Position numbers and translations under genes: made by a program. Below are positions 1 through 64,000 of a stretch of 64,000 nt of DNA, one piece after another. The notes below the pieces were generated by a model, which ran no database searches, had not been told where the DNA came from, and saw nothing but the letters and a program-made list of their open reading frames with translations. Origin of the DNA: an uncultured Sphingomonadaceae bacterium (GTDB taxonomy: Bacteria > Pseudomonadota > Alphaproteobacteria > Sphingomonadales > Sphingomonadaceae); NCBI GenBank assembly GCA_947503245.1, contig CANNCV010000001.1, forward strand, positions 1,301,501 through 1,365,500. The letters are read 5' to 3'. The stretch's first letter is position 1. The number at the start of each line of letters is the position of its first letter.

Positions 1-1
1 C

Positions 2-760
2 ATTGGCTATAATTATGCTGATGAGCAGGACCGTTTTGCCCGTGTGGCCGAACTGGCCGAGCAAAGTGTGGCAATAGGCTCAGACGAATGGAATGCTTAT
101 CTTGATATTTTGATTGAAAATAAGGTCACCATGTCGCCGACATTTAATATCTATTCGGCGGGGCGTGATTTGGCCAAGGCGCAGCGTTTTGTCTGGCACG
201 ATCGCTATACATTGCCCTCTTTGATGAAATTCTACACACCTTCTACTGTCAATCACGGCTCATTCTTCTTTGACTGGACAACAGCAAAGGAAATTGCATG
301 GCGCAATTTTTACCAGAAATGGTTCCGCCTGGTGCGTGATTATGTGAATAAGGGCGGGCGGGTGACTGTGGGTTCAGACCCGGGTTTTATTTATCAGACA
401 TGGGGCTTTGCCTATGTGGGTGAGTTGGAGATGCTGCAAGAGGCTGGGCTTACGCCGCTGGAAGTGATGAGGGCGGCGACGATCGATGGTGCGCGTGAAA
501 TTTATGAACCATTGGGCCAGACCGCGCCAATCGGTATGGTACGTGCCGGTATGTTGGCCGATTTGGTTATCACGCCGGAAGATCCGCTACAAAATTTCAA
601 AACGCTCTACGGCACGGGGCATATGCGCCTCAATAAAAAAACAGGTACATTGCAACGTGTCGGCAGGGTCCGCTGGACTATAAAAGACGGCATTGTTTAC
701 GATGCGCACAATCTGCTTGCCGATGTAGAAGCCATGGTGCAGTCGCAAGTTGCCAACTGA
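2..760 (+). CDS. Amidohydrolase family protein, C-terminal part (5' end outside window)
   Basis: The reading frame is open from base 2, so only the last 252 residues are seen. The segment VTVGSDPGF carries the aspartate that in the amidohydrolase superfamily (imidazolonepropionase/dihydroorotase-like metal hydrolases) binds metal and activates water. It is followed by the typical helix 'EMLQEAGLTPLEVMRAAT', the small-domain signature GMVRAGMLADLVI, and a final segment VRWTIKDGIVYD that closes the beta-sandwich domain. These are the family hallmarks of the C-terminal third. Histidine ligands of the N-terminal half lie upstream and cannot be checked, so substrate and any signal peptide are unknown. 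The flavoprotein gene starts 50 bases downstream on the same strand, so the two probably share a transcript. Confidence 0.85.
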   Translation: MGYNYADEQDRFARVAELAEQSVAIGSDEWNAYLDILIENKVTMSPTFNIYSAGRDLAKAQRFVWHDRYTLPSLMKFYTPSTVNHGSFFFDWTTAKEIAWRNFYQKWFRLVRDYVNKGGRVTVGSDPGFIYQTWGFAYVGELEMLQEAGLTPLEVMRAATIDGAREIYEPLGQTAPIGMVRAGMLADLVITPEDPLQNFKTLYGTGHMRLNKKTGTLQRVGRVRWTIKDGIVYDAHNLLADVEAMVQSQVAN

Positions 761-810
761 ACCCACACAATAGCTGAGAAATATCACCAATCCTAGGACA
801 GATAAATATT

Positions 811-2265
811 ATGACCGCATTTGAAACCGACTATCTGATCATTGGTGCAGGCGCTGTGGGACTGGCTTTTGCGGATACGCTGATTGATGAAGACCCGGAT
901 TGTGACATCATCATTGTTGATAAGCATGGCCAACCGGGCGGCCATTGGAATGACGCTTACAGCTTTGTCGCGCTGCACCAGCCTTCCGCCTTTTATGGTG
1001 TAAACTCAATGGAGCTGGGTTCTGGGCGGGTGGATGATGCTGGTTATAATAAGGGCTATTTGGAGCTGGCCAGCGGCCCGGAAGTTACGGGATATTTCCA
1101 TAAGGTGATGCACCAAAAACTGATACCGTCAGGGCGTGTGCGCTATTTCCCTATGAGTGAATATCATTGGCCTCATGGCGATGATGATGCGCACCGCTTT
1201 ACGCATATTCTGTCCGGCGAAGAACATAGCGTCACGGTGCGCAAAAGGCTGGTTGATGCTACCTATTTTGCCACGTCTGTGCCCTCCACACATACGCCAA
1301 AATTTGCGATTGGTGATGATGTGCGGCTGGTGACGCCGAATGATTTGCCGCATTTGTGGAAAGACCCCAGCAATATTCCCCAGAAATTCTGCATTTTGGG
1401 TGCGGGCAAGACGGCTATGGATGTTGGCGTGTGGTTGCGCAATTCCGGTGCGCCCGCTGATGCGATATCATGGGTCTGCCCGCGCGCAAGCTGGCTGCTG
1501 AACCGTGCCTGCACGCAGCCGGGCATAGAGTATTTCAATCAGGCGATGGGCGGGCAGGTGGCATTGGCCAAAGGGCTGGCCGAAGCAGAAGATGTAACCG
1601 ACCTATTTCACCGGTTGGAAGCAGATGGCTTCATGCTGCGTATCGATAAGGAATTGGAGCCGCAAATGTTCCACTATGCCACGATATCGCAGGGCGAGGT
1701 GGAGATATTGGCGGGCATTGACGATGTTATCCGCATGGGCCGGGTTGAGAGCATTGATGCAAGCGGCATGACATTAGCTGAAGGCCGCCGTGATATGCCC
1801 GCAGATACGCTGTACATTGATTGTACGGCGACTGCGGTTGAGCTGCGTGAAACGGTGCCGATGTTCCAGCCAGGCAAGATAGTGCCGCAAATGGCGCGTA
1901 TCCCGCAACCGGCTTTTAGCGCAGCGCTTTGCGCTTATCTGGAAGCGCACCGCGATGATGACACAGAACGCAACCGGCTGTCTATGCCGGTAAAGCTGCC
2001 CGATACGATGGACCAATATCCCGCTGCATGCATGGCCAATATGGTGAACCAGATGAATTGGGGCAATGAGGGGGATATCCGCAAATGGATGATCGCCAGC
2101 CGGTTGGACGGCTTTAGTGCCACGGTCGCCGCAGTGCCGCCAAGCGATAAGGAAAAAGGCGCGCTGTTGATGCAATTGCGCAAATATGGACAGGCCGCTG
2201 GCCCCAATATTGGTAAGCTGATTATGCAGGCACAGGCCGCGCAACAGCCTATTCCCGCGAAGTGA
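811..2265 (+). CDS. FAD/NAD(P)-binding flavoprotein oxidoreductase
   Basis: This 484-residue protein opens with a Rossmann FAD motif (YLIIGAGAVGLAF, residues 6-19) followed by an acidic end of beta-2 (IIVDKHGQPGGHW), as in flavin monooxygenases. A second dinucleotide motif, FCILGAGKTAMDVGVW, sits near residues 193-208, as expected for an NAD(P)-binding domain inserted in the FAD domain. There is no signal peptide or membrane segment, so it is cytoplasmic. Substrate cannot be told from sequence. It lies between an amidohydrolase (50 bases) and an HDAC-like deacetylase (38 bases) and is likely co-transcribed with them, which hints at a catabolic role, but this is inference. The ATG at 811 is the first in frame and places the GxGxxG motif at the usual distance from the N-terminus. 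Confidence 0.85.
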   Translation: MTAFETDYLIIGAGAVGLAFADTLIDEDPDCDIIIVDKHGQPGGHWNDAYSFVALHQPSAFYGVNSMELGSGRVDDAGYNKGYLELASGPEVTGYFHKVMHQKLIPSGRVRYFPMSEYHWPHGDDDAHRFTHILSGEEHSVTVRKRLVDATYFATSVPSTHTPKFAIGDDVRLVTPNDLPHLWKDPSNIPQKFCILGAGKTAMDVGVWLRNSGAPADAISWVCPRASWLLNRACTQPGIEYFNQAMGGQVALAKGLAEAEDVTDLFHRLEADGFMLRIDKELEPQMFHYATISQGEVEILAGIDDVIRMGRVESIDASGMTLAEGRRDMPADTLYIDCTATAVELRETVPMFQPGKIVPQMARIPQPAFSAALCAYLEAHRDDDTERNRLSMPVKLPDTMDQYPAACMANMVNQMNWGNEGDIRKWMIASRLDGFSATVAAVPPSDKEKGALLMQLRKYGQAAGPNIGKLIMQAQAAQQPIPAK

Positions 2266-2303
2266 TGCTGGCAACAGCAGTGATATATCCTGCATGAACT
2301 GAT

Positions 2304-3212
2304 ATGCTGCACGTCTTTCATCATGCCGACTATATGGCTCCCGCGCCGGAACGCGGAACATTCAGGTTCGACAAATATTATCTGGTGATGGAAGAATTAC
2401 GCGGCAGCGCCGCCGCGATGACAGTGCACGCACCGCAGCCTATGCCGCGCGATTGGCTGGCACAAATTCACTGCCCCGATTATGTGGACAGCGTGCTGAG
2501 CGCTAATGTGCCTTATGAGAAAGAACGGCGGATTGGCTTTCCCGTGACCCCGCATATTGCCAGCCGGGTGCAGCACACCAATGGCGGCACATGGGGCGCG
2601 GCCATATTGGCACGGCAAACAGGCTATGCCGCGAACAGCGCGGCGGGCAGCCATCATGCCTTGCACGATACCGGCGCAGGCTATTGCGTGTTTAATGATC
2701 TGGCGGTGGCTGCAAACCGCTTGATTGCTGAGGGCGACGCGCAGCGGATATTGATTGTCGATCTGGATGTGCATCAGGGTGACGGAACAGCCTCGCTCTT
2801 GGCGGGGCGCAGCGATGTATTCACATTATCTGTTCATGCTGAAAAGAATTTTCCCGTCCGCAAAGCGAGATCATCACTGGATATTGGCTTGCCAGATAAT
2901 CTGGGAGATGATGCGTATATGACCGAATTACAGCGTATCTTACCTCCAATATTTGATGATTTTGCTCCGGATATGATTCTTTATCAGGCTGGGGTCGATC
3001 CGCATATGGATGACCGGCTCGGCCGGTTGGCACTGAGCGATAATGGTCTTGAAACGCGGGACAGGCTGGTCGTGCGCATGGCACGCCAACGCGGTTTGCC
3101 AATTGCCAGCGCTTTGGGCGGAGGATATGGCAAAGATCAGCAAGTGGTCGCCGCGCGCCATGCCCGTTCTATGCTGGCCATGGCCGATGAGAATATGAAA
3201 TGGAATGAGTGA
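2304..3212 (+). CDS. Histone deacetylase family (acetyl-amide hydrolase)
   Basis: This is a 302-residue arginase/HDAC-fold zinc hydrolase. The active site is complete: tandem histidines H117-H118 in GSHHALHD, zinc ligands D155 and H157 in VDLDVHQGD, the third ligand D232 in AGVDPHMDD, and the transition-state tyrosine Y275 in LGGGYG. Bacterial members remove acetyl groups from small amines, polyamines or proteins; the short length and lack of N-terminal extension resemble the class IV (HDAC11-like) bacterial group. The protein has no signal peptide. The gene starts 38 bases after the flavoprotein gene, and the next gene starts three bases after its stop, so it is an internal member of an operon. 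Substrate is unknown. Confidence 0.9.
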   Translation: MLHVFHHADYMAPAPERGTFRFDKYYLVMEELRGSAAAMTVHAPQPMPRDWLAQIHCPDYVDSVLSANVPYEKERRIGFPVTPHIASRVQHTNGGTWGAAILARQTGYAANSAAGSHHALHDTGAGYCVFNDLAVAANRLIAEGDAQRILIVDLDVHQGDGTASLLAGRSDVFTLSVHAEKNFPVRKARSSLDIGLPDNLGDDAYMTELQRILPPIFDDFAPDMILYQAGVDPHMDDRLGRLALSDNGLETRDRLVVRMARQRGLPIASALGGGYGKDQQVVAARHARSMLAMADENMKWNE

Positions 3213-3215
3213 GTA

Positions 3216-3755
3216 ATGGCAAGTGAGACTATCTCGGTAACGGTGGCTTTGTTGTCTGCTATATTCGCGACCAGCCTTTCTGTTGGGGTTGCTGCTGTAG
3301 ACCCTGACGCCGAACATGCAGAGGCAGCGCATCCTGAGGCGGAGACGTATGATGCCAAGCGCAATGCTGCGGCAGATGTTGATGCTGCGCTGGCCCGAGC
3401 GAAACTGCGCAATGTCCGTACGATCATCGTTATGGGCGCCAATTGGTGTCATGATAGTCGCGGCCTTGCAGGGCATTTGCAGAGTGAGCGTTTTCAGCCT
3501 TTAATTACCAAGAATTACGAGCTTGTCTTTGTTGATGTGAATGTGCCGCAGGATGGGGAGGGTCGCAATCTCGACATCGCATCGCGCTATGGCGTGACAG
3601 ATATAAGCGGCACACCCAATGTTCTGATCATTTCGCCTGAAGGAAAGTTGGTCAACACCGCTGAGGATGCTCGCAGTTGGCGCGATGCTGCCAGCCGTGA
3701 TGCGGACGATATTTACTTGTATTTCCAGACTCTAGTCAAGCCGCAGTTGATGTAA
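3216..3755 (+). CDS. Exported thioredoxin-fold protein with a CxxS site
   Basis: The 179-residue product begins with a hydrophobic stretch (residues 7-28) ending in VGVAAV, a likely Sec signal peptide, so it should act in the periplasm. The thioredoxin fold is visible as IIVMGANWCHDSRGL, then VFVDVNVPQD and the cis-proline loop ISGTPNVLIISPEGK. The catalytic motif is C78-H-D-S81: there is one cysteine where classical thioredoxins have two. No other cysteine occurs in the mature part, so a dithiol-disulfide cycle is not possible in the monomer; monothiol exchange or a binding role is more likely. It begins three bases after the HDAC gene, overlapping its ribosome-binding region, and is the last gene of the operon before an AT-rich gap. 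Confidence 0.8.
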   Translation: MASETISVTVALLSAIFATSLSVGVAAVDPDAEHAEAAHPEAETYDAKRNAAADVDAALARAKLRNVRTIIVMGANWCHDSRGLAGHLQSERFQPLITKNYELVFVDVNVPQDGEGRNLDIASRYGVTDISGTPNVLIISPEGKLVNTAEDARSWRDAASRDADDIYLYFQTLVKPQLM

Positions 3756-3877
3756 GTGGAGGTTTTGATAAATTTACTCGAATACATAACTGTATGATTC
3801 ATATTATTATTATGTAATTAGAAATTAACTATATTGTATATTTTGAAGATTGCGCTATTAGATTCGCGTATGTTCTA

Positions 3878-3906
3878 TTGACAAGTTTTTTACAAAATAG
3901 CATCAT
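3878..3906 (+). promoter_or_regulatory. Possible sigma70-type promoter for the small ORF at 3935
   Basis: A consensus TTGACA (3878-3883) is followed after 17 bases by CATCAT (3901-3906), a weak -10. It lies in the AT-rich gap between the thioredoxin-like gene and the small ORF and would start a transcript about 20 bases ahead of ATG 3935. The -10 match is poor, so this is tentative. Confidence 0.3.
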
Positions 3907-3934
3907 TTTCCTCTAATTTTGCATGGATTGAAAT

Positions 3935-4120
3935 ATGTCTTCAAACTTTAAAAAAATTCAATATTCACCTCTTGAACCATCATTCGAATGCAATGGTAAT
4001 ATAGTTTGCAAGAAGCCTTGGGTTAAGCCGCAAATCTCTGATCTGCACTATGGTGTGATTGATGCAAAGATGCCCGGTGCTGGATTGAGCAATGAAGGTA
4101 TTAACTCAGCCACAAGTTAA
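3935..4120 (+). CDS. Small ORF, possible orphan RiPP precursor
   Basis: This 61-residue ORF sits alone in an AT-rich island between two ordinary genes. I do not recognise the protein. Its layout resembles ribosomally made peptide precursors of alphaproteobacteria: a polar N-terminal part, a central KKPWVKPQISDL segment that looks like the aromatic-x-x-P-x-hydrophobic leader motif recognised by PqqD-like proteins, and a tail (MPGAGLSNEGINSATS) rich in Gly, Ser, Asn and Thr like a core. Two cysteines lie before the motif. There is no clear Shine-Dalgarno sequence. No maturase, cyclase, protease or transporter typical of RiPPs is next to it (the following EamA transporter is a generic DMT protein). 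It may equally be a spurious ORF in low-GC DNA. Confidence 0.4.
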   Translation: MSSNFKKIQYSPLEPSFECNGNIVCKKPWVKPQISDLHYGVIDAKMPGAGLSNEGINSATS

Positions 4121-4234
4121 CTGCTATTGCGGTCACTTTATTGCATAAGCCGTTAAGGCTATAAAATACCGCTTTTTGATATACTCCAGTATTCCGTCCA
4201 CAGAAGCACAGATACGGTTACCCTTCTCAAGGCT

Positions 4235-5266
4235 ATGTGCCTTATAGATTGGTTTGCGTCTCCTGTTTCTCTGGACAATGACGTTGTTTACGCGCATTCG
4301 GCACCTATGTGGCGTCCCATTTCAAATTTTCGTTCATTGGCTAGTTATCTGCCTCTCTTGGCATGTGCTTTCGGCATCATGACATTTGGTGCGATGGATG
4401 CGGTTATGAAGGCTTTGGCTATCGGACTGGGCACATATAACGCACTGTTCTGGCGCTGCCTGGCTGCGCTTGTTATGGCGTTGATATTATATGCGGCCAG
4501 CCGCCCACAAAAATGGCCAGACAAAACCGCGCTGCGTCTGCATCTGGTTCGGGGCAGCGTGACGGCTGTGATGGCTTTCACCTTCTTTTGGGGCTTGGCC
4601 AGAACACCAATTGCAGAAGCTATTGGTGTCAGCTTCATTTCCCCGCTTATCGCCTTATACCTTGCCTATTTGCTGCTTGGTGAGCGCATAAGCCGGTCAG
4701 CTATCATTGCATCTATTCTGGGGTTGATCGGCGTTGCAGTTATTATTGGCGGCAAATTTGGTGAGGAATTTACGACCGATGCGCGATGGGGAATAGCCTC
4801 TATTCTTTTATCCGCCTGCCTTTACGCGTGGAACCTGATACTTCAGCGACAGCAAGCACAAATTGCCAGTCCGCAAGAAATTGCCAGCTTTCAAAATGCG
4901 ATTATCATATTTTGGTGTTTGCCATTTTTCCCGTTTTTTGGAGCGTCGCCCCATATATTGCTCAGCACAGATCCTTTATGGGGCTGGCCATGGATCATTC
5001 TGATTATACTGGGGGCGTTTCTGGCTATTTTGTCGGTGCTGGCGTTAAGCTGGGCCTATGCGCGGGCAGAGGCGCAGGTGCTGGTGCCGATTGAATATAG
5101 CATGTTCTTTTGGGCCGCTCTATTTGGCTGGGCTGCATTTAACGAGCCCATCGGTATCGCGACCTTGATAGGCACTATATTGATTGTCAGTGGTTGTTTG
5201 ATCGTTGCACGATCCGCTGGCAATGCAGAAGAGACCGGACAGCCGAAACAGTCCAATCCCGTCTAA
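4235..5266 (+). CDS. EamA/DMT-family transporter
   Basis: About ten hydrophobic segments in two repeated halves are typical of EamA (10-TMS drug/metabolite) transporters of the inner membrane. The first half contains the family pattern FWRCLAALVMALILY...RPQKWP, and the loop LLLGERISRSAIIASILGLIGVAVI is the classic end of the first repeat. The second repeat ends with EPIGIATLIGTILIVSGCLIV. Substrate is unknown. The first ATG (4235) adds 24 polar residues not usual in the family; the ATG at 4307 (MWRPISNF) is a good alternative start, but neither has a strong ribosome-binding site. It is a single gene, convergent with the hypothetical gene at 5285. Confidence 0.85.
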   Translation: MCLIDWFASPVSLDNDVVYAHSAPMWRPISNFRSLASYLPLLACAFGIMTFGAMDAVMKALAIGLGTYNALFWRCLAALVMALILYAASRPQKWPDKTALRLHLVRGSVTAVMAFTFFWGLARTPIAEAIGVSFISPLIALYLAYLLLGERISRSAIIASILGLIGVAVIIGGKFGEEFTTDARWGIASILLSACLYAWNLILQRQQAQIASPQEIASFQNAIIIFWCLPFFPFFGASPHILLSTDPLWGWPWIILIILGAFLAILSVLALSWAYARAEAQVLVPIEYSMFFWAALFGWAAFNEPIGIATLIGTILIVSGCLIVARSAGNAEETGQPKQSNPV

Positions 5267-5284
5267 CTCTGCCAGTTGGATATT

Positions 5285-5845
5285 TTAGCGGACAACGCCG
5301 CGAAATGTCAGCCTGCCTTTTTCGCCGGGTGCCAATGGCTTGTTAAAGCGCCAGCGTACATGCGTCACATCACCAGGTGATGCTGCACGGCTCTGGCTTT
5401 CTATGCCATCTGCAACAGTTTCCAGCTTGGTTAGATCTGGTAATTTGCCCCATGTCTTTCCGCCATCGACAGAAACTTGCGCCCATTCTTCATCTACAGA
5501 GACAAAGGCGATTGCCGGATGAAGCGGGTTTGTCGCAATATAATTATCGCGCGGGGTAGAGCCTTCATTTTCATAAAAATTGTAAATGATCAGCTTGTCG
5601 CCCGGGATCACCGTGACCTTTTTCGGGTCCAGCAATTCCGTTTTGTCAGAACCATTTTCGCTCACATTACGCTCAACCCAGATTTCGCTGCGAATGGAGA
5701 CAGTTGCGCGTTGTTGAGTGACTTGTGCTTGCGCATTGGCTGTGCCGGAAGCGAACAAACCGCCGGTCAGCGCAGCACCAGCAAGAGCGGCCGCGTAAAA
5801 CAGCGCGCTAGCAGAGGAACCGGTCTTTGAATATTTCAGAAACAT
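5285..5845 (-). CDS. Secreted hypothetical protein (uncharacterised, beta-rich)
   Basis: The 186-residue product has a long signal peptide (residues 1-39, alanine-rich, ending in TANAQA) and is therefore exported. The mature part is beta-rich, with IWVERNVSENG, KVTVIPGDKLIIYNFYENEG and a final stretch VRWRFNKPLAPGEKGRLTFRGVVR. This resembles proteins with DUF11-type or Ig-like extracellular repeats, in which VTPGDxLxYxxxxxN and LxPGExGxxxF are recurrent. I do not recognise a specific family or function. The gene stands alone and ends 18 bases from the convergent EamA transporter. Confidence 0.7.
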   Translation of the reverse strand: MFLKYSKTGSSASALFYAAALAGAALTGGLFASGTANAQAQVTQQRATVSIRSEIWVERNVSENGSDKTELLDPKKVTVIPGDKLIIYNFYENEGSTPRDNYIATNPLHPAIAFVSVDEEWAQVSVDGGKTWGKLPDLTKLETVADGIESQSRAASPGDVTHVRWRFNKPLAPGEKGRLTFRGVVR

Positions 5846-6111
5846 AGCGACTTTCCATTATCTTCATTGGCCAAAATAGGCCGTAGATATTTCCTATGAA
5901 AAACTTGTCGCAGCATATGGTTAACAAAGTGTGAAACCCCGCGAAAATACGGCTTGATGTACAAATATATTGCTATCATCTCTGCCTTGCTGGCCATTGC
6001 ACCGGCTGCAGTGATGGGCTAAGCGGAGCAAAATCGTGATTCCTGACCTAAAAGCTTTCAGCCACTATGTTTAGTGCGCGCTTTTAGCATCCTTGAAAAA
6101 TGGAGCCCAAA

Positions 6112-8790
6112 ATGACAACGACCGGAAATGATACGCTTGGTACACGCAAGACGTTGAACGTAAATGGCACAGATTATGCCATCTATTCACTCAAAGCAGC
6201 TGCGGATAAATTGGGCGATATCTCTAGGCTACCTTATACGTTGAAAGTGTTGCTGGAGAATATGCTGCGTTTTGAAGATGGCGGCCATACGGTTGACACC
6301 AAAGATGCACAGGCTGTTGTTGATTGGCAGAAAGACGCGAAGTCAACCGCAGAAATTCAATATCGTCCCGCCCGCGTGCTGATGCAGGATTTTACCGGCG
6401 TTCCGGCTGTTGTTGATCTCGCGGCGATGCGCGATGGCATTAAAGCATTGGGCGGTGATGCGCAGAAAATTAACCCGCAGGTTCCGGTTCACTTGGTGAT
6501 TGACCATAGTGTGATGGTTGATGAATTTGGCACGCCGCAAGCTTTTGATAACAATGTGGCGTTGGAATATCAGCGCAATATGGAGCGTTATGAATTTCTG
6601 AAATGGGGTTCTAAAGCCTTTGATAATTTCTCTGTTGTTCCGCCGGGAACTGGCATTTGCCACCAGGTTAATCTGGAGCATATTGCGCGCGGCGTTTGGT
6701 CCAGCAAAGATGGCGACGGCACAGAAGTTGCCTATCCTGACACATGTGTCGGCACAGATAGCCACACCACAATGATCAATGGACTGGGCGTTCTTGGTTG
6801 GGGTGTCGGCGGCATTGAGGCAGAGGCGGCGATGCTGGGGCAGCCAGTATCTATGTTGATCCCTGAAGTGGTAGGCTTTAAACTCACTGGCGAACTGGCC
6901 GAAGGTATTACCGCAACCGATCTGGTTCTGACCTGCGTGCAAATGCTGCGTGAAGTGGGCGTTGTTGGTCGTTTTGTAGAATTTTATGGCCCCGGCGTTG
7001 CGGCGCTGTCGTTGGCTGATCGCGCAACGATCGCGAATATGGCGCCGGAATATGGCGCAACATGCGGTTTCTTCCCAATTGATGACAAGACACTGGATTA
7101 TTTGCGTCTGACAGGCCGTGCAGAAAGCGAAATTGCGCTGACCGAAGCCTATGCCAAGGAACAGGGCTTTTGGCGTTTTGATGATGCGCCAGAGGCGATC
7201 TATACCAATACGCTGGAGCTCGATATGTCGAGTGTTGTGCCGTCTCTTTCCGGTCCAAAACTGCCGCAGCAGCGGGTTTCTATGTCAGACCTGGATGAAG
7301 GTTTTAACACCGATCTGGGTGCAGTATTTAACACTGATGACAGCAAGGGCCGCGTTGCGGTTGAGGGCGAAGATTATGATCTTGGGCACGGCGATGTCAC
7401 CATTGCTGCCATTACTAGCTGCACCAACACATCAAACCCTAGCGTTTTGATTGCGGCTGGTCTGGTTGCCCGCAAGGCACGCGAAAAAGGTTTGCAGCGC
7501 AAGCCTTGGGTTAAGTCCTCATTGGCGCCGGGTTCTCAGGTGGTGACTGATTATCTGGATAAAGCCGGTTTGAGCGAAGACCTCAACTATCTGGGCTTTA
7601 ACCTGGTCGGCTATGGCTGCACGACGTGTATCGGCAATAGCGGGCCATTGCCTGCGCCGATCAGCAAGGCGATTAATGATAATGATCTGGTGGTATCTTC
7701 GGTACTCTCCGGCAACCGGAATTTTGAAGGCCGCGTGTCGCAGGATGTGCGCGCCAACTATCTTGCATCACCGCCATTGGTGGTGGCGTATGCGCTGAAA
7801 GGCACTGTGCGAGAGGATATGTATGAAACGCCGATTGGGCAGGATCAGCAGGGCAAAGATGTCTATCTGAAAGATATCTGGCCCACCAATGATGAGGTTG
7901 CTGCTGCTATGCAGGGCGCAGTGAGCCGCGAAATGTTCGAAAGCCGCTATGCCAATGTTTATGATGGCGATGCCGCTTGGCAGGATATCGACGTGACGGG
8001 CAGCGATACTTATAGCTGGCCAGCTGGTTCCACCTATGTCGCCAACCCGCCATATTTTGATGGCATGACTATGACGCCAGAGGCCATTGGCGACATTAAT
8101 GACGCCAAGGTTTTGGCGCTATTGGGTGACAGCATCACAACCGACCATATCTCTCCTGCCGGTGCCATTAAGGCAGACAGCCCAGCAGGTGAATATCTTT
8201 CCAGCCACCAGGTCGCCAAGCAGGATTTCAATTCCTACGGCTCACGCCGTGGCAACCATGATGTTATGATGCGCGGCACCTTTGCTAATATCCGCATCAA
8301 AAACAAAATGGCTGATGGCAAAGAGGGCGGCTACACCAAATATGATGGCGAGATTATGCCGATTTATGACGCGGCGATGCGCCATAAAGCGGATGGCAAG
8401 GCCCTGGTGGTCATTGGCGGTGAGCAATATGGTACTGGCTCCTCACGCGACTGGGCGGCCAAAGGCACCAATTTGCTGGGCGTCAAAGCGGTTATCGTGA
8501 AAAGCTATGAGCGTATTCACCGATCAAATCTGGTGGGCATGGGCGTATTGCCATTGCAATTTGCCGATGGCGTTGATGCGGATACGCTCGGTCTTGACGG
8601 CACGGAAAGCTTCACCATCAAAAATGTTGCTAATCTGGACCCACGTCAGACGGTAGAGGTTGAAATGACCCGCGCCGATGGCACCACAGCAACCTTCAAC
8701 ACATTGTGCCGCATCGACACAGCGAATGAGATGGAATACTTCCTGAACGGCGGCATCTTGCACTATGTGCTGCGTAATCTTGCGGGATAA
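6112..8790 (+). CDS. acnA: Aconitate hydratase A
   Basis: This is a full-length monomeric aconitase/IRP-type protein (892 residues) that isomerises citrate and isocitrate in the TCA cycle. The three [4Fe-4S] cysteine ligands are visible: C437 in [11 protein letters not shown], and C503 and C506 in [12 protein letters not shown]. Active-site regions [17 protein letters not shown] and [17 protein letters not shown] (swivel domain) are intact. I chose ATG 6112 over the in-frame ATG at 6100 because GGAG at 6102-6105 lies six bases in front of it; the upstream ATG would place that site inside the gene. A 266-base gap precedes it. The DUF389 gene starts nine bases after the stop. Confidence 0.97.
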
Positions 8791-8799
8791 CGCGAAGCA

Positions 8800-10359
8800 G
8801 TGGCGCTAAAAGCTCCTCTGCCCGAGAGCGAGGCAAAGGACCCGGGCAAGGTTGACCCTTTGCGGGAGGCTATGCATTGGCTGCTGCATTGGTGGCAGGA
8901 TGCGGTGCATGATATTGATCATGTCGCCGTGATAAATAAGGTGCACGGTGAATCCTATCTCACCGGCCGTTATGTCTTTATGACATGCATGTCGGCCGGT
9001 ATCGCCATTTTGGGTCTGCTATTGTCATCGCCAGCTGTGGTGATTGGCGCGATGCTTTTATCGCCGCTTATGGGGCCGATATTGGGTGCTGGCTTTGCAT
9101 TGGCCATTGGTGATGTGCGCTGGCTGCGCGAATGCAGTGTTGCTTTGCTGGTCGGGATAATCGTCGCCATATTATTTTGTGCTGTGATTGTGCTGATCAG
9201 CCCATTGGACACTGTCACAGAGGAAATTGCTGCACGGACACGGCCCAATCTCTTCGACTTGGGTGTGGCCTTATTTTCTGCATTGGCAGGTGCCTATGCA
9301 ATGATTAAGGGGCGCGAAGGCACCATTGTCGGCGTCGCGATCGCTACCGCCCTTATGCCGCCACTTGCGGTGGTTGGCTTTGGATTAGCAACGGGCAATG
9401 GTGTTATATTGGGCGGCTCTTTGCTGCTGTTTTTCACCAACCTGATGACCATCGCCTTGACTGCCGCCATAATGGCGCGGCTTAACGGCTTTCGTTCGGC
9501 CCTATCCGCACAGCAAACCTTGGTGCAAAGCATTATTGCCATTGTTGTATTTGTCGTGCTCGCGGTGCCGCTAGGGCTGTCATTGCAGCAGGTTGCATGG
9601 GAATCGAACGCAATACGCCGCGCCAATTCGGTGGTGGCCAGTGCCTTTAGTGAAAAAGCGCGGGTAAGCCAGCTTGATATTGATTATGTTAGCGAACCCA
9701 TTGCCTTGAAAGCGACGGTGTTAACGCCGGATCTCGAACCAAAGGCCAGTGAGACAGTTGAGCGTTTGCTGACACAAGAGCTGGGCGTTCCCATTTCTGT
9801 GGCTATCAATCAATATCGCGTTGGCACTGACGATCAGGATGTACAAAATGCCGAGCTGGCTGCTGCTAAATTACAGGCGCAAAGTGTAGAGCGCGATCGC
9901 CGAATTGCGTCCATGGTGGATACATTGGCTCTGGTTGCCGGCGTGAGTGGTGATGATGTATTTGTCGACCAGGCGAAGAAACGGATTGTCGCTAAGGCCA
10001 AGCCACTGCCGGGTGCTACCATGGCCAGCTATTATGCTTTGGAGCAGCGCATGAGCAAGCGTGATCCGGAATGGACATTTATTGTTGAGCCGCCAGCACT
10101 GGCATTGCCTAGGGTTTCCTTGTCTGATGGTGCTCTTGCCGAAAATGATGCCAATTATGCACTGGCTTTATGGGCGATCAAACGGGTCGATAGCCCTGTC
10201 GCCGTAACGGGGAGCGAAGATGATGCCAATATTGTGTTGGAACGGCTGCGCAAAGACGGCGTTGAAGCAGTTTATAACGGATCAAGCAATGCCGGTGACA
10301 GCAGGGTCAATGTCATATGGTTGGCCCCGGGTACCGTTGCACCAAGGCCGGAATCTTAA
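8800..10359 (+). CDS. DUF389 family membrane protein
   Basis: A GTG-initiated 519-residue protein beginning nine bases after acnA. Residues about 60-270 contain six or more hydrophobic segments with the DUF389 signatures SSPAVVIGAMLLSPLMGPILG and VGVAIATALMPPLAVVGFGLA, followed by LLLFFTNLMTIAL. The C-terminal half is soluble and contains a predicted OmpA/BON-like alpha-beta stretch. The molecular function of DUF389 proteins is not established to my knowledge. Close spacing suggests co-transcription with aconitase. The stop is 18 bases from the convergent tetR gene. Confidence 0.85.
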   Translation: MALKAPLPESEAKDPGKVDPLREAMHWLLHWWQDAVHDIDHVAVINKVHGESYLTGRYVFMTCMSAGIAILGLLLSSPAVVIGAMLLSPLMGPILGAGFALAIGDVRWLRECSVALLVGIIVAILFCAVIVLISPLDTVTEEIAARTRPNLFDLGVALFSALAGAYAMIKGREGTIVGVAIATALMPPLAVVGFGLATGNGVILGGSLLLFFTNLMTIALTAAIMARLNGFRSALSAQQTLVQSIIAIVVFVVLAVPLGLSLQQVAWESNAIRRANSVVASAFSEKARVSQLDIDYVSEPIALKATVLTPDLEPKASETVERLLTQELGVPISVAINQYRVGTDDQDVQNAELAAAKLQAQSVERDRRIASMVDTLALVAGVSGDDVFVDQAKKRIVAKAKPLPGATMASYYALEQRMSKRDPEWTFIVEPPALALPRVSLSDGALAENDANYALALWAIKRVDSPVAVTGSEDDANIVLERLRKDGVEAVYNGSSNAGDSRVNVIWLAPGTVAPRPES

Positions 10360-10377
10360 AACCAATATTTAGAGTTT

Positions 10378-11037
10378 TTACGACGCGATGCGCAAATTAC
10401 CATGATTTGCATCTTTCATGCTTAGGCCGTTGAACAATGTGTCTATGATAATGCGCAAATTTTCAGGTGTTGCCGTTGACCACAGGCCCATCATTGTTTC
10501 AGGATTGACGAATGGTTGGATCATCAAATTGATCAATGACACAATATGGTCAATCTCCATGTCTTCAAAATAGCCTTCGGCCATGGCTTCGGCAACAATA
10601 ACGGCCATATAATGATCTGCTAAATCGATGTAACCGCGGATCACCTCAAAATGTTCTGCGCCAATTTCCATATAGCTTTCAAACAGTTTTGGGTCGTCTT
10701 CAAACCGAGCGCGCTTTACCGTCAGGCGCTGATCGAAAAAGTTGAACAGCTTTTGTTTTGCCGGAACATCAGAAGCAATGACACCTTCCATAATGGCGTT
10801 AAGTTCTTTGAACCAGCGTTCGGCCATCGCTTCGTAAAAGGCTTCCTTGGAATCGAAATAGCGATAGAAGTTGGACTGTGACATGTCGCAAGCAGCAGCG
10901 ATTTCTGAGACGCTAAAGTCTCTGGCACCGCGCTGACGGATCATTTCTTCAGCGGTTTCCATAATTTCGTTGCGGATCATTTCTGGGTCAAGCTGGGGAC
11001 GGGGCATCATATAATCCTTAGCCAATTTGCGAGACAT
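10378..11037 (-). CDS. TetR/AcrR family transcriptional regulator
   Basis: The 219-residue protein has an N-terminal TetR-type helix-turn-helix: IRNEIMETAEEMIRQRG, then FSVSEIAAACDMSQSNFYRYFDSKEAFYEA, where the recognition helix and the YxYFxSKE turn are clear. The remaining 150 residues form the helical ligand-binding and dimerisation domain, which is too divergent to predict a ligand. The ATG at 11037 gives ten extra residues; alternatives at 11010 and 11007 are possible. Two palindromes lie just upstream (11040-11052 and 11073-11094), consistent with autorepression. The upstream neighbour (ygfZ) is on the same strand, 118 bases away; no obvious target gene is divergently oriented. Confidence 0.9.
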   Translation of the reverse strand: MSRKLAKDYMMPRPQLDPEMIRNEIMETAEEMIRQRGARDFSVSEIAAACDMSQSNFYRYFDSKEAFYEAMAERWFKELNAIMEGVIASDVPAKQKLFNFFDQRLTVKRARFEDDPKLFESYMEIGAEHFEVIRGYIDLADHYMAVIVAEAMAEGYFEDMEIDHIVSLINLMIQPFVNPETMMGLWSTATPENLRIIIDTLFNGLSMKDANHGNLRIAS

Positions 11038-11039
11038 TC

Positions 11040-11052
11040 ACGTCACTGATGT
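11040..11052. promoter_or_regulatory. Imperfect palindrome abutting the tetR start
   Basis: ACGTCACTGATGT has six-base arms around a central base with one mismatch, three bases ahead of the tetR start codon. TetR operators commonly look like this. It is weaker than the palindrome at 11073-11094. Confidence 0.35.
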
Positions 11053-11072
11053 AATCACATATAGCAGTTTGA

Positions 11073-11094
11073 TGATAAATAACAATATTTATCA
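11073..11094. promoter_or_regulatory. Perfect palindrome upstream of tetR, candidate operator
   Basis: TGATAAATA and TATTTATCA are perfect 9-base inverted arms separated by ACAA. The site lies 36 bases upstream of the tetR start in a very AT-rich stretch. It may be the binding site of the TetR protein itself. There is no following T-run in either direction long enough to argue for a terminator, though it also lies downstream of ygfZ on the same strand. Confidence 0.5.
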
Positions 11095-11155
11095 ATTATT
11101 ATTTTTGCACTCTCATGTGCAGAAAAGTGCACCTGTATAATATGTCTCTGCAAAT

Positions 11156-11929
11156 TTAATCCGCCTGTATAGCGCTTTTTTGCCAATCGGGGAGCGGCCA
11201 GTCAGCCATATCGGCGACAGGAGCGTGTACGACTGCCAACTGTGCATCATCATAGATGTGGCGCACGCGCTTTTCATCCGCCAGACCGATAGGCACAATT
11301 GCAACCCTGCGGTTGACCTTGCTGCGATAGTGCATGCGTGCAGTGTTTTCCTGCCCGATAAAGCAGCCTTTTGTATAGGACACGCCGTTTAACTCTTCGG
11401 CATTGCATTCGAGCCAAAGTGTTTTTTCCTGACCGAAATCAAGCTGCCCCTCTGCAATGCCTTGCTGCAACCGATGTGCCAACCAGTCGGCATCTGCATT
11501 ACCGACCTCTTGTGGGCAGCTGTCTAGCCAGCGATAGCCCAGGCTTGCCAGTCGTGGATCAACGACAGCATCGTTCCCGGGGTCGGTTTTCGACCAATGC
11601 ACCGACAGATTATCATCCAAAGCAATTGTGATTTTGCGCCGCAAACGATAGATAGACAAGCGGCGAATAAGTGCTTCGGCGCTGGCCTTCTCACAATCAA
11701 TCAGAATATCATCACCACCTGCCCATAGCAGAAAGTCAAACAATGCTTTGCCCTGTGCTGATAACAGCGCCGACCATAAACACATTTTTTCGCCAATGGC
11801 ATGCATATCCTGAGTCACTAGGCCTTGCAGAAAATCGCGTATATTTTCTGCTTCATCTACGGGCGATAGGCGGATAACAGCACGGTTGGACAAATATGTT
11901 GCCGTCTGGGTGATTGCAGTATCATTCAT
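11156..11929 (-). CDS. ygfZ: YgfZ/CAF17-family folate-binding protein (Fe-S cluster assembly or repair)
   Basis: The 257-residue protein shows the diagnostic motif K187-G-C-F-I-G-Q-E194 with the conserved cysteine C189, in the setting NGVSYTKGCFIGQE. The N-terminal region (LSPVDEAENIRDFLQGLVTQD) matches the GcvT-like fold. Family members bind tetrahydrofolate and support maturation or repair of certain [4Fe-4S] enzymes. It is cytoplasmic, with no signal. It is transcribed divergently from pyrC across a 64-base gap, an arrangement I recall as common in sphingomonads. Confidence 0.92.
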   Translation of the reverse strand: MNDTAITQTATYLSNRAVIRLSPVDEAENIRDFLQGLVTQDMHAIGEKMCLWSALLSAQGKALFDFLLWAGGDDILIDCEKASAEALIRRLSIYRLRRKITIALDDNLSVHWSKTDPGNDAVVDPRLASLGYRWLDSCPQEVGNADADWLAHRLQQGIAEGQLDFGQEKTLWLECNAEELNGVSYTKGCFIGQENTARMHYRSKVNRRVAIVPIGLADEKRVRHIYDDAQLAVVHAPVADMADWPLPDWQKSAIQAD

Positions 11930-11993
11930 CTGCTGTAATTAGGGTTTCGCAAGAGCATTTCCAAGACGCACCGCGCAAACTACGGATAGAGAT

Positions 11994-13031
11994 ATGACAG
12001 ATATGTTGACGATCAGGCAGCCGGATGACTGGCACCTTCACTTGCGCGATGGTGCCATGATGCAGGCCGTGCTGGGCTATACCGCGCGGCAATTTGCCCG
12101 CGCCATTGTCATGCCCAACCTGTCCCCGCCAGTTACCAGTGCACAACAGGCCAGTGAGTACCGCGCGCGCATTATGGCTGCTGTGCCAGAGGGGCTGAAA
12201 TTTACGCCGTTAATGACTTGCTATTTGACAGACAGTGTTGATGCAAAAGACCTGAGACAAGGTTTTGAGAGCGGAATATTCACGGCCGCCAAATTATACC
12301 CTGCCAATGCCACCACCAACAGTGCACATGGGGTTAGCAATATTGATAACATCATGCCGGCTTTGGAAGTGATGCAGGATATAGGTATGCCGCTGCTCAT
12401 CCATGGTGAAGTAACGGATGGCGATATCGACATTTTCGATCGTGAAGCGGTCTTTATCGACCGTATCTTGTCATCACTGGTTGAAAAATTGCCGCGGCTG
12501 AAAGTGGTTTTTGAACATATTACGACTGAACAGGCCGTACAATTTGTGCTGGCGACCGGAGAGAATGTCGCCGCGACCATTACACCGCAGCATCTGCATA
12601 TTAATCGGAACGCCATTTTTGCAGGTGGTATTCGTCCGCATGCTTATTGTCTGCCCATCGCCAAGCGAGAGCGGCACCGTTTGGCATTGCGCAAAGCTGC
12701 CACCAGCGGTTCGCCAAAATTCTTTTTGGGAACAGACAGTGCACCGCATGAGATTGCCGCAAAAGAATCTGCTTGTGGCTGCGCTGGTATCTTTAACGCA
12801 CCTTTCGCGCTGGAAAGCTATGCTGCCGTGTTTGAAGAAGAGGGCGCGCTCGATAAGCTAGAAGGCTTCGCATCGGTGCACGGCCCGAATTTCTATGAAT
12901 TACCGCTCAATACAGGCACGGTTACCCTGCAACGCACGCCAACAAGTGTTGATGACAAGCTGGTTCTTGCAGGTGCAGAGCTGGTACCGTTCCATGCTGG
13001 CGAGACTATTAATTGGCAGATTGCCAACTAG
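11994..13031 (+). CDS. pyrC: Dihydroorotase (E. coli PyrC type)
   Basis: Catalyses the reversible cyclisation of N-carbamoyl-aspartate to dihydroorotate in pyrimidine synthesis. The 345-residue length matches the E. coli-type (class II) enzyme. The metal-binding HxH is at residues 14-16 ([10 protein letters not shown]), the carboxylated-lysine region is [18 protein letters not shown], and later ligands lie in LIHGEV and FEHITT. The catalytic aspartate is in FLGTDSAPH. It is a single gene, divergent from ygfZ and convergent with rarD 13 bases downstream. Confidence 0.96.
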
Positions 13032-13044
13032 CTCGTTAGGCAAG

Positions 13045-13956
13045 TTAGGTCTTAACTGGCTGGTTTATGGCTATTCTGCGGGAAGCAAGATAGGCGTCGG
13101 TCGAATATATCATCAGTGCAAGCCAAATCAGCGAGAAGCAGATAATCTGTGCGCCGGCCAAAGGCTCATTATAAAGAAACACACCCAATATAAATTGGAT
13201 CGTTGGCCCGATATATTGGATGAAACCCAAGGTAGAGAGCGGCATTTTCTTGGCTGCAGAAGCAAAGAATAGCAAAGGTATGGCCGTAATCGCCCCGCCA
13301 AGAACCAGGAAGATATCTGTCTTGACGGAATAGCCAAGGCCCGGCGCTTCGCTGTTAAAGCCTGCCCAAATGATAAAGCCTAATGCGATGGGAAAGAGCA
13401 AGCTGGTCTCTACGGATAGTCCGGGCACTGCTTTGACCGATGCTATTTTGCGAACCATGCCATATGCTCCGAAGCTGATGGCCAATGTGAGGCTGATCCA
13501 TATACCGTCCAGCGATTCCCGCGCCAAAATACACACGCCGATAGCCGCCAATGCTACCGCCAGCCATTGTACCCGGTTCAAGCGTTCTTTGAAAAATACC
13601 ATCCCCAAAACAACATTGAGCAAGGGGTTGAGGAAATAGCCTAGACTGGCTGCCAATATCTGGCCTGACATGACAGCATAAATATAGACCAGCCAATTGG
13701 TGGCTATCAGCAACGAGCTGAGCAATAGCATCATTGTGTCTTTGCGGTTTTTTAATACCGCGAGATATTCCGCTATTCGGCCGCGCAGTGCCAGCATGAC
13801 CAGCAACATGGGTACTGCCCAAACTATGCGGTGAGAGACGACGTGGACGGGTGAAATTTCAGCCAACTGCTTAAAAAACAGCGGCATAAAGCCCCAGATA
13901 ATATAGGCTATCAGCGCGTGCAAAAGGCCTGTGCGAAATTCACTATTGTCCGTCAT
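13045..13956 (-). CDS. rarD: RarD-type EamA transporter
   Basis: About ten transmembrane segments with the RarD subgroup hallmarks: LIAYIIWGFMPLFFKQL near the N-terminus, VHVVSHRIVWAVPML, TNWLVYIYAV and GYFLNPLLNVVLGMVFFKERL. The C-terminal repeat contains LGFIQYIGPTIQFILGVFLYNEPL. RarD proteins are inner-membrane permeases of the DMT superfamily, originally linked to chloramphenicol sensitivity; the substrate is unknown. I set the start at ATG 13956; an in-frame GTG at 13965 also exists and neither has a clear ribosome-binding site. It converges with pyrC. Confidence 0.9.
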   Translation of the reverse strand: MTDNSEFRTGLLHALIAYIIWGFMPLFFKQLAEISPVHVVSHRIVWAVPMLLVMLALRGRIAEYLAVLKNRKDTMMLLLSSLLIATNWLVYIYAVMSGQILAASLGYFLNPLLNVVLGMVFFKERLNRVQWLAVALAAIGVCILARESLDGIWISLTLAISFGAYGMVRKIASVKAVPGLSVETSLLFPIALGFIIWAGFNSEAPGLGYSVKTDIFLVLGGAITAIPLLFFASAAKKMPLSTLGFIQYIGPTIQFILGVFLYNEPLAGAQIICFSLIWLALMIYSTDAYLASRRIAINQPVKT

Positions 13957-14024
13957 GCATGGCACTTAGGCGCAATCGTGCTGGTTTGCACGTCGTTTAT
14001 CGCTCAGTCCACTTGCGCGGAATC

Positions 14025-14246
14025 TTAAAAAATACCGCCGCCAAGAAACAGTCTGACGATACAGATGACCGTGACGAACAGGCAAAGATTGCGACCGGAA
14101 TCGGACCGCGACAATGCACCAAAGAGCACGCCTATCAGTGCGAAGGGAATAATGAGCCAGTTTAGAGAACCAAAAAAAGGCACAAAACCGACAACTGCCA
14201 TGATAAGCGTTACGACACCAATGATAAGAGAGAGTATGTTTAGCAT
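14025..14246 (-). CDS. Small two/three-helix membrane protein, apparently leaderless
   Basis: From ATG 14246 the 73-residue product is almost wholly hydrophobic, with segments LNILSLIIGVVTLIMAVVGF, LNWLIIPFALIGVLFGAL and LCLFVTVICIVRLFLGGGIF. It is a small inner-membrane protein of unknown role, of the type 'DUF-like small multi-pass protein' frequent in bacteria. A longer frame back to 14315 exists, but a near-consensus promoter places transcription start at or next to ATG 14246, so the shorter form is preferred. It stands alone between rarD and a GNAT gene. Confidence 0.7.
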   Translation of the reverse strand: MLNILSLIIGVVTLIMAVVGFVPFFGSLNWLIIPFALIGVLFGALSRSDSGRNLCLFVTVICIVRLFLGGGIF

Positions 14247-14247
14247 G

Positions 14248-14271
14248 TCTGTATTATATGAGTAATACAGA
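14248..14271. promoter_or_regulatory. Perfect 9-base inverted repeat overlapping a -10 box
   Basis: TCTGTATTA and TAATACAGA are exact reverse complements separated by TATGAG. The repeat covers the -10 region of the promoter at 14253-14281 and ends one base before the start codon at 14246. It is a good candidate repressor operator, or in RNA form would be lost because the transcript begins after it. Confidence 0.6.
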
Positions 14272-14281
14272 ATGGGTGCAA
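14253..14281 (-). promoter_or_regulatory. Sigma70-type promoter of the small membrane protein gene
   Basis: Read on the minus strand, TTGCAC (14281-14276) is followed after exactly 17 bases by TATAAT (14258-14253), a perfect -10. The start codon ATG (14246) lies six bases beyond the -10, the usual position of the transcription start, which implies a leaderless mRNA. Confidence 0.65.
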
Positions 14282-14419
14282 CCGGGTTGAGAGCTTTTTG
14301 TCGAATGCTGTTCACGCTCTGTCATTTTGCGCATGGTGATGATAGGCCTGTGAAAAAGCTTTAGGCAGAAGCCCAAGCGTTAGAAAAGACCTGATATTAA
14401 GAAGGTGGGGCCAGAAAAT

Positions 14420-14956
14420 ATGATCAACGGACCGATATTGGTAACGGAAAGGCTGATTTTACGGCCACCGTCTCAAGAGGATTTTCCGGCTTTTGTGAAA
14501 TTCAGCAGCGACCCTGATACTACGCAATTTATTGGTGGGGTGATGAATGAAGCACAGGCTTGGCGGTCATGGTCGACAATTGCTGGCGCTTGGCATTTGC
14601 GCGGCTTTTCCATGTTCTCCCTGATATCGCGCGACAATGGAGAATGGATTGGGCGTATAGGGCCTTGGGAGCCAGTGGGTTGGCCGGGTAAGGAAATTGG
14701 CTGGGGCGTCGCGCCGAAATATGCTGGCAAGGGCTATGCCTTTGAAGCATCAAAGGCCTGTATGGATTATGCTTTTGATCTGCTGGGATGGGAAGATGTC
14801 ATTCATACAATAGCGCCAGATAATATTGCATCGATAAAATTGGCAGAGCGGCTGGGCTCGACAAATCTGGGACCAACCGCATTGCCAGCACCATTTGATG
14901 AGGAACGAGTTGACAAATATGGGCAAACACGCGCGCAATGGCGGTCACGCTCATAA
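14420..14956 (+). CDS. GNAT family N-acetyltransferase (RimJ/RimL-like)
   Basis: A 178-residue acetyltransferase of the GNAT fold. The start has the typical VTERLILRPPSQEDFPAF, and the acetyl-CoA binding region is EIGWGVAPKYAGKGYAFEASKA, with the A-G-K-G-Y version of the Q/R-x-x-G-x-G/A loop. It is followed by DYAFDLLGWEDVIHTIAPDNIASIKLAERLG, characteristic of the RimJ/RimL subgroup that acetylates protein N-termini or small molecules. ATG 14420 is preferred to an in-frame GTG at 14405 because AGGTGGGG lies nine bases upstream. The DUF1330 gene follows 26 bases later. Confidence 0.9.
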   Translation: MINGPILVTERLILRPPSQEDFPAFVKFSSDPDTTQFIGGVMNEAQAWRSWSTIAGAWHLRGFSMFSLISRDNGEWIGRIGPWEPVGWPGKEIGWGVAPKYAGKGYAFEASKACMDYAFDLLGWEDVIHTIAPDNIASIKLAERLGSTNLGPTALPAPFDEERVDKYGQTRAQWRSRS

Positions 14957-14982
14957 GGATTTGACCAAATGAGAGACAGATA

Positions 14983-15423
14983 ATGAGCGAAGAATATTAT
15001 GTTGATCCGCTGCGTGAGCAATTTGATGCTTTTAAGTCGTTGCCGCGTGACAGGCCTATCAATATGCTCAATCAGGTGCGTTTTCGCGATGTGGCCGCCT
15101 ATGCCGAGGACCATAGCGAATATGGCAAAGGGCTGAGCGGAGAGCAAGCCTATGCTTTATATGGTGAGCAAAGCGGCCCGATATTCAAACGCGTCGGCGG
15201 CACAATCATTTGGCGCGGGATATGTGAAACTGTTTTGACCGGTCCCCGGCATGAACATTGGGATGCGATGTTCATTGCTCGCTACCCCCATGCAGGCGCT
15301 TTTCTGGAGATGGTGACCGATCCAGTTTATCGTGAAGTGGTTAAGCACCGGCAAGCTGCTGTTGCGACATCACGGCTTATCAGATGCGGTGAAGCATCCT
15401 CCCAAAATGGGACATTTGCGTAA
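14983..15423 (+). CDS. DUF1330 domain protein
   Basis: The 146-residue protein matches the DUF1330 pattern of a ferredoxin-like alpha-beta dimer: INMLNQVRFRDVAAYAEDH at the N-terminus, a central GPIFKRVGGTIIWRGICE strand-turn-strand, and HWDAMFIARYPHAGAFLEMVTDPVYREVVKHRQAA near the end. Cellular role is not established. GAGAGA sits about eight bases before the ATG. It is 26 bases after the GNAT gene and probably co-transcribed. Confidence 0.85.
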   Translation: MSEEYYVDPLREQFDAFKSLPRDRPINMLNQVRFRDVAAYAEDHSEYGKGLSGEQAYALYGEQSGPIFKRVGGTIIWRGICETVLTGPRHEHWDAMFIARYPHAGAFLEMVTDPVYREVVKHRQAAVATSRLIRCGEASSQNGTFA

Positions 15424-15568
15424 TATGACTGTAGGGAATTAACCTATTCTCCTAATTAAAAATTAAGAATTTCCTTGGAATAACTAACAGTTGATTAATT
15501 ATATTCTGATTGCCTATTAGCCCGCAATAATCATGAATTTACGGGCTTTGCAAAGAGGTTCAAAAACG

Positions 15569-16360
15569 ATGCTGAACGCTATGACACATAACCTGCAAAC
15601 GCGATTTTTGGCCAACGGTCGTTCTTTTCTGTTTGTCGGTGTAGCGGCAATGGCCTTGAGTGCGTGCGGAGCTTCGCAAGAAGAGGGCCAGAGCAAGACA
15701 CCGAATATTGATCCTGCAACCAGCAGCGCACTCGAAGATGAATTGCTGGTTGATCCAGATTTGGTTGAGTCCGGTAATGTCAATAACGCGCTTGACCCCA
15801 GCGGACCGAATAGCGGTGCTCAGCCCAGCCCGACAAGTGCAGATGCAGAGGGCAGTAAAGCTGCTGCTGCGGAATCTTTGGGTAGCAAAGGTTTGTTGAG
15901 CGCACCGGAACCCACCATTATGTCTGGTGAGGATTGTCTGGGTTGCGAAGGCAATCGCACAGGTGTGACCTTGGGCGCACGAGCGGATATTCAGGCTGGT
16001 GAAAACGGCGCAGGCACATGCGATGCCAAACTGGAATATGATGCAAAATGGGCAACTCGTATGCCCCGGGCGATGAAGGTGTATCCGCGTTCTGTGGTTA
16101 AGGAAGCGGCAGGTGTGGATGGCGGCGCCTGTAATATCCGCGCCGTGACGTTCACCACGAAAGTGGCGATTAAAGACGTTGTGGATTATTATTATACCCG
16201 CGCGCGCAACAACAAATATTCTGCTGAATATCAATTGCGCGATGGTGAGCACACGCTTGGTGGTGCGCGTGAAAGCGATGATGCCGCATTTGTGATTTTT
16301 ATGCGCCAGCTAAGCAACGGGCTTACAGAAGTCGATATTGTCGCGAATAAGGGCCGTTAA
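15569..16360 (+). CDS. Secreted lipoprotein, hypothetical
   Basis: The 263-residue product has a signal sequence ending in a lipobox (L-S-A-C33), so it should be a lipid-anchored envelope protein. The region to about residue 115 is low-complexity and acidic. A compact C-terminal domain contains four more cysteines (GEDCLGCEG, TCDAKLEYD, GACNIRAVTF) and the stretch VKDVVDYYYTRARNNKYSAEYQLRDGEHT split over beta-alpha-beta elements, resembling proteins that pair a periplasmic DUF4893/amyloid-type domain; I do not recognise a precise family. AAAGAGG lies nine bases before ATG 15569, which I prefer to the ATG at 15533. The 109-base upstream gap is AT-rich. Confidence 0.7.
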   Translation: MLNAMTHNLQTRFLANGRSFLFVGVAAMALSACGASQEEGQSKTPNIDPATSSALEDELLVDPDLVESGNVNNALDPSGPNSGAQPSPTSADAEGSKAAAAESLGSKGLLSAPEPTIMSGEDCLGCEGNRTGVTLGARADIQAGENGAGTCDAKLEYDAKWATRMPRAMKVYPRSVVKEAAGVDGGACNIRAVTFTTKVAIKDVVDYYYTRARNNKYSAEYQLRDGEHTLGGARESDDAAFVIFMRQLSNGLTEVDIVANKGR

Positions 16361-16392
16361 TCGCTAAGAACTATTAGCGCTTCAAATTAAGC

Positions 16393-17715
16393 TTACTCAG
16401 CGTCATCATCTTGGCTAGCTTTGATGCGCTCGGCCAGATCGCCTGCATCTGCCATCCCTTTGAGATGAAGATCACGCTGCGGGAAAGGTATTTCGATATC
16501 ATGTTCCTGAAACAGATCCCAGACGCGCATCATTACATCGGCACGAACATTGCCAACCCCTTCCTGCGGGTCGTTAATCCAGGCACGAATTTCAAAATTG
16601 ACGCTATTATCACCAAATTCGAGCATCCAAACTTTTGCAGCAGGATTGCGTAATACGCGCGGACTTTCTTCGACCGCCTTATAGAGCAGTTTCTGCACTT
16701 GCCGCATATCGCTCTTATAGCTGACGCCAATGGGTATTTTCATGCGCACATTGGTGGATGAATAGGACCAGTTTTCAACCTCTTTGGTCATCAGATCCTC
16801 ATTCGGGATCAAATGCTCTTTGCCATCACGGGTCAGAACGGAAACGGCGCGAACTCCGATTTTGTTGACCCAGCCAAAACTGTCACCCACCACAATGATG
16901 TCGCCCGGTTTAATAGATCGGTCCATTAGCAGGATGATGCCGGCAAACAGATTACCAATAGTTTTTTGCAGACCAAAGCCGACGGCCAAACCAAAGGCGC
17001 CAGAGAAAAAGCTGAGCGCTGTCAGGTCAATGCCCAGCAAATCCATACCGATAAAAAAGGCTGCGATAACCAGAACGATCGTCGCTATCTTTTGGATTAA
17101 AAGTTTTTGCCCGGCATCAAATTGGGTGGTGTTATTGATGCTGTGGGTGATTACCCGGCTCGCCAAGCGAACGACACCAACCAAGATGGAAAATGTGAGC
17201 AGGATGGTGGTGATGGAAAGTAGCGAGATGCGACGCTCACCAACATCAAAGCCGACACGGTCCAGCGCCGTGGTCAATCCTGTGATACCATCAATAAAGC
17301 TGGTAGCTATGGAGAAAAAGACGATCACGCCCAGCAGCGTGCCCAGCCAGTTGGGCAACCTTATACCGCGGACAAAATCATTTACCAACAAACCGGTGCT
17401 GATTGCTAATGTCAGGCTTAGAATGACTTCCGCTATAAGGCTCCAGTCATGCAGATAAAGGAGTGTCGCGACCAGACTGGCCTCTATCGTCCGTCGCACC
17501 ATGTCGCGAATACGATTGCGCGCTATCTCGCTTTCATATCCCGCACGCGCTTCCCACAGAGCTGCTAGCTTGGGGCCCAATGTTCGGCTGAGCATCCAGC
17601 CCATGGTGATCGCTAAGATAGTAAGGCCGGCCGCAATTCCGGCTTCGGTATATTGCAATTGGCGAGGGGTCTCGCCCATCAAATCCTGAAAACGTGAAAT
17701 ATAGCCAGCAATCAT
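16393..17715 (-). CDS. Mechanosensitive ion channel, MscS family
   Basis: A 440-residue inner-membrane channel. Four or five N-terminal transmembrane segments precede the MscS pore helix LTALSFFSGAFGLAVGFGLQ and the conserved beta-domain start NLFAGIILLMDRSIKPGDIIV. The cytoplasmic beta and alpha/beta domains follow (RAVSVLTRDGKEHLIPNEDL, later DPQEGVGNVRADVMMRVWDLF), and the end EIPFPQRDLHLK is typical. Such channels release solutes on hypo-osmotic shock. The gene overlaps the 3' end of metC by four bases (ATGA), so the two are translationally coupled. Confidence 0.93.
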   Translation of the reverse strand: MIAGYISRFQDLMGETPRQLQYTEAGIAAGLTILAITMGWMLSRTLGPKLAALWEARAGYESEIARNRIRDMVRRTIEASLVATLLYLHDWSLIAEVILSLTLAISTGLLVNDFVRGIRLPNWLGTLLGVIVFFSIATSFIDGITGLTTALDRVGFDVGERRISLLSITTILLTFSILVGVVRLASRVITHSINNTTQFDAGQKLLIQKIATIVLVIAAFFIGMDLLGIDLTALSFFSGAFGLAVGFGLQKTIGNLFAGIILLMDRSIKPGDIIVVGDSFGWVNKIGVRAVSVLTRDGKEHLIPNEDLMTKEVENWSYSSTNVRMKIPIGVSYKSDMRQVQKLLYKAVEESPRVLRNPAAKVWMLEFGDNSVNFEIRAWINDPQEGVGNVRADVMMRVWDLFQEHDIEIPFPQRDLHLKGMADAGDLAERIKASQDDDAE

Positions 17716-18935
17716 AAGGCCAGCCTAAACGCTTCCAATCCTTTGGCAAGGTCCGCTTGCAAATCTGCAGGGTCTTCAAGCCCGATGTTAAGCCGGACAA
17801 CATGGCGATCTTCTGGTGCATCCCCCTTGCGTGGCCATGGCGTGGCGCTACGGTTAGGGGCGGGGTCAACCGGCAGAGCCAGGCTCTCAAAGCCGCCCCA
17901 GCTATACCCAATGCCGAACAGCTCTAATGCATCGATCAGAGCATTACGTGCAGCAGCGCTTCCACCCTTCATGACAAAGGAGAACAGCCCTGATGAGCCA
18001 GTAAAATCGCGCTTCCAAATATTATGGCCGGGGCAGGAAGGCAGGGCAGGGTGCAATACCCGTGCAACGTCATACTGTGTGGCCAGCCATTGTGCGATAG
18101 ATAGCGCACTTTTCTGGTGCTGTTTTAACCGTACATCCAAGGTGCGCAGGCCGCGCGATGCCAGATAAGCATCATCGGGCGAAACCACATGCCCCAATTG
18201 CTGTGCGGTTCTGCGCAATTTTCGATAATATTTCTCGCCAGCTGTGGCCGCGCCCAACATGACATCACTATGCCCGACAATATATTTGGTGCAGGCGTTC
18301 ATGACCACGTCCACACCTTTTTCCAGTGCAGTATAAAAATGTGATGTTGCCCATGTGTTGTCCAGCAAGGTCACAATATTCGGGTTTTTGGATTTCGCTG
18401 CGGCGCATATGGCCGGAATATCCTGCACTTCAAAGGTAAGACTGCCCGGTGTCTCCATCCATATGGCGCGGGTTTTATCACAGATGAGTTCGGCAATATC
18501 GCTGCCTATCATCGGGTCAAAATAGCGCGTGGTAACGCCAAGTGTCTTGAGAAGATTGTCGGCCATGGAGCGGCTGGGGTCATAGCTATTATCGCTCATC
18601 AGCAATATATCGCCCGGCTTCAGCACCGCCAGTAAAGAGCCGGCAATAGCGGCCACACCGGAAGGATAAAGGATAGTGCCATGAGCGCCCGGTTCCATCT
18701 GGGTCAGCGCTTCAGCCAATGACCATTGGGTAGGGGAGCCTCGTCGCCCATAGAAGAAACGGCCATCTTCATTTGTTTTGGGGCCAGCCTGTAAATCGGC
18801 ACAACTGTCATAAAGATGCGTACTGGCGCGCCAAACAGGCGTGTTTACAACCTGGCCAGTCCATTCTTTCTTGCGCCCTGCATTGACCACTTTGGTTGCT
18901 GGAGCACTGTTCTTTGATGTACCTGAATCAGCCAA
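17712..18935 (-). CDS. metC: Cystathionine beta-lyase (PLP-dependent)
   Basis: Cleaves cystathionine to homocysteine, pyruvate and ammonia in methionine synthesis. The 407-residue sequence has the Cys/Met-metabolism PLP-enzyme pattern: FYGRRGSPTQWSLAEALTQME near the N-terminus, the cofactor aspartate in LLDNTWATSHF, and the Schiff-base lysine in NACTKYIVGHSDVMLG. The C-terminal SWGGFESLALP and HVVRLNIGLEDPADL are typical of the beta-lyase subgroup. A cystathionine gamma-synthase/lyase assignment is less likely but not excluded. It lies between sseA (upstream, 96 bases) and the MscS gene, which it overlaps by four bases. Confidence 0.9.
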   Translation of the reverse strand: MADSGTSKNSAPATKVVNAGRKKEWTGQVVNTPVWRASTHLYDSCADLQAGPKTNEDGRFFYGRRGSPTQWSLAEALTQMEPGAHGTILYPSGVAAIAGSLLAVLKPGDILLMSDNSYDPSRSMADNLLKTLGVTTRYFDPMIGSDIAELICDKTRAIWMETPGSLTFEVQDIPAICAAAKSKNPNIVTLLDNTWATSHFYTALEKGVDVVMNACTKYIVGHSDVMLGAATAGEKYYRKLRRTAQQLGHVVSPDDAYLASRGLRTLDVRLKQHQKSALSIAQWLATQYDVARVLHPALPSCPGHNIWKRDFTGSSGLFSFVMKGGSAAARNALIDALELFGIGYSWGGFESLALPVDPAPNRSATPWPRKGDAPEDRHVVRLNIGLEDPADLQADLAKGLEAFRLAL

Positions 18936-18959
18936 TATTATTTTCCGCTAGGGCTGAAC

Positions 18960-19018
18960 CTGTTAGAGCCCATTTGTTCAGTAAAAAAAGCGCCCTTTGA
19001 CAGGCTCAGGGCTAACAG
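18960..19018. repeat. REP-like intergenic palindromic element
   Basis: The spacer between sseA and metC holds GCCCTTTGACAGGCTCAGGG (from 18992) and then CTAACAG, a variant of the short element CTTCGACAGGCTCAGGGCGAAC that I recall as very common between genes of sphingomonads and relatives. The outer parts also pair: CTGTTA-GCCC (18960-18971, with two unpaired bases) with GGGCTAACAG (19009-19018). No second copy is seen in this window. Confidence 0.5.
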
Positions 19019-19031
19019 AAGCATGATATGG

Positions 19032-19868
19032 TTAGGCAGCTGCCTTTGGTGCATCAACATCAGCACCCCATTCGGCCCAACTGCCGTCATAAAGAGCCGC
19101 ATCGGTTTTGCCGATAAGATGCATAGCGAAAATCAAGACTGTTGCTGTCATGCCAGAGCCGCAACTGGTGATAACAGGCTGGCCAAGGTCGACGCCTGCA
19201 TCTGTGAAAACAGCTTTCAGTTCGTCAGCAGACTTCCATGTTCCATCAGCATTGAAAAGGCTGGAATGCGGGATGTTTAGTGATCCGGGAATATGACCGG
19301 ATGCGATGCCTGGGCGTGGGTCTTCTTCTGCACCGGAAAAACGTGCTGCCGGACGGGCATCGACAACCTGTTCGTCTTTGCTGTGCAGATTGGCCAGCAA
19401 ATTGGCCTTGGTGCGCAGATTTTTATCATCTTGCCAAACAGTGAAGTGACGGTGGCGCAATTGGGTCTTGCCTTGCTCAATCGGGCGACCTTCGGCTTTC
19501 CACTTGGCAATACCGCCGTCCAATATGGCAACATCATGTGCGCCAAACATTGTCAGCATGAACCAAGCGCGGGCAGAGGATTTTAGCGGGCTGTCATCAT
19601 AAAGCACGATGCGGCTGCCATCACCTAAACCCAGAGATTGCATGCGGCTGGCAAATTTTTCTGCAGGCGGCAGGGTGTTTTCAATGGCGCTGTTGCTATC
19701 CACTAGCTCGGCCAAATCCATGAATACTGCGCCGGGTATGTGCCCTGCTTCATATTCTGCGGCCGCATCACGGCCAGCATCTGGCAGAAACTTACTGGCA
19801 TCAATAATTCGTAAATCAGTAGCTTCCAATTCGCCTGCAAGCCATTCTGTAGTAACGAGCGATTCCAT
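19032..19868 (-). CDS. sseA: 3-mercaptopyruvate sulfurtransferase (two-rhodanese-domain)
   Basis: A 278-residue tandem rhodanese protein. The N-terminal inactive domain contains EYEAGHIPGAVFMDLAEL and the C-terminal domain VDARPAARFSGAEEDPRPGI, GHIPGSLNIPHSSLF and the active-site loop SC236GSGMTA. The C-G-S-G-M/V-T loop is the signature of mercaptopyruvate rather than thiosulfate sulfurtransferases. It moves sulfur from mercaptopyruvate to acceptors in cysteine metabolism, fitting the neighbouring metC. ATG 19868 is chosen because AGGAG lies seven bases upstream; a longer frame back to 19964 begins with unrelated hydrophobic residues. Confidence 0.92.
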   Translation of the reverse strand: MESLVTTEWLAGELEATDLRIIDASKFLPDAGRDAAAEYEAGHIPGAVFMDLAELVDSNSAIENTLPPAEKFASRMQSLGLGDGSRIVLYDDSPLKSSARAWFMLTMFGAHDVAILDGGIAKWKAEGRPIEQGKTQLRHRHFTVWQDDKNLRTKANLLANLHSKDEQVVDARPAARFSGAEEDPRPGIASGHIPGSLNIPHSSLFNADGTWKSADELKAVFTDAGVDLGQPVITSCGSGMTATVLIFAMHLIGKTDAALYDGSWAEWGADVDAPKAAA

Positions 19869-20048
19869 GGTTTTCTCCTGCCAGGATAATGATTTTATTA
19901 CATTTAAAGTGCGGTTCAGAGGCGTTGTGAATCCGAACCAAATAATGACCATATGCATAGCCATCGGTTAGGAGTATTAAAAGCCTCAGATAGGAAATGG
20001 TTCCAAAAGTTGCACATTTTGCAAATCAAATTGCAATATGTATCAAAT

Positions 20049-21590
20049 TTACAACGAATTCAAAAAGTTGTTTGCGCGTTTGCGCAACAATTGTTGTTCA
20101 TCTTCATCTTTTTTATCCCAATTGCGATAGGGCATAGCAAGGCGCGGATTGCCTTTTAGCGTATCGATATTGCGATCTAGAAAGTCCCAATATAGCGCGT
20201 TGAAAGGGCAACTATCATCATCGGTGCGGGTCTTCACATTGTAACGACAATGTTCGCAATAATCACTCATCCGGTTAATATAGGCGCCACTAGAGGCATA
20301 GGGTTTGCTTGCCAATATCCCGCCATCGGCATATTGACTCATGCCCACGACATTGGGTGCTTCCACCCATTCATAAGCATCGACATAAACCTCCAAATAC
20401 CATTGATGCACCTGATAGGGATCAACACCTGCCAGCATGGCGAAATTGCCGGTAATCATAAGCCGTTGAATATGATGGGCATAGCCATGGTCCAGCGTCT
20501 GGCCTATCGCTTGTGACAGGCAGTGCATATCGGTGTCGCCAGTATAATAAAAATCGGGCAGGTCGCGCTGCGCATTCAAATGGTTGCGCCGTGTATAGTC
20601 TGGCCCCTCGCGCCAATAAATCCCGCGAACATATTCGCGCCAACCGATTATCTGACGGATAAAGCCCTCGACAGCATTTAGCGGAGCTTTGTCATCGCGG
20701 TAACGCGCTTCAACATCACGGCACAGATCAACCGGGTCCAGCAAGCCAAGATTGATGTAGGGCGACAATATGGAGTGCCATAGAAAAGGCGCATCCGTGA
20801 CCATAGCGTCTTGATAGTCGCCAAAATCGGCCAGCGCATTGTCCAGAAAATTACGCTTTTGCCGCATTGCCTCTTCATGCGTCACGGCAAAATGAAAATT
20901 ATCCAGCGTGCCGGGATGATCAGCAAAATTCTCTTCGACCAAAGACAATATCTGCTGGGTTATGTCATCTGCCTGAAAGCGGATTGGCCTCGGCGTCAGC
21001 AGATCACCGCCATCACCCATTGGGGGCGGCTTGCGATTTTCGCTGTCATAATTCCATTTTCCGCCCTCTGGCTTGCCATCATCATCCAATAAAATGCCTG
21101 TTTTACGGCGCATTTCGCGATAGAAAAATTCCATACGCAGCTGCTTTTTGCCCTCTGCCCAATTGGCAAATTCATCATGGCTGCACAAAAACCTGTCATC
21201 AGGGCAGATGGTGACCTCTTGGTCAAAGCGCTCGACCCAATTCTCCATTTCGGCCATAACGCGCCATTCCCCGGCTTCGGTCACGCGGATATTGTCAATA
21301 TCATGTCGCTCCAGCGCGCGGGCAATTTCACCAGTAAAATTGCCGCTATTGCCTTCATCTTTCAGCTTCACATAATCGACTTGCCATCCACGCTCGCGCA
21401 ATGCATCGGCATGGTGACGCATAGCGGACAATATTAATGCAATTTTGGCTTTATGGTGCCGCACATAGCTGGCCTCGTCTGCCAGCTCCGTCATCAGGAT
21501 TATACAATTGCCAGGGTCTTGGTCGGCCAGAGAACTGATTGTTAAGGACAATTGATCACCCAAAAGGGGGATGAGAGTTTTTGCAGGCAT
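20049..21590 (-). CDS. Bacterial (6-4) photolyase/cryptochrome of the FeS type (PhrB/CryB group)
   Basis: The 513-residue sequence is a photolyase with the features of the iron-sulfur bacterial group: LIPLLGDQLS at the N-terminus, the FAD-binding region IGWREYVRGIYWREGPDY, and GYAHHIQRLMITGNFAML. Four cysteines at 357, 445, 448 and 461 (MHCLSQ, YCEHCRYN, SCPFNALYW) keep exactly the spacing of the [4Fe-4S] ligands I recall for Agrobacterium PhrB (350, 438, 441, 454). Such enzymes repair (6-4) photoproducts with light. I prefer ATG 21590; an in-frame ATG at 21644 adds 18 residues of no family likeness. It is a single gene, divergent from queF. Confidence 0.92.
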   Translation of the reverse strand: MPAKTLIPLLGDQLSLTISSLADQDPGNCIILMTELADEASYVRHHKAKIALILSAMRHHADALRERGWQVDYVKLKDEGNSGNFTGEIARALERHDIDNIRVTEAGEWRVMAEMENWVERFDQEVTICPDDRFLCSHDEFANWAEGKKQLRMEFFYREMRRKTGILLDDDGKPEGGKWNYDSENRKPPPMGDGGDLLTPRPIRFQADDITQQILSLVEENFADHPGTLDNFHFAVTHEEAMRQKRNFLDNALADFGDYQDAMVTDAPFLWHSILSPYINLGLLDPVDLCRDVEARYRDDKAPLNAVEGFIRQIIGWREYVRGIYWREGPDYTRRNHLNAQRDLPDFYYTGDTDMHCLSQAIGQTLDHGYAHHIQRLMITGNFAMLAGVDPYQVHQWYLEVYVDAYEWVEAPNVVGMSQYADGGILASKPYASSGAYINRMSDYCEHCRYNVKTRTDDDSCPFNALYWDFLDRNIDTLKGNPRLAMPYRNWDKKDEDEQQLLRKRANNFLNSL

Positions 21591-21728
21591 TTGGGGCTCA
21601 ATATGGTGGCGATAAATGATATGGGCGATAACAATATGCGCCATTAACGGTCCGGTTCGCCATTATATCCCCGTGCATGAGAATATTGCAGTGATGACAG
21701 TGCGGCTGATGCTGTTTATGGGGAGGGA

Positions 21729-22226
21729 ATGACCAAAGAAAATGACAATAGCCGCTCTCAATCATCCGGTTCACGCCAAGCGACACCGCAGTTTTTGGGG
21801 CAAGACAGTGTCTTGCCACAATCGCCCGAAGATGCAGTGCTGGACTATGTGCCCAATCCGCGGCCAAGCTCTCTTTATCTTGTTCGCTTTGCAGCCCCGG
21901 AATTTACGTCGCTGTGCCCAGTTACTGCGCAGCCCGATTTTGCGCATTTGGTCATCGATTATGCGCCGGAAAAGACGATTGTTGAATCCAAATCACTCAA
22001 ACTGTTCCTTGGCAGCTTTCGCAACCATCAAGCGTTTCATGAAGATTGCACGGTCGGTATTGGCCAAAGACTGTTTGATGAAATGAAACCAAAATGGCTG
22101 CGTATTGGTGGCTATTGGTATCCGCGTGGCGGCATTCCTATCGATATTTTCTGGCAATCAGGTGCGCCGCCGGAGGGGTTATGGTTACCTGATCAGGGAG
22201 TGGCACCCTATCGCGGCCGAGGATAA
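21729..22226 (+). CDS. queF: NADPH-dependent 7-cyano-7-deazaguanine reductase
   Basis: Reduces preQ0 to preQ1 in queuosine tRNA-modification synthesis. At 165 residues it is the short, unimodular QueF form. The catalytic cysteine C63 is in [13 protein letters not shown] with the nearby aspartate D70, and the QueF motif E86-S-K-S-L-K is followed by [10 protein letters not shown] (H104, E105). The C-terminal GGIPIDIFW is typical. No other que genes are present in the window. It is transcribed alone, divergently from the photolyase. Confidence 0.95.
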
Positions 22227-22288
22227 TTGTTCCTTAGAGGACCAATATAGCTGCTAATCAACTATATGTTCTTCTCTTGATCTTTTTT

Positions 22289-22313
22289 TGTTCCATGCTA
22301 TCAAAGTGGAACA
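22289..22313. promoter_or_regulatory. Inverted repeat upstream of the winged-helix gene
   Basis: TGTTCCA and TGGAACA are exact 7-base inverted arms 11 bases apart, ending 24 bases before the start codon at 22338. TTGATC 16 bases before TATCAA overlaps it and could be the promoter. It is a candidate autoregulatory operator. Confidence 0.45.
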
Positions 22314-22337
22314 TTATGAGAATGAAGGAAGATTCTT

Positions 22338-23333
22338 ATGAATATGGTTATGGCTCCAAAACCTGCAAATTGGCGCAGCTTTGATAGATTTTCCGGCAAC
22401 CAGACAGCAGTCTCGGTCGGTCTTGTCTGCGAATCTCCTGATATGGCGACTCTTATCGCAGAAGATATCATCGCCGTTCACGGAACATCTGCGCCCAGCA
22501 CGCCTCTATCTGCCCATATTGATATTGTTGGCATGGGTTGGGATGTGCTTGTTCTGCAATGTGATGAACATAGCCATATCGCGCAGCAATTGTTGGAAAA
22601 GCTGGCTCTACAGCCTCTGATAAACCGGCCAGTGGTTATTTTGCAGATCAGCATTGAGGCATTGGATGATATCTTCCCAGTGGCCGAATCGCTGGAGGCG
22701 GATATTCTCATCGGTGATGTTCGCGCAGAGCGCATCGCTGCCTTGCTCAGCACCAGAAGGCGCAGCAATCTCGCGGAACAGGATGAAGACACTGCCTTTA
22801 TGCTGCGCCGTCTTACCGAACAGATGGATGGTTTCGCCAAGCAGTTGGAGCGTCTTTCATCATCTGGCAACACTGGAAGTAATGAAAGAAGCAGGGCCAG
22901 CGATACGCGGCTTGCTAGCCCCGAAGATGGCTTTCGTGGTAAGAAAGATGATACCCCATGGTTGATAAACGACGGAAAAACAGGCCATTTTTCCGCTAAT
23001 GATGTCAGGCGAATCATATCCGCACGGCGCCGGCGGGATGATATTTTTGGCGATGATTTATTTGCTGACCCAGCATGGGATATTTTGCTCGATCTTTATG
23101 CGGCCTTTCTCGAAGAGCGTCAGGTCGCAGTTTCCAGCCTGTGCATTGCAGCTGCTGTGCCCCCTACAACGGCTCTGCGTTGGCTGAAGTTAATGACCAA
23201 ATCGGGTTGGTTGGAAAGAGAGGCCGACCCTATTGATCGCCGCCGCGTCTATATGCGTCTCTCGGCTAAGGCTCTAAAAACCATGCAAAATTACCTTGAT
23301 AATATTGCTTTAGACGATGCCTCACTCCTTTAA
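22338..23333 (+). CDS. MarR-like winged-helix regulator with N-terminal receiver-like domain
   Basis: The 331-residue protein has two parts. Residues 20-140 form an alternating beta-alpha segment (VSVGLVCESPDMATLIAED, WDVLVLQCDEHS, RPVVILQIS, ADILIGDV) that resembles a receiver or P-loop-like fold without the phospho-acceptor pattern. Residues about 215-330 form a MarR-type winged helix: FADPAWDILLDLYAAFLEERQ, the HTH SSLCIAAAVPPTTALRWLKLM and the wing DPIDRRRVYMRLSAKA. The C-terminal half is closely similar to the protein at 33564-34208. AAGGAAG is seven bases before the ATG. Target genes are unknown. Confidence 0.75.
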   Translation: MNMVMAPKPANWRSFDRFSGNQTAVSVGLVCESPDMATLIAEDIIAVHGTSAPSTPLSAHIDIVGMGWDVLVLQCDEHSHIAQQLLEKLALQPLINRPVVILQISIEALDDIFPVAESLEADILIGDVRAERIAALLSTRRRSNLAEQDEDTAFMLRRLTEQMDGFAKQLERLSSSGNTGSNERSRASDTRLASPEDGFRGKKDDTPWLINDGKTGHFSANDVRRIISARRRRDDIFGDDLFADPAWDILLDLYAAFLEERQVAVSSLCIAAAVPPTTALRWLKLMTKSGWLEREADPIDRRRVYMRLSAKALKTMQNYLDNIALDDASLL

Positions 23334-23429
23334 GTCTAGCAGCATAAGCGCGAATAAATGTAATTTGGGCAAAAACTGGTCTTGATTTTGTTGGCGGATG
23401 GCGTATTTACCCGCTTCTCCAATGGAAAT

Positions 23430-23505
23430 GGGCGATTAGCTCAGTTGGTAGAGCATCTCGTTTACACCGAGAGGGTCGGCAGTTCGAGCCTGTCATCGCC
23501 CACCA
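23430..23505 (+). tRNA. tRNA-Val (anticodon UAC)
   Basis: A complete 76-base cloverleaf with encoded CCA. The acceptor stem GGGCGAT pairs with ATCGCCC, the D-arm is GCTCAGTTGGTAGAGC, the anticodon stem TCTCG/CGAGA encloses the loop TTTACAC (anticodon TAC at 23463-23465), and the T-arm GGCAG-TTCGAGC-CTGTC is canonical. The discriminator base is A and CCA is at 23503-23505. TTGATT and TATTTA separated by 16 bases lie upstream and could be its promoter. Confidence 0.97.
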
Positions 23506-23630
23506 TTTCCAACCCCCCCACAGACCGTAGATTTCATCCCATATCGTCAATCGGAACTGTCTTGGTCTCTATTGGCAATGGACAGCCACCACTGATGAGG
23601 TTTGCCTAGCACTTTTGGCTAATTTACGGT

Positions 23631-24251
23631 TTATGAACCGGCCAATGTGTCTTCCATCATGGCTGCAGCGCGTGGACCGTTCCAGTTCATTCCGCCCAGC
23701 ATGCGCCATACTTCTTTGCCTTGCGAATCATATAAGATTGTCGTGGGCATGATTCCTGTAGCGAGAGCAAAGTTCAGACCATTTTCAGGGTCAATATAAG
23801 GCTTCAGCTTGGTAAATTCTGCCTTTTCAAAAAAGGGCAAAACCTTGGCATTGCCTTCCAGGTCTTGCGACACGACCAGAACATTTAACCGATCATCTTT
23901 TTCGGCGAGTGCATCAAGGGTCGGCATTTCCGCAACGCATGGCGCACACCATGTCGCCCATAGATTGACCAGCAAAGGCTTACCCTTAAAATCAGCGAGC
24001 GACACTGCGCTGCCATCAGGCGCTGCAAAAACGGCCTCTGGGGCTGCTGTGCCACGTTTTGATATATCCAATTTCCCACTAAATGCAGGGTGCGGCGGCG
24101 GACCGTCATCAGCGGCAACTGCACTTTCACTATTTGTGGCCGCATCCGCATCTTGCTCTGTGTCAGAGGATTGCGTATCGCAGCCAGCAAGCATCAGTGC
24201 GGCCGCTGCGATAGACAGGACAGGCAAAGCAGAGGAAAATCGAGAAACCAT
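23631..24251 (-). CDS. TlpA/ResA-like thioredoxin lipoprotein
   Basis: A 206-residue exported thiol-disulfide protein. The signal sequence ends in a lipobox L-A-G-C24, followed by an acidic linker and a TlpA-type thioredoxin domain. That domain has [25 protein letters not shown] split around the active site W101-C-A-P-C105 and the cis-Pro loop [12 protein letters not shown]. Family members reduce apocytochromes or other periplasmic disulfides. GGAG lies nine bases before the ATG. The start codon overlaps that of argH on the opposite strand within CCATGG. A frame extending further to 24650 is only the mirror of argH. Confidence 0.9.
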
Positions 24252-25656
24252 GGGTAAAAACTCCAATAATATGTCAGCCAATAATATGTGGGGCGGTCGG
24301 TTTGCGGGCGGCCCGGCGGCTATAATGCAAGAGATAAATGCTTCCATACCCTTCGACAAGGCACTTTGGCGACAAGATATTGCAGGCTCGCTCGCACATG
24401 TCGCGATGTTGGGCAAATGTGCAATTATTTCTGCCGAAGATATGGCAGCGATAACTGACGGCCTGAACCAGATTGCCGAAGAGTTTGAGCATGATGGCAT
24501 TACCGAAGACTTGGCACTGGAAGATGTGCATATGCATGTTGAAGCGCGGCTGAGAGAAATTGTTGGTGATGTGGCCGGAAGGTTGCACACAGCGCGCTCA
24601 CGCAATGACCAGGTAGCGACCGATTTCCGCCTTTGGGTGCGCGATGCCATTGCATCAGTGGATGCGGCGTTGCTGCAGTTTCAGCATATATTGCTGCGCC
24701 GTGCAGAAGAGCATTATGACAGCATCATGCCGGGCTTTACCCATTTGCAGACCGCGCAGCCTGTGACATTGGGCCATCATTTGCTGGCCTATTTTGAGAT
24801 GATATCGCGGGACCGTCAGCGCTTTGCCGATGCATATATACGGACCAATCAGAGCCCATTGGGCGCCGCGGCCCTTGCCGGAACTGGCTTTCCTATAGAC
24901 CGTCATATGACCAGTGAAGCCCTAGGCTTTGATGCACCTATGGCCAATTCCCTTGACGCCGTATCGGACCGTGACTTTGCTCTCGATTTCTTAACTGCTG
25001 CCTGTCAATGCGCCTTGCACCTTTCACGGCTTGCCGAAGAAATTATCCTCTGGGCCAGCCAACCTTTCGGATTTCTGCAATTGCCGGACAGTTTTTCGAC
25101 CGGTTCTTCCATCATGCCGCAAAAGCGCAATCCAGATGCTGCCGAGTTGGTTCGCTCTCATGCAGGCCGAATCATTGGTTGCCAGAATGCCCTGATGATC
25201 AGCATGAAGGGGCTTCCTTTGGCCTATTCCAAGGATATGCAGAATGATAAGCCGCCAGTATTTGAGGCGGAAAAACTCCTAGGCCTTTGCATTGCTGCGA
25301 TGACAGGCTTGGTTGATGAAGCGGTGTTTGTTCCTGCCGCAATGCGCGGTGCCGCAGAACAAGGCTATGCCAGCGCCACCGATTTGGCTGATTGGCTGGT
25401 GCGTCAAGCGGACATTCCATTCCGTGAAGCACATCATATTACCGGCGCTATTGTCCGTATGGCGGAAGAACAGTCTGTGCCGCTCGATCAGCTGGCATTA
25501 GAGGATATGCAAGCTGTTGATGCACGCATTGATGCGCGCATTTTTGATGCACTGTCGCTCGATGCATCTGTACGCAGCCGAAACAGCTATGGCGGAACCG
25601 CACCTGATCAGGTAATGCAGCAAATTCAAGCGGCGCAGCAGCGTCTCGCAGACTAA
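24250..25656 (+). CDS. argH: Argininosuccinate lyase
   Basis: Last step of arginine synthesis: argininosuccinate to arginine and fumarate. The 468-residue sequence has [19 protein letters not shown] at the N-terminus, [33 protein letters not shown] and the superfamily signature [12 protein letters not shown] (about 285-296) with the catalytic serine. ATG 24250 overlaps the start codon of the divergent TlpA-like gene; internal ATGs at 24271 and 24286 are possible starts that would leave a short gap. It begins a run argH, small lipoprotein, lysA, siroheme synthase on the plus strand. Confidence 0.95.
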
Positions 25657-25679
25657 GCCCCATATTGGAGGGAACGGTA

Positions 25680-25934
25680 ATGGCATCTAAACCATATATA
25701 TCTGTCATGGCTTTGCTATGTGCCGTGCCGATATTGGCATCATGCGGAAATTCCAGACCTTTGATCGCAAAGGCTGGCGATAGTTTGCCGCCTGCGCCTT
25801 ATGCTGCGAGGGAAACGCCGGATTCAACCAGATTGCTGGAAACGTCAACACAAGCACGGCCCGACAGGAGCGTAGAACTGCGCCGCCGTTCCGAAGTGCG
25901 TGAAGATGATGAATTCGACATGCCGCCGGAATAA
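25680..25934 (+). CDS. Small LptM-like lipoprotein
   Basis: An 84-residue protein with a signal sequence and lipobox (L-A-S-C22) followed by a short, proline- and arginine-rich polar tail. Position between argH and lysA and the 'CGNSRPL' start of the mature part match the small lipoproteins called LptM/YifL that in enterobacteria lie in front of dapF and help maturation of the LPS transporter LptD. The tail is longer than in E. coli LptM, so the assignment is by position and design only. GGAGGG is eight bases before ATG 25680. Confidence 0.65.
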   Translation: MASKPYISVMALLCAVPILASCGNSRPLIAKAGDSLPPAPYAARETPDSTRLLETSTQARPDRSVELRRRSEVREDDEFDMPPE

Positions 25935-25983
25935 TTTTCGCACCGCGATTATCTCTTAAAACAATTAAATTACGAGCCACGCT

Positions 25984-27243
25984 ATGGACTTTTTTCAATT
26001 AAAAGGCGGCATCATCCATGCCGAAAACCTGCCATTGACCGTATTGGCAGAGACATATGGAACGCCCTGCTATATCTATTCGGCCGGAACGCTGCGCCGC
26101 CATGCGCGTGTGTTTCGTGAAGGTTTATCTGCTTTGCCAAAAGTGCATTGCGCGTTTGCCGTAAAGGCCAACCCGAATCTGGCGATTTTGCGTATCTTGG
26201 CAAAAGAAGGCTATGGCGCAGATGTTGTGTCTGGTGGTGAGTTGGCGCGCGCATTGGCCGCTGGTATGGCCGCAGAAGATATTGTTTTTTCCGGCGTTGG
26301 CAAAACGGCTTCTGAAATGCGTGATGGCCTTCATGCTGATATTGGCCAGTTTAATATTGAGTCGATTGAAGAGGGCCATGAACTGGCGGCCATAGCTGCA
26401 GAAATGGGCAAGTGTCCTGCGGTTACGCTGCGCATCAATCCGGATGTTGATGCCGCGACTCACGCGAAAATCTCCACTGGCAAGGCAGAGAATAAATTTG
26501 GCGTCGCCATTGACCATGCTGCGGATATTTTCGCTGAACTGGCGGGACACTCCTCCCTGAATATGCGCGGTGTTGCGGTGCATATTGGCAGTCAATTGCT
26601 CTCACTCAATCCGTTAAAGATGGCCTTTGAACGGGTCGGTAATCTGGTGCAGCAATTGCGTGAACGCGGCTTGACCATCAGCCATGTTGACCTAGGCGGC
26701 GGCATCGGTGTGCCGTATAAAGACGGTGAAGTGCCGCCAAGTCCGGCAGAATATGGCGCTATGGTGGCAGACGTAACCCGCGATTGGGATGTGACGTTGA
26801 TGTTTGAGCCTGGCCGAGTGATTGCTGGTAATGCTGGCGTTATGCTGACCCGTGTCATTCGTGTGAAACAAGGCCATGGCGACCCGTTCGTGGTGGTCGA
26901 TGGCGCTATGAATGATTTGGCGCGTCCGGCACTATATGATGCCTATCATGATTTTGTCCCGGTACAGCCTGATGGCACCAATATGATGGCCAATATTGTC
27001 GGTCCTATTTGCGAAACCGGGGACACATTTGCACGCAACCGACCCATCGGAGCGGTCAAGGCTGGTGATCTGGCAATTTTCCGCACTGCTGGGGCATATG
27101 GTGCCACAATGGCCAGCACTTATAATAGCCGCGCCTTGGTACCGGAAATATTGGTGGATGGCGATCAACATGCTTTGGTCGCAGACCGGATTGACCCCGC
27201 TACAATTATGGCAGCAGAGCGCTTGCCGGATTGGCTGGATTAA
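25984..27243 (+). CDS. lysA: Diaminopimelate decarboxylase
   Basis: Final step of lysine synthesis, decarboxylating meso-diaminopimelate. The 419-residue fold-III PLP enzyme shows the cofactor lysine in HCAFAVKANPNLAILR, the phosphate-binding VDLGGGIGVPY and LMFEPGRVIAGNAG, and the substrate-side cysteine in GPICETGDTFA. A beta-barrel end with GAYGATMASTYNSR follows. It is the third gene of the argH operon, 49 bases after the small lipoprotein and 15 bases before the siroheme gene. Confidence 0.96.
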   Translation: MDFFQLKGGIIHAENLPLTVLAETYGTPCYIYSAGTLRRHARVFREGLSALPKVHCAFAVKANPNLAILRILAKEGYGADVVSGGELARALAAGMAAEDIVFSGVGKTASEMRDGLHADIGQFNIESIEEGHELAAIAAEMGKCPAVTLRINPDVDAATHAKISTGKAENKFGVAIDHAADIFAELAGHSSLNMRGVAVHIGSQLLSLNPLKMAFERVGNLVQQLRERGLTISHVDLGGGIGVPYKDGEVPPSPAEYGAMVADVTRDWDVTLMFEPGRVIAGNAGVMLTRVIRVKQGHGDPFVVVDGAMNDLARPALYDAYHDFVPVQPDGTNMMANIVGPICETGDTFARNRPIGAVKAGDLAIFRTAGAYGATMASTYNSRALVPEILVDGDQHALVADRIDPATIMAAERLPDWLD

Positions 27244-27258
27244 GCCAAAGTCTCACTC

Positions 27259-28056
27259 ATGCGTAGCTTTCCGATCTTTTTGGAGCTTCAGGCCCAGCCT
27301 GTTATTTTGATAGGTGAGGGGTCTGCTGCGGATGCAAAACGGCGTCTTTATCAACGTGCAGGGGCTATCATTGTTGGCGAATTCCACCCCTGCGCACAGA
27401 TCGCGGTGATAGCGGAAGAAGATGATGACGCGGCACATGCCGCCGTTGCGCGATGCAGGGCCCGCGGACTGCTTATCAATGTGGTTGATCGCCCGGCACT
27501 GTGTGATTTTACCACTCCCGCTATTGTTGATCGCAACCCTGTGACCATTGCCATAGGAACCGGCGGGGCCTCTGCAGGTCTGGCCAAGGCGCTGCGTCAG
27601 CGATTGGAAGCGCTATTGCCAGAAACTTTGGGCGCATTGGCGAAAGGTCTGTTCGCTGCACGTCCTGCTATTAAAGACACTTGGCCAGATGGGCGTGAGC
27701 GGCGGCAAGCCATTGATGCTGCGCTTCAAACCGACGGACCGCTCGACCCTTTTGGCGACATAAAGCAAAACGCAGTTGATAGTTGGCTGGCAGAGGGCGG
27801 TGATAAGCGTCAATTCGGGATTGAACAGATTGAACTGGCCAGCAATGACCCTGATGACTTGACATTGAAGCAGGCACGGCTGTTAGCCAGCGCTGATTAT
27901 GTCATTATAATTGGCAATGTCAGTAAGGCGATTATGGCGCGGATAAGGGCTGATGCCGATATATTGTCCAGCCCAGATCATGGCTATGACCGCGATCATG
28001 ACCTTCCCGCGGACGCCCTGATTATTCGCCTGACTGCGGCCGCAACAGAAAATTGA
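27259..28056 (+). CDS. Siroheme synthase-like protein (precorrin-2 dehydrogenase/ferrochelatase) with decayed SUMT remnant
   Basis: The first 210 residues resemble the CysG N-terminal/Met8 part, which oxidises precorrin-2 and inserts iron to make siroheme. Seen are FPIFLELQAQPVILIGEGSAADAKRRL (a variant NAD motif, GEGSAA), INVVDRPALCDFTTPAIVDRNPVTIAIGTGGASAGLAKALRQ in pieces, and the helical tail. The last 55 residues (ELASNDPDDLTLKQARLLASADYVIIIG) align by eye with the start of the SUMT methyltransferase domain (GxGPGDPxLLTLxAxRLL), but the first glycines are lost and the domain stops early. It follows lysA by 15 bases and its end overlaps the convergent thioesterase gene by 35 bases. Confidence 0.8.
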   Translation: MRSFPIFLELQAQPVILIGEGSAADAKRRLYQRAGAIIVGEFHPCAQIAVIAEEDDDAAHAAVARCRARGLLINVVDRPALCDFTTPAIVDRNPVTIAIGTGGASAGLAKALRQRLEALLPETLGALAKGLFAARPAIKDTWPDGRERRQAIDAALQTDGPLDPFGDIKQNAVDSWLAEGGDKRQFGIEQIELASNDPDDLTLKQARLLASADYVIIIGNVSKAIMARIRADADILSSPDHGYDRDHDLPADALIIRLTAAATEN

Positions 28057-28453
28057 GGCGTGAGGAAGCAATCAATTTGCGCCTGTCCATTTGCCAAGCA
28101 AAACTCTCTACATTGGCAACGCGCTGTCCCAATCTGGTGACTTGCCCTAGGGCATAAGTTGTATGTTCACGGCCGCCGCGCATAAAGTCGATGGTAATGT
28201 TGACCGGTTTCATCTGGTCGGCGCGCCCGGCATTGGCCAAAACCACCCGCAACGCAGAAAATGCGGCCATTTCCAGCAGCCCCGATAATGCGCCACCATG
28301 CACAAACCCCGGACGGCCCATAACACCATTGTTAAAATCATAACAAATAACAGGCAGATCATCTTCAAAGCCATGGATACGCATACCCATATGATGCGCA
28401 AATGGTGGTAATTGGCGGGCTATTGCTTCGACATTGCTATATTCCGTGGTCAT
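28022..28453 (-). CDS. Hotdog-fold thioesterase (PaaI family), second of a pair
   Basis: A 143-residue PaaI-type hotdog protein. The pattern PGFVHGGALSGLLEMAAFSAL, with the H-G-G before the central helix, and PVNITIDFMRGG is characteristic of acyl-CoA thioesterases of this family. It begins inside the last four bases of the upstream paralog (overlap 28450-28453), so the two are coupled. Its 3' end runs 35 bases into the convergent siroheme gene. Substrate is unknown; a pair of hotdog subunits could form a hetero-oligomer. Confidence 0.88.
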   Translation of the reverse strand: MTTEYSNVEAIARQLPPFAHHMGMRIHGFEDDLPVICYDFNNGVMGRPGFVHGGALSGLLEMAAFSALRVVLANAGRADQMKPVNITIDFMRGGREHTTYALGQVTRLGQRVANVESFAWQMDRRKLIASSRLNFLLRPQSGE

Positions 28454-28887
28454 GCCGTTACATCCATATTGATAAAAGTTCCTGCAACATGGGCGATGGG
28501 GTCATCCAAATCACCATGATGGGCTATGCCGCGTACAAATGCGATTGATCGTTTGATTTGGTAGCATTCGCCGCGCCCGTACACGATTTTATTGGGTTCT
28601 GCTGCACGCATATAGTCGACACGAAGATCAAGCGTGACTTGTGGTCGGAATTTGCCCAGTCTTGCCCAAACGGAAAGGCTAGTGGCGTTGTCCATCATGC
28701 TAATGATGGGCCCGGATGCTAATATACCGGTCGATTCATCACCGACTAATTCTTTGCGCCAAGGCAGGGCCAATTCCACCCAGTCATCGCCATGGTCATG
28801 ATATCCAAAACCGATATGGCCGCCATGGCCGTGGCTTGAAATGGCTTCTATCCATTGCTTTGGGTTAAAATTTTCCGTGCCGGCCAT
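28450..28887 (-). CDS. Hotdog-fold thioesterase (PaaI family), first of a pair
   Basis: A 145-residue hotdog protein similar in design to its downstream neighbour: GHIGFGYHDHGDDWVELALPW, then STGILASGPIISMMDNATSLSVWA replacing the H-G-G motif with A-S-G-P, and PQVTLDLRVDYMRAAEP. The loss of the histidine-glycine motif suggests altered or lost catalysis, as in many hotdog pairs where one subunit is structural. It is the promoter-proximal gene of the pair; the 177-base gap upstream is shared with the divergent small-peptide operon. Confidence 0.85.
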   Translation of the reverse strand: MAGTENFNPKQWIEAISSHGHGGHIGFGYHDHGDDWVELALPWRKELVGDESTGILASGPIISMMDNATSLSVWARLGKFRPQVTLDLRVDYMRAAEPNKIVYGRGECYQIKRSIAFVRGIAHHGDLDDPIAHVAGTFINMDVTA

Positions 28888-29003
28888 GCCGATAATATCC
28901 TTTTTATAAAGGGGGCTTTATCAAACTCCCCTTCGTATAATATGTTCATTTTTATGTCCCGAACTTCATTAGCGGCTCGGTCTGTTTCTCCATAACCATG
29001 AAG

Positions 29004-29027
29004 GTGCGAATTCCCAAGAATTTGCAC
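29004..29027. promoter_or_regulatory. Near-perfect 10-base palindrome before the three-gene cluster
   Basis: GTGCGAATTC and GAATTTGCAC form inverted arms around CCAA with one G/T mismatch. It lies 38 bases before the small-peptide start and in the shared regulatory gap with the thioesterase pair, so it may be an operator for either side. Confidence 0.45.
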
Positions 29028-29064
29028 ATCGCATCTTAACATCAAGATAAAAGGAGAAGACTTT

Positions 29065-29217
29065 ATGAACCTGGCAGACATTCCTGAATTGACTGAGAAA
29101 GTCGCGAATTTTGGTTCTATGGTCATGGACTCAGCGCCCATGATCGCTGGTGATGATCTTTGGTTGATTTTGGCAGTTTATATTTTTGAAGCGCAAAATC
29201 TGGCTCTCGGTTTTTGA
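29065..29217 (+). CDS. 50-residue peptide gene, first of an uncharacterised three-gene unit
   Basis: The ORF encodes MNLADIPELTEKV... to ...EAQNLALGF, 50 residues, without cysteine. It has a strong ribosome-binding site (AAGGAG, nine bases before the ATG), which argues that it is a real gene despite its size. The N-terminal half is amphipathic and acidic; the second half (DLWLILAVYIFEAQNLALGF) is hydrophobic enough to be a membrane-interacting helix. I do not recognise a family. The next gene starts 20 bases later and the third follows at once, so the peptide could be a partner, toxin or modified-peptide precursor of those proteins. This is inference from position only. Confidence 0.6.
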   Translation: MNLADIPELTEKVANFGSMVMDSAPMIAGDDLWLILAVYIFEAQNLALGF

Positions 29218-29237
29218 CCATTTATGTGTTTTGAGTA

Positions 29238-30194
29238 ATGCAGATATCTCCGCCCTTGTTCGAATATCGTGCGCAGCCGCATCGTCGCGCTCAGGCTATT
29301 CAGGCCGGTAAAAAAGCATTTGCTGATTGGCAAAATCATCCGGTTTGGGCGGGGTATCGCGCATTGCTTGAGCATGCTGCAACTTTGCCTGCCGCTGACG
29401 CTATACGCCATTTACGCCCTATCCTTGATGATAATCTCACAGCACCAGCCTTTCTGAGGCACTTTCTATCGGCGATGACGCATGATGAACTTGTGCAATT
29501 GCAATGCCCGGCAACTTTGTCAGCGCAAAGCACGACCATCATGTTATGGAGGCATGGCCGTATAAATATTGCACTTGTCGCTTTGCGCAAAAAAACTGCT
29601 GATGCATCTGGTAATGCCATGCATGATAGAGTTTGCCTTTCTAATGGGCATAGCGCGCTGCGCCTTATCAACGGTGCGCAGGCGAATTATCGATTGTTTG
29701 TGCGTGGCCATGAAGAGCAAGAGACCATGGTTTTGACTGACAAAGGCAGTGTTGCAACTGATGCCAGCTTGATAATCGATAATAGCCAGCAGGGTTTGCT
29801 GATAGATGTGCTGGACCAGCCTGCTCTATTTTTGCGCATAACAGTGGAAGATGATGGCTTATCATCGGCCAATGGTGATGATTGCCATCGCTATTTTGAT
29901 GCGCAGACAGGCCGGTTACTGGGGAAATCTGCGGGTAATATGCAATCAACCCGGCGTCTTATGTTGCTCTCTGCTTTGCGTTCTCTTGGAGCAGCAGATC
30001 ATGTTCCTGATATGCTGGTAGTGACAGAGGAACCTGTGGCAGCTTTGCGGTGGCAGGCTATGCGTGAATGTCTGGCTACCGATATGAATGCAGCCATTCC
30101 GCGATTGGCGGATATGGCAAATGGTGATTCAGATGATGAAATACGCGCACTGGCCCATCAAATCTTGCAACATATTGGGCAAAAGGCCGCATAG
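29238..30194 (+). CDS. Uncharacterised 318-residue protein (second gene of the cluster)
   Basis: I do not recognise this protein. It is soluble, with no signal peptide. Residues 1-75 are helical (RAQAIQAGKKAFADWQNHP), the middle 90-230 is beta-rich (STTIMLWRHGRINIALVALR, GHSALRLINGAQANYRLFVR, GLLIDVLDQPALFLRITVED), and the last 80 residues look like HEAT-type helical repeats (DMNAAIPRLADMANGDSDDE). This helix-sheet-helix plan parallels the next protein, so the two may be divergent paralogs. Only three bases separate it from the following gene. Confidence 0.65.
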   Translation: MQISPPLFEYRAQPHRRAQAIQAGKKAFADWQNHPVWAGYRALLEHAATLPAADAIRHLRPILDDNLTAPAFLRHFLSAMTHDELVQLQCPATLSAQSTTIMLWRHGRINIALVALRKKTADASGNAMHDRVCLSNGHSALRLINGAQANYRLFVRGHEEQETMVLTDKGSVATDASLIIDNSQQGLLIDVLDQPALFLRITVEDDGLSSANGDDCHRYFDAQTGRLLGKSAGNMQSTRRLMLLSALRSLGAADHVPDMLVVTEEPVAALRWQAMRECLATDMNAAIPRLADMANGDSDDEIRALAHQILQHIGQKAA

Positions 30195-30197
30195 ACC

Positions 30198-31100
30198 ATG
30201 GCCTTGGATATTGCATATAGAGTGCAGGAACCCCTTACGCTGGATGAAGCACTTTCTTTGGGGGATGCCAATCTTAAAGGGCTTGAGCGTGAGCAAGAGA
30301 GGGAAAATGCCGCGCATATATTAGCAGGGCTATATGCCAATCGTGACTTTCTGGCAGATGCTGCCATTGACGCGCTGAAATTGACATATGCGGATGAGAC
30401 ACAGGGTCGCCGTAAATATGGGCCGCAAGTTATCACTTTGGGTGCTGCACGTCCGGGTTGGTTTTTGCGTGCGAATATCTGGCCCGGCGTGAATGACTAT
30501 GCGGTGCGCGCCAGCGGCAAAGACGCGTTCTTTTATGGTTTGCCGCATGATCATAATTTTGACTTCCTTACCATCGGATATCACGGTCCTGGCTATATTA
30601 GCGATTATTATGAGCAGGATTATGAAGCGATCATTGGCTATAAGGGGGAGCCGGCCGGATTGCGTTTCATTGAACGCTCTGCGCTTTTTGAGGGTCGTAT
30701 GCTCTACTATCGCAAGCATAGGGATGTGCATTGCCAACATGCCCCGGATGCCCTTTCCATATCGTTGAACATCATGATGACAGCGCCCGAACAATATTGG
30801 TTTGATCAGTGCCGCTATGATGTGAAACGCAATGTTGTGGAGACTATTCTCTCACAAGGCGCGAATGAGGCGATGTTGCACATTGCTGTAGCGGCTTGCG
30901 ATGAAAATGGTCGCGATCTGGCGACCGAAATCTTGTGGAATCATCCATCACAACGAATGCAGCTGGCAGCGTTGCAGGCGTTGAGTGAGAACAGCCTATC
31001 GCAAATGGAGAAAGATAAGCTTCTTGATCAATGCCGCCGCCATGGTTCTGCGGCTATTGCTGCTGCGGCAAGCCTGTATATTAATCAGCATGAGCAATAA
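30198..31100 (+). CDS. Cupin-like 300-residue protein (third gene of the cluster)
   Basis: Not a family I can name. The middle part looks like a cupin barrel: H117-D-H119-N-F-D-F followed by GYHGPGYISDYYE, then a second half R-D-V-H178-C-Q-H-A-P-D-A-L-S-I-S-L-N191. H117, H119, H178 and an acidic residue (D122 or E139) could bind a metal, as in cupin dioxygenases or isomerases. The N-terminal 65 residues are helical and the C-terminal 95 residues are HEAT-like repeats ending in AAIAAAASLYINQ. It has no signal peptide. It follows the previous gene by three bases and completes the operon that opens with the 50-residue peptide. Confidence 0.7.
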   Translation: MALDIAYRVQEPLTLDEALSLGDANLKGLEREQERENAAHILAGLYANRDFLADAAIDALKLTYADETQGRRKYGPQVITLGAARPGWFLRANIWPGVNDYAVRASGKDAFFYGLPHDHNFDFLTIGYHGPGYISDYYEQDYEAIIGYKGEPAGLRFIERSALFEGRMLYYRKHRDVHCQHAPDALSISLNIMMTAPEQYWFDQCRYDVKRNVVETILSQGANEAMLHIAVAACDENGRDLATEILWNHPSQRMQLAALQALSENSLSQMEKDKLLDQCRRHGSAAIAAAASLYINQHEQ

Positions 31101-31190
31101 ATCCGTTAGATAGCCAAGAGAAATATCACTTCCCGCTATGGCCTAGTTTGGGTTAGAGATCAGATGGTTATTTATGGGAAGGTAAGTTTA

Positions 31191-31661
31191 ATGCCAGAAT
31201 CAGCGATGGACAGTATGTTTGTCGAGAACATAGCCGCAATCATTCAATTGGCGTTAGCACCGGCCTTTCTGTTGGTAGGTATTGGCGGGATGCTGCAGCT
31301 TTTTTCCAGCAGACTTGCACGCGTTGTCGATCGGTCAAGAGAGCTGGCAAAGGAGCATGGCCAAGTCACCGAAGGGGAACGCAGGAATATTGTGCGTGAA
31401 CTGCGTAAGCTCGATCAGCGTATGACGGTTGTCAATCGCTCTATTTTGATGGCGGTATGCGGCGCCATCACTGTCGGCATGGTTATAACATTGCTATTTG
31501 CGATGGAGCTCGCCGGAATTGATTTATCAGTGGCCGTCGCTGGCGGTTTTATCCTAGCGATGACCTTCATCATGACTGGTCTGGGGTTCTTCGTGTATGA
31601 AGTCCATCTTGCGGACCGCTCAATACATTTGGATAAGGTATTTTTGAAATGGGACGAGTGA
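31191..31661 (+). CDS. DUF2721 family membrane protein
   Basis: The 156-residue product has three hydrophobic segments: IIQLALAPAFLLVGIGGMLQ, ILMAVCGAITVGMVITLLFA and VAVAGGFILAMTFIMTGLGF. The conserved cytoplasmic loop SSRLARVVDRSRELAKE is the DUF2721 hallmark. Function unknown, inner membrane. ATG 31191 is preferred to 31164 because GGAAGG lies about nine bases upstream. A 7-base hairpin CGAGTGA/TCACTCG (31655-31672) overlaps the stop codon but lacks a T-run. Confidence 0.88.
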   Translation: MPESAMDSMFVENIAAIIQLALAPAFLLVGIGGMLQLFSSRLARVVDRSRELAKEHGQVTEGERRNIVRELRKLDQRMTVVNRSILMAVCGAITVGMVITLLFAMELAGIDLSVAVAGGFILAMTFIMTGLGFFVYEVHLADRSIHLDKVFLKWDE

Positions 31662-31699
31662 GTTTTCACTCGCACCATTCAAAAAAGATATTTTGCTGA

Positions 31700-32338
31700 T
31701 TAGCCTTCGGCGTTTTCTGCACCCTCTGCTGGTGCATCACCTTCTGCAGGAGCATCGCCATCGGCTGCTACATCACCACCATCGGCAGCGGCTGCTGCAA
31801 GGGCATCGGCAACATATTGATCAACCCCTAAAGGATTGTCAGAATTTTCATTGAGGTACAATATGACCGCAGCGCGTTCATCGCCTTTGCTGAGACCAGC
31901 AAAGCTCATTTTTGTGCCGCTCGCATAGCGTTTCGGCGATTTCAGCCAGGCATCCATCTCTTCAAAACCCCAATTGCCTGAGATACTTGAGATAGCTTCA
32001 GAATAGCCAAAGCCAGCAACAGCGCCATGTGGCTTACCTAGAATGCCGTAAAGATTGGGGCCTACACCATTGGGGCCACCTTTTTCGATAGAGTGACAAG
32101 CTGTACATTTTTGGAAAACCTTGGCGCCTGCGCTTGAATCTGCACTGGCCATCATAACACCAACAGAATCTTCGGCTTTTTCTTCAGCTTTAGTAGCACC
32201 TTTAATCGCATATCCAGGTTTTTCCGGATGCTCTGGTGAATCAGCGTGGAAGAATTTCCCGCTCAAAATTGAAAAACCTAATGCCGAGGCCATGCCAAAC
32301 AAAACCCAGCCGGCGATTGTATTACTGCGATCATCCAT
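31700..32338 (-). CDS. Membrane-anchored cytochrome c (class I, CycM/c552 type)
   Basis: The 212-residue protein has an N-terminal anchor (GWVLFGMASALGFSILSG), a charged linker, then a class I cytochrome c domain with the haem site C78-T-A-C81-H82 and the sixth ligand methionine in GTKMSFAGL. FEEMDAWLKSPKRYASG is typical of mitochondrial-like c552/CycM cytochromes that link the bc1 complex to cytochrome oxidase. The last 35 residues are a low-complexity tail rich in Ala, Gly, Asp and Glu (DAPAEG repeated). It is divergent from pheA across 293 bases. Confidence 0.93.
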   Translation of the reverse strand: MDDRSNTIAGWVLFGMASALGFSILSGKFFHADSPEHPEKPGYAIKGATKAEEKAEDSVGVMMASADSSAGAKVFQKCTACHSIEKGGPNGVGPNLYGILGKPHGAVAGFGYSEAISSISGNWGFEEMDAWLKSPKRYASGTKMSFAGLSKGDERAAVILYLNENSDNPLGVDQYVADALAAAAADGGDVAADGDAPAEGDAPAEGAENAEG

Positions 32339-32631
32339 ATTCTCTATGTCCCTAATTTGCCTCTGCTATAGAGGCAACTATCTAGACTGGCAACGCCATT
32401 ACGACGATATTCTGTGCGCTCCCTAGCCAGCATAGGAGCGCTAGGCAAGGGCTGAAAAGCACCACTACCAAGGAATTTATGAGCCAGTGCGCCGGCGTCA
32501 TTTACATATGCTATGATTGATTGAATTTAGTGCAATGCGCATCGTTGATAGTGCAATAATTATTGGTCATTAGCTGTGAGCGCAGCGTTTGTGCTTGCTT
32601 TAACATATAGTAATAATTTAACAGCAAGCAT

Positions 32632-33519
32632 ATGTATAGCTATCCGAAAATTGCGCGTGAACGTGCTGAAAATATGGCCCGCGCGGCAAAATCAGAGCCT
32701 GAACGTGGCCTCGCCTTTCAAGGTGCGCCAGGTGCAAATTCCTATCTGGCCGCGCTGGAATATGATCCAAAAGGCCTTCCTTTGCCATGTTTCTCTTTTT
32801 CTGATGCTATTGATGCGGTTAAGCGCGGTGATGCAGACCGGGCAATGATCCCGATTGAAAATTCACAGCACGGCCGGGTTGCCGATATTCACTTTCTGCT
32901 CCCGGAATCAGGGCTGCATATTATTGATGAGTTTTTTATTCCCATACATCACTGCCTGATGAGCAAATCAGATGGCCCCTTTTCCAGTGTGTTAAGTCAT
33001 CCGCAAGCGTTGGGGCAATGTCGCCATTATCTTAAGGAGCATGGGATTACTCCGGTTTCTTACGCAGATACCGCTGGCGCCGCGGCCGCGGTTGCGATGA
33101 GTGATGATGCCAATATCGCGGCCATCGCACCGGCTATTGCTGCTGATATGTATGGTTTGAAGATGATCGCCGAAAATATCGAGGATGCCGACCATAATAT
33201 GACACGTTTTGTGGTGTTGGCCCGTGATGCTGTCGTACCGCCTGCTGACAAGCCGGTAATGACCAGCCTGTTATTTGAAGTGAAGAATATTCCGGCAGCA
33301 CTATACAAAGCTATGGGTGGTTTTGCGACCAATGGTGTGAACAGCACCAAGTTGGAAAGCTATATTCGCGGAGATAATTTCTCTGCTGCGGAATTTTATC
33401 TCGATATAATCGGCATGCCTGGCGACCCTGCGGTGGACCGCGCACTGGATGAATTGCGTTTCCATAGCAAATGGGTACGGATCTTGGGCAGCTATAAACA
33501 ATCGCGCGAAAGACATTAG
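32632..33519 (+). CDS. pheA: Prephenate dehydratase
   Basis: Converts prephenate to phenylpyruvate in phenylalanine synthesis. The 295-residue protein is the monofunctional form without chorismate mutase. The PDT domain shows FQGAPGANSYLAAL, DRAMIPIENSQHGRVADI and the catalytic region DADHNMTRFVVLARD (T-R-F motif). The ACT regulatory domain follows with PAALYKAMGGFATNGVNSTKLESY, containing the phenylalanine-binding ESR-like K-L-E-S motif. The first 22 residues are a non-conserved extension; ATG 32674 is an alternative start. Confidence 0.95.
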   Translation: MYSYPKIARERAENMARAAKSEPERGLAFQGAPGANSYLAALEYDPKGLPLPCFSFSDAIDAVKRGDADRAMIPIENSQHGRVADIHFLLPESGLHIIDEFFIPIHHCLMSKSDGPFSSVLSHPQALGQCRHYLKEHGITPVSYADTAGAAAAVAMSDDANIAAIAPAIAADMYGLKMIAENIEDADHNMTRFVVLARDAVVPPADKPVMTSLLFEVKNIPAALYKAMGGFATNGVNSTKLESYIRGDNFSAAEFYLDIIGMPGDPAVDRALDELRFHSKWVRILGSYKQSRERH

Positions 33520-33563
33520 GCTATAATGCCTGCAGCCTAGACGACCTGCAGACATCGCACCGC

Positions 33564-34208
33564 TTAATCGGTGGCTTGTGAGCTGAACAAAATTGATTTT
33601 AGGCAGGTGGACATGGTTTTGACTCCCTTGCTGGTGAGAACCAGATATGTTCGGCGCCGATCAACCTTATCAAATTGGCGCTCAACCAGGTCATTTTTGA
33701 TAAGCATGTCAATCCAGCGCAGAGCGGTTGTTTGTGGCACAGATGCCGCAATGCAGGCGCTCGATATGCTAACATTGCTGCGTTCTAGCTCAGCAGCATA
33801 AAGGTCTAGCAAAATGTCCCAAGCAGGGTCTGCGAAGAGGTTTTCGGTAAAGAAGCTTTCCCTTTTGCGGCGTCTAGCAATCTCTGCCCGCACATCAGCA
33901 GCACTGATTGTCCAATTGGACAGTCGGTCGATCAAAAGTGACATATTGGGGTCTTCACCGCAGGAAGCAGCGAATGACTGTTGCTTAGAGGATTGATGAA
34001 ACGCCGCTTCGTCAGCTTTCAATGCCAATGTGGCCAAACGATGCGCCATGTCCAACAATTCTGTTTTGGGATCGGCGACCAGTACTGACTGCCCATGAAG
34101 TTTTTCCTCAAGGCATGTATCAGACCAAGATGATGAGGGCTTGCTATTGTTTTGTGGCATGTTTTCTTTGGCCTTTTTAAGAAATTTTGGTTTCTTCACA
34201 AAGGACAT
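33564..34208 (-). CDS. MarR-like winged-helix regulator (paralog of the gene at 22338)
   Basis: The 214-residue protein lacks the receiver-like domain of its paralog but shares its C-terminal winged helix: FFTENLFADPAWDILLDLYA, the HTH SSACIAASVPQTTALRWIDML and the wing DKVDRRRTYLVLTSKGV. The match to residues about 215-330 of the protein at 22338-23333 is near half-identical by eye, including FADPAWDILLDLYAA and TTALRW. The N-terminal 90 residues are polar and variable. It is divergent from the LuxR gene and may control it or itself; the targets are unknown. Confidence 0.78.
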   Translation of the reverse strand: MSFVKKPKFLKKAKENMPQNNSKPSSSWSDTCLEEKLHGQSVLVADPKTELLDMAHRLATLALKADEAAFHQSSKQQSFAASCGEDPNMSLLIDRLSNWTISAADVRAEIARRRKRESFFTENLFADPAWDILLDLYAAELERSNVSISSACIAASVPQTTALRWIDMLIKNDLVERQFDKVDRRRTYLVLTSKGVKTMSTCLKSILFSSQATD

Positions 34209-34536
34209 ATTTGCCTGTAAATGTGACTAGACTATATTTTGCACGACACGATAACTTTGCTTATATTTAACGTAGTGTCATTATACACACCGCTATAGTT
34301 ACATTTGTAACCAGAATAGTTTCCAACTTTTATCAATAAATTCAACATCCAATAGGGATAGTCGAACATAAATACATGAAATTGGAACAATATTAGCTTT
34401 AAATGCATTATTTTATTATCAATTTTCGTCATTAAAATTAAGTCACGCAAGTTCGTGACACAATCGTAACTATCTTTCATCGTCATCACTCATTAATTAT
34501 GGCTGAGCGTGAAGGTTCACATTTCAAAGGGTCGCT
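34209..34536. other. AT-rich intergenic gap with a small palindrome
   Basis: This 328-base gap between two divergent regulators is markedly AT-rich. It holds no credible gene. A 14-base palindrome GTTACA-TT-TGTAAC is at 34298-34311. Promoters of both regulators should lie here, but I cannot pick convincing -35/-10 pairs. No clear lux-box of the usual 20-base type is evident. Confidence 0.5.
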
Positions 34537-35292
34537 GTGTTAATAGAATCAGATATTGTGGAAGCACGACCGCAGCAAATGGCCTTTTTGGAAGGGCTGC
34601 CCATGTTGCATAGCTATCCAGACATATTAGAGTCCGCATATAGATTGCTGATGACAATGGGGGTGAAGATGATGGCATATCATCTGGTGCCGCCATTTCA
34701 TTCGCAAATATCCAAAGGGGCGATGATAATAAGTTTTGGCTTTCCTAAGCAATGGGTTGAATATTACGCAGACCCTGCTGCACGCGCACAAGACCCTGTG
34801 CCTGATATTGTTATGGAGCAGTATAGCAGAATGTCATGGGCTGAAGCACTCAAGATATGCCGTGATAAAAACCCTGTCACAGATATTCGTCATGCAGTAG
34901 AAATGGCAGAGTTTCCTTATGCTTTTGGGCTGCCGCTTTATGGCCCGGGCGGACGCGATGCATATTGTGCCATCATCATGGACAATGCTTCGAATGTTAC
35001 CGATATGTGGAACATGGTTCAAATACAGAATATCATGCAGGCGGTGCATGTGCGCATATCGCATCTGACCATTGCCAAAGATAATGCGGCGATAAAATTG
35101 TCGCATCGTGAGACTGAAGTGCTCAATTGGATTTTGGGCGGCAAGTCACGCAATGATATTGCGACTATTCTGGGGCTCGCGCCAGCAACGGTTGATACCT
35201 ATTTGCGGCGCATTTACGAAAAACTAGGCGTTAATAATCGCATCATGGCCAGCTTACGGGCTTTGTCACAAAATCTGATTAAGCTTTCTTAA
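34537..35292 (+). CDS. LuxR-family regulator with autoinducer-binding domain (LuxR solo)
   Basis: The 251-residue protein has an N-terminal acyl-homoserine-lactone domain and a C-terminal GerE HTH (SHRETEVLNWILGGKSRNDIA, ATVDTYLRRIYEKLGVNNR). The pocket residues W73, Y77, D86-P87 and W101 are present with exactly the spacing of TraR W57, Y61, D70-P71 and W85, so it should bind an AHL-like signal. No luxI-type synthase lies in this window, so it is an apparent solo. The start is GTG (34537) with AAAGGG seven bases upstream. Its targets and signal are unknown. Confidence 0.92.
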   Translation: MLIESDIVEARPQQMAFLEGLPMLHSYPDILESAYRLLMTMGVKMMAYHLVPPFHSQISKGAMIISFGFPKQWVEYYADPAARAQDPVPDIVMEQYSRMSWAEALKICRDKNPVTDIRHAVEMAEFPYAFGLPLYGPGGRDAYCAIIMDNASNVTDMWNMVQIQNIMQAVHVRISHLTIAKDNAAIKLSHRETEVLNWILGGKSRNDIATILGLAPATVDTYLRRIYEKLGVNNRIMASLRALSQNLIKLS

Positions 35293-35322
35293 TCGAAAGT
35301 GGTGCAAACGGGTCCGACATTT

Positions 35323-38157
35323 TTAATGCGCATCCCCCCAGCTTGGGCCTGTACCAATATCTATTTCGAGCGGCACTGTGAGTTTGACTGCAGGCTCTGC
35401 CGCATTGGCCATCACTTGACGAATAACAGTTGATGCTGCCTCAACTTCGCTTTCGGGCAATTCAAACACCAATTCATCATGCACTTGCAGGAGCATACGC
35501 ACCTTTTCTAACCCAGCCTTGGCAAGGGCTTGCGGCATGCGGGTCATGGCGCGTTTAATAATGTCTGCGCTGGTGCCCTGAATAGGGGCGTTGATCGCCG
35601 CTCTCTCGCTGCCCTGACGTTCGGTCTGATTTTTGGCATTTATGCGCGGAAAGTGCGTTTTGCGGCCAAATAATGTTTCGGTGTAAAGCCGTTCCTTCGC
35701 GCTTTGCAAAGTATCAGAGATATAATGGTTGATGCCCGGAAAACGCTCAAAATAGCGACTGATCATATCTTGCGCTTCATCGGCGGAAACTTCCAACCGA
35801 CCCGCCAATCCCCAACGGGATATGCCATAAAGGATAGCGAAGTTGATAGTTTTGGCGCGGCCCCTTGTGTCGCGATTGACCTCGCCAAACAGCTCTTGTG
35901 CTGTGCGATTATGGATATCTTCGCCATCAGCAAAGGCCTGACGGAGCGTATCGACATCGGCCATATGTGCGGCCAATCGCAGCTCAATCTGGCTATAATC
36001 GGCAGCCAGTATCACATTGCCGGGCTCTGCAACAAAAGCAAACCGGATCTGACGGCCCATTTCTGTGCGAATGGGGATGTTTTGCAGATTGGGGTCATTG
36101 GATGACAACCGCCCAGTTTGCGCCCCTACAAGGCTATAGCTGGTGTGAACACGCCCGGTTTTCGGGTTGATATCATTTTGCAAAGCATCGGTATAAGTGG
36201 ATTTAAGCTTCGACATTTGCCGCCAGTCGAGCACCTTGCGGGCAATATCATGGCCATCTTGCGCCAGCCGTTCGAGCACAGTGACATCCGTGGAATATTG
36301 GCCGGATTTGCCCTTTTTGCCGCCTTTCAGGCCGAGCTTTCCAAACAGAACCTCACCCAGTTGTTTTGGGCTGCCAATGGTAAAAGGCTCTCCGGCAATG
36401 GCGTGGATTTCTTTTTCGCGAGTGGCCATGACCTCGGCAAATTCTGCGGAAAGTCCCGCTAGCCGTTCGCGGTCGACTTTAATGCCCTCACGCTCCATTT
36501 GTGCAAGAGTGGAGAGGACAGGGCGGTCAACCAATTCATAGACCTTTGTGCCGCCCTCTGCACTAAGCCGCGGTTTCAATATCTGCCATAGCCGCAATGT
36601 TACATCGGCATCTTCCGCCGCATAGCGCGTAGCCTGATCCAGCGGGACCTGGCCAAATCCGATCTGGTTTTTGCCGCTGCCCGTTACGGATTTATAGCTG
36701 ATGCAGTCATGATCCAGATGCTCTTTGGCTAGCGCATCCATGCCATGACCACCATGGCCGCCCATGGCTTGGCCTGCATCTAACGCAAAGCTCATCACCA
36801 TTGTGTCATCAACAGGGGTGATCAGGATATCGTGCTGCGCCATGATATTAATATCATATTTGATGTTCTGGCCGATTTTCAGCACAGCATCATCTTCCAA
36901 CAACGGTTTGAGCAGCGCCAAAGCGTCTTGCATGGCGATTTGTTGGGGTTTTTCATCCAACAGGTCAGTGCCTCCATGCGCCAAGGGCACATAACAGGCT
37001 TTCCCCGGTGCAGTAGCCAGGCTGAAACCCACCAATTCGGCGCGCATAGGGTCAAGCGACGTGGTTTCTGTGTCAAAAGCTACACTGCCAATAGCGCGCG
37101 CTTCATCCACCCATTTTTGCAAAGTTTCTTCATCGGTAATGCAAACATATGCATCTGGGTCGATCGCTGGTTGTTCGGGCGCACGTGGGGCATGTGTGCC
37201 GGGACCATTATTGCTTTCACCAGATGCATTGGAGCCAGTGCCTTCTGCGCGACCAGATGTTTCTGGCGCATCGGCACCCAATTTGCGTAGCAAGCTGGTA
37301 AACCCATGCAATGACAGAAATTCAGCCAAAGGCTCGTGCGGAATGTCTTGCAGCTTGAAATCGTCCAGCGCTACGGGCAAAGGGCAATCATCTTTGAGCG
37401 TTACCAAAACACGTGAGAGACGTGCATCGTCGGTAAATTCGATAAGGTTCTCACGCATCTTAGATTTTTTCATGCCTTGGGCAGCGTCAAGGACAGCATC
37501 CAAATCGCCATGTTCCAAGAGCAACTTTGTCGCCGTTTTGGGGCCGATGCCTTTAACGCCGGGAATATTGTCCGCGCTATCGCCCATTAGGGCCAGCATA
37601 TCTCCGACCAGTTCAGGACCAACGCCGAATTTTTCAATAACTTCCTGCTTGCCGACACGCACATTCTTCATCGTGTCCAACATGTCGATACGGCTATCAT
37701 CAACAGGTTCAATCAATTGCATCAGGTCTTTGTCAGAGCTGACAATGGTTACCTTCCAACCTTGCTCGACCGCAGCCACAGCATAGCTGGCGATCATATC
37801 ATCCGCTTCGACATTTTCCTCTTCAATAACAGGTAAGGAGAATGCGCGTGTGGCATCGCGAATAAGCGGGAATTGTGGAACCAGATCATCGGGCGGCGGC
37901 GGCCTGTTGGCCTTATATTGATCATAAAGATCGTTGCGAAAGCTCTTTGATGATTTGTCGAGAATAACCGCCATATGTGTCGGGCCATTGGCCTTGTGCA
38001 GGTCATCGGCCAATTTCCACAACATGGTTGTATAACCATAAACCGCTCCTACAGGTGTGCCCTCTGGATTGGTTAGGGGCGGTAACCGGTGATAGGCGCG
38101 AAAAATATATGCCGAGGCATCGACAAGGTAGAGATGATTCTGTTCAGACATGCTCAT
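35323..38157 (-). CDS. polA: DNA polymerase I
   Basis: A 944-residue polymerase with three domains. Residues 1-300 are the 5'-3' exonuclease (LYLVDASAYIFRAYH, SSDKDLMQL). Residues about 350-540 are the 3'-5' exonuclease (VAFDTETTSLDPM with the D-x-E metal ligands). Residues about 570-944 are the polymerase, with motif A DYSQIELRLAAHM, motif B RAKTINFAILYG and motif C QVHDELVFE. It fills gaps in repair and Okazaki fragment processing. Proofreading appears intact. It is a single gene, convergent with luxR and upstream of mlaA on the same strand. Confidence 0.97.
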   Translation of the reverse strand: MSMSEQNHLYLVDASAYIFRAYHRLPPLTNPEGTPVGAVYGYTTMLWKLADDLHKANGPTHMAVILDKSSKSFRNDLYDQYKANRPPPPDDLVPQFPLIRDATRAFSLPVIEEENVEADDMIASYAVAAVEQGWKVTIVSSDKDLMQLIEPVDDSRIDMLDTMKNVRVGKQEVIEKFGVGPELVGDMLALMGDSADNIPGVKGIGPKTATKLLLEHGDLDAVLDAAQGMKKSKMRENLIEFTDDARLSRVLVTLKDDCPLPVALDDFKLQDIPHEPLAEFLSLHGFTSLLRKLGADAPETSGRAEGTGSNASGESNNGPGTHAPRAPEQPAIDPDAYVCITDEETLQKWVDEARAIGSVAFDTETTSLDPMRAELVGFSLATAPGKACYVPLAHGGTDLLDEKPQQIAMQDALALLKPLLEDDAVLKIGQNIKYDINIMAQHDILITPVDDTMVMSFALDAGQAMGGHGGHGMDALAKEHLDHDCISYKSVTGSGKNQIGFGQVPLDQATRYAAEDADVTLRLWQILKPRLSAEGGTKVYELVDRPVLSTLAQMEREGIKVDRERLAGLSAEFAEVMATREKEIHAIAGEPFTIGSPKQLGEVLFGKLGLKGGKKGKSGQYSTDVTVLERLAQDGHDIARKVLDWRQMSKLKSTYTDALQNDINPKTGRVHTSYSLVGAQTGRLSSNDPNLQNIPIRTEMGRQIRFAFVAEPGNVILAADYSQIELRLAAHMADVDTLRQAFADGEDIHNRTAQELFGEVNRDTRGRAKTINFAILYGISRWGLAGRLEVSADEAQDMISRYFERFPGINHYISDTLQSAKERLYTETLFGRKTHFPRINAKNQTERQGSERAAINAPIQGTSADIIKRAMTRMPQALAKAGLEKVRMLLQVHDELVFELPESEVEAASTVIRQVMANAAEPAVKLTVPLEIDIGTGPSWGDAH

Positions 38158-38202
38158 CTGTTAGCAGGACAATCGCAGCGCGTCATCGTCACATTGCACA
38201 TG

Positions 38203-39438
38203 TCATTGGTTGGGCTGCAAGGCCTCTTCTTTTTTCTCATCGCTGGCTGATTGATCGGCTGGCTTCACATCATTTTGATCGCTTTTGGGCTCATCATAAA
38301 TCTGGTCAAGCGGCGGGAGGCCCCGCAGATCGCGAATTTGATTTTCGCGCAGCAGCAAATAGGCATCGCGTGTATCACCATAAAGGTCGGCGCTTTCTTC
38401 ACGCAGACGGTCAATCTCTGCATCATTGTCCAAACGCTGATTAAGCGCAGACACTGTGCCAGCGGTTATGGCAAAAGCCGGTTTATTGATGGGCGACCCA
38501 TAAATTGCAGGGACAAGCAATTGGTCAATAGTATTGCCGATAAGATCACGCGGTGTGGTGGATCCGATCAATGGCAAATAAAGATAGCGACCGGGTTTTA
38601 CGCCATAATAGCCCAGTGTATTGGCAAAGCCATTATAGCGGTAAGGCAGGTTGATGCCTGGCTTGCCGGCAATATCGATCAGGCCGCCGATACCAAGAGT
38701 TGAATTGATAAGGAAACGTCCCGCCGTTTCCAAAGCTTTGCCCGGTTTAAGTTGCAGCATGTAATTGAGGAAATTGACCGGCTCACCCAGATTACGCAGA
38801 AAATTCTGACTGGCCTGCCTTACCGGACTGGGAATCGTATCGCGATAAAAGTCTATTGTTGGCTCAACAACGGCCTGATCAATTGCTTCTACAACCTCAA
38901 AAGTTTCAAGGCTGAACTGCTCAACAGTATCCAGTTCAATGCCGTCGACCACGATGGGCTCGGGCAATGTCTCGCTTGTTCCCGTCTGGTCCACGCCATC
39001 CTGACCTTGTGGCCGCAGACCGTTTGGACCAATATCAACAATGATTGGCGCCGGCCATTGCGATGTGCTTGCATCGCTGCGTTGCTGTAGCCAGTTACTC
39101 TCATCATCCAGAGGAACATCATAGGGCAGGGGAGCGGCGTCGCTCTCACCGGGCACGGCATTAGAAGTTGTTTTATCTTCTGAGTTATATGTGAATGACA
39201 ATCTCGTATTGGTGATACGGCGATAGTCCAGGCCGTGGTTTAGGGCAGTATTTGCTTGCAGCAGTTTCTTGACCGCTGTTGCTGGTTGCACAGAAGTGTC
39301 TGTAAGAACAATCTCCGCATGATTGTCGATAGGATCGACCACCGGAATGGCGTCTATATTGCTGCTCGCCAGTGACAATAATAATAAAGGTATGTCTGGT
39401 GCAAAACTCAAAACTGGCGTCCTTTCGAAATGCCGCAA
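38203..39438 (-). CDS. mlaA: MlaA/VacJ family outer-membrane lipid-asymmetry protein with long N-terminal region
   Basis: The MlaA domain occupies about residues 180-390 of 411: EAIDQAVVEPTIDFYRDTIPSPVRQASQNF split by short linkers, FLRNLGEPVNFLNYMLQL, the strongly conserved AGRFLINSTLGIGGLIDIA, and YYGVKPGRYLYLPLIGSTTPRDL. MlaA proteins remove phospholipids from the outer-membrane outer leaflet. The first 180 residues are unusual: there is only a weak hydrophobic start and no clear lipobox, followed by a polar, low-complexity linker. The last 30 residues are polar (SDQNDVKPADQSASDEKKEE). The start codon is therefore less certain. It is upstream of polA. Confidence 0.87.
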   Translation of the reverse strand: MRHFERTPVLSFAPDIPLLLLSLASSNIDAIPVVDPIDNHAEIVLTDTSVQPATAVKKLLQANTALNHGLDYRRITNTRLSFTYNSEDKTTSNAVPGESDAAPLPYDVPLDDESNWLQQRSDASTSQWPAPIIVDIGPNGLRPQGQDGVDQTGTSETLPEPIVVDGIELDTVEQFSLETFEVVEAIDQAVVEPTIDFYRDTIPSPVRQASQNFLRNLGEPVNFLNYMLQLKPGKALETAGRFLINSTLGIGGLIDIAGKPGINLPYRYNGFANTLGYYGVKPGRYLYLPLIGSTTPRDLIGNTIDQLLVPAIYGSPINKPAFAITAGTVSALNQRLDNDAEIDRLREESADLYGDTRDAYLLLRENQIRDLRGLPPLDQIYDEPKSDQNDVKPADQSASDEKKEEALQPNQ

Positions 39439-39612
39439 ATATGCAGCACCGGGCTTTGGCGAATATCGGTTATTGCCTTACCGTGAATATAAAACAGCGC
39501 AACGGCTAATCCACCTTATAGACATATCGTTACGATAAACGGATGAAGGTAAGGTTTCTATCTGCATATTGAGAAGCCGTTGAGACGGACGGGCCATCAA
39601 AAATTAACTTAT

Positions 39613-41499
39613 ATGCAAAGGTCTGGCGCTAATGGATGTTACGCAAATTATATTGTGAATAGCTATCCGGGGAGTATTTTGCACACAGTCGTTGACACTT
39701 TGGCTGCCATTCGGCGCAAGGGTGAGGTTACACCCTGGTTCAACCTATGGTCGCTTGTCGGCTTGTCGGCTGTATTGTGCTTTGGGCTTATGATTCTGTC
39801 ATTGGGTGCGATGGTGAAACCTGATCGATCGGGCCCTGTCTTCAGTGTTTATGAAGGGAGCTGTCTGTTCGCAAGTGATGGCATCATCTCTGCGCAAGAG
39901 GCCATTGCGAATGACCAGTTTTTTAAATGTAATAGCGACGATATTCCGATCAGCACGGAGCAATTCTGGCTTAAATTGCCTTTGGCGCAGGCAGGTCTGA
40001 CCTCAGACGATTTGAATTTGGAAGGTGATACCGCACCAATAGAGGCTTTGCACATTGTGCATCAGGGCAGAGACGGGAATATTGTTACACGAACGATTTT
40101 GCCCGATGAAATCATGCAATCCTGGACGGCAGGAACACGTTTTTCAATTCCACTCAGCAAAGAAGAAGTGAGATCGGCAACATTGTGGCTGGGTGTAGAT
40201 AAGCCATGGTCACGGCTTGCGGTAAATGATCTTGAGATAATGTCTTTAGAACAAGCACGCGAAGAGCGGTTTGATCGCACAATATGGTTTGCCATTTTTT
40301 GTGGTTTGGGCTTTTTGCCGGTCATTTACAGCATCTCTTTTTTTGTGGCGCTGCGATATACGTTTATGGGCTGGCACGCCTTGATGTCGCTTTGTTTTCT
40401 GATCTACTCTTTCAGTTCTTCCGGGCTTATCATGCAATTTCTGCCCGGCACCGGGATGTGGACCAGAACCTTGCTATCCTATACAGCGCTAAGCATGGCT
40501 TCAGCCTTTGCGGGCTATTTTGTGATAAGCTTTCTGGAAAAAGATGTCATCCCGGAGTGGGTTAAGCGCTCCATGGCGATGGCAAGCCACTTGTTGATTG
40601 CAAATGCTCTTTTTGCACTCATTGTCAGCCCATATCTGCCTTTCATAGCCCGTAATATTTATCATTTGGCATATCTGCCTGCAATAATCTCATTGTTAAT
40701 CAGTTCGACCTACGCACTGACCAACAAAAGTAAGGTTGTATGGTTTTTGATCGGTGGCTGGTCATTGACTGCCATAGCTGCACTGGACAGAATTTTCCGC
40801 GGAATGGATATTTACATATTACCGCCGGAACTCGATTTCTCATTATATCCTTGTCTGGTTTTGGAAGTCATCATCACTGCTGGTGGCGTGGCCTATCGGG
40901 TTATGTCCATTCGCTATGAACGCGACGAAGCCAGAGTGCGTGAGCGCGAGCTTGCTCGTCAGGCCACTACCGATCTGTTGACGGGGCTAAGCAATCGCCG
41001 GCAGTTTGAAGAGGATTTTGCGCACAGCAAAAATGCTGCACTGGCTTTGCTCGATATTGATAATTTTAAGCAAATTAATGATAATTACGGGCATCAAGTC
41101 GGCGATGAGGTTCTGCAGACTTTGGGCGAAGTCTTGCGGTCATTTTCAGACCAAGACTGGTGCCAGGGTATATATCGTCTTGGCGGCGAGGAATTTGCTG
41201 TTCTGCTTTCACTGCAAAGTGAAGATGCGGCCGCTATTTGCTGTGAACAGATTCGTATTAAATGTGAAAAAACTGTAGAGGCGCAGATTGATGCTCTCTC
41301 TCAAGCCGTCACTATCAGTATTGGTGTGGCTCTGGCTATTGGTACTGCAAAGCGCGCATTATATCGCAATGCAGATGTAGCACTATATCATGCCAAATCC
41401 GAAGGGCGCAACCGCGTTGCAATCGCCAATAAGGCATATGGACGCAGTGCCAAACCATTTTTGCAGGTCGCTATTCGTGCGGGTTCCACAAAAAACTGA
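39613..41499 (+). CDS. Membrane diguanylate cyclase (7TM-DISM-like sensor with GGDEF)
   Basis: The protein (628 residues from ATG 39613) has a periplasmic domain after a first membrane segment (LWSLVGLSAVLCFGLMILSL), a bundle of seven predicted membrane helices as in 7TMR-DISM sensors, and a C-terminal GGDEF domain. The active-site signature is G-G-E-E-F in YRLGGEEFAVLL, with LLDIDNFKQINDNYGHQVGDEV before it, so it should make c-di-GMP. The inhibitory I-site RxxD ahead of GGEEF is absent (DWCQ there). A TTG at 39580 and a TTG at 39679 are alternative starts. The bifunctional GGDEF-EAL gene follows 87 bases later. Confidence 0.9.
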   Translation: MQRSGANGCYANYIVNSYPGSILHTVVDTLAAIRRKGEVTPWFNLWSLVGLSAVLCFGLMILSLGAMVKPDRSGPVFSVYEGSCLFASDGIISAQEAIANDQFFKCNSDDIPISTEQFWLKLPLAQAGLTSDDLNLEGDTAPIEALHIVHQGRDGNIVTRTILPDEIMQSWTAGTRFSIPLSKEEVRSATLWLGVDKPWSRLAVNDLEIMSLEQAREERFDRTIWFAIFCGLGFLPVIYSISFFVALRYTFMGWHALMSLCFLIYSFSSSGLIMQFLPGTGMWTRTLLSYTALSMASAFAGYFVISFLEKDVIPEWVKRSMAMASHLLIANALFALIVSPYLPFIARNIYHLAYLPAIISLLISSTYALTNKSKVVWFLIGGWSLTAIAALDRIFRGMDIYILPPELDFSLYPCLVLEVIITAGGVAYRVMSIRYERDEARVRERELARQATTDLLTGLSNRRQFEEDFAHSKNAALALLDIDNFKQINDNYGHQVGDEVLQTLGEVLRSFSDQDWCQGIYRLGGEEFAVLLSLQSEDAAAICCEQIRIKCEKTVEAQIDALSQAVTISIGVALAIGTAKRALYRNADVALYHAKSEGRNRVAIANKAYGRSAKPFLQVAIRAGSTKN

Positions 41500-41586
41500 A
41501 CAATAAATCTTTTTGCTTTCTGCGTAACGCAAATGAATTTGCAGTGGTTTACAAATAATCAACCAGATTAAGGCAAAAGCCAATGG

Positions 41587-43869
41587 TTGAACCAATTTGA
41601 GAACATCATGCTAGAGAAACCAATATCAAAAGACAAAGCATCACCTGTTGATCAGGAGTTTGGTAGCTTTTTTAATCGCATGACGGCACGTATCAACGCG
41701 CAAGGCCAGCAAGGTGATGAAAACAAACAGTCCATGCAAACGGATCAAGCTTTGTTGCTGTTGCAAAGCTATGAAGAGAGCCGGCAGGGTTGGTTTTGGT
41801 CTACCGATGCAGAAGGTAATATCACCTATTTGACCGAATATATCGCTGCAATGCTGGATGTACCAGTATCTGATTTGCTCGGTACGCCATTTGTAAATCT
41901 GTTTGCCAAATCGCTTGATCATGAAGCGACCCAGAGATCGCTGCCTTTTGTTCTGACAAAGAAAACCAAGTTCGATGAATTGCGTCTCAAAATGCATGTC
42001 GGTGAAGATGTGCGCTGGTGGTCAGTGTCTGGTCAGCCGCAATACTCCAAATTGGGACATTTCACAGGTTTTCGCGGTAATGGTTCTGATATAACGGCGC
42101 AACTTCGTGCATCGCAAGATACCGAGCAATTGGCGCGTTATGATTCACTAACCGGCTTAGCTAACCGCGCGAATATGCAAGAGAAGCTGGAAAAAACTCT
42201 CAAAGCCTTTCAGCCGCAAAATCGGCCCTGTGCTGTTGTTCTGCTTGATCTTGACCGGTTCAAACAGGTCAATGATACATTGGGTCACCCCGCGGGCGAT
42301 GCATTGCTTAAACAGGTTGCTCAGCGACTGAAAAAAGCTGTGGGGCAAAGGGGCGAAGCAGGTCGTCTTGGCGGCGATGAATTTCAGCTTATCATTCCTG
42401 ATTGCGAAGATCGCGGTGATCTGGGTGAGCTGGCCGAAAGGATTATTTCCAGCATTTCCCAGCCTTACTCCATCGATGGAAGTCGCTGTATTATTGGCGC
42501 TTCGATTGGCGTGGCGATTAGCCCGTTCGATGGAGAAACAACCGAAGATATAATTCGCAATGCCGATTTGGCGCTGTATGCTGCAAAAGCAGGCGGACGC
42601 GGACGGTTTTGTTTCTATTCGAGTGATCTGCATCAATCTGCTGAAGATCGGCGTCAGCTTGAAGAAGATTTGCGTGATGCTTTGGCCAATGATCAACTAT
42701 CACTATTCTATCAGCCTATCGTCGATGGCACCACGAATATTGTTAAAGGGTTTGAAGCGCTTATGCGCTGGAACCACCCTGATAGAGGGCCTATTTCCCC
42801 AGCGGTTTTCATCCCGATTGCGGAAGAGGCCAATCTTATCAACGCACTTGGCGAATGGGCAATTCACAAAGCATGTGAGGAAGCCTCTGAATGGGGTGGA
42901 AAAGTGCGCGTTGCAGTCAATGTGTCCCCGATTCAATTTGCCAATGACAGATTGCCGAATGTCGTAGCAACGGCATTGGCGAATACTGGCCTGGCGCCGG
43001 ATCGTCTGGAGCTGGAAATTACCGAAGGCGTATTTCTGGCTGAATATGATGAAAATGGCGAAATGTTCGAGCAATTGAAAAAGCTTGGCGTTCGTTTGTC
43101 ACTCGACGATTTCGGCACAGGCTATTCGTCCATGAGTTATTTGCAGAACGCACCATTTGACAAGATCAAAATTGATCAAAGCTTTGTCCGCGGCGCAACA
43201 TTAAAAGGATCACGCAATAGCGCTATTATCGCTGCAATTGTTGCCTTGGCCGAGGCTCTAGGGATGGAAACTACAGCCGAGGGCATCGAGACTCTTGACG
43301 AGCTGGAGATGATCCGGGATCTAAAAGTCAGCCATATTCAAGGTTATGTTTACAGCCCGGCTGTCACCAATGAGAAATTGTTGCAAAATCTCGCTGATGG
43401 TGAGTGGATTATTGAGCCTGTTGGGCCTGCGCATCATCGTGAGGATCGCACCTCCATGTTTCGTAAGGTTTTCGCTATCCATCATAACCACCGCTATCAG
43501 GTGGTCATACGCAATCTTTCCGCCACGGGCGCGTTGATTGAAGGCCTGCTTGATGTTCCGGTAGGGACACATTTTGTGATCGATTTTGGCGATGGCCAAT
43601 TGGCTGTGTCGACAGTTCGACGGTCCATCGACGATAAACAGGGTATCGAGTTTGAAGAGAGATTGGTCGATGATGGTAGTGGCGGGCTATGTACAGCGCG
43701 GCGTGTCTCTCGCTATTTGATTGCCGCAGTCAGCGCTCAGGAGCAGCAACCGCAACAATTGCAAGCTGGTGGATGGCAGGTTCAACATGTCAGGAATGCG
43801 CAAGAAGGTATGATACCGGTATTTAATAGCAGTATAGAGCTCTCTCTTAAAAAGCGGAGCAACGGCTAA
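41587..43869 (+). CDS. PAS-GGDEF-EAL protein with degenerate PilZ tail
   Basis: A 760-residue c-di-GMP enzyme. A PAS domain (SRQGWFWSTDAEGNITYLTE) is followed by GGDEF (intact, residues 262-266, in GRLGGDEFQLII) and EAL (E390-A-L-M, then D507-D-F-G in LDDFGTGYSS). The metal-binding E, N and D of the EAL domain look intact, so it may have phosphodiesterase as well as cyclase function. Residues 630-720 resemble PilZ (MFRKVFAIHHNHRYQVVIRN, NLSATGALI) but lack the full R-x-x-x-R and D-x-S-x-x-G motifs. The start is TTG 41587 or, more likely, ATG 41608. It follows the 7TM cyclase gene and probably works in the same circuit. Confidence 0.92.
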   Translation: MNQFENIMLEKPISKDKASPVDQEFGSFFNRMTARINAQGQQGDENKQSMQTDQALLLLQSYEESRQGWFWSTDAEGNITYLTEYIAAMLDVPVSDLLGTPFVNLFAKSLDHEATQRSLPFVLTKKTKFDELRLKMHVGEDVRWWSVSGQPQYSKLGHFTGFRGNGSDITAQLRASQDTEQLARYDSLTGLANRANMQEKLEKTLKAFQPQNRPCAVVLLDLDRFKQVNDTLGHPAGDALLKQVAQRLKKAVGQRGEAGRLGGDEFQLIIPDCEDRGDLGELAERIISSISQPYSIDGSRCIIGASIGVAISPFDGETTEDIIRNADLALYAAKAGGRGRFCFYSSDLHQSAEDRRQLEEDLRDALANDQLSLFYQPIVDGTTNIVKGFEALMRWNHPDRGPISPAVFIPIAEEANLINALGEWAIHKACEEASEWGGKVRVAVNVSPIQFANDRLPNVVATALANTGLAPDRLELEITEGVFLAEYDENGEMFEQLKKLGVRLSLDDFGTGYSSMSYLQNAPFDKIKIDQSFVRGATLKGSRNSAIIAAIVALAEALGMETTAEGIETLDELEMIRDLKVSHIQGYVYSPAVTNEKLLQNLADGEWIIEPVGPAHHREDRTSMFRKVFAIHHNHRYQVVIRNLSATGALIEGLLDVPVGTHFVIDFGDGQLAVSTVRRSIDDKQGIEFEERLVDDGSGGLCTARRVSRYLIAAVSAQEQQPQQLQAGGWQVQHVRNAQEGMIPVFNSSIELSLKKRSNG

Positions 43870-43901
43870 ACATCATTATATGCTACGGTTTGATATTGTG
43901 C

Positions 43902-45218
43902 TTACCGTCTGCGCAAAATGAACCAGCTGCACAACATGGCGACACTGTCGCCAATCAGATTGGCCAGCAGTTCAGCGGAATAGATAGCGTCTGCTTTCAA
44001 CCAGCCTGACAATAGCCATGCAATAGGCAGCATGATCAATGCTACGCGGCCAGCCGATTGGACCAATGCTATAGGTGCTTTATCAATTGCATTGAAAGCC
44101 CCATTGGCGACTATCAAAAGACCATAGCCCGAAAAGCCCCATGCTGCGATCAGTAGATATTGGCCAAGTGCATCGAGCACTTCCGGGTCTTCGCTGAATA
44201 ATGCACCAAAGGAATCTCGAAAAATGACCAGCAGCGCCGCGATGCAGAGCCCATAGATTATGCAAAAAGCAAAGGCCTTGAACAAAGCCTCGCGCGCACG
44301 TCCGACTTCTCCAGCGCCCCAATTTTGACCAACTATCGCTCCTGTAGAGCTGGATAAAGCCAGCAAAGGTACGATGGCAAAACTCTGCAATCGGCCCGCA
44401 GCACCAAACCCGGCTACAGCAGCTTGGCCATATTGTGCCAATAATGCCGTCAAAACGGACAGGCCGATTGGGTTGCGTGCGTTGGATAAAGCTGCAGGTC
44501 CGCCAACCTTCACCAGCGCATATACTCCGCTGCGCCAGTTGGCTGATGTCAGGCATACTGGATTGAGCCGTATATTGCTGCTTTGTACCATGGTAATTGC
44601 GAGCAATGTACCAACGGCCCAGCCGCCAATAGTAGCATAAGCAGCACCTGCAATACCAAAGCCGGAAAAGCTGCCAATGCCATTTATCAAAAGCGGGTCT
44701 AATATCCAGTTGGTGACCGAATATGCGATTAATAACGCAGAAGCACGTTTGGCATTGCCTTGTCCGCGCAGCACGCCATTACCACCCATTTGCAAAAGCA
44801 ATAAAGGAAAGCCCAGAGCATAAGGTGTCATATAAGCACTGATAAGCGGCAATAACGCTTTATCTGCCTGCATAAGCTGGAAAAGTGGCTCTTGAATGAG
44901 ATATAATAGGGCAGCGATCACAATACCGAATGTTGCTGCTAAGGCGATGCCCAGATTGCCCAATTGCCGTGCGCGGGGCATATCATCTTCGCCCAATGCG
45001 CGTGATACGACCGAGCTTATCCCCGCTATAACCCCGACACCTAATGAGGAAAGCGCGATTGTGATCGGGAAAATAAAGCTGACAGCAGCCAATTCCCGGG
45101 AACCCAATTGGCCGATGAAATAGGCATCGATGATTCCCACCGACATAATCGCCGCTATGCCCAACAGCATTGGCGCGGTTTGTGTGAACAAATGCCCGGT
45201 GATCGAGCCTTGGGTCAA
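43902..45218 (-). CDS. MATE family efflux transporter
   Basis: The 438-residue inner-membrane protein has about 12 transmembrane segments in two halves, with the MATE features IDAYFIGQLGSRELAAVSFIFP in the first half and AAGRLQSFAIVPLLALSSSTGAIVGQNWGAG in the second. NorM/DinF-type MATE proteins export cationic drugs or other compounds by Na+ or H+ antiport; the substrate is unknown. It is a single gene; the downstream 32 bases separate it from the convergent GGDEF-EAL gene. Confidence 0.93.
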   Translation of the reverse strand: MTQGSITGHLFTQTAPMLLGIAAIMSVGIIDAYFIGQLGSRELAAVSFIFPITIALSSLGVGVIAGISSVVSRALGEDDMPRARQLGNLGIALAATFGIVIAALLYLIQEPLFQLMQADKALLPLISAYMTPYALGFPLLLLQMGGNGVLRGQGNAKRASALLIAYSVTNWILDPLLINGIGSFSGFGIAGAAYATIGGWAVGTLLAITMVQSSNIRLNPVCLTSANWRSGVYALVKVGGPAALSNARNPIGLSVLTALLAQYGQAAVAGFGAAGRLQSFAIVPLLALSSSTGAIVGQNWGAGEVGRAREALFKAFAFCIIYGLCIAALLVIFRDSFGALFSEDPEVLDALGQYLLIAAWGFSGYGLLIVANGAFNAIDKAPIALVQSAGRVALIMLPIAWLLSGWLKADAIYSAELLANLIGDSVAMLCSWFILRRR

Positions 45219-45329
45219 TTTGGCAGTGTCGGTCAGAATATGATCCTGAGAATGTCGGTGATGGCTGCGTTGGAATAGCTTTCAGGACTAACTTGTTATT
45301 ATGATATTGGTTCCCAATACGAGACACAA

Positions 45330-45361
45330 AAAAGGCCGGAGAGTTTCCTCGCCGGCCTTTT
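45330..45361 (-). terminator. Rho-independent terminator of groESL
   Basis: AAAAGGCCGG and CCGGCCTTTT are exact 10-base arms; the inner part adds GAG-GAAA-CTC. On the minus strand the stem ends in a run of T (seven, including stem T's), so it stops groEL transcription. The T-rich end on the plus strand is weaker. Confidence 0.85.
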
Positions 45362-45385
45362 CTATTTCTTGTTAAACGGTTGGGT

Positions 45386-47050
<1,665 letters not shown>

Positions 47051-47082
47051 CTAGCAATTTAATAAGGGATTATGCGTCAATC

Positions 47083-47370
47083 TCAGCCAATAATGCCGAG
47101 AATGTCGCTTTCTTTCATGATGATCAGGTCTTCGCCGTCAACTTTGACTTCGGTGCCGGACCATTTGCCGAACAAAATCGTGTCGCCAGCTTTCACGTCC
47201 AGCGCTGTGACTTTGCCGTTATCGTCTTTCAGACCATTTCCAACAGCGACCACTTCGCCTTCTGAAGGCTTTTCTTTGGCGCTGTCCGGGATGATGATCC
47301 CGCCTGCGGTTTTTTCTTCGGCTTCGATGCGACGCACCAGAACCCGATCATGCAACGGACGAAATTTCAT
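47083..47370 (-). CDS. groES: Co-chaperonin GroES (10 kDa)
   Basis: The 95-residue lid of the GroEL chamber. The N-terminus [23 protein letters not shown] includes the mobile loop end, and the roof and C-terminal strands [15 protein letters not shown] and [14 protein letters not shown] are typical. It is the first gene of the operon. The start codon lies 53 bases from the CIRCE element. Confidence 0.98.
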
Positions 47371-47422
47371 GCGTTACCCTTTCTACGGTTGGTTATGACA
47401 ATGTTGTCGTTTGGAATTAGGA

Positions 47423-47449
47423 TTAGCACTCACATCTGCTGAGTGCCAA
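47423..47449. promoter_or_regulatory. CIRCE element (HrcA operator) of groESL
   Basis: TTAGCACTC-N9-GAGTGCCAA differs from the CIRCE consensus TTAGCACTC-N9-GAGTGCTAA in one base. HrcA bound here represses groESL until heat shock. On the minus strand TTGGCA and CTAATC, 17 bases apart, overlap the element and could be the promoter. Confidence 0.95.
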
Positions 47450-47682
47450 CACAGGCGCATATGGTCGGAGTGCTGCTTTGCGTCAAGGGATGCTTGCTAA
47501 AATTTTTGCATTATCACGTGAATATTTTGACTTATAATACTGACAATGCAAATCGTGCCGCAAAAATGCTAAGACGTAATTTTGCGTCACAATTTTTGAC
47601 CAGTTTCTATTGTCTATTGCATTTTACGCGCTTGTCAGCGATATTATGTAAGTGCGCTGCAAATGTATTTTGTGGCTGCACT

Positions 47683-47708
47683 GTAACCCCAACCCCCCAA
47701 CCAACGAA
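47683..47708 (+). promoter_or_regulatory. ECF (sigma-F type) promoter of the bufferin operon
   Basis: GTAACC (47683-47688) and CGAA (47705-47708) are separated by exactly 16 bases, matching the GTAACC-N16-CGAA motif I recall for the Caulobacter sigma-F regulon. It ends 77 bases before the bufA1 start, and the sigma factor gene is 2.8 kb downstream. Confidence 0.75.
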
Positions 47709-47785
47709 GTATCTGGTATGACGCGGTTGAAGACAAAATGTCCAACTCGTCGTTTTGATATTTTAAAAGTTTAAAGGAAAAACAA

Positions 47786-48070
47786 ATGGCTAATACCCTT
47801 GTAAAAGTTACCGCTGCTGCTGCTGCTCTTGCTGCTGCTGCTTCTCTGGCTTCTGCTCCAGCGGCTGCGCAATCAAAAGAAAAATGCTATGGCATCTCTC
47901 TTGCCGGTAAAAATGACTGCGCCGCTGGCCCAGGCACAAGCTGTGCTGGTACATCAACAGTTGATTACCAAGGCAATGCCTGGAAATATGTTGCTAAAGG
48001 CAGCTGCGTAAAACAAGGAGGTTCTTTGAAAGCGCGCAAAGGCAACAAAAAGCCAGTCGCACGCAAATAA
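47786..48070 (+). CDS. bufA1: Bufferin precursor BufA1 (DUF2282)
   Basis: The 94-residue preprotein has an Ala-rich signal peptide (residues 1-29, ending APAAAQ) and a mature core with four cysteines, C34, C45, C53 and C74, in [26 protein letters not shown] and KGSCVK. This is the pattern of DUF2282/bufferin precursors, whose cysteines are converted to thiooxazoles by an MNIO enzyme so that the exported peptide can bind copper. This is from recent family knowledge; modification here is inferred. The basic tail ([14 protein letters not shown]) is extra. It starts the operon with bufB 21 bases downstream. Confidence 0.9.
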
Positions 48071-48091
48071 TTTTTGCGCTAATGATACCGG

Positions 48092-49063
48092 ATGACCTCA
48101 ACTGCTTATCCTGACCACGCCAAAAATGGCGAAACGTCTACAAGCTATACTGGCCAGAATATCGATAATCGATTGAATGCATTACCGTTATCGGTCGGTA
48201 TAGGCTTAAAGCCAGTACATTATCATGATGTACTGGCGAGCGTGGACGACCAAATCGACGTCATGGCGCCGGGCTGGGTAGAGGTTCATCCGCAAAATTA
48301 TTTCGGTGATGGTGGTCCGCCACATAATTGGCTAACTGCCATCGCCGAGCATTTTCCTCTCAGTCTTCATAGTGTTGGCCTGTCAATGGGTTCTGCCGAT
48401 GGCGTAAGCCGCTATGATCTGGAGAAGATAGTTGCTTTGTGTGAGCGCTATAATCCGGCAAGTGTTTCTGATCATCTTAGCTGGAGCGGTCAAACAAGTG
48501 ATCGTTATCCCGACCTTCTACCTATCCCTTATACTCAGGCATCATTAGACCATTTCGCGCGCCAGATTGATATTGTGCAGGAAAGATTGGGTCGTACTAT
48601 CTTGGTGGAGAACCCGTCGCGTTATCTGGGTTATAAAGATGATGTGATGGACGAGATTGATTTCATCCATAAAATATGTGCGGCAACGGGCTGCGGGCTA
48701 TTGTTCGACATAAATAATGTTGAGGTCAGCAGCACCAATATGTCTGTTATGGACCCGGAGCATCAAATGCCCGGCCCAAGAGATTATATTGATGCTATCG
48801 ACCCTGCAATTGTTGGGGAAATCCATTTGGCTGGCCATGCGCGCGAAGACCATGATGATGGGCCTTTGCTCATCGACGATCATGGCAGCGCAGTAAATGA
48901 TCTGTGCTGGTCCTTATATGAGCGTTTTATCGCCAGATCCGGGCCAAAACCGACATTGATTGAATGGGACACGGATATACCCGATTATGCGGTTTTGATG
49001 GAGCAGGTCGCCATTGCGCGCTCGGTCATGGCCAAAGCCTTGCCGCGTGTAGACGCTGCATAA
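48092..49063 (+). CDS. bufB: MNIO family bufferin-modifying enzyme (DUF692)
   Basis: The 323-residue DUF692/MNIO protein uses a multinuclear iron site to install heterocycles on bufferin cysteines. The TIM-barrel motifs are visible: VGIGLKPVHYHDVLAS, GWVEVHPQNYFGDGG, FPLSLHSVGLSMGS, VSDHLSWS, ILVENPSRYLGY, LLFDINNVEVSSTN and GEIHLAGHARED. These supply the His, Asp, Glu and Asn ligands of the metal centre. It lies between the bufA1 precursor and bufC (12-base gap). Confidence 0.95.
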   Translation: MTSTAYPDHAKNGETSTSYTGQNIDNRLNALPLSVGIGLKPVHYHDVLASVDDQIDVMAPGWVEVHPQNYFGDGGPPHNWLTAIAEHFPLSLHSVGLSMGSADGVSRYDLEKIVALCERYNPASVSDHLSWSGQTSDRYPDLLPIPYTQASLDHFARQIDIVQERLGRTILVENPSRYLGYKDDVMDEIDFIHKICAATGCGLLFDINNVEVSSTNMSVMDPEHQMPGPRDYIDAIDPAIVGEIHLAGHAREDHDDGPLLIDDHGSAVNDLCWSLYERFIARSGPKPTLIEWDTDIPDYAVLMEQVAIARSVMAKALPRVDAA

Positions 49064-49075
49064 AGCCGGCATATA

Positions 49076-49846
49076 ATGGAAAGTTCAAAAACAAATAATG
49101 GTGCCGATCTTTTGGCCGATGGCCAATCCGGCTTTATGGATGCCTTGCAAAAAGGGCCTGACCATTTGCCATCCAATTTGTTCAGTGGTTCGCGCTATCG
49201 TGCCTTTATTGGCGTAAAGGCCCATGCCAATACTATTTCCCATGCACGGCTGGTTGCGCTTGAGGATACTTATCCCAGACTACGAGAGCGCTTAGGTGAT
49301 GAGGCATTTAATCAACTGAGCCGTGATTATCTGGAATATGGCGATGTTCGCCAAAATGATATAAATGGTTTGGGGCGAGACTTTGCCGAATTTATCGATG
49401 CACAGGGCGTAGATAAAGCCAGCAGTGATTTGGCGCATATCGAATGGGCTTGGCTAAAAAGCTATCATGCAGCCGATGCAGAAGCCCTTAATATGCAGGA
49501 TATTGCTGCTCTGGATGAGGCAGCATTGATGGAATTGCCCATCGCTTTCCATCCATCTGTGCAGCATATCATGCTGCACGCTCCATTGGCGCCGGAATTG
49601 GGGTTGGAAGTGCCAGCAGATGACCATTTGGCCGCCATTGCCATCGTGCGACAACAAAATGACGTTTTGCTCTTTCCGCAAACCACTGAGCAAAAAGACA
49701 TTTTTATTTGCTGCAAAAATTCGGTACTGATGCGTAACCTTTTAGAATCCGCTGTCGAAACTATAGGGGAGACGCACGCTGTAGAACATATTTTTGCTCT
49801 TGTCGGAGCAGGGTTTCTAAAGCGTTCGGACAACGAACAAAACTAA
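49076..49846 (+). CDS. bufC: Bufferin partner protein BufC (DUF2063 family)
   Basis: The 256-residue DUF2063 protein is the usual companion of MNIO enzymes, thought to bind the precursor and present it to the enzyme. The N-terminal domain shows LADGQSGFMDALQKGPDHL, FSGSRYRAFIGVKAHANTIS and ALEDTYPRLRERLGDEAFNQLSRDYL in the expected order; the C-terminal half is a looser alpha/beta region. It starts 12 bases after bufB. An exact GTAACC-N16-CGAA element lies inside its 3' part. Confidence 0.92.
   Translation: MESSKTNNGADLLADGQSGFMDALQKGPDHLPSNLFSGSRYRAFIGVKAHANTISHARLVALEDTYPRLRERLGDEAFNQLSRDYLEYGDVRQNDINGLGRDFAEFIDAQGVDKASSDLAHIEWAWLKSYHAADAEALNMQDIAALDEAALMELPIAFHPSVQHIMLHAPLAPELGLEVPADDHLAAIAIVRQQNDVLLFPQTTEQKDIFICCKNSVLMRNLLESAVETIGETHAVEHIFALVGAGFLKRSDNEQN
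49734..49759 (+). promoter_or_regulatory. Second sigma-F type promoter inside bufC
   Basis: GTAACC (49734-49739) and CGAA (49756-49759) are again separated by exactly 16 bases. The element is in the 3' end of bufC, about 165 bases ahead of the doxX start, and could give extra doxX transcript. Confidence 0.5.
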
Positions 49847-49925
49847 TGATTGCAGCGGCTGGTAAAGCCATGGTTTCGGCCATATGGGCTTGCTGTCAGC
49901 CAGATTGTAAAAATGGGATAATATA

Positions 49926-50381
49926 ATGAAAAATCTAATTTCCAAAATCGAAACTCTGACCTCAAACCCGTTTTTGGTGAGTGTCTTTTTGCTTCTAACA
50001 CGGATTACACTAGGCGGTATCTTCTGGCGGTCTGCTACAACCCGCTTTGAAGAAGGCAGCTGGACCACCTTGAACGAGAACGCAATTTACCAGTTTTCCG
50101 ATGTTCCTTTTAATCAGGTGCCTGTGATTAACGGCGAATTCGGTGCGTATTTCACAACATTCAGTGAATTGGCGGTATCCATTTTGTTGTTTCTTGGTTT
50201 CGCAACGCGCCTGAGCGCTCTGGCTACCATTGGCATGATGAGCGTAATCCAGATTTTCGTTTTCCCGACTATCCCGCACCTTTGGGGCGTGGTCTTTATG
50301 TGGGCCATCATGGCGATTGTGCTCGTGGCTAAAGGCGGCGGAATGTTTTCAGTCGACCGTTTGTTCACTAAGGCAGGATAA
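49926..50381 (+). CDS. DoxX family membrane protein of the bufferin operon
   Basis: The 151-residue inner-membrane protein has four hydrophobic segments (FLVSVFLLLTRITLGGIFW, FTTFSELAVSILLFLGFA, LATIGMMSVIQIFVF, LWGVVFMWAIMAIVLVAKGG) and the DoxX pattern SELAVSILLFLGFATRLSALA. DoxX proteins often accompany DUF2282/DUF692 operons; their role (quinone or thiol related) is unclear. It is separated from bufC by 79 bases and followed by a terminator, so it ends the transcript. Confidence 0.9.
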   Translation: MKNLISKIETLTSNPFLVSVFLLLTRITLGGIFWRSATTRFEEGSWTTLNENAIYQFSDVPFNQVPVINGEFGAYFTTFSELAVSILLFLGFATRLSALATIGMMSVIQIFVFPTIPHLWGVVFMWAIMAIVLVAKGGGMFSVDRLFTKAG

Positions 50382-50402
50382 TTCTGCTAACTGCTTGATT
50401 GC

Positions 50403-50436
50403 AAAGTCCGGTTGGTCATATGATCCGCCGGACTTT
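50403..50436 (+). terminator. Rho-independent terminator after doxX
   Basis: AAAGTCCGG and CCGGACTTT are exact 9-base arms around a 16-base loop, followed by T. The U-run is short, so strength is moderate. It separates the buf operon from sigF. Confidence 0.65.
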
Positions 50437-50498
50437 TGCTAAAGAAAGAAGTGAATTTTGTTTCTTGCCAATTGTTTCGGGATGATGTGTAAGCAATA

Positions 50499-51083
50499 AT
50501 GTTTAAAAGGCTGCACAGCTTGCAGCAAAATAATGGGCGATGGATCAACCCTCTTATGGCAGCAAATGAAGATAGCCTCCGGCATCTTATGACTAAGGCG
50601 CAACAGGGCGACAAACGCTCTTATGCTCTGCTGTTAGAGGAATGCCAAAAATGGTTGAAGCGCTATTATGCGCGCAAAATTCCACCTGCGGCACTTGATG
50701 ATCTTGTGCAAGAGACCTTGATTTCCGTTCATAGAAAATTGTCTAGCTATGATCCTTCAAGGCCTTTCCTGCCATGGCTGGCGGCTATTGGCCGCTACCG
50801 CTGGATCGATCATTTGCGCAAAGTGTATCGCGCTGACGAGACTGGTTTAGAAGAAGAATTGCTGGCAGACCCTGCTGAAGAACCGGTTTCTGCTAAAGTG
50901 AGCTTGGACAAACTATTGGACATGCTTCCGGAAAAGCAGGCATCTGTTATCCGTATGGTGAAAATTCAGGGCCTTTCCATTACGGAGGCAGCAGCAATGA
51001 CTGGTCAATCGGAATCCCTTGTGAAGGTGAATGTGCATAGGGGCATAAAAAAAATGAATGTTTTGGTAGAAAATTCTGAGTAA
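50499..51083 (+). CDS. sigF: ECF RNA polymerase sigma factor (SigF-like)
   Basis: The 194-residue sigma70-family ECF factor has region 2 (ALDDLVQETLISVHRKLSSYDPSRPFLPWLAAIGRYRWIDHLRK) and region 4 (LDMLPEKQASVIRMVKIQGLSITEAAAMTGQSESLVKVNVHRGIKKM) in pieces of the usual order. The strong neighbourhood (bufferin operon, NrsF-type anti-sigma) and the matching promoters identify it with the Caulobacter SigF group, which responds to metal stress. The ATG at 50499 gives a 19-residue extension; ATG 50556 (MAANEDSLRHL) may be the true start. Confidence 0.88.
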   Translation: MFKRLHSLQQNNGRWINPLMAANEDSLRHLMTKAQQGDKRSYALLLEECQKWLKRYYARKIPPAALDDLVQETLISVHRKLSSYDPSRPFLPWLAAIGRYRWIDHLRKVYRADETGLEEELLADPAEEPVSAKVSLDKLLDMLPEKQASVIRMVKIQGLSITEAAAMTGQSESLVKVNVHRGIKKMNVLVENSE

Positions 51084-51085
51084 GT

Positions 51086-51110
51086 GTAACTTTATCAGAA
51101 TCTGCACGAA
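51086..51110 (+). promoter_or_regulatory. Possible weaker sigma-F type promoter before nrsF
   Basis: GTAACT (51086-51091) and CGAA (51107-51110) are 15 bases apart, one fewer than in the two exact copies. It lies 124 bases before the nrsF start. Function uncertain. Confidence 0.35.
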
Positions 51111-51234
51111 TACCAGATATAGAATGTCCCACAATTGCGTTTGCAAGACTGGGAGAATGAAAGTTTGAAGCAGTTAGTAGGCACTGCCAGCATGGCTGTT
51201 AAAGCATTGAAAATATGGAATTGAGTAAACGATT

Positions 51235-51927
51235 ATGACAATATCTCAGGGGAATGGCGGTACTACGCAACCATTTAGCATCGATGATCTCGTTGCTGAT
51301 CTGACACCTGTGAATCCTGTGCGGATCCGTGACGGCATCGCTATGGCACTCGCTCTCACACTGTTTATCAGTGTCGCAATTTCTTTTTATCTCGGCATCC
51401 GTAGCGGCCTTGCCGCAGGAAATTTTGAGACGATCTTTGTAGCACGTACATTCGCGCTTCTGGCGCTTGGCGGTGTTAGTGCTTATGCGGCTATGTCGTT
51501 GGCTCGTCCTGCTGTAGATACAAATCTGCGAAAAGTTGAAACCACGGCCTCACGTATAGTTTTGGGTATGGCTTCGGTCTTTCCAATTTTGGCTTTGATT
51601 TATTTCTTTGCAGATATGCCGCGCAGTAGCGTTGAGGCCGTAGCAATTTTTGACCCATCAATTGGCCGCGAATGCCTTACTTATAGTGGTCTTTCTGCTC
51701 TTGCTATCGGCAGTGCTATCACTGTTTGGTTACGCCGCGGTGCGGTTGTTTCACCTGAGCGTGCTGGCTGGTTAACTGGTCTTGCGGCTGGTGGTTTTGG
51801 CGCAGCTGCCTACAGTTTATTCTGTCCAATGGACAGTGTGGTTTATATCGGTACATGGTTCACAATGGCTGTTGCTATGGCTGCGGTTGCCGGGCGTCTG
51901 GTGGTTCCATCACTGCTGCGTTGGTAA
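51235..51927 (+). CDS. nrsF: NrsF/DUF1109-family anti-sigma factor
   Basis: The 230-residue membrane protein has a short cytoplasmic N-terminus (IDDLVADLTPVNPVRIRD, typical of the family) and six hydrophobic segments. Two cysteines, C147 (RECLTY) and C197 (LFCPMD), sit where NrsF proteins carry the conserved pair needed to sense chromate/cadmium-type stress. NrsF holds the sigma factor at the membrane until it is released by metal stress. It lies 151 bases after sigF and ends in a strong terminator. Confidence 0.9.
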   Translation: MTISQGNGGTTQPFSIDDLVADLTPVNPVRIRDGIAMALALTLFISVAISFYLGIRSGLAAGNFETIFVARTFALLALGGVSAYAAMSLARPAVDTNLRKVETTASRIVLGMASVFPILALIYFFADMPRSSVEAVAIFDPSIGRECLTYSGLSALAIGSAITVWLRRGAVVSPERAGWLTGLAAGGFGAAAYSLFCPMDSVVYIGTWFTMAVAMAAVAGRLVVPSLLRW

Positions 51928-51960
51928 GCACAAACGACCAAAGCATCGTTATAATCGATT

Positions 51961-51985
51961 AAAGGGGCAGATATGCCCCTTTTTT
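51961..51985 (+). terminator. Rho-independent terminator after nrsF
   Basis: AAAGGGGCA and TGCCCCTTT are exact 9-base arms with a GATA loop, followed by TTTC. It ends the sigF-nrsF unit. Confidence 0.85.
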
Positions 51986-52019
51986 CTTGCCTAAGCGTGT
52001 AATATATCCCTTATACGTT

Positions 52020-53957
52020 ATGAAAAGCCTGATCCAGAAAGTGATCGGGGCAATAGGGGTTATTATTAAGATGGCATTTGTCAAAGGCGCTTGGTCTGTT
52101 CTGGTGGGCATTAAGGACGCATTGGTCCTGATTTTTATGCTCATATTTTTCGTTGTGTTGCTGAGTGTTTTGTCGAGCAAACCAAATCCCGCATCTGTGC
52201 AGGAAGGCGCCCTATTGTTCACGCTAGACGGTGTGATTGTCGAAGAAAAATCAAATATTGATCCTTTGGCTGCCCTGACATCTGGGGCTCAGCCTATCAA
52301 AGAATTCCGTTTGCGGGATGTTGTTCGTGCCCTTGAAGGTGCAGTGGATGATGATGCCGTGAAGGTCGTTGTTTTGGACCTTGACCGTTTCCTTGGTGGT
52401 GGACAGGCCAGTATGGAAAATATCGGTGATGCCATTGCGGAGGTTCGCAAGGCAGGTAAGCCGGTTATGGCTTTTGCGACAGGCTATAGTGATAGTGGAT
52501 ATCAACTGGCCGCCCATGCCAGTGAAATCTGGATGGATCCGCTAGGGGGTGTTGTTGCGGCTGGGCCAGGTGGAAACCGGCTTTATTATAAAGACCTGAT
52601 CGATCGGCTGAAAATCACAACCCACATCTATAAGGTTGGAACTTATAAAAGCGCAGTCGAGCCTTATGCGCGTAATGATCAATCGGAAGAAGCCAAAGAA
52701 GCACTGAAGGCGGTATATGATGCATTGTGGGATCGCTATCTATACGATGTAGAAGAAGCCCGGCCAGCAGCGGGGCTGCGTGAATATGCTTTGGACCCAG
52801 CAAAATTTGCCTTGGCTGCAAATGGCGATCTGGCAAAGTTGGCACTGGACCAGAAACTCGTCGATAAATTGGGTGATCGCGTTGCCTTTGGCAATGCTGT
52901 TGCTGAAAAAGCGGGCGTGGATGATGAAGACCGTCCGGGTAGTTTTAAGAAAACCAACCTAGCTGTCTGGCTCGCTGCGAATGAAGAAGAGCGTTCGGGC
53001 GAGGCGATCGGCGTCATAAACATTGCCGGTACGATTGTTGATGGAGAGGCCGGTGCAGGTGTTGCTGCAGGCGGACGTATTGCCAAGCAACTTTACGATG
53101 GTTTGGCCGATCGCGATTTGAAGGCCTTGGTGGTGCGGGTTAATTCTCCGGGCGGCTCTGTTCTGGCGTCTGAACAAATCCGTAAGGCCATTGAACGCTA
53201 TAAGGAAAAGGATATCCCCGTTGTCGTTTCAATGGGTAATGTTGCAGCGAGTGGAGGATATTGGGTTTCCACACCGGCAAGCAAAATCTTTGCCGAGCCT
53301 ACAACAATCACAGGGTCCATTGGTATATTTGCAGTTATTCCGAGCTTTGAACGCGCGCTTGATGATATTGGGATAAATGCAGATGGCGTGCAGACTACAC
53401 CATTATCAGGGCAGCCGGATTTTTCTGGCGGCTTTAACGACAGTCTGGACAGTGTTATCCAAAGTGGCATTGAGAATAATTATACGCGCTTTTTGACTCT
53501 TGTGGCGAAATCACGCGGCAAGACAAATGATGAGATTGATGCCATTGGACAAGGCCGCATATGGGATGGCGGCACAGCAAGGCAGCTTGGTCTGGTTGAT
53601 GGTCTAGGCGGCATGGAAGAGGCTTTAGCCGCTGCCGCTGAGCTTGCCAAAATTGAAGGTGACTATCACGCATTATATCTTGAGCCTGTTCCTGATCAGC
53701 TATCAGTTTTCTTGAATAGCTTGGCCAGTGAGCAGCAGAGCGAATATCGCGGCGGCTATGATGTGATTGCCCGCATGTCTCTTGCGCGGCAGGCGACAGC
53801 TGGCCGCTTGGTTACAGACATGCAGCGTCTGGTAACGCTTCAAGGCGCACAAGCGGAATGTTTGGAATGTACAAACCTTACGCCTGATTATCGCAGCGGA
53901 GCACAAGCAAATAGCCTGATAGCCAAATGGCTAGCATCGGTGCCGGCTAAACAATAA
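52020..53957 (+). CDS. sppA: Signal peptide peptidase SppA (67 kDa type)
   Basis: The 645-residue membrane serine protease degrades cleaved signal peptides. A single N-terminal membrane anchor (ALVLIFMLIFFVVLLSVLS) precedes two tandem crotonase-like domains. The catalytic lysine K210 is in YKVGTYKSAVEP and the serine S411 in AASGGYWVS, matching E. coli K209 and S409 in position. The upstream in-frame TTG (51987) is not a likely start; ATG 52020 leads directly into the membrane anchor region. Single gene, convergent with the lectin-like gene. Confidence 0.95.
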   Translation: MKSLIQKVIGAIGVIIKMAFVKGAWSVLVGIKDALVLIFMLIFFVVLLSVLSSKPNPASVQEGALLFTLDGVIVEEKSNIDPLAALTSGAQPIKEFRLRDVVRALEGAVDDDAVKVVVLDLDRFLGGGQASMENIGDAIAEVRKAGKPVMAFATGYSDSGYQLAAHASEIWMDPLGGVVAAGPGGNRLYYKDLIDRLKITTHIYKVGTYKSAVEPYARNDQSEEAKEALKAVYDALWDRYLYDVEEARPAAGLREYALDPAKFALAANGDLAKLALDQKLVDKLGDRVAFGNAVAEKAGVDDEDRPGSFKKTNLAVWLAANEEERSGEAIGVINIAGTIVDGEAGAGVAAGGRIAKQLYDGLADRDLKALVVRVNSPGGSVLASEQIRKAIERYKEKDIPVVVSMGNVAASGGYWVSTPASKIFAEPTTITGSIGIFAVIPSFERALDDIGINADGVQTTPLSGQPDFSGGFNDSLDSVIQSGIENNYTRFLTLVAKSRGKTNDEIDAIGQGRIWDGGTARQLGLVDGLGGMEEALAAAAELAKIEGDYHALYLEPVPDQLSVFLNSLASEQQSEYRGGYDVIARMSLARQATAGRLVTDMQRLVTLQGAQAECLECTNLTPDYRSGAQANSLIAKWLASVPAKQ

Positions 53958-53976
53958 CGATAGCATTTGATGCAGT

Positions 53977-55413
53977 TTATTTGATACGGGCGCGGTATCG
54001 CAGGTTAAACTCACCGGGCCCTGTGCCGCGATTGCCTTCTAATGTTCCGGAAGGTTGAATCCGCAATATGGCAACATTGTCATCTGCGCCATTGGCGTCA
54101 GCTGTGGGCGTAATCAAAGTATTGCCGCTGTCTAAGAAAAATAAAGAATCGTCTGTTGCGGCCAAATCTGTGAAACTGAAATTCAGTAATGCTGTGCCAT
54201 TGACCTCGGCAATAGCAACAGGGCCGGAGCCACTGCCTTCAATGTTAGTGACAAGAAGATCAGTATTGGGTGACAAAGTGTCGTTTATAATGAGTGAACC
54301 CAAATTGGGCGGTGCATTGCCGACATTGCGTACAGTAACGATATATTCCCTAATGGCACCAGGAAGCGAGAACCCGTTAAGGCTGGTGCCTGATATGGTG
54401 GCGCTCACTTTGGTGACCTCTATTTCCGCACGCAAATTGGCATGGAAAGGCCGTGAAAAGGCTATAATCGCTGCCGACTCTGCATCACCGGCGGCAACGG
54501 AACGTTCATTGTCCTGATCAGTATCTTCGTCAACGCGAAGGCCGATTGTTGATGCGTTGAAGGAACAGTAGCGAAACCAGCCACCATCGCCGTTAAATCT
54601 TGTGCGTTTTTTTGCGACTGCGACAACGGTTGACGATGTTACGGGTAGGGAAACACTAAAACAGCCATCATCCCAACCACGAACAGTATTTCCGCTATTC
54701 GCTGCGCCCCAGTTTATCGTCACGCCGTTAATATCGGGGAAGCTTTCGTTTCTGGCGGATGGGAAAGCTATCCAGCCGACTGTCTCAGTCAGGACAGTGC
54801 CTATTGCAGACTGGCTGCGTTCTAATGCTAATTGAAAGCCTGCGTTGCTGGCATTAAAGGTCAAAGCCGTAATGTGGGGTCGTGAACTTTGGGTTGGAAC
54901 GTCACGGGTTTCGCTATTTGCAGTTTGTATTTGCGCCAAAACTGTCGCTGTGTTGGCCAATGGTGCAGTGAAAAACACGGGGGTAGAGCCGGCCGAACCA
55001 CTGACGCCGGGGCCTAGTTGCACGGCACTGGTATTGGTGCGTCTGGCTTCTATTGCATCGCCTCCGGGCAGGATGTGCCGTCCCGGCTCAACTGCAATGT
55101 ACTGAACGGATTGTGCGAGGTGGCGGCCGTCAAAATTATCAGGTTCTATGACTAAAGCGTTGAACCCAGTGGTCGTTATGTTTGTTATACGTATCGACGC
55201 TGAATTACCGCCTACTTGGTCACTTATAGCAACAACGATTGGAGGAACGTCAAAAGTTTGTTGGAAAGTAACGGGAGTTGGAACACGCGTACCAACGGCC
55301 AAAGTATCATTTGCTGTAAACCTGCCGGCCTCTAGACGCCCCGCATGGGCAGCTGGCGCCGAAATAATCGCCAGCATGAATAGCAAACAGGTAAGGATAG
55401 TCTTCTTTTCCAT
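53977..55413 (-). CDS. Secreted protein with H-type-lectin-like and DUF11-like domains
   Basis: The 478-residue product has a signal peptide (LTCLLFMLAIISAPAAHA) and is exported. The region after it (LEAGRFTANDTLAVGTRVPT, TFDVPPIVVAISDQVGGNSA, RITNITTTGFNALVIEPD) has the strand pattern of H-type lectins and is repeated once in the middle (TGWIAFP-like strands around residues 200-260). Residues about 330-470 resemble the DUF11 conserved repeat (EVTKVSATISGTS, REYIVTVRNVGNAPPN, NDTLSPNTDLLVT). It is probably a surface or periplasmic adhesive protein; function unknown. Start ATG 55413 gives a clean signal peptide. Confidence 0.75.
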   Translation of the reverse strand: MEKKTILTCLLFMLAIISAPAAHAGRLEAGRFTANDTLAVGTRVPTPVTFQQTFDVPPIVVAISDQVGGNSASIRITNITTTGFNALVIEPDNFDGRHLAQSVQYIAVEPGRHILPGGDAIEARRTNTSAVQLGPGVSGSAGSTPVFFTAPLANTATVLAQIQTANSETRDVPTQSSRPHITALTFNASNAGFQLALERSQSAIGTVLTETVGWIAFPSARNESFPDINGVTINWGAANSGNTVRGWDDGCFSVSLPVTSSTVVAVAKKRTRFNGDGGWFRYCSFNASTIGLRVDEDTDQDNERSVAAGDAESAAIIAFSRPFHANLRAEIEVTKVSATISGTSLNGFSLPGAIREYIVTVRNVGNAPPNLGSLIINDTLSPNTDLLVTNIEGSGSGPVAIAEVNGTALLNFSFTDLAATDDSLFFLDSGNTLITPTADANGADDNVAILRIQPSGTLEGNRGTGPGEFNLRYRARIK

Positions 55414-55545
55414 GATTTCACTAAACACAGACTGGTTAATCATATATGTGATATTATGTTCAACTTGGTAAAATCTTATCACAATGCTTATTTTTATCTG
55501 AATTACTTAGCTGCTCTGACTTTTCACGACTGATATGAAGCCTTG

Positions 55546-55574
55546 TTGACAGCCATAGGGCAGGGGGCTATGCG
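55546..55574 (+). promoter_or_regulatory. Candidate promoter of the rpsM operon
   Basis: TTGACA (55546-55551) is followed after 17 bases by TATGCG (55569-55574). The -35 is perfect, the -10 is weaker. It would start a leader of about 120 bases ahead of rpsM. Confidence 0.45.
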
Positions 55575-55702
55575 CATCGGACAAGAACGTTTTGATTCTT
55601 CCAGCGGTGTCTTCGTGCATGGCTGGTTTTTCGTATTTGTACATAAGCTATGAGATGGGCCGGATTATCATGATCACGCCCGTGGAGCAGGAGAACAGTT
55701 AA

Positions 55703-56071
55703 GTGGCACGTATTGCCGGGGTAAACATCCCAACAAATAAACGCGTAATTATCGCGCTTACATATATTCATGGAATTGGCCGGACCAAGGCTCTGGAAAT
55801 TGCTGACAAGCTTGGCATTGACCATACGCGCCGTGTTCAGGACCTGAGCGACGCAGAAGTCTTGCAAATTCGCGAAACAATTGACGCTGACCATATGGTT
55901 GAGGGTGATTTGCGCCGTGATACAGCAATGAACATCAAGCGTTTGATGGATCTGGCCTGCTATCGTGGTTTGCGCCATCGTCGTGGTTTGCCAGTGCGCG
56001 GTCAGCGTACGCATACCAACGCCCGTACCCGCAAGGGTAAAGCCAAGCCGATTGCCGGTAAAAAGAAATAA
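55703..56071 (+). CDS. rpsM: 30S ribosomal protein S13
   Basis: The 122-residue S13 of the small-subunit head. [32 protein letters not shown] is the classic N-terminus and [23 protein letters not shown] the conserved basic end that contacts tRNA. It starts with GTG, with AGGAGA eight bases upstream. It leads the operon rpsM-rpsK-rpoA-rplQ; secY and adk, which usually precede it, are not found here. Confidence 0.98.
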
Positions 56072-56138
56072 TCTGCTGCTGCGCTGCTGTCTTTGGGGCA
56101 GGGCGCTTTACGGCAATTGCTGATTTCAGGAAGATATT

Positions 56139-56528
56139 ATGGCCCGTGAACCTCAACGTATCCGCAAAAAAGAGCGGAAAAACATTTCTTCTGGTGTGGC
56201 ACATGTCAACGCCAGCTTTAACAACACAATGGTGACAATAACCGATGCGCAGGGCAATGCGATCAGCTGGTCATCTGCTGGCATGATGGGCTTTAAAGGC
56301 TCGCGTAAATCTACGCCATATGCTGCGCAGGTTGCTGCCGCTGATGCTGGCCGCAAAGCTGCCGAGCATGGCATGCGGACATTGGAAGTCGAAGTAAAAG
56401 GCCCCGGGTCAGGACGCGAGTCCGCACTGCGTGCCTTGCAGGCTGAAGGGTTCACCATTACATCAATCCGTGATGTTACACCGATCCCGCATAATGGCGT
56501 TCGACCTTCCAAGCGTCGCCGCGTCTAA
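56139..56528 (+). CDS. rpsK: 30S ribosomal protein S11
   Basis: The 129-residue S11 of the platform. [33 protein letters not shown] and the conserved [17 protein letters not shown] and THIP-type end [18 protein letters not shown] are present. The gene starts 67 bases after rpsM, with AGGAAG before the ATG. Second in the ribosomal-polymerase operon. Confidence 0.98.
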
Positions 56529-56640
56529 TCCGTTCGTCGAAATATTCTAGAAGTGCCGAATAGGCGCTTTTCACAGATGACGGAAAAAGACGCAGCCAGT
56601 TGGTTGTAAAACTTATCCGTCCTTAAGTTAGGGGAAGTCC

Positions 56641-57693
56641 ATGACTGTCAATATCAAGAACTGGCAGGAATTGAAAAAGCCGAATAGCCTGGAAATGAAG
56701 GCTGGCGGTGATCCTAATCGCAAAGCAACCTTTGTCGCTGAACCGCTTGAACGTGGCTTTGGCTTGACATTGGGCAATGCTCTGCGTCGTGTTCTCTTGT
56801 CGTCACTGCAAGGTGCGGCGATCACGTCGATCAAAATTGAAAATGTTCTGCACGAATTCTCGTCACTTGCTGGTGTACGCGAAGACGTCACTGACATTGT
56901 TCTGAATGTTAAGCAGGTCGCTATCAAGATGGACGGCGAAGGCCCGAAACGTTTGCAGCTCTCTGCAACCGGTCCTGCTGTTGTAAAAGCTGGCGATATC
57001 TCGGTCACTGGTGACATTGAGGTGATGAACAAGGATTTGATCATCTGTCACCTTGATGAAGGTGCTACGTTGAACATGGAACTGACGGTTGATGTTGGTA
57101 AAGGTTATGTTCCAGCTGTGGCGAACCGTCCAGCTGATGCGCCTATCGGTTTGATCCCGGTTGACTCACTATATTCGCCAATCCGTCAGGTTAGCTATAA
57201 AGTTGACAAAACCCGTGTTGGGCAAGAGCTGGACTTTGACAGGCTGGCACTGACAATCGAAACAGACGGCACAGTGACACCAGAAGATGCTATCGCCTAT
57301 TCGGCGCGCATTTTGCAGGATCAGTTGCAATTATTTGTTCACTTTGAAGATGCTCTGGCAGCATCTGCTCCTGCCGGCCAGGCTGCGCAGAGCCAAGAAG
57401 ACAGCGATGCCAACCAATTGAATCGCTATCTGCTGAAGAAAGTGGACGAGTTGGAACTGTCTGTACGTTCTGCAAATTGTCTGAAGAATGACAACATCAT
57501 CTATATTGGTGATCTGGTTCAGAAGACCGAAGCCGAAATGCTGCGTACGCCTAATTTTGGACGCAAATCTTTGAACGAGATCAAAGAAGTATTGTCCAGC
57601 ATGGGTCTGCGTCTTGGAATGGATATTCCTGGTTGGCCACCTGAAAATATTGAAGAAATGGCCAAGAAGCTTGAGCAAGAGCTGTTAGGCTAA
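56641..57693 (+). CDS. rpoA: RNA polymerase alpha subunit
   Basis: The 350-residue alpha subunit. The N-terminal domain shows [31 protein letters not shown] and VILNVKQ-like dimerisation strands; the C-terminal domain ([42 protein letters not shown]) binds UP elements and activators. A 14-residue acidic linker ([10 protein letters not shown]...) joins them. GGGGAA precedes the ATG. Third in the operon, 112 bases after rpsK. Confidence 0.98.
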
Positions 57694-57784
57694 TTTCTTA
57701 TAAGAGGTCAGGGCGGCGCCTCATCCAATGCCGCCAGCTACGGGCTACCTCATACGGGCCCATATCGAACAGAAGGAAGACATC

Positions 57785-58213
57785 ATGAAACATAAAATTG
57801 GCGGTCGTAAGCTACAACGTACCTCTTCGCATCGCGCGGCTTTGTTCCGTAATATGGCGGCTGCACTCATCAAGCATGAGCAAATCACCACCACCTTGGC
57901 CAAAGCGCGTGAACTGCGTCCTTACACAGAAAAGCTGATCACTTTGGCGAAAAAAGGCGGCCTTTCAAATCGCCGTATCGCTGATGCGCGTTTGAAAGAC
58001 GATGTTCAGCTGCGCAAATTGTTCGATGAGCTGGCTGAGCGTTATAAAGACCGTGATGGCGGCTATACGCGCGTTATTAAAGCTGGTTTCCGTGCATCAG
58101 ATGCGGCTGCAATGGGCGTTATTGAACTGGTTGACCGCGATGAAAGCGCGAAAGGTCAGGATAGCGGTCCTGATCAGAATGCAACTGATGAATATGCAGA
58201 CGCAGAAGCATAA
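57785..58213 (+). CDS. rplQ: 50S ribosomal protein L17
   Basis: The 142-residue L17 with [20 protein letters not shown] and the conserved [15 protein letters not shown] and [17 protein letters not shown]. The last 25 residues are an acidic tail ([17 protein letters not shown]). ATG 57785 with AAGGAAG upstream is preferred to the in-frame ATG at 57728. Last gene of the operon, followed by a terminator. Confidence 0.97.
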
Positions 58214-58240
58214 GCTTAAGTAACATATTACATAGTTTTT

Positions 58241-58271
58241 AAGGGGCGGGGAGCAATCTTCCGCCCTTTTT
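58241..58271 (+). terminator. Rho-independent terminator of the rpsM-rplQ operon
   Basis: AAGGGGCGG pairs with CCGCCCTTT (one G-T pair), followed by a T-run TTTTC. It closes the operon 28 bases after rplQ. Confidence 0.8.
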
Positions 58272-58405
58272 CTTTGCATGCTGTTTATGCAGGAAAATAG
58301 ACATATGAAGAGCAATACAAGCTGCGTTTTGCAGAGCGGCTGTTCCCATTATCTAACTAGGAATCTGCATCATAGGTGCCAAATATGCTCGATATGTCTT
58401 GACAG

Positions 58406-58437
58406 TTTGTAATTTCTGTATAAACAGAAATTACAAA
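58406..58437. promoter_or_regulatory. Perfect 13-base palindrome, candidate operator before the DUF4166 gene
   Basis: TTTGTAATTTCTG and CAGAAATTACAAA are exact inverted 13-base arms around TATAAA. A consensus TTGACA (58399-58404) abuts the left arm, so the element would lie over the promoter. The loop TATAAA is only 14 bases from it, short for a normal spacer, so the -10 is unclear. The ATG at 58481 is 44 bases downstream of the element. Confidence 0.6.
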
Positions 58438-58480
58438 ATATAAGGATAGTTAAGAAATAACGCCATTTGAGGAGGCGTAT

Positions 58481-59212
58481 ATGTTGAAGCTAAGGCACGA
58501 TAAGAGTGAAGCTTTCGGAATGGGGCAGGATAGACCAGCCCCTTCTCAAGCGATTGACCTAGCGAACTATCCTAAAGCGCAGCAGCATCATGTATTGGGT
58601 GATTTGCGGTTCCGGCGTCTCTTGGGGGCACGGCAATGGGCGGCATTGCCAAATATGGTGCGTAAGCGGTTTTCCAAACGGCTAAGCGACGGTGCAGCAG
58701 CGCTTTATGCAGGGTATTTGGCCGAAGCGCGCTTTAGTGTTTTTGGCCGCTGTCTAGCCAATATCATGCGTATCATCGGTGCGCCTCTGCCCTTGCATGA
58801 TCATATTGGCGCTGTCGCGACGGTGTCTGTTGTTGAAGATCTGGCCCAAGGAGGGCAGATTTGGAGCCGCAGCTATCACCATGCCAATGGTTTTCCGCAG
58901 ACGATTCACAGTGTGAAAGAATTTGCAGGACCAACGGGCATAAGAGAGTATATTGGCCATGGCCTGGGCATGGCTCTGCGGGTTGAACCAATTGAAAATG
59001 GACTGGCCTTTCGCAGCGACCATTATTTCCTGAAACTAGCCAAGCGATATATTGCGCTCCCCAAATGGCTTGCGCCCATGCACTTGGAGGTTTGTCATAT
59101 TGATAGGGGGCATGATCCACAGGGCCGCTCACAATTTGATTTTAGCCTGAAGCTTGAAGCGCCCTTGCTGGGTGAACTGGTTTATCAGCGCGTCCGCTTT
59201 CATGATCGGTAG
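58481..59212 (+). CDS. DUF4166 domain protein
   Basis: The 243-residue protein contains the DUF4166 pattern (HHVLGDLRFRRLLGARQW, GAALYAGYLAEARFSVFGR, GGQIWSRSYHHANGFPQTIHS and the late LEVCHIDRGHDPQGRSQF, LEAPLLGELVYQRVRF). In some bacteria DUF4166 is fused to the C-terminus of saccharopine-dehydrogenase-like proteins, as the separate gene next door would suggest. Function is unknown. GAGGAGG eight bases before the ATG is a near-perfect ribosome-binding site. First gene of a two-gene unit. Confidence 0.85.
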   Translation: MLKLRHDKSEAFGMGQDRPAPSQAIDLANYPKAQQHHVLGDLRFRRLLGARQWAALPNMVRKRFSKRLSDGAAALYAGYLAEARFSVFGRCLANIMRIIGAPLPLHDHIGAVATVSVVEDLAQGGQIWSRSYHHANGFPQTIHSVKEFAGPTGIREYIGHGLGMALRVEPIENGLAFRSDHYFLKLAKRYIALPKWLAPMHLEVCHIDRGHDPQGRSQFDFSLKLEAPLLGELVYQRVRFHDR

Positions 59213-59224
59213 AGGTGAGAGAAT

Positions 59225-60394
59225 ATGAAACGGATTATGATCATCGGAGCATCCGGCGTATTTGGCAGCCGTCTTGCAACGTTGCTGAATCACGAACCAA
59301 ATATCATGCTTGTCTTAGCTGCCCGCTCTAAGCCCAAATTGCAGCAATTACTGGATAGGCTGGATGCGCGTCACAGTTTTGCGATTATCGATCGGGACCA
59401 GATAAGCAGCGAAGATTTGCAGAATATTGACCTTGTTATCGATGCAGCCGGACCATTTCATAAGGGTCATGATATGGTTATACAGGCGTCTATCAGTGCA
59501 GGTTGCGATTATATTGATCTGGCAGATGGGCGGGAATTTATCGCCAATATCAGCCAATATGATGACGCTGCCCAAGAAGCAGGCGTTGCTGTAATTAGCG
59601 GCGCGAGCTCTATCCCGGCATTATCCCATGCAGTGATTGATAAGCTGTGCCACAGTTGGCGTGCCATTGATGATATTTATGTTGGAATATTTCCAGGCAA
59701 CCGCGCACCGCGTGGCCTGTCTGTAGTGCAGTCCATCCTGTCTTATGCAGGTCGGCCTGTGCGCGTGTTCAAGAACGGGCATTGGCAACATCTGACGGGC
59801 TGGGCAGGGCTGCATAGGCGCAACATCCCTTTCGCCGGAAAGCGCTGGGCCAGCATTTGTGATACGCCGGAGCAGGATTTGCTGGTTGAGGCCTATAAGC
59901 CTGCAGGGTCCGCCGAATTCTATGCCGGCATGGAGCTGTCTATATTGCATTTGGGGCTTTATATACTCAGTTTGCCGGTACGATGGGGGTGGCTCAATAC
60001 TCTGCAACCTGCATCAAAGGCATTGTTGTGGATGTCTCGGCAGTTTCTACCTTTTGGTTCCGATATCGGGGCTATGGACGTTGAGATTAAGGGACATAAT
60101 GCAAGCGGGCAATCCAGAACATCCCGTTGGGTGCTACGCGCGGATGCCAATCATGGCCCCAATGTGCCTATCTTTGCCGCAGCGATTTTGGCGCGGCGCT
60201 TGGCTAAGGGGATCGTACTGCCAAAAGGTGCGCGTCCATGCCATGGACTGATAAAGTTGGAAGAGTTTGAAGCAGATTTTGCGCAATTCGGGATAAAAAC
60301 GGTGATGCAGGAAAATGCAGCGCCTCAACGTTCTGCTCTGTTGGAACGGATTGTATTACGTTTCCCAATTGCATCCCGCTTTCTCTCTGTCTAA
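59225..60394 (+). CDS. Saccharopine dehydrogenase-like NAD(P)-binding protein
   Basis: The 389-residue protein starts with a Rossmann motif (MIIGASGVFGSRLATLL) and the saccharopine-reductase-like pattern DLVIDAAGPFHKGHDMVIQ, CDYIDLADGREFIANI, GASSIPALSHAVIDKL, followed by a long alpha/beta domain. The family includes saccharopine reductases and trans-acting enoyl reductases of lipid metabolism. The substrate is unknown. It begins 12 bases after the DUF4166 gene and is co-transcribed with it. Confidence 0.87.
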   Translation: MKRIMIIGASGVFGSRLATLLNHEPNIMLVLAARSKPKLQQLLDRLDARHSFAIIDRDQISSEDLQNIDLVIDAAGPFHKGHDMVIQASISAGCDYIDLADGREFIANISQYDDAAQEAGVAVISGASSIPALSHAVIDKLCHSWRAIDDIYVGIFPGNRAPRGLSVVQSILSYAGRPVRVFKNGHWQHLTGWAGLHRRNIPFAGKRWASICDTPEQDLLVEAYKPAGSAEFYAGMELSILHLGLYILSLPVRWGWLNTLQPASKALLWMSRQFLPFGSDIGAMDVEIKGHNASGQSRTSRWVLRADANHGPNVPIFAAAILARRLAKGIVLPKGARPCHGLIKLEEFEADFAQFGIKTVMQENAAPQRSALLERIVLRFPIASRFLSV

Positions 60395-60421
60395 TCTGCG
60401 CCAGAAACAGGAGAATTCACA

Positions 60422-62593
60422 ATGCGCAAAGCATCATATCTCGCTCTTATATTGGGAACAGCAGCGATGACCACTATCCCCACGGCATTCGCAAAAGATG
60501 CTGGAGAAGATACTGCGGCCAGTGCCGCACCGGCTAGCCTTGCTTACCCGGTCACGCAAAAGGTGGACCAGGTTGATGAGCAATTCGGGGTTACTGTTGC
60601 TGACCCGTATCGCTGGTTGGAAAATGATGTTCGCGAAGATGATGCCGTAGCCAACTGGGTGGCGGCGCAAAATAAGGTAACGAATGCGTATCTTGATACG
60701 CTAAGCGGCCGTGAGAAACTGGCTGAGCGGATGACGGCGTTTTTCAATTATGAGCGCTTTGGCCTCCCGCGTAATCGCGGCGGCAAATATTTTTATACTA
60801 AAAATGACGGATTACAGAACCAATCAGTGCTTTATGTGCGTGATGGGTTGAACGGCAGCGTCCGCGAGCTGGTTGACCCCAATGTATGGGCATCAGATGG
60901 CGCAACTGCGCTGGCGGGCTGGGTGCCATCCAATGACGGCTCTTTGCTGCTTTATTCTATACAGGATGGCGGTTCTGATTGGCGGACTCTGAAGGTTCTC
61001 GATGTTGCGTCTGGGAAGGTGTTGGACGACAATATTGATTGGGTAAAATTCTCCGGTCTTAGCTGGGTAGGCAATGAGGGTTTCTTATATTCCCGCTTTC
61101 CTGAGCCAGATGAAGGGGCAGAGTTTCAGTCTCTGAATGTCAATCAAGCAGTCTATTATCATAAGGTCGGCACACCGCAGTCGGAGGATATCCAAGTCTT
61201 TGCCACGCCGGAAAATCCAAAAATCGGTAACAGTGCGGAAGTGACCTCTGACGGCGATTGGGTGGTGGTCACATCATCGCTCGGCACAGATGAGAAATAT
61301 GAAGTGTCCGTCATCAATATTGGCAAAGGCGATTGGACGCCCAAAAAACTTATTAGCGGGTTTAAGAATGATTGGCAGTTGATCGATTCCGTTGGCGGCG
61401 ATCTCTATTTTTTAACAGATGACGGTGCGCCACGTCTGCGCATAGTGCGCTTTGATATGGGGAATATTGAAAAGGCACCAACAGAAGTTGTGGCTGAACA
61501 AGAAGCCACATTGGCGGGCGGGTCCATTGTCGGCGACCGGTTGATTATCAGCTATTTGGAGAATGCCAAGTCACTGGCGAAGATGGTGACACTTGATGGT
61601 GAAGCTGCTGGTGACATCACTTTGGATAATATCGGCACTGCGCGCGGTTTTGGCGGCAAACCGGGAAATTCGGAAACATTTTATTCCTTCTCCAGCTTTA
61701 GCCAGCCTGGCGCAGTCTATCGACTGGATACGGCAACGGGTGAAACCACGATATTCAGCCAGCCTGACCTAGCTTTTGATCCAAAGGATTATGTCGCGCG
61801 GCAAATATTCTATCCATCAAAAGATGGCACCAAAATCCCAATGTTTATCGTCCACCGCAAAGATATCGACCTGTCGAAAGGCGCGCCGACATTGCTTTAT
61901 GGCTATGGTGGCTTCAACATTTCTTTGACGCCCGGCTTTTCCGCCACAAGACTGGCATGGATGGAAGCTGGCGGTGTCTTTGCCATGGCCAATCTGCGTG
62001 GCGGCGGTGAATTTGGTAAAGCATGGCACGATGGCGGTCGTTTGCAGAATAAGCAAAATGTGTTTGATGATTTTATCGCGGCTGGTGAATATTTGATTGC
62101 TGAAGGTGTGACTGGAAAAGGTCAATTGGCCATTGAAGGGCGCTCCAATGGCGGTTTGCTGGTTGGCGCGGTAACCAATCAGCGGCCAGACCTGTTCGCC
62201 GCGGGTCATGCTGCGGTTGGCGTTATGGATATGCTGCGCTTTGACCGGTTTACCGCTGGTCGTTATTGGGTCGATGATTATGGCTATCCTGATCGTGAGC
62301 CGGATTTCAAAAACCTTTTAAGCTATTCGCCTTATCACAATATCAAAGATGGGACAGATTACCCTGCTGTCATAGTCAGCACGGCGGACACAGATGACCG
62401 CGTTGTGCCGGGCCATAGCTTTAAATATACAGCGGCGTTGCAAGCCGCCAACACTGGCGATGCGCCCAAGATCATCCGGATTGAAACAAGGGCAGGCCAT
62501 GGCTCTGGTAAACCAACGGAGAAGATCATCGAAGAGTTTTCCGATATCTACGCATTTTTGGCGTACCATACCGGTTTGGAAATCGCCGAGTAA
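60422..62593 (+). CDS. Prolyl oligopeptidase family serine peptidase (S9A)
   Basis: The 723-residue enzyme has a signal peptide (LALILGTAAMTTIPTAFA) and so acts in the periplasm or outside. An N-terminal seven-blade propeller is followed by the alpha/beta hydrolase domain: nucleophile S575 in EGRSNGG, the aspartate in TADTDDRV (about residue 656) and the histidine H693 in RAGHGSGKP. The oxyanion and specificity segment LLYGYGGFNISLTPGF is characteristic of prolyl endopeptidases. It cleaves after proline in short peptides. AGGAG is seven bases before the ATG. Confidence 0.95.
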   Translation: MRKASYLALILGTAAMTTIPTAFAKDAGEDTAASAAPASLAYPVTQKVDQVDEQFGVTVADPYRWLENDVREDDAVANWVAAQNKVTNAYLDTLSGREKLAERMTAFFNYERFGLPRNRGGKYFYTKNDGLQNQSVLYVRDGLNGSVRELVDPNVWASDGATALAGWVPSNDGSLLLYSIQDGGSDWRTLKVLDVASGKVLDDNIDWVKFSGLSWVGNEGFLYSRFPEPDEGAEFQSLNVNQAVYYHKVGTPQSEDIQVFATPENPKIGNSAEVTSDGDWVVVTSSLGTDEKYEVSVINIGKGDWTPKKLISGFKNDWQLIDSVGGDLYFLTDDGAPRLRIVRFDMGNIEKAPTEVVAEQEATLAGGSIVGDRLIISYLENAKSLAKMVTLDGEAAGDITLDNIGTARGFGGKPGNSETFYSFSSFSQPGAVYRLDTATGETTIFSQPDLAFDPKDYVARQIFYPSKDGTKIPMFIVHRKDIDLSKGAPTLLYGYGGFNISLTPGFSATRLAWMEAGGVFAMANLRGGGEFGKAWHDGGRLQNKQNVFDDFIAAGEYLIAEGVTGKGQLAIEGRSNGGLLVGAVTNQRPDLFAAGHAAVGVMDMLRFDRFTAGRYWVDDYGYPDREPDFKNLLSYSPYHNIKDGTDYPAVIVSTADTDDRVVPGHSFKYTAALQAANTGDAPKIIRIETRAGHGSGKPTEKIIEEFSDIYAFLAYHTGLEIAE

Positions 62594-62620
62594 CGTGGTT
62601 TTGTAAAGTGTTGATAAAAT

Positions 62621-62661
62621 TGCGTCGCATCCTTTTGCTGTAATGGTAAGGGTGTGACGCA
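62621..62661 (+). terminator. Long hairpin after the prolyl oligopeptidase gene
   Basis: TGCGTCGCATCCTT pairs with AAGGGTGTGACGCA over 14 base pairs, two of them G-T, with a 13-base loop. It is followed by TTTC, a modest U-run. It is probably a terminator or an mRNA 3' stabiliser. Confidence 0.55.
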
Positions 62662-62795
62662 TTTCATTCATTTAGGAAGTCTAAAACCTGAACATAAGGC
62701 AACGTTCGCGTTCAGGAAAACCTCATCGAATATGAACTATACAGGATTCGCAAGCTCGGAAATGGTTCTCGAGCAGCGAAGTAAAGGACATTAAG

Positions 62796-63308
62796 ATGAA
62801 GACTTTTATCAAAGCCCTGACCGGAACCGCTGCCGCTGCTGCGATGGCTGTTTCTGCAACTCCCGCCGTCGCTAAGGAGCGCGGCAATGGTATTGGCGCC
62901 GAAGAGGTTATCGCCGGCGCATTGGTTATCGGAGGCATCGCCGCACTGGCTGGCGCTTTTGATGGCAAAGATAATTACCGCTATAACCGTGCTGGTTTCC
63001 GTGGTGACTATCGTGGTGATTTTCGCCGTAACAATCGCAATTTCATCAACCCGCGTAAGGCTGTTAACCGCTGTATCCGTGCCGCTGAACGGCGTGCAGG
63101 GCGGACATTTGGAGCCGCTGATGTTACGCAAATCCGTGATGTAGACCGGACACGCTTCGGTTATCGGGTTAAAGGCCGGATCGTTGTACAAAATGGCTAT
63201 AATGGCCGTGGCTTCCGTAACAGCTTCGACCGTGGACGGTTCACCTGTTTCGTAGGTGGAGGACGCGGTGCAGATATACGCTTCCGGGGCCTGGGTAACG
63301 GCCGTTAA
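62796..63308 (+). CDS. Secreted basic Arg/Gly/Asn-rich protein, tandem paralog 1
   Basis: The 170-residue protein has a signal peptide (FIKALTGTAAAAAMAVSATPAVA). A short hydrophobic Gly/Ala-rich segment (EEVIAGALVIGGIAALAGAF) is followed by an arginine-, glycine- and asparagine-rich stretch and a small C-terminal domain with two cysteines (VNRCIRAAERRAGRTFG, VTQIRDVDRTRFGYRVKGRI). It is similar in plan and in the IGGIAA segment to the protein that follows. I do not recognise a function; the basic loop would suit binding to an acidic surface or nucleic acid. AAAGGA precedes the ATG. Confidence 0.72.
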   Translation: MKTFIKALTGTAAAAAMAVSATPAVAKERGNGIGAEEVIAGALVIGGIAALAGAFDGKDNYRYNRAGFRGDYRGDFRRNNRNFINPRKAVNRCIRAAERRAGRTFGAADVTQIRDVDRTRFGYRVKGRIVVQNGYNGRGFRNSFDRGRFTCFVGGGRGADIRFRGLGNGR

Positions 63309-63416
63309 TATGTAAAATCTAACAGATACGGGGTTGGTTCAGCTAAGAGCCAGCCCCGTTCACTATAATGATAGGCAATGAGGCACAGAGCGCGTTGCGA
63401 AGCGGAAGGAAAAGAT

Positions 63417-64000
63417 ATGACCAAGACACAAAAAATGGGGACGGCTTTGGCGCTAGCAAGTGCATCAGCATTGGGCCTTATGGCAGCGCCAGCATCAGCA
63501 GCCACCGGCGTAACATACAGCCCAGGTAGCGCATCACTTGCAATAGACCGGGCCCAAATTGCATCATATTTCCCCTCCGCATTATCCGACAATTTGGACC
63601 AGCAAGCGCAAGAAAGCGTAGAATATGGTCGCCGTTTTCGTAGGCGTCGCTTCCGTAGAGGCTTTCGCAGGCGCGGTATCAGAGGCGGGGATATTCTGGC
63701 CGGCATTTTGATTATTGGCGGCATTGCTGCAATTGCCGATGCGGCCAGTAACGACAATAATAATACGCGCACCTATCCACGTCGCGACCGTAACCAGCAA
63801 CAGCGTAATACCCGCACAACCACAAGTGATATTAATGCAGCTGCTGACCAGTGCGCAAATGCCGCTGAGGAGCGTTATGGCAATGGTTCCAGAGTGAATG
63901 ACATAAGCCGTATTGAACGTGCAGATAATGGCTTTAACGTTCAAGGTACCATCGAAGTGCAAAACCAGCTCGACAGCTTTAGCTGCGGTGTCATTGGTGG
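63417..64000 (+). CDS. Secreted basic protein, tandem paralog 2 (3' end outside window)
   Basis: An open frame starts at ATG 63417 and runs off the window after 194 codons. It has a signal peptide (TALALASASALGLMAAPASA), a polar linker, an arginine-rich segment (GRRFRRRRFRRGFRRRGI) and then GGDILAGILIIGGIAAIADA, closely like the upstream paralog. A cysteine-containing C-terminal domain (DQCANAAEERYG, ISRIERADNGFNVQGTIEVQ) again matches its neighbour. AAGGA lies eight bases before the ATG. Function unknown; it is likely a tandem duplicate. Confidence 0.7.
   Translation, partial: MTKTQKMGTALALASASALGLMAAPASAATGVTYSPGSASLAIDRAQIASYFPSALSDNLDQQAQESVEYGRRFRRRRFRRGFRRRGIRGGDILAGILIIGGIAAIADAASNDNNNTRTYPRRDRNQQQRNTRTTTSDINAAADQCANAAEERYGNGSRVNDISRIERADNGFNVQGTIEVQNQLDSFSCGVIG

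Follow-up and report, generated by a model that had tools for sequence, protein, structure and literature searches.

The SigF/NrsF switch of Caulobacter is the closest described counterpart of the locus reported here, with CC3252 (nrsF), CC3253 (sigF) and CC3254-CC3257 as the equivalent genes (PMC3511200). Its promoter has been mapped as GTAACC-N16-CGAA, the regulon is induced by chromium and cadmium, and mutants point to a role of both cysteines of NrsF (PMC3511200). These genes also respond to copper, to which cells with a mutated sigF are sensitive (PMC8224329). Work on Bradyrhizobium and Brucella has further described the ECF16 consensus along with anti-sigma factors of the DUF1109 type (PMC3420878, PMC8315932). 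EcfF/OsrA (Bradyrhizobium) and BcrS/AbcS (Brucella) resemble the present system in combining an ECF sigma factor with a six-helix DUF1109 anti-sigma factor that carries two cysteines, and they share a GTAAC..CGAA-type promoter and methionine-sulfoxide reductase targets. They differ in responding to H2O2 or HOCl and in having both genes of each pair in a single autoregulated operon; the consulted sections report no bufferin operon with either pair (PMC3420878, PMC8315932). Induction by metal or oxidative stress via cysteines has been seen in Caulobacter and Bradyrhizobium (PMC3511200, PMC8224329, PMC3420878). Buf1 clusters, in turn, comprise a DUF2282 precursor, an MNIO, a DUF2063 protein and DoxX, and a sigma factor and NrsF, present at times, have already been counted among their genes; the consulted part of this account gives gene content without promoters (PMC12452194).

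A bufferin-1 operon adjoins an ECF16-type switch

We analyzed a 64,000-nucleotide stretch of DNA from an uncultured Sphingomonadaceae bacterium (hereafter, the window). Positions 47683-51985 carry, on the + strand, the genes bufA, bufB, bufC, doxX, sigF and nrsF, flanked by groES-groEL on one side and the gene for a signal peptide peptidase on the other. The six genes lie where the original prediction had placed them, and each matches a curated model (DUF2282, MbnB_TglH_ChrH, DUF2063, DoxX, Sigma70 r2/r4 and NrsF, respectively):

47786..48070, +, bufA, bufferin-1 precursor with signal peptide and four cysteines (Pfam DUF2282, 9.7e-24; cysteine positions)
48092..49063, +, bufB, MNIO bufferin maturase (NCBIfam MNIO_BufB, 318.8 bits, cut-off 310)
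49076..49846, +, bufC, DUF2063 partner protein (Pfam DUF2063)
49926..50381, +, doxX (Pfam DoxX)
50499..51083, +, sigF, ECF sigma factor (Pfam Sigma70 r2 and r4_2)
51235..51927, +, nrsF, anti-sigma factor with cysteines 147 and 197 (Pfam NrsF, 2.3e-37)
51961..51982, +, intrinsic-terminator-like hairpin 3' of nrsF (9 pairs, then a T run)

The four cysteines claimed for BufA are residues 34, 45, 53 and 74, and its signal peptide was read off the sequence itself. This DUF2282 precursor and its BufB-type MNIO, DUF2063 and DoxX partners correspond to the composition of a Buf1 cluster. The regulatory pair corresponds to ECF16, as the Pfam matches to Sigma70 r2/r4_2 and to NrsF/DUF1109 fall on adjacent genes and NrsF contains the two expected cysteines and no others. 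These are 50 residues apart, as are C131 and C181 of the Caulobacter protein. With 33.9 bits against a cut-off of 300 in the NCBIfam NrsF equivalog model, the anti-sigma factor is a distant member of its family. The alignment of SigF to its relatives begins at about residue 20 of the annotated protein, and the true start may thus be the ATG at 50556.

Overall, the locus is like Caulobacter SigF/NrsF with CC3254-CC3257 in its six gene families, the GTAACC-N16-CGAA promoter and the two NrsF cysteines (PMC3511200, PMC8224329). A comparison with the Caulobacter buf/sigF region, proposed at the outset as a check, bore this out: the same genes are neighbors, the same promoter has been mapped and copper induces the regulon (PMC3511200, PMC8224329). 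The idea of one bufferin-SigF/NrsF feedback circuit is supported by homology to Caulobacter and by promoter conservation (see below), but the circuit is not a new one. What differs is the wiring: in Caulobacter, sigF-nrsF is read from a separate promoter immediately 5' of sigF, whereas here sigF lies 3' of doxX, the predicted promoter is located within bufC, and nrsF is preceded by an additional site.

Two exact and one off-consensus SigF-type sites

Three copies of the promoter had been proposed. The sites before bufA and within bufC are indeed exact, but the one before nrsF carries one substitution and is one base short:

47683..47708, +, putative SigF-type promoter before bufA, GTAACC-N16-CGAA (exact match; kept before bufA in relatives)
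49734..49759, +, putative intragenic SigF-type promoter in bufC, 166 nt 5' of the doxX start codon (exact GTAACC-N16-CGAA; synonymous-site constraint; link to downstream sigF)
51086..51110, +, SigF-type site in the sigF-nrsF gap, off-consensus as GTAACT-N15-CGAA (sequence; canonical counterpart in L050, L051 and L052)

Within the window, two motif matches arose in 3/100 shuffles, which is modest evidence against chance. The matter was settled by related loci of sphingomonads (named ones include Sphingorhabdus, Sphingopyxis and Erythrobacter): of 42 GTAACC..CGAA pairs on the coding strand of 39 loci, with spacings of 8-25 counted, 40 were spaced by exactly 16, which is beyond chance. The two exact sites, kept in relatives, agree with the ECF16 promoter tGTAACc-N16-CGAA. 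In relatives, the motif is found ahead of bufA, of a divergent bufB or of sigF itself, depending on gene arrangement, and it adjoins sigF-nrsF in all arrangements seen. The genome-wide search that had been suggested as a further check was carried out by pattern searches and did not help: its 17 exact matches (N15-17) were not above a reversed-pattern control. The motif alone thus does not define the regulon, and we dropped regulon prediction from exact motifs and retained only orthologue-conserved sites.

A candidate regulon including periplasmic methionine repair

One exact site in the window's own genome lies upstream of a gene for a periplasmic MsrA. Among the genomes whose MsrA locus was compared, this site occurred in 7/10 with a clear NrsF match, 2/8 with a weak one and 0/11 without (clear versus none, Fisher p 0.001). 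All three genus members have a site ahead of a redoxin-like lipoprotein gene, and in two of them it reads GTAACT. Judging from these distributions, SigF probably also drives periplasmic MsrA and the redoxin lipoprotein, and the response would thereby join copper buffering with envelope repair. The Caulobacter regulon contains MsrP where MsrA is predicted here; both systems would then couple copper buffering to methionine repair in the envelope, but with different enzymes. The predicted SigF response of sphingomonads is thus extended to periplasmic methionine repair.

Eight msrA loci (L230-L233, L236, L238, L239 and L241) carry a conserved ORF of ~45 residues with an FLKSD..RNF..GF-type start between the SigF-type motif and periplasmic msrA. 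In the window's own genome, exact motifs also lie just 5' of genes for an Arg/Gly-rich secreted protein, a short secreted protein, a MarR-like protein and a pyridine nucleotide-disulphide oxidoreductase (L001, L003, L015 and L016, respectively), which are possible further SigF targets.

A SigF-type site is nested in bufC

The bufC site is present in the same reading frame, ~90-155 nt 5' of the stop codon, in 32/32 clear bufC orthologues (at least 35% identity). It is absent from five remote BufC homologues (22-28% identity), which are transcribed away from doxX. After removal of duplicates, 39/41 loci with sigF downstream of doxX contained the site versus 3/41 with sigF divergent or not adjacent; the exceptions are thus three loci with the site but no sigF beside doxX and two with sigF downstream but no site. 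On a BufC tree built without the motif columns, the motif maps to a single change. This points to one gain followed by long retention and led us to reject many independent events as the source of the association with gene order. The doxX-sigF gap is -15 to 42 nt in 36/41 loci, and doxX, sigF and nrsF usually overlap or almost touch. The bufC site would most likely drive doxX-sigF-nrsF and, as the gene anatomy implies, replace the usual promoter ahead of sigF where sigF is downstream of doxX.

A motif within a coding sequence could also be a by-product of protein conservation, namely of an x-N-L-L...E stretch that happens to read GTAACC..CGAA. The Asn and Glu of the motif are indeed invariant (47/47 motif-bearing BufC proteins), and the neighboring Leu is almost so, with its CTT codon over-conserved as well. 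However, neither Asn nor Glu is conserved in 60 BufC proteins without the motif, and GAG and AAT were never found at the motif codons of the 32 orthologues. Moreover, the -35 codon reads GGT, TGT, CGT or AGT, so that the residue varies (G, C, R or S) and GT is fixed in 32/32, and the codon preceding GAA ends in C in 32/32 while encoding ten different residues. Third codon positions of the motif deviate from codon-usage simulations with z scores of 4.7-6.4, and the spacer codons are mostly free. We therefore consider protein conservation a very improbable origin of the motif and reject it on this codon evidence. These codon patterns mark the bufC site as a genuine element on which selection acts at the level of DNA, and the promoter of the sigF switch appears to be hidden within the bufC coding sequence in a version common to sphingomonads. 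In the same gene, the strongest single synonymous constraint (z 9.5) falls on an Ala codon of a HANT stretch (49226-49228), which is GCC in 32/32 orthologues.

An additional site precedes nrsF in one clade

The sigF-nrsF gap measures 2-41 nt in 36 loci and is wide only in the window (155 nt), two other genus members (199 and 219 nt) and one species of a neighboring genus (162 nt). The extra nrsF site occurs in exactly these loci, and it is a canonical GTAACC-N16-CGAA in both other genus members and in the neighboring-genus species. A further element lies upstream of sigF:

50401..50439, +, terminator-like hairpin with a short T tract in the doxX-sigF gap (fold -23.9 kcal/mol, z -4.5)

Each of the three genus members has a hairpin at this position (z about -4 to -4.5), but the hairpins have no sequence in common, and the T tract is restricted to that of the window. 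The arrangement suggests that SigF could act on nrsF separately and that sigF could be partly insulated.

The window's own nrsF site may be weak or inactive. It is quite conceivable, if somewhat short of an even chance, that this copy has decayed, leaving two working promoters and nrsF read from upstream, as it combines GTAACT with N15 and nearly all sites of the family have N16. Yet GTAACT is found at conserved sites of relatives, a GTAACC-N15-CGAA lies directly before sigF in one relative (L068), and Bradyrhizobium EcfF sites differ in spacing by one base. A broader objection would be that the sites serve an ECF sigma factor other than the adjacent SigF, in line with the several exact genome sites that precede unrelated secreted-protein genes. 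We deem this improbable, since the motif equals the consensus published for ECF16, accompanies sigF-nrsF in every arrangement seen, and at msrA is confined to genomes with an NrsF match.

A model for the sphingomonad SigF switch

Our analysis makes it quite likely that an ECF16 SigF/NrsF switch controls the bufferin-1 operon, with a bufC-internal promoter for doxX-sigF-nrsF and a clade-specific nrsF site. By analogy to the homologues, membrane-bound NrsF would hold SigF until metal or thiol stress on its two cysteines releases it. As the anatomy of the locus implies, freed SigF would then use the first site to transcribe bufABC, and the promoter overlapping the end of the bufC coding region to transcribe doxX-sigF-nrsF. 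In the genus and one neighboring species, the nrsF site would let SigF raise its inhibitor apart from itself, resulting in stronger negative feedback. The model rests directly on the identified genes, on where the motifs lie, and on how they are conserved at the DNA level and distributed; that the sites are active promoters, that SigF recognizes them, that metals are sensed and which sign the feedback has are what we infer.

We regard as an evenly balanced possibility that the bufC-overlapping SigF promoter arose once, fixed BufC residues and sets sigF autoregulation family-wide, and that a single clade later gained a promoter for the anti-sigma gene alone, together with a hairpin that partly insulates sigF, moving from joint to dedicated negative feedback. 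Compared with the open-access literature, the system itself is known, and the predicted nested bufC promoter and anti-sigma-only promoter are additions to it; this promoter arrangement is new and well supported by the sequence comparisons. A regulator moved behind another operon could thus keep its own promoter inside a coding gene and thereby constrain that protein. Joint, nested and anti-sigma-only feedback would form a natural series for measuring the effect of wiring on the copper response.

Three loci (L059, L061 and L067) have the groES-sppA neighborhood with a SigF-type site, sigF and nrsF; bufABC-doxX was not detected in them, i.e., they represent the switch without the bufferin operon. 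Stand-alone DUF2282 genes are found in several relatives (L148, L150, L169 and L171) and in the window's own genome, where a lone bufferin-like gene (L069; G000:C1:1019876-1020019, minus strand) has no adjoining maturase. This second DUF2282 gene was rejected as a SigF target, as it has no near upstream site within one mismatch. Its product has a lipobox-like start (LAAC) and may serve BufB as another substrate, anchored in the membrane.
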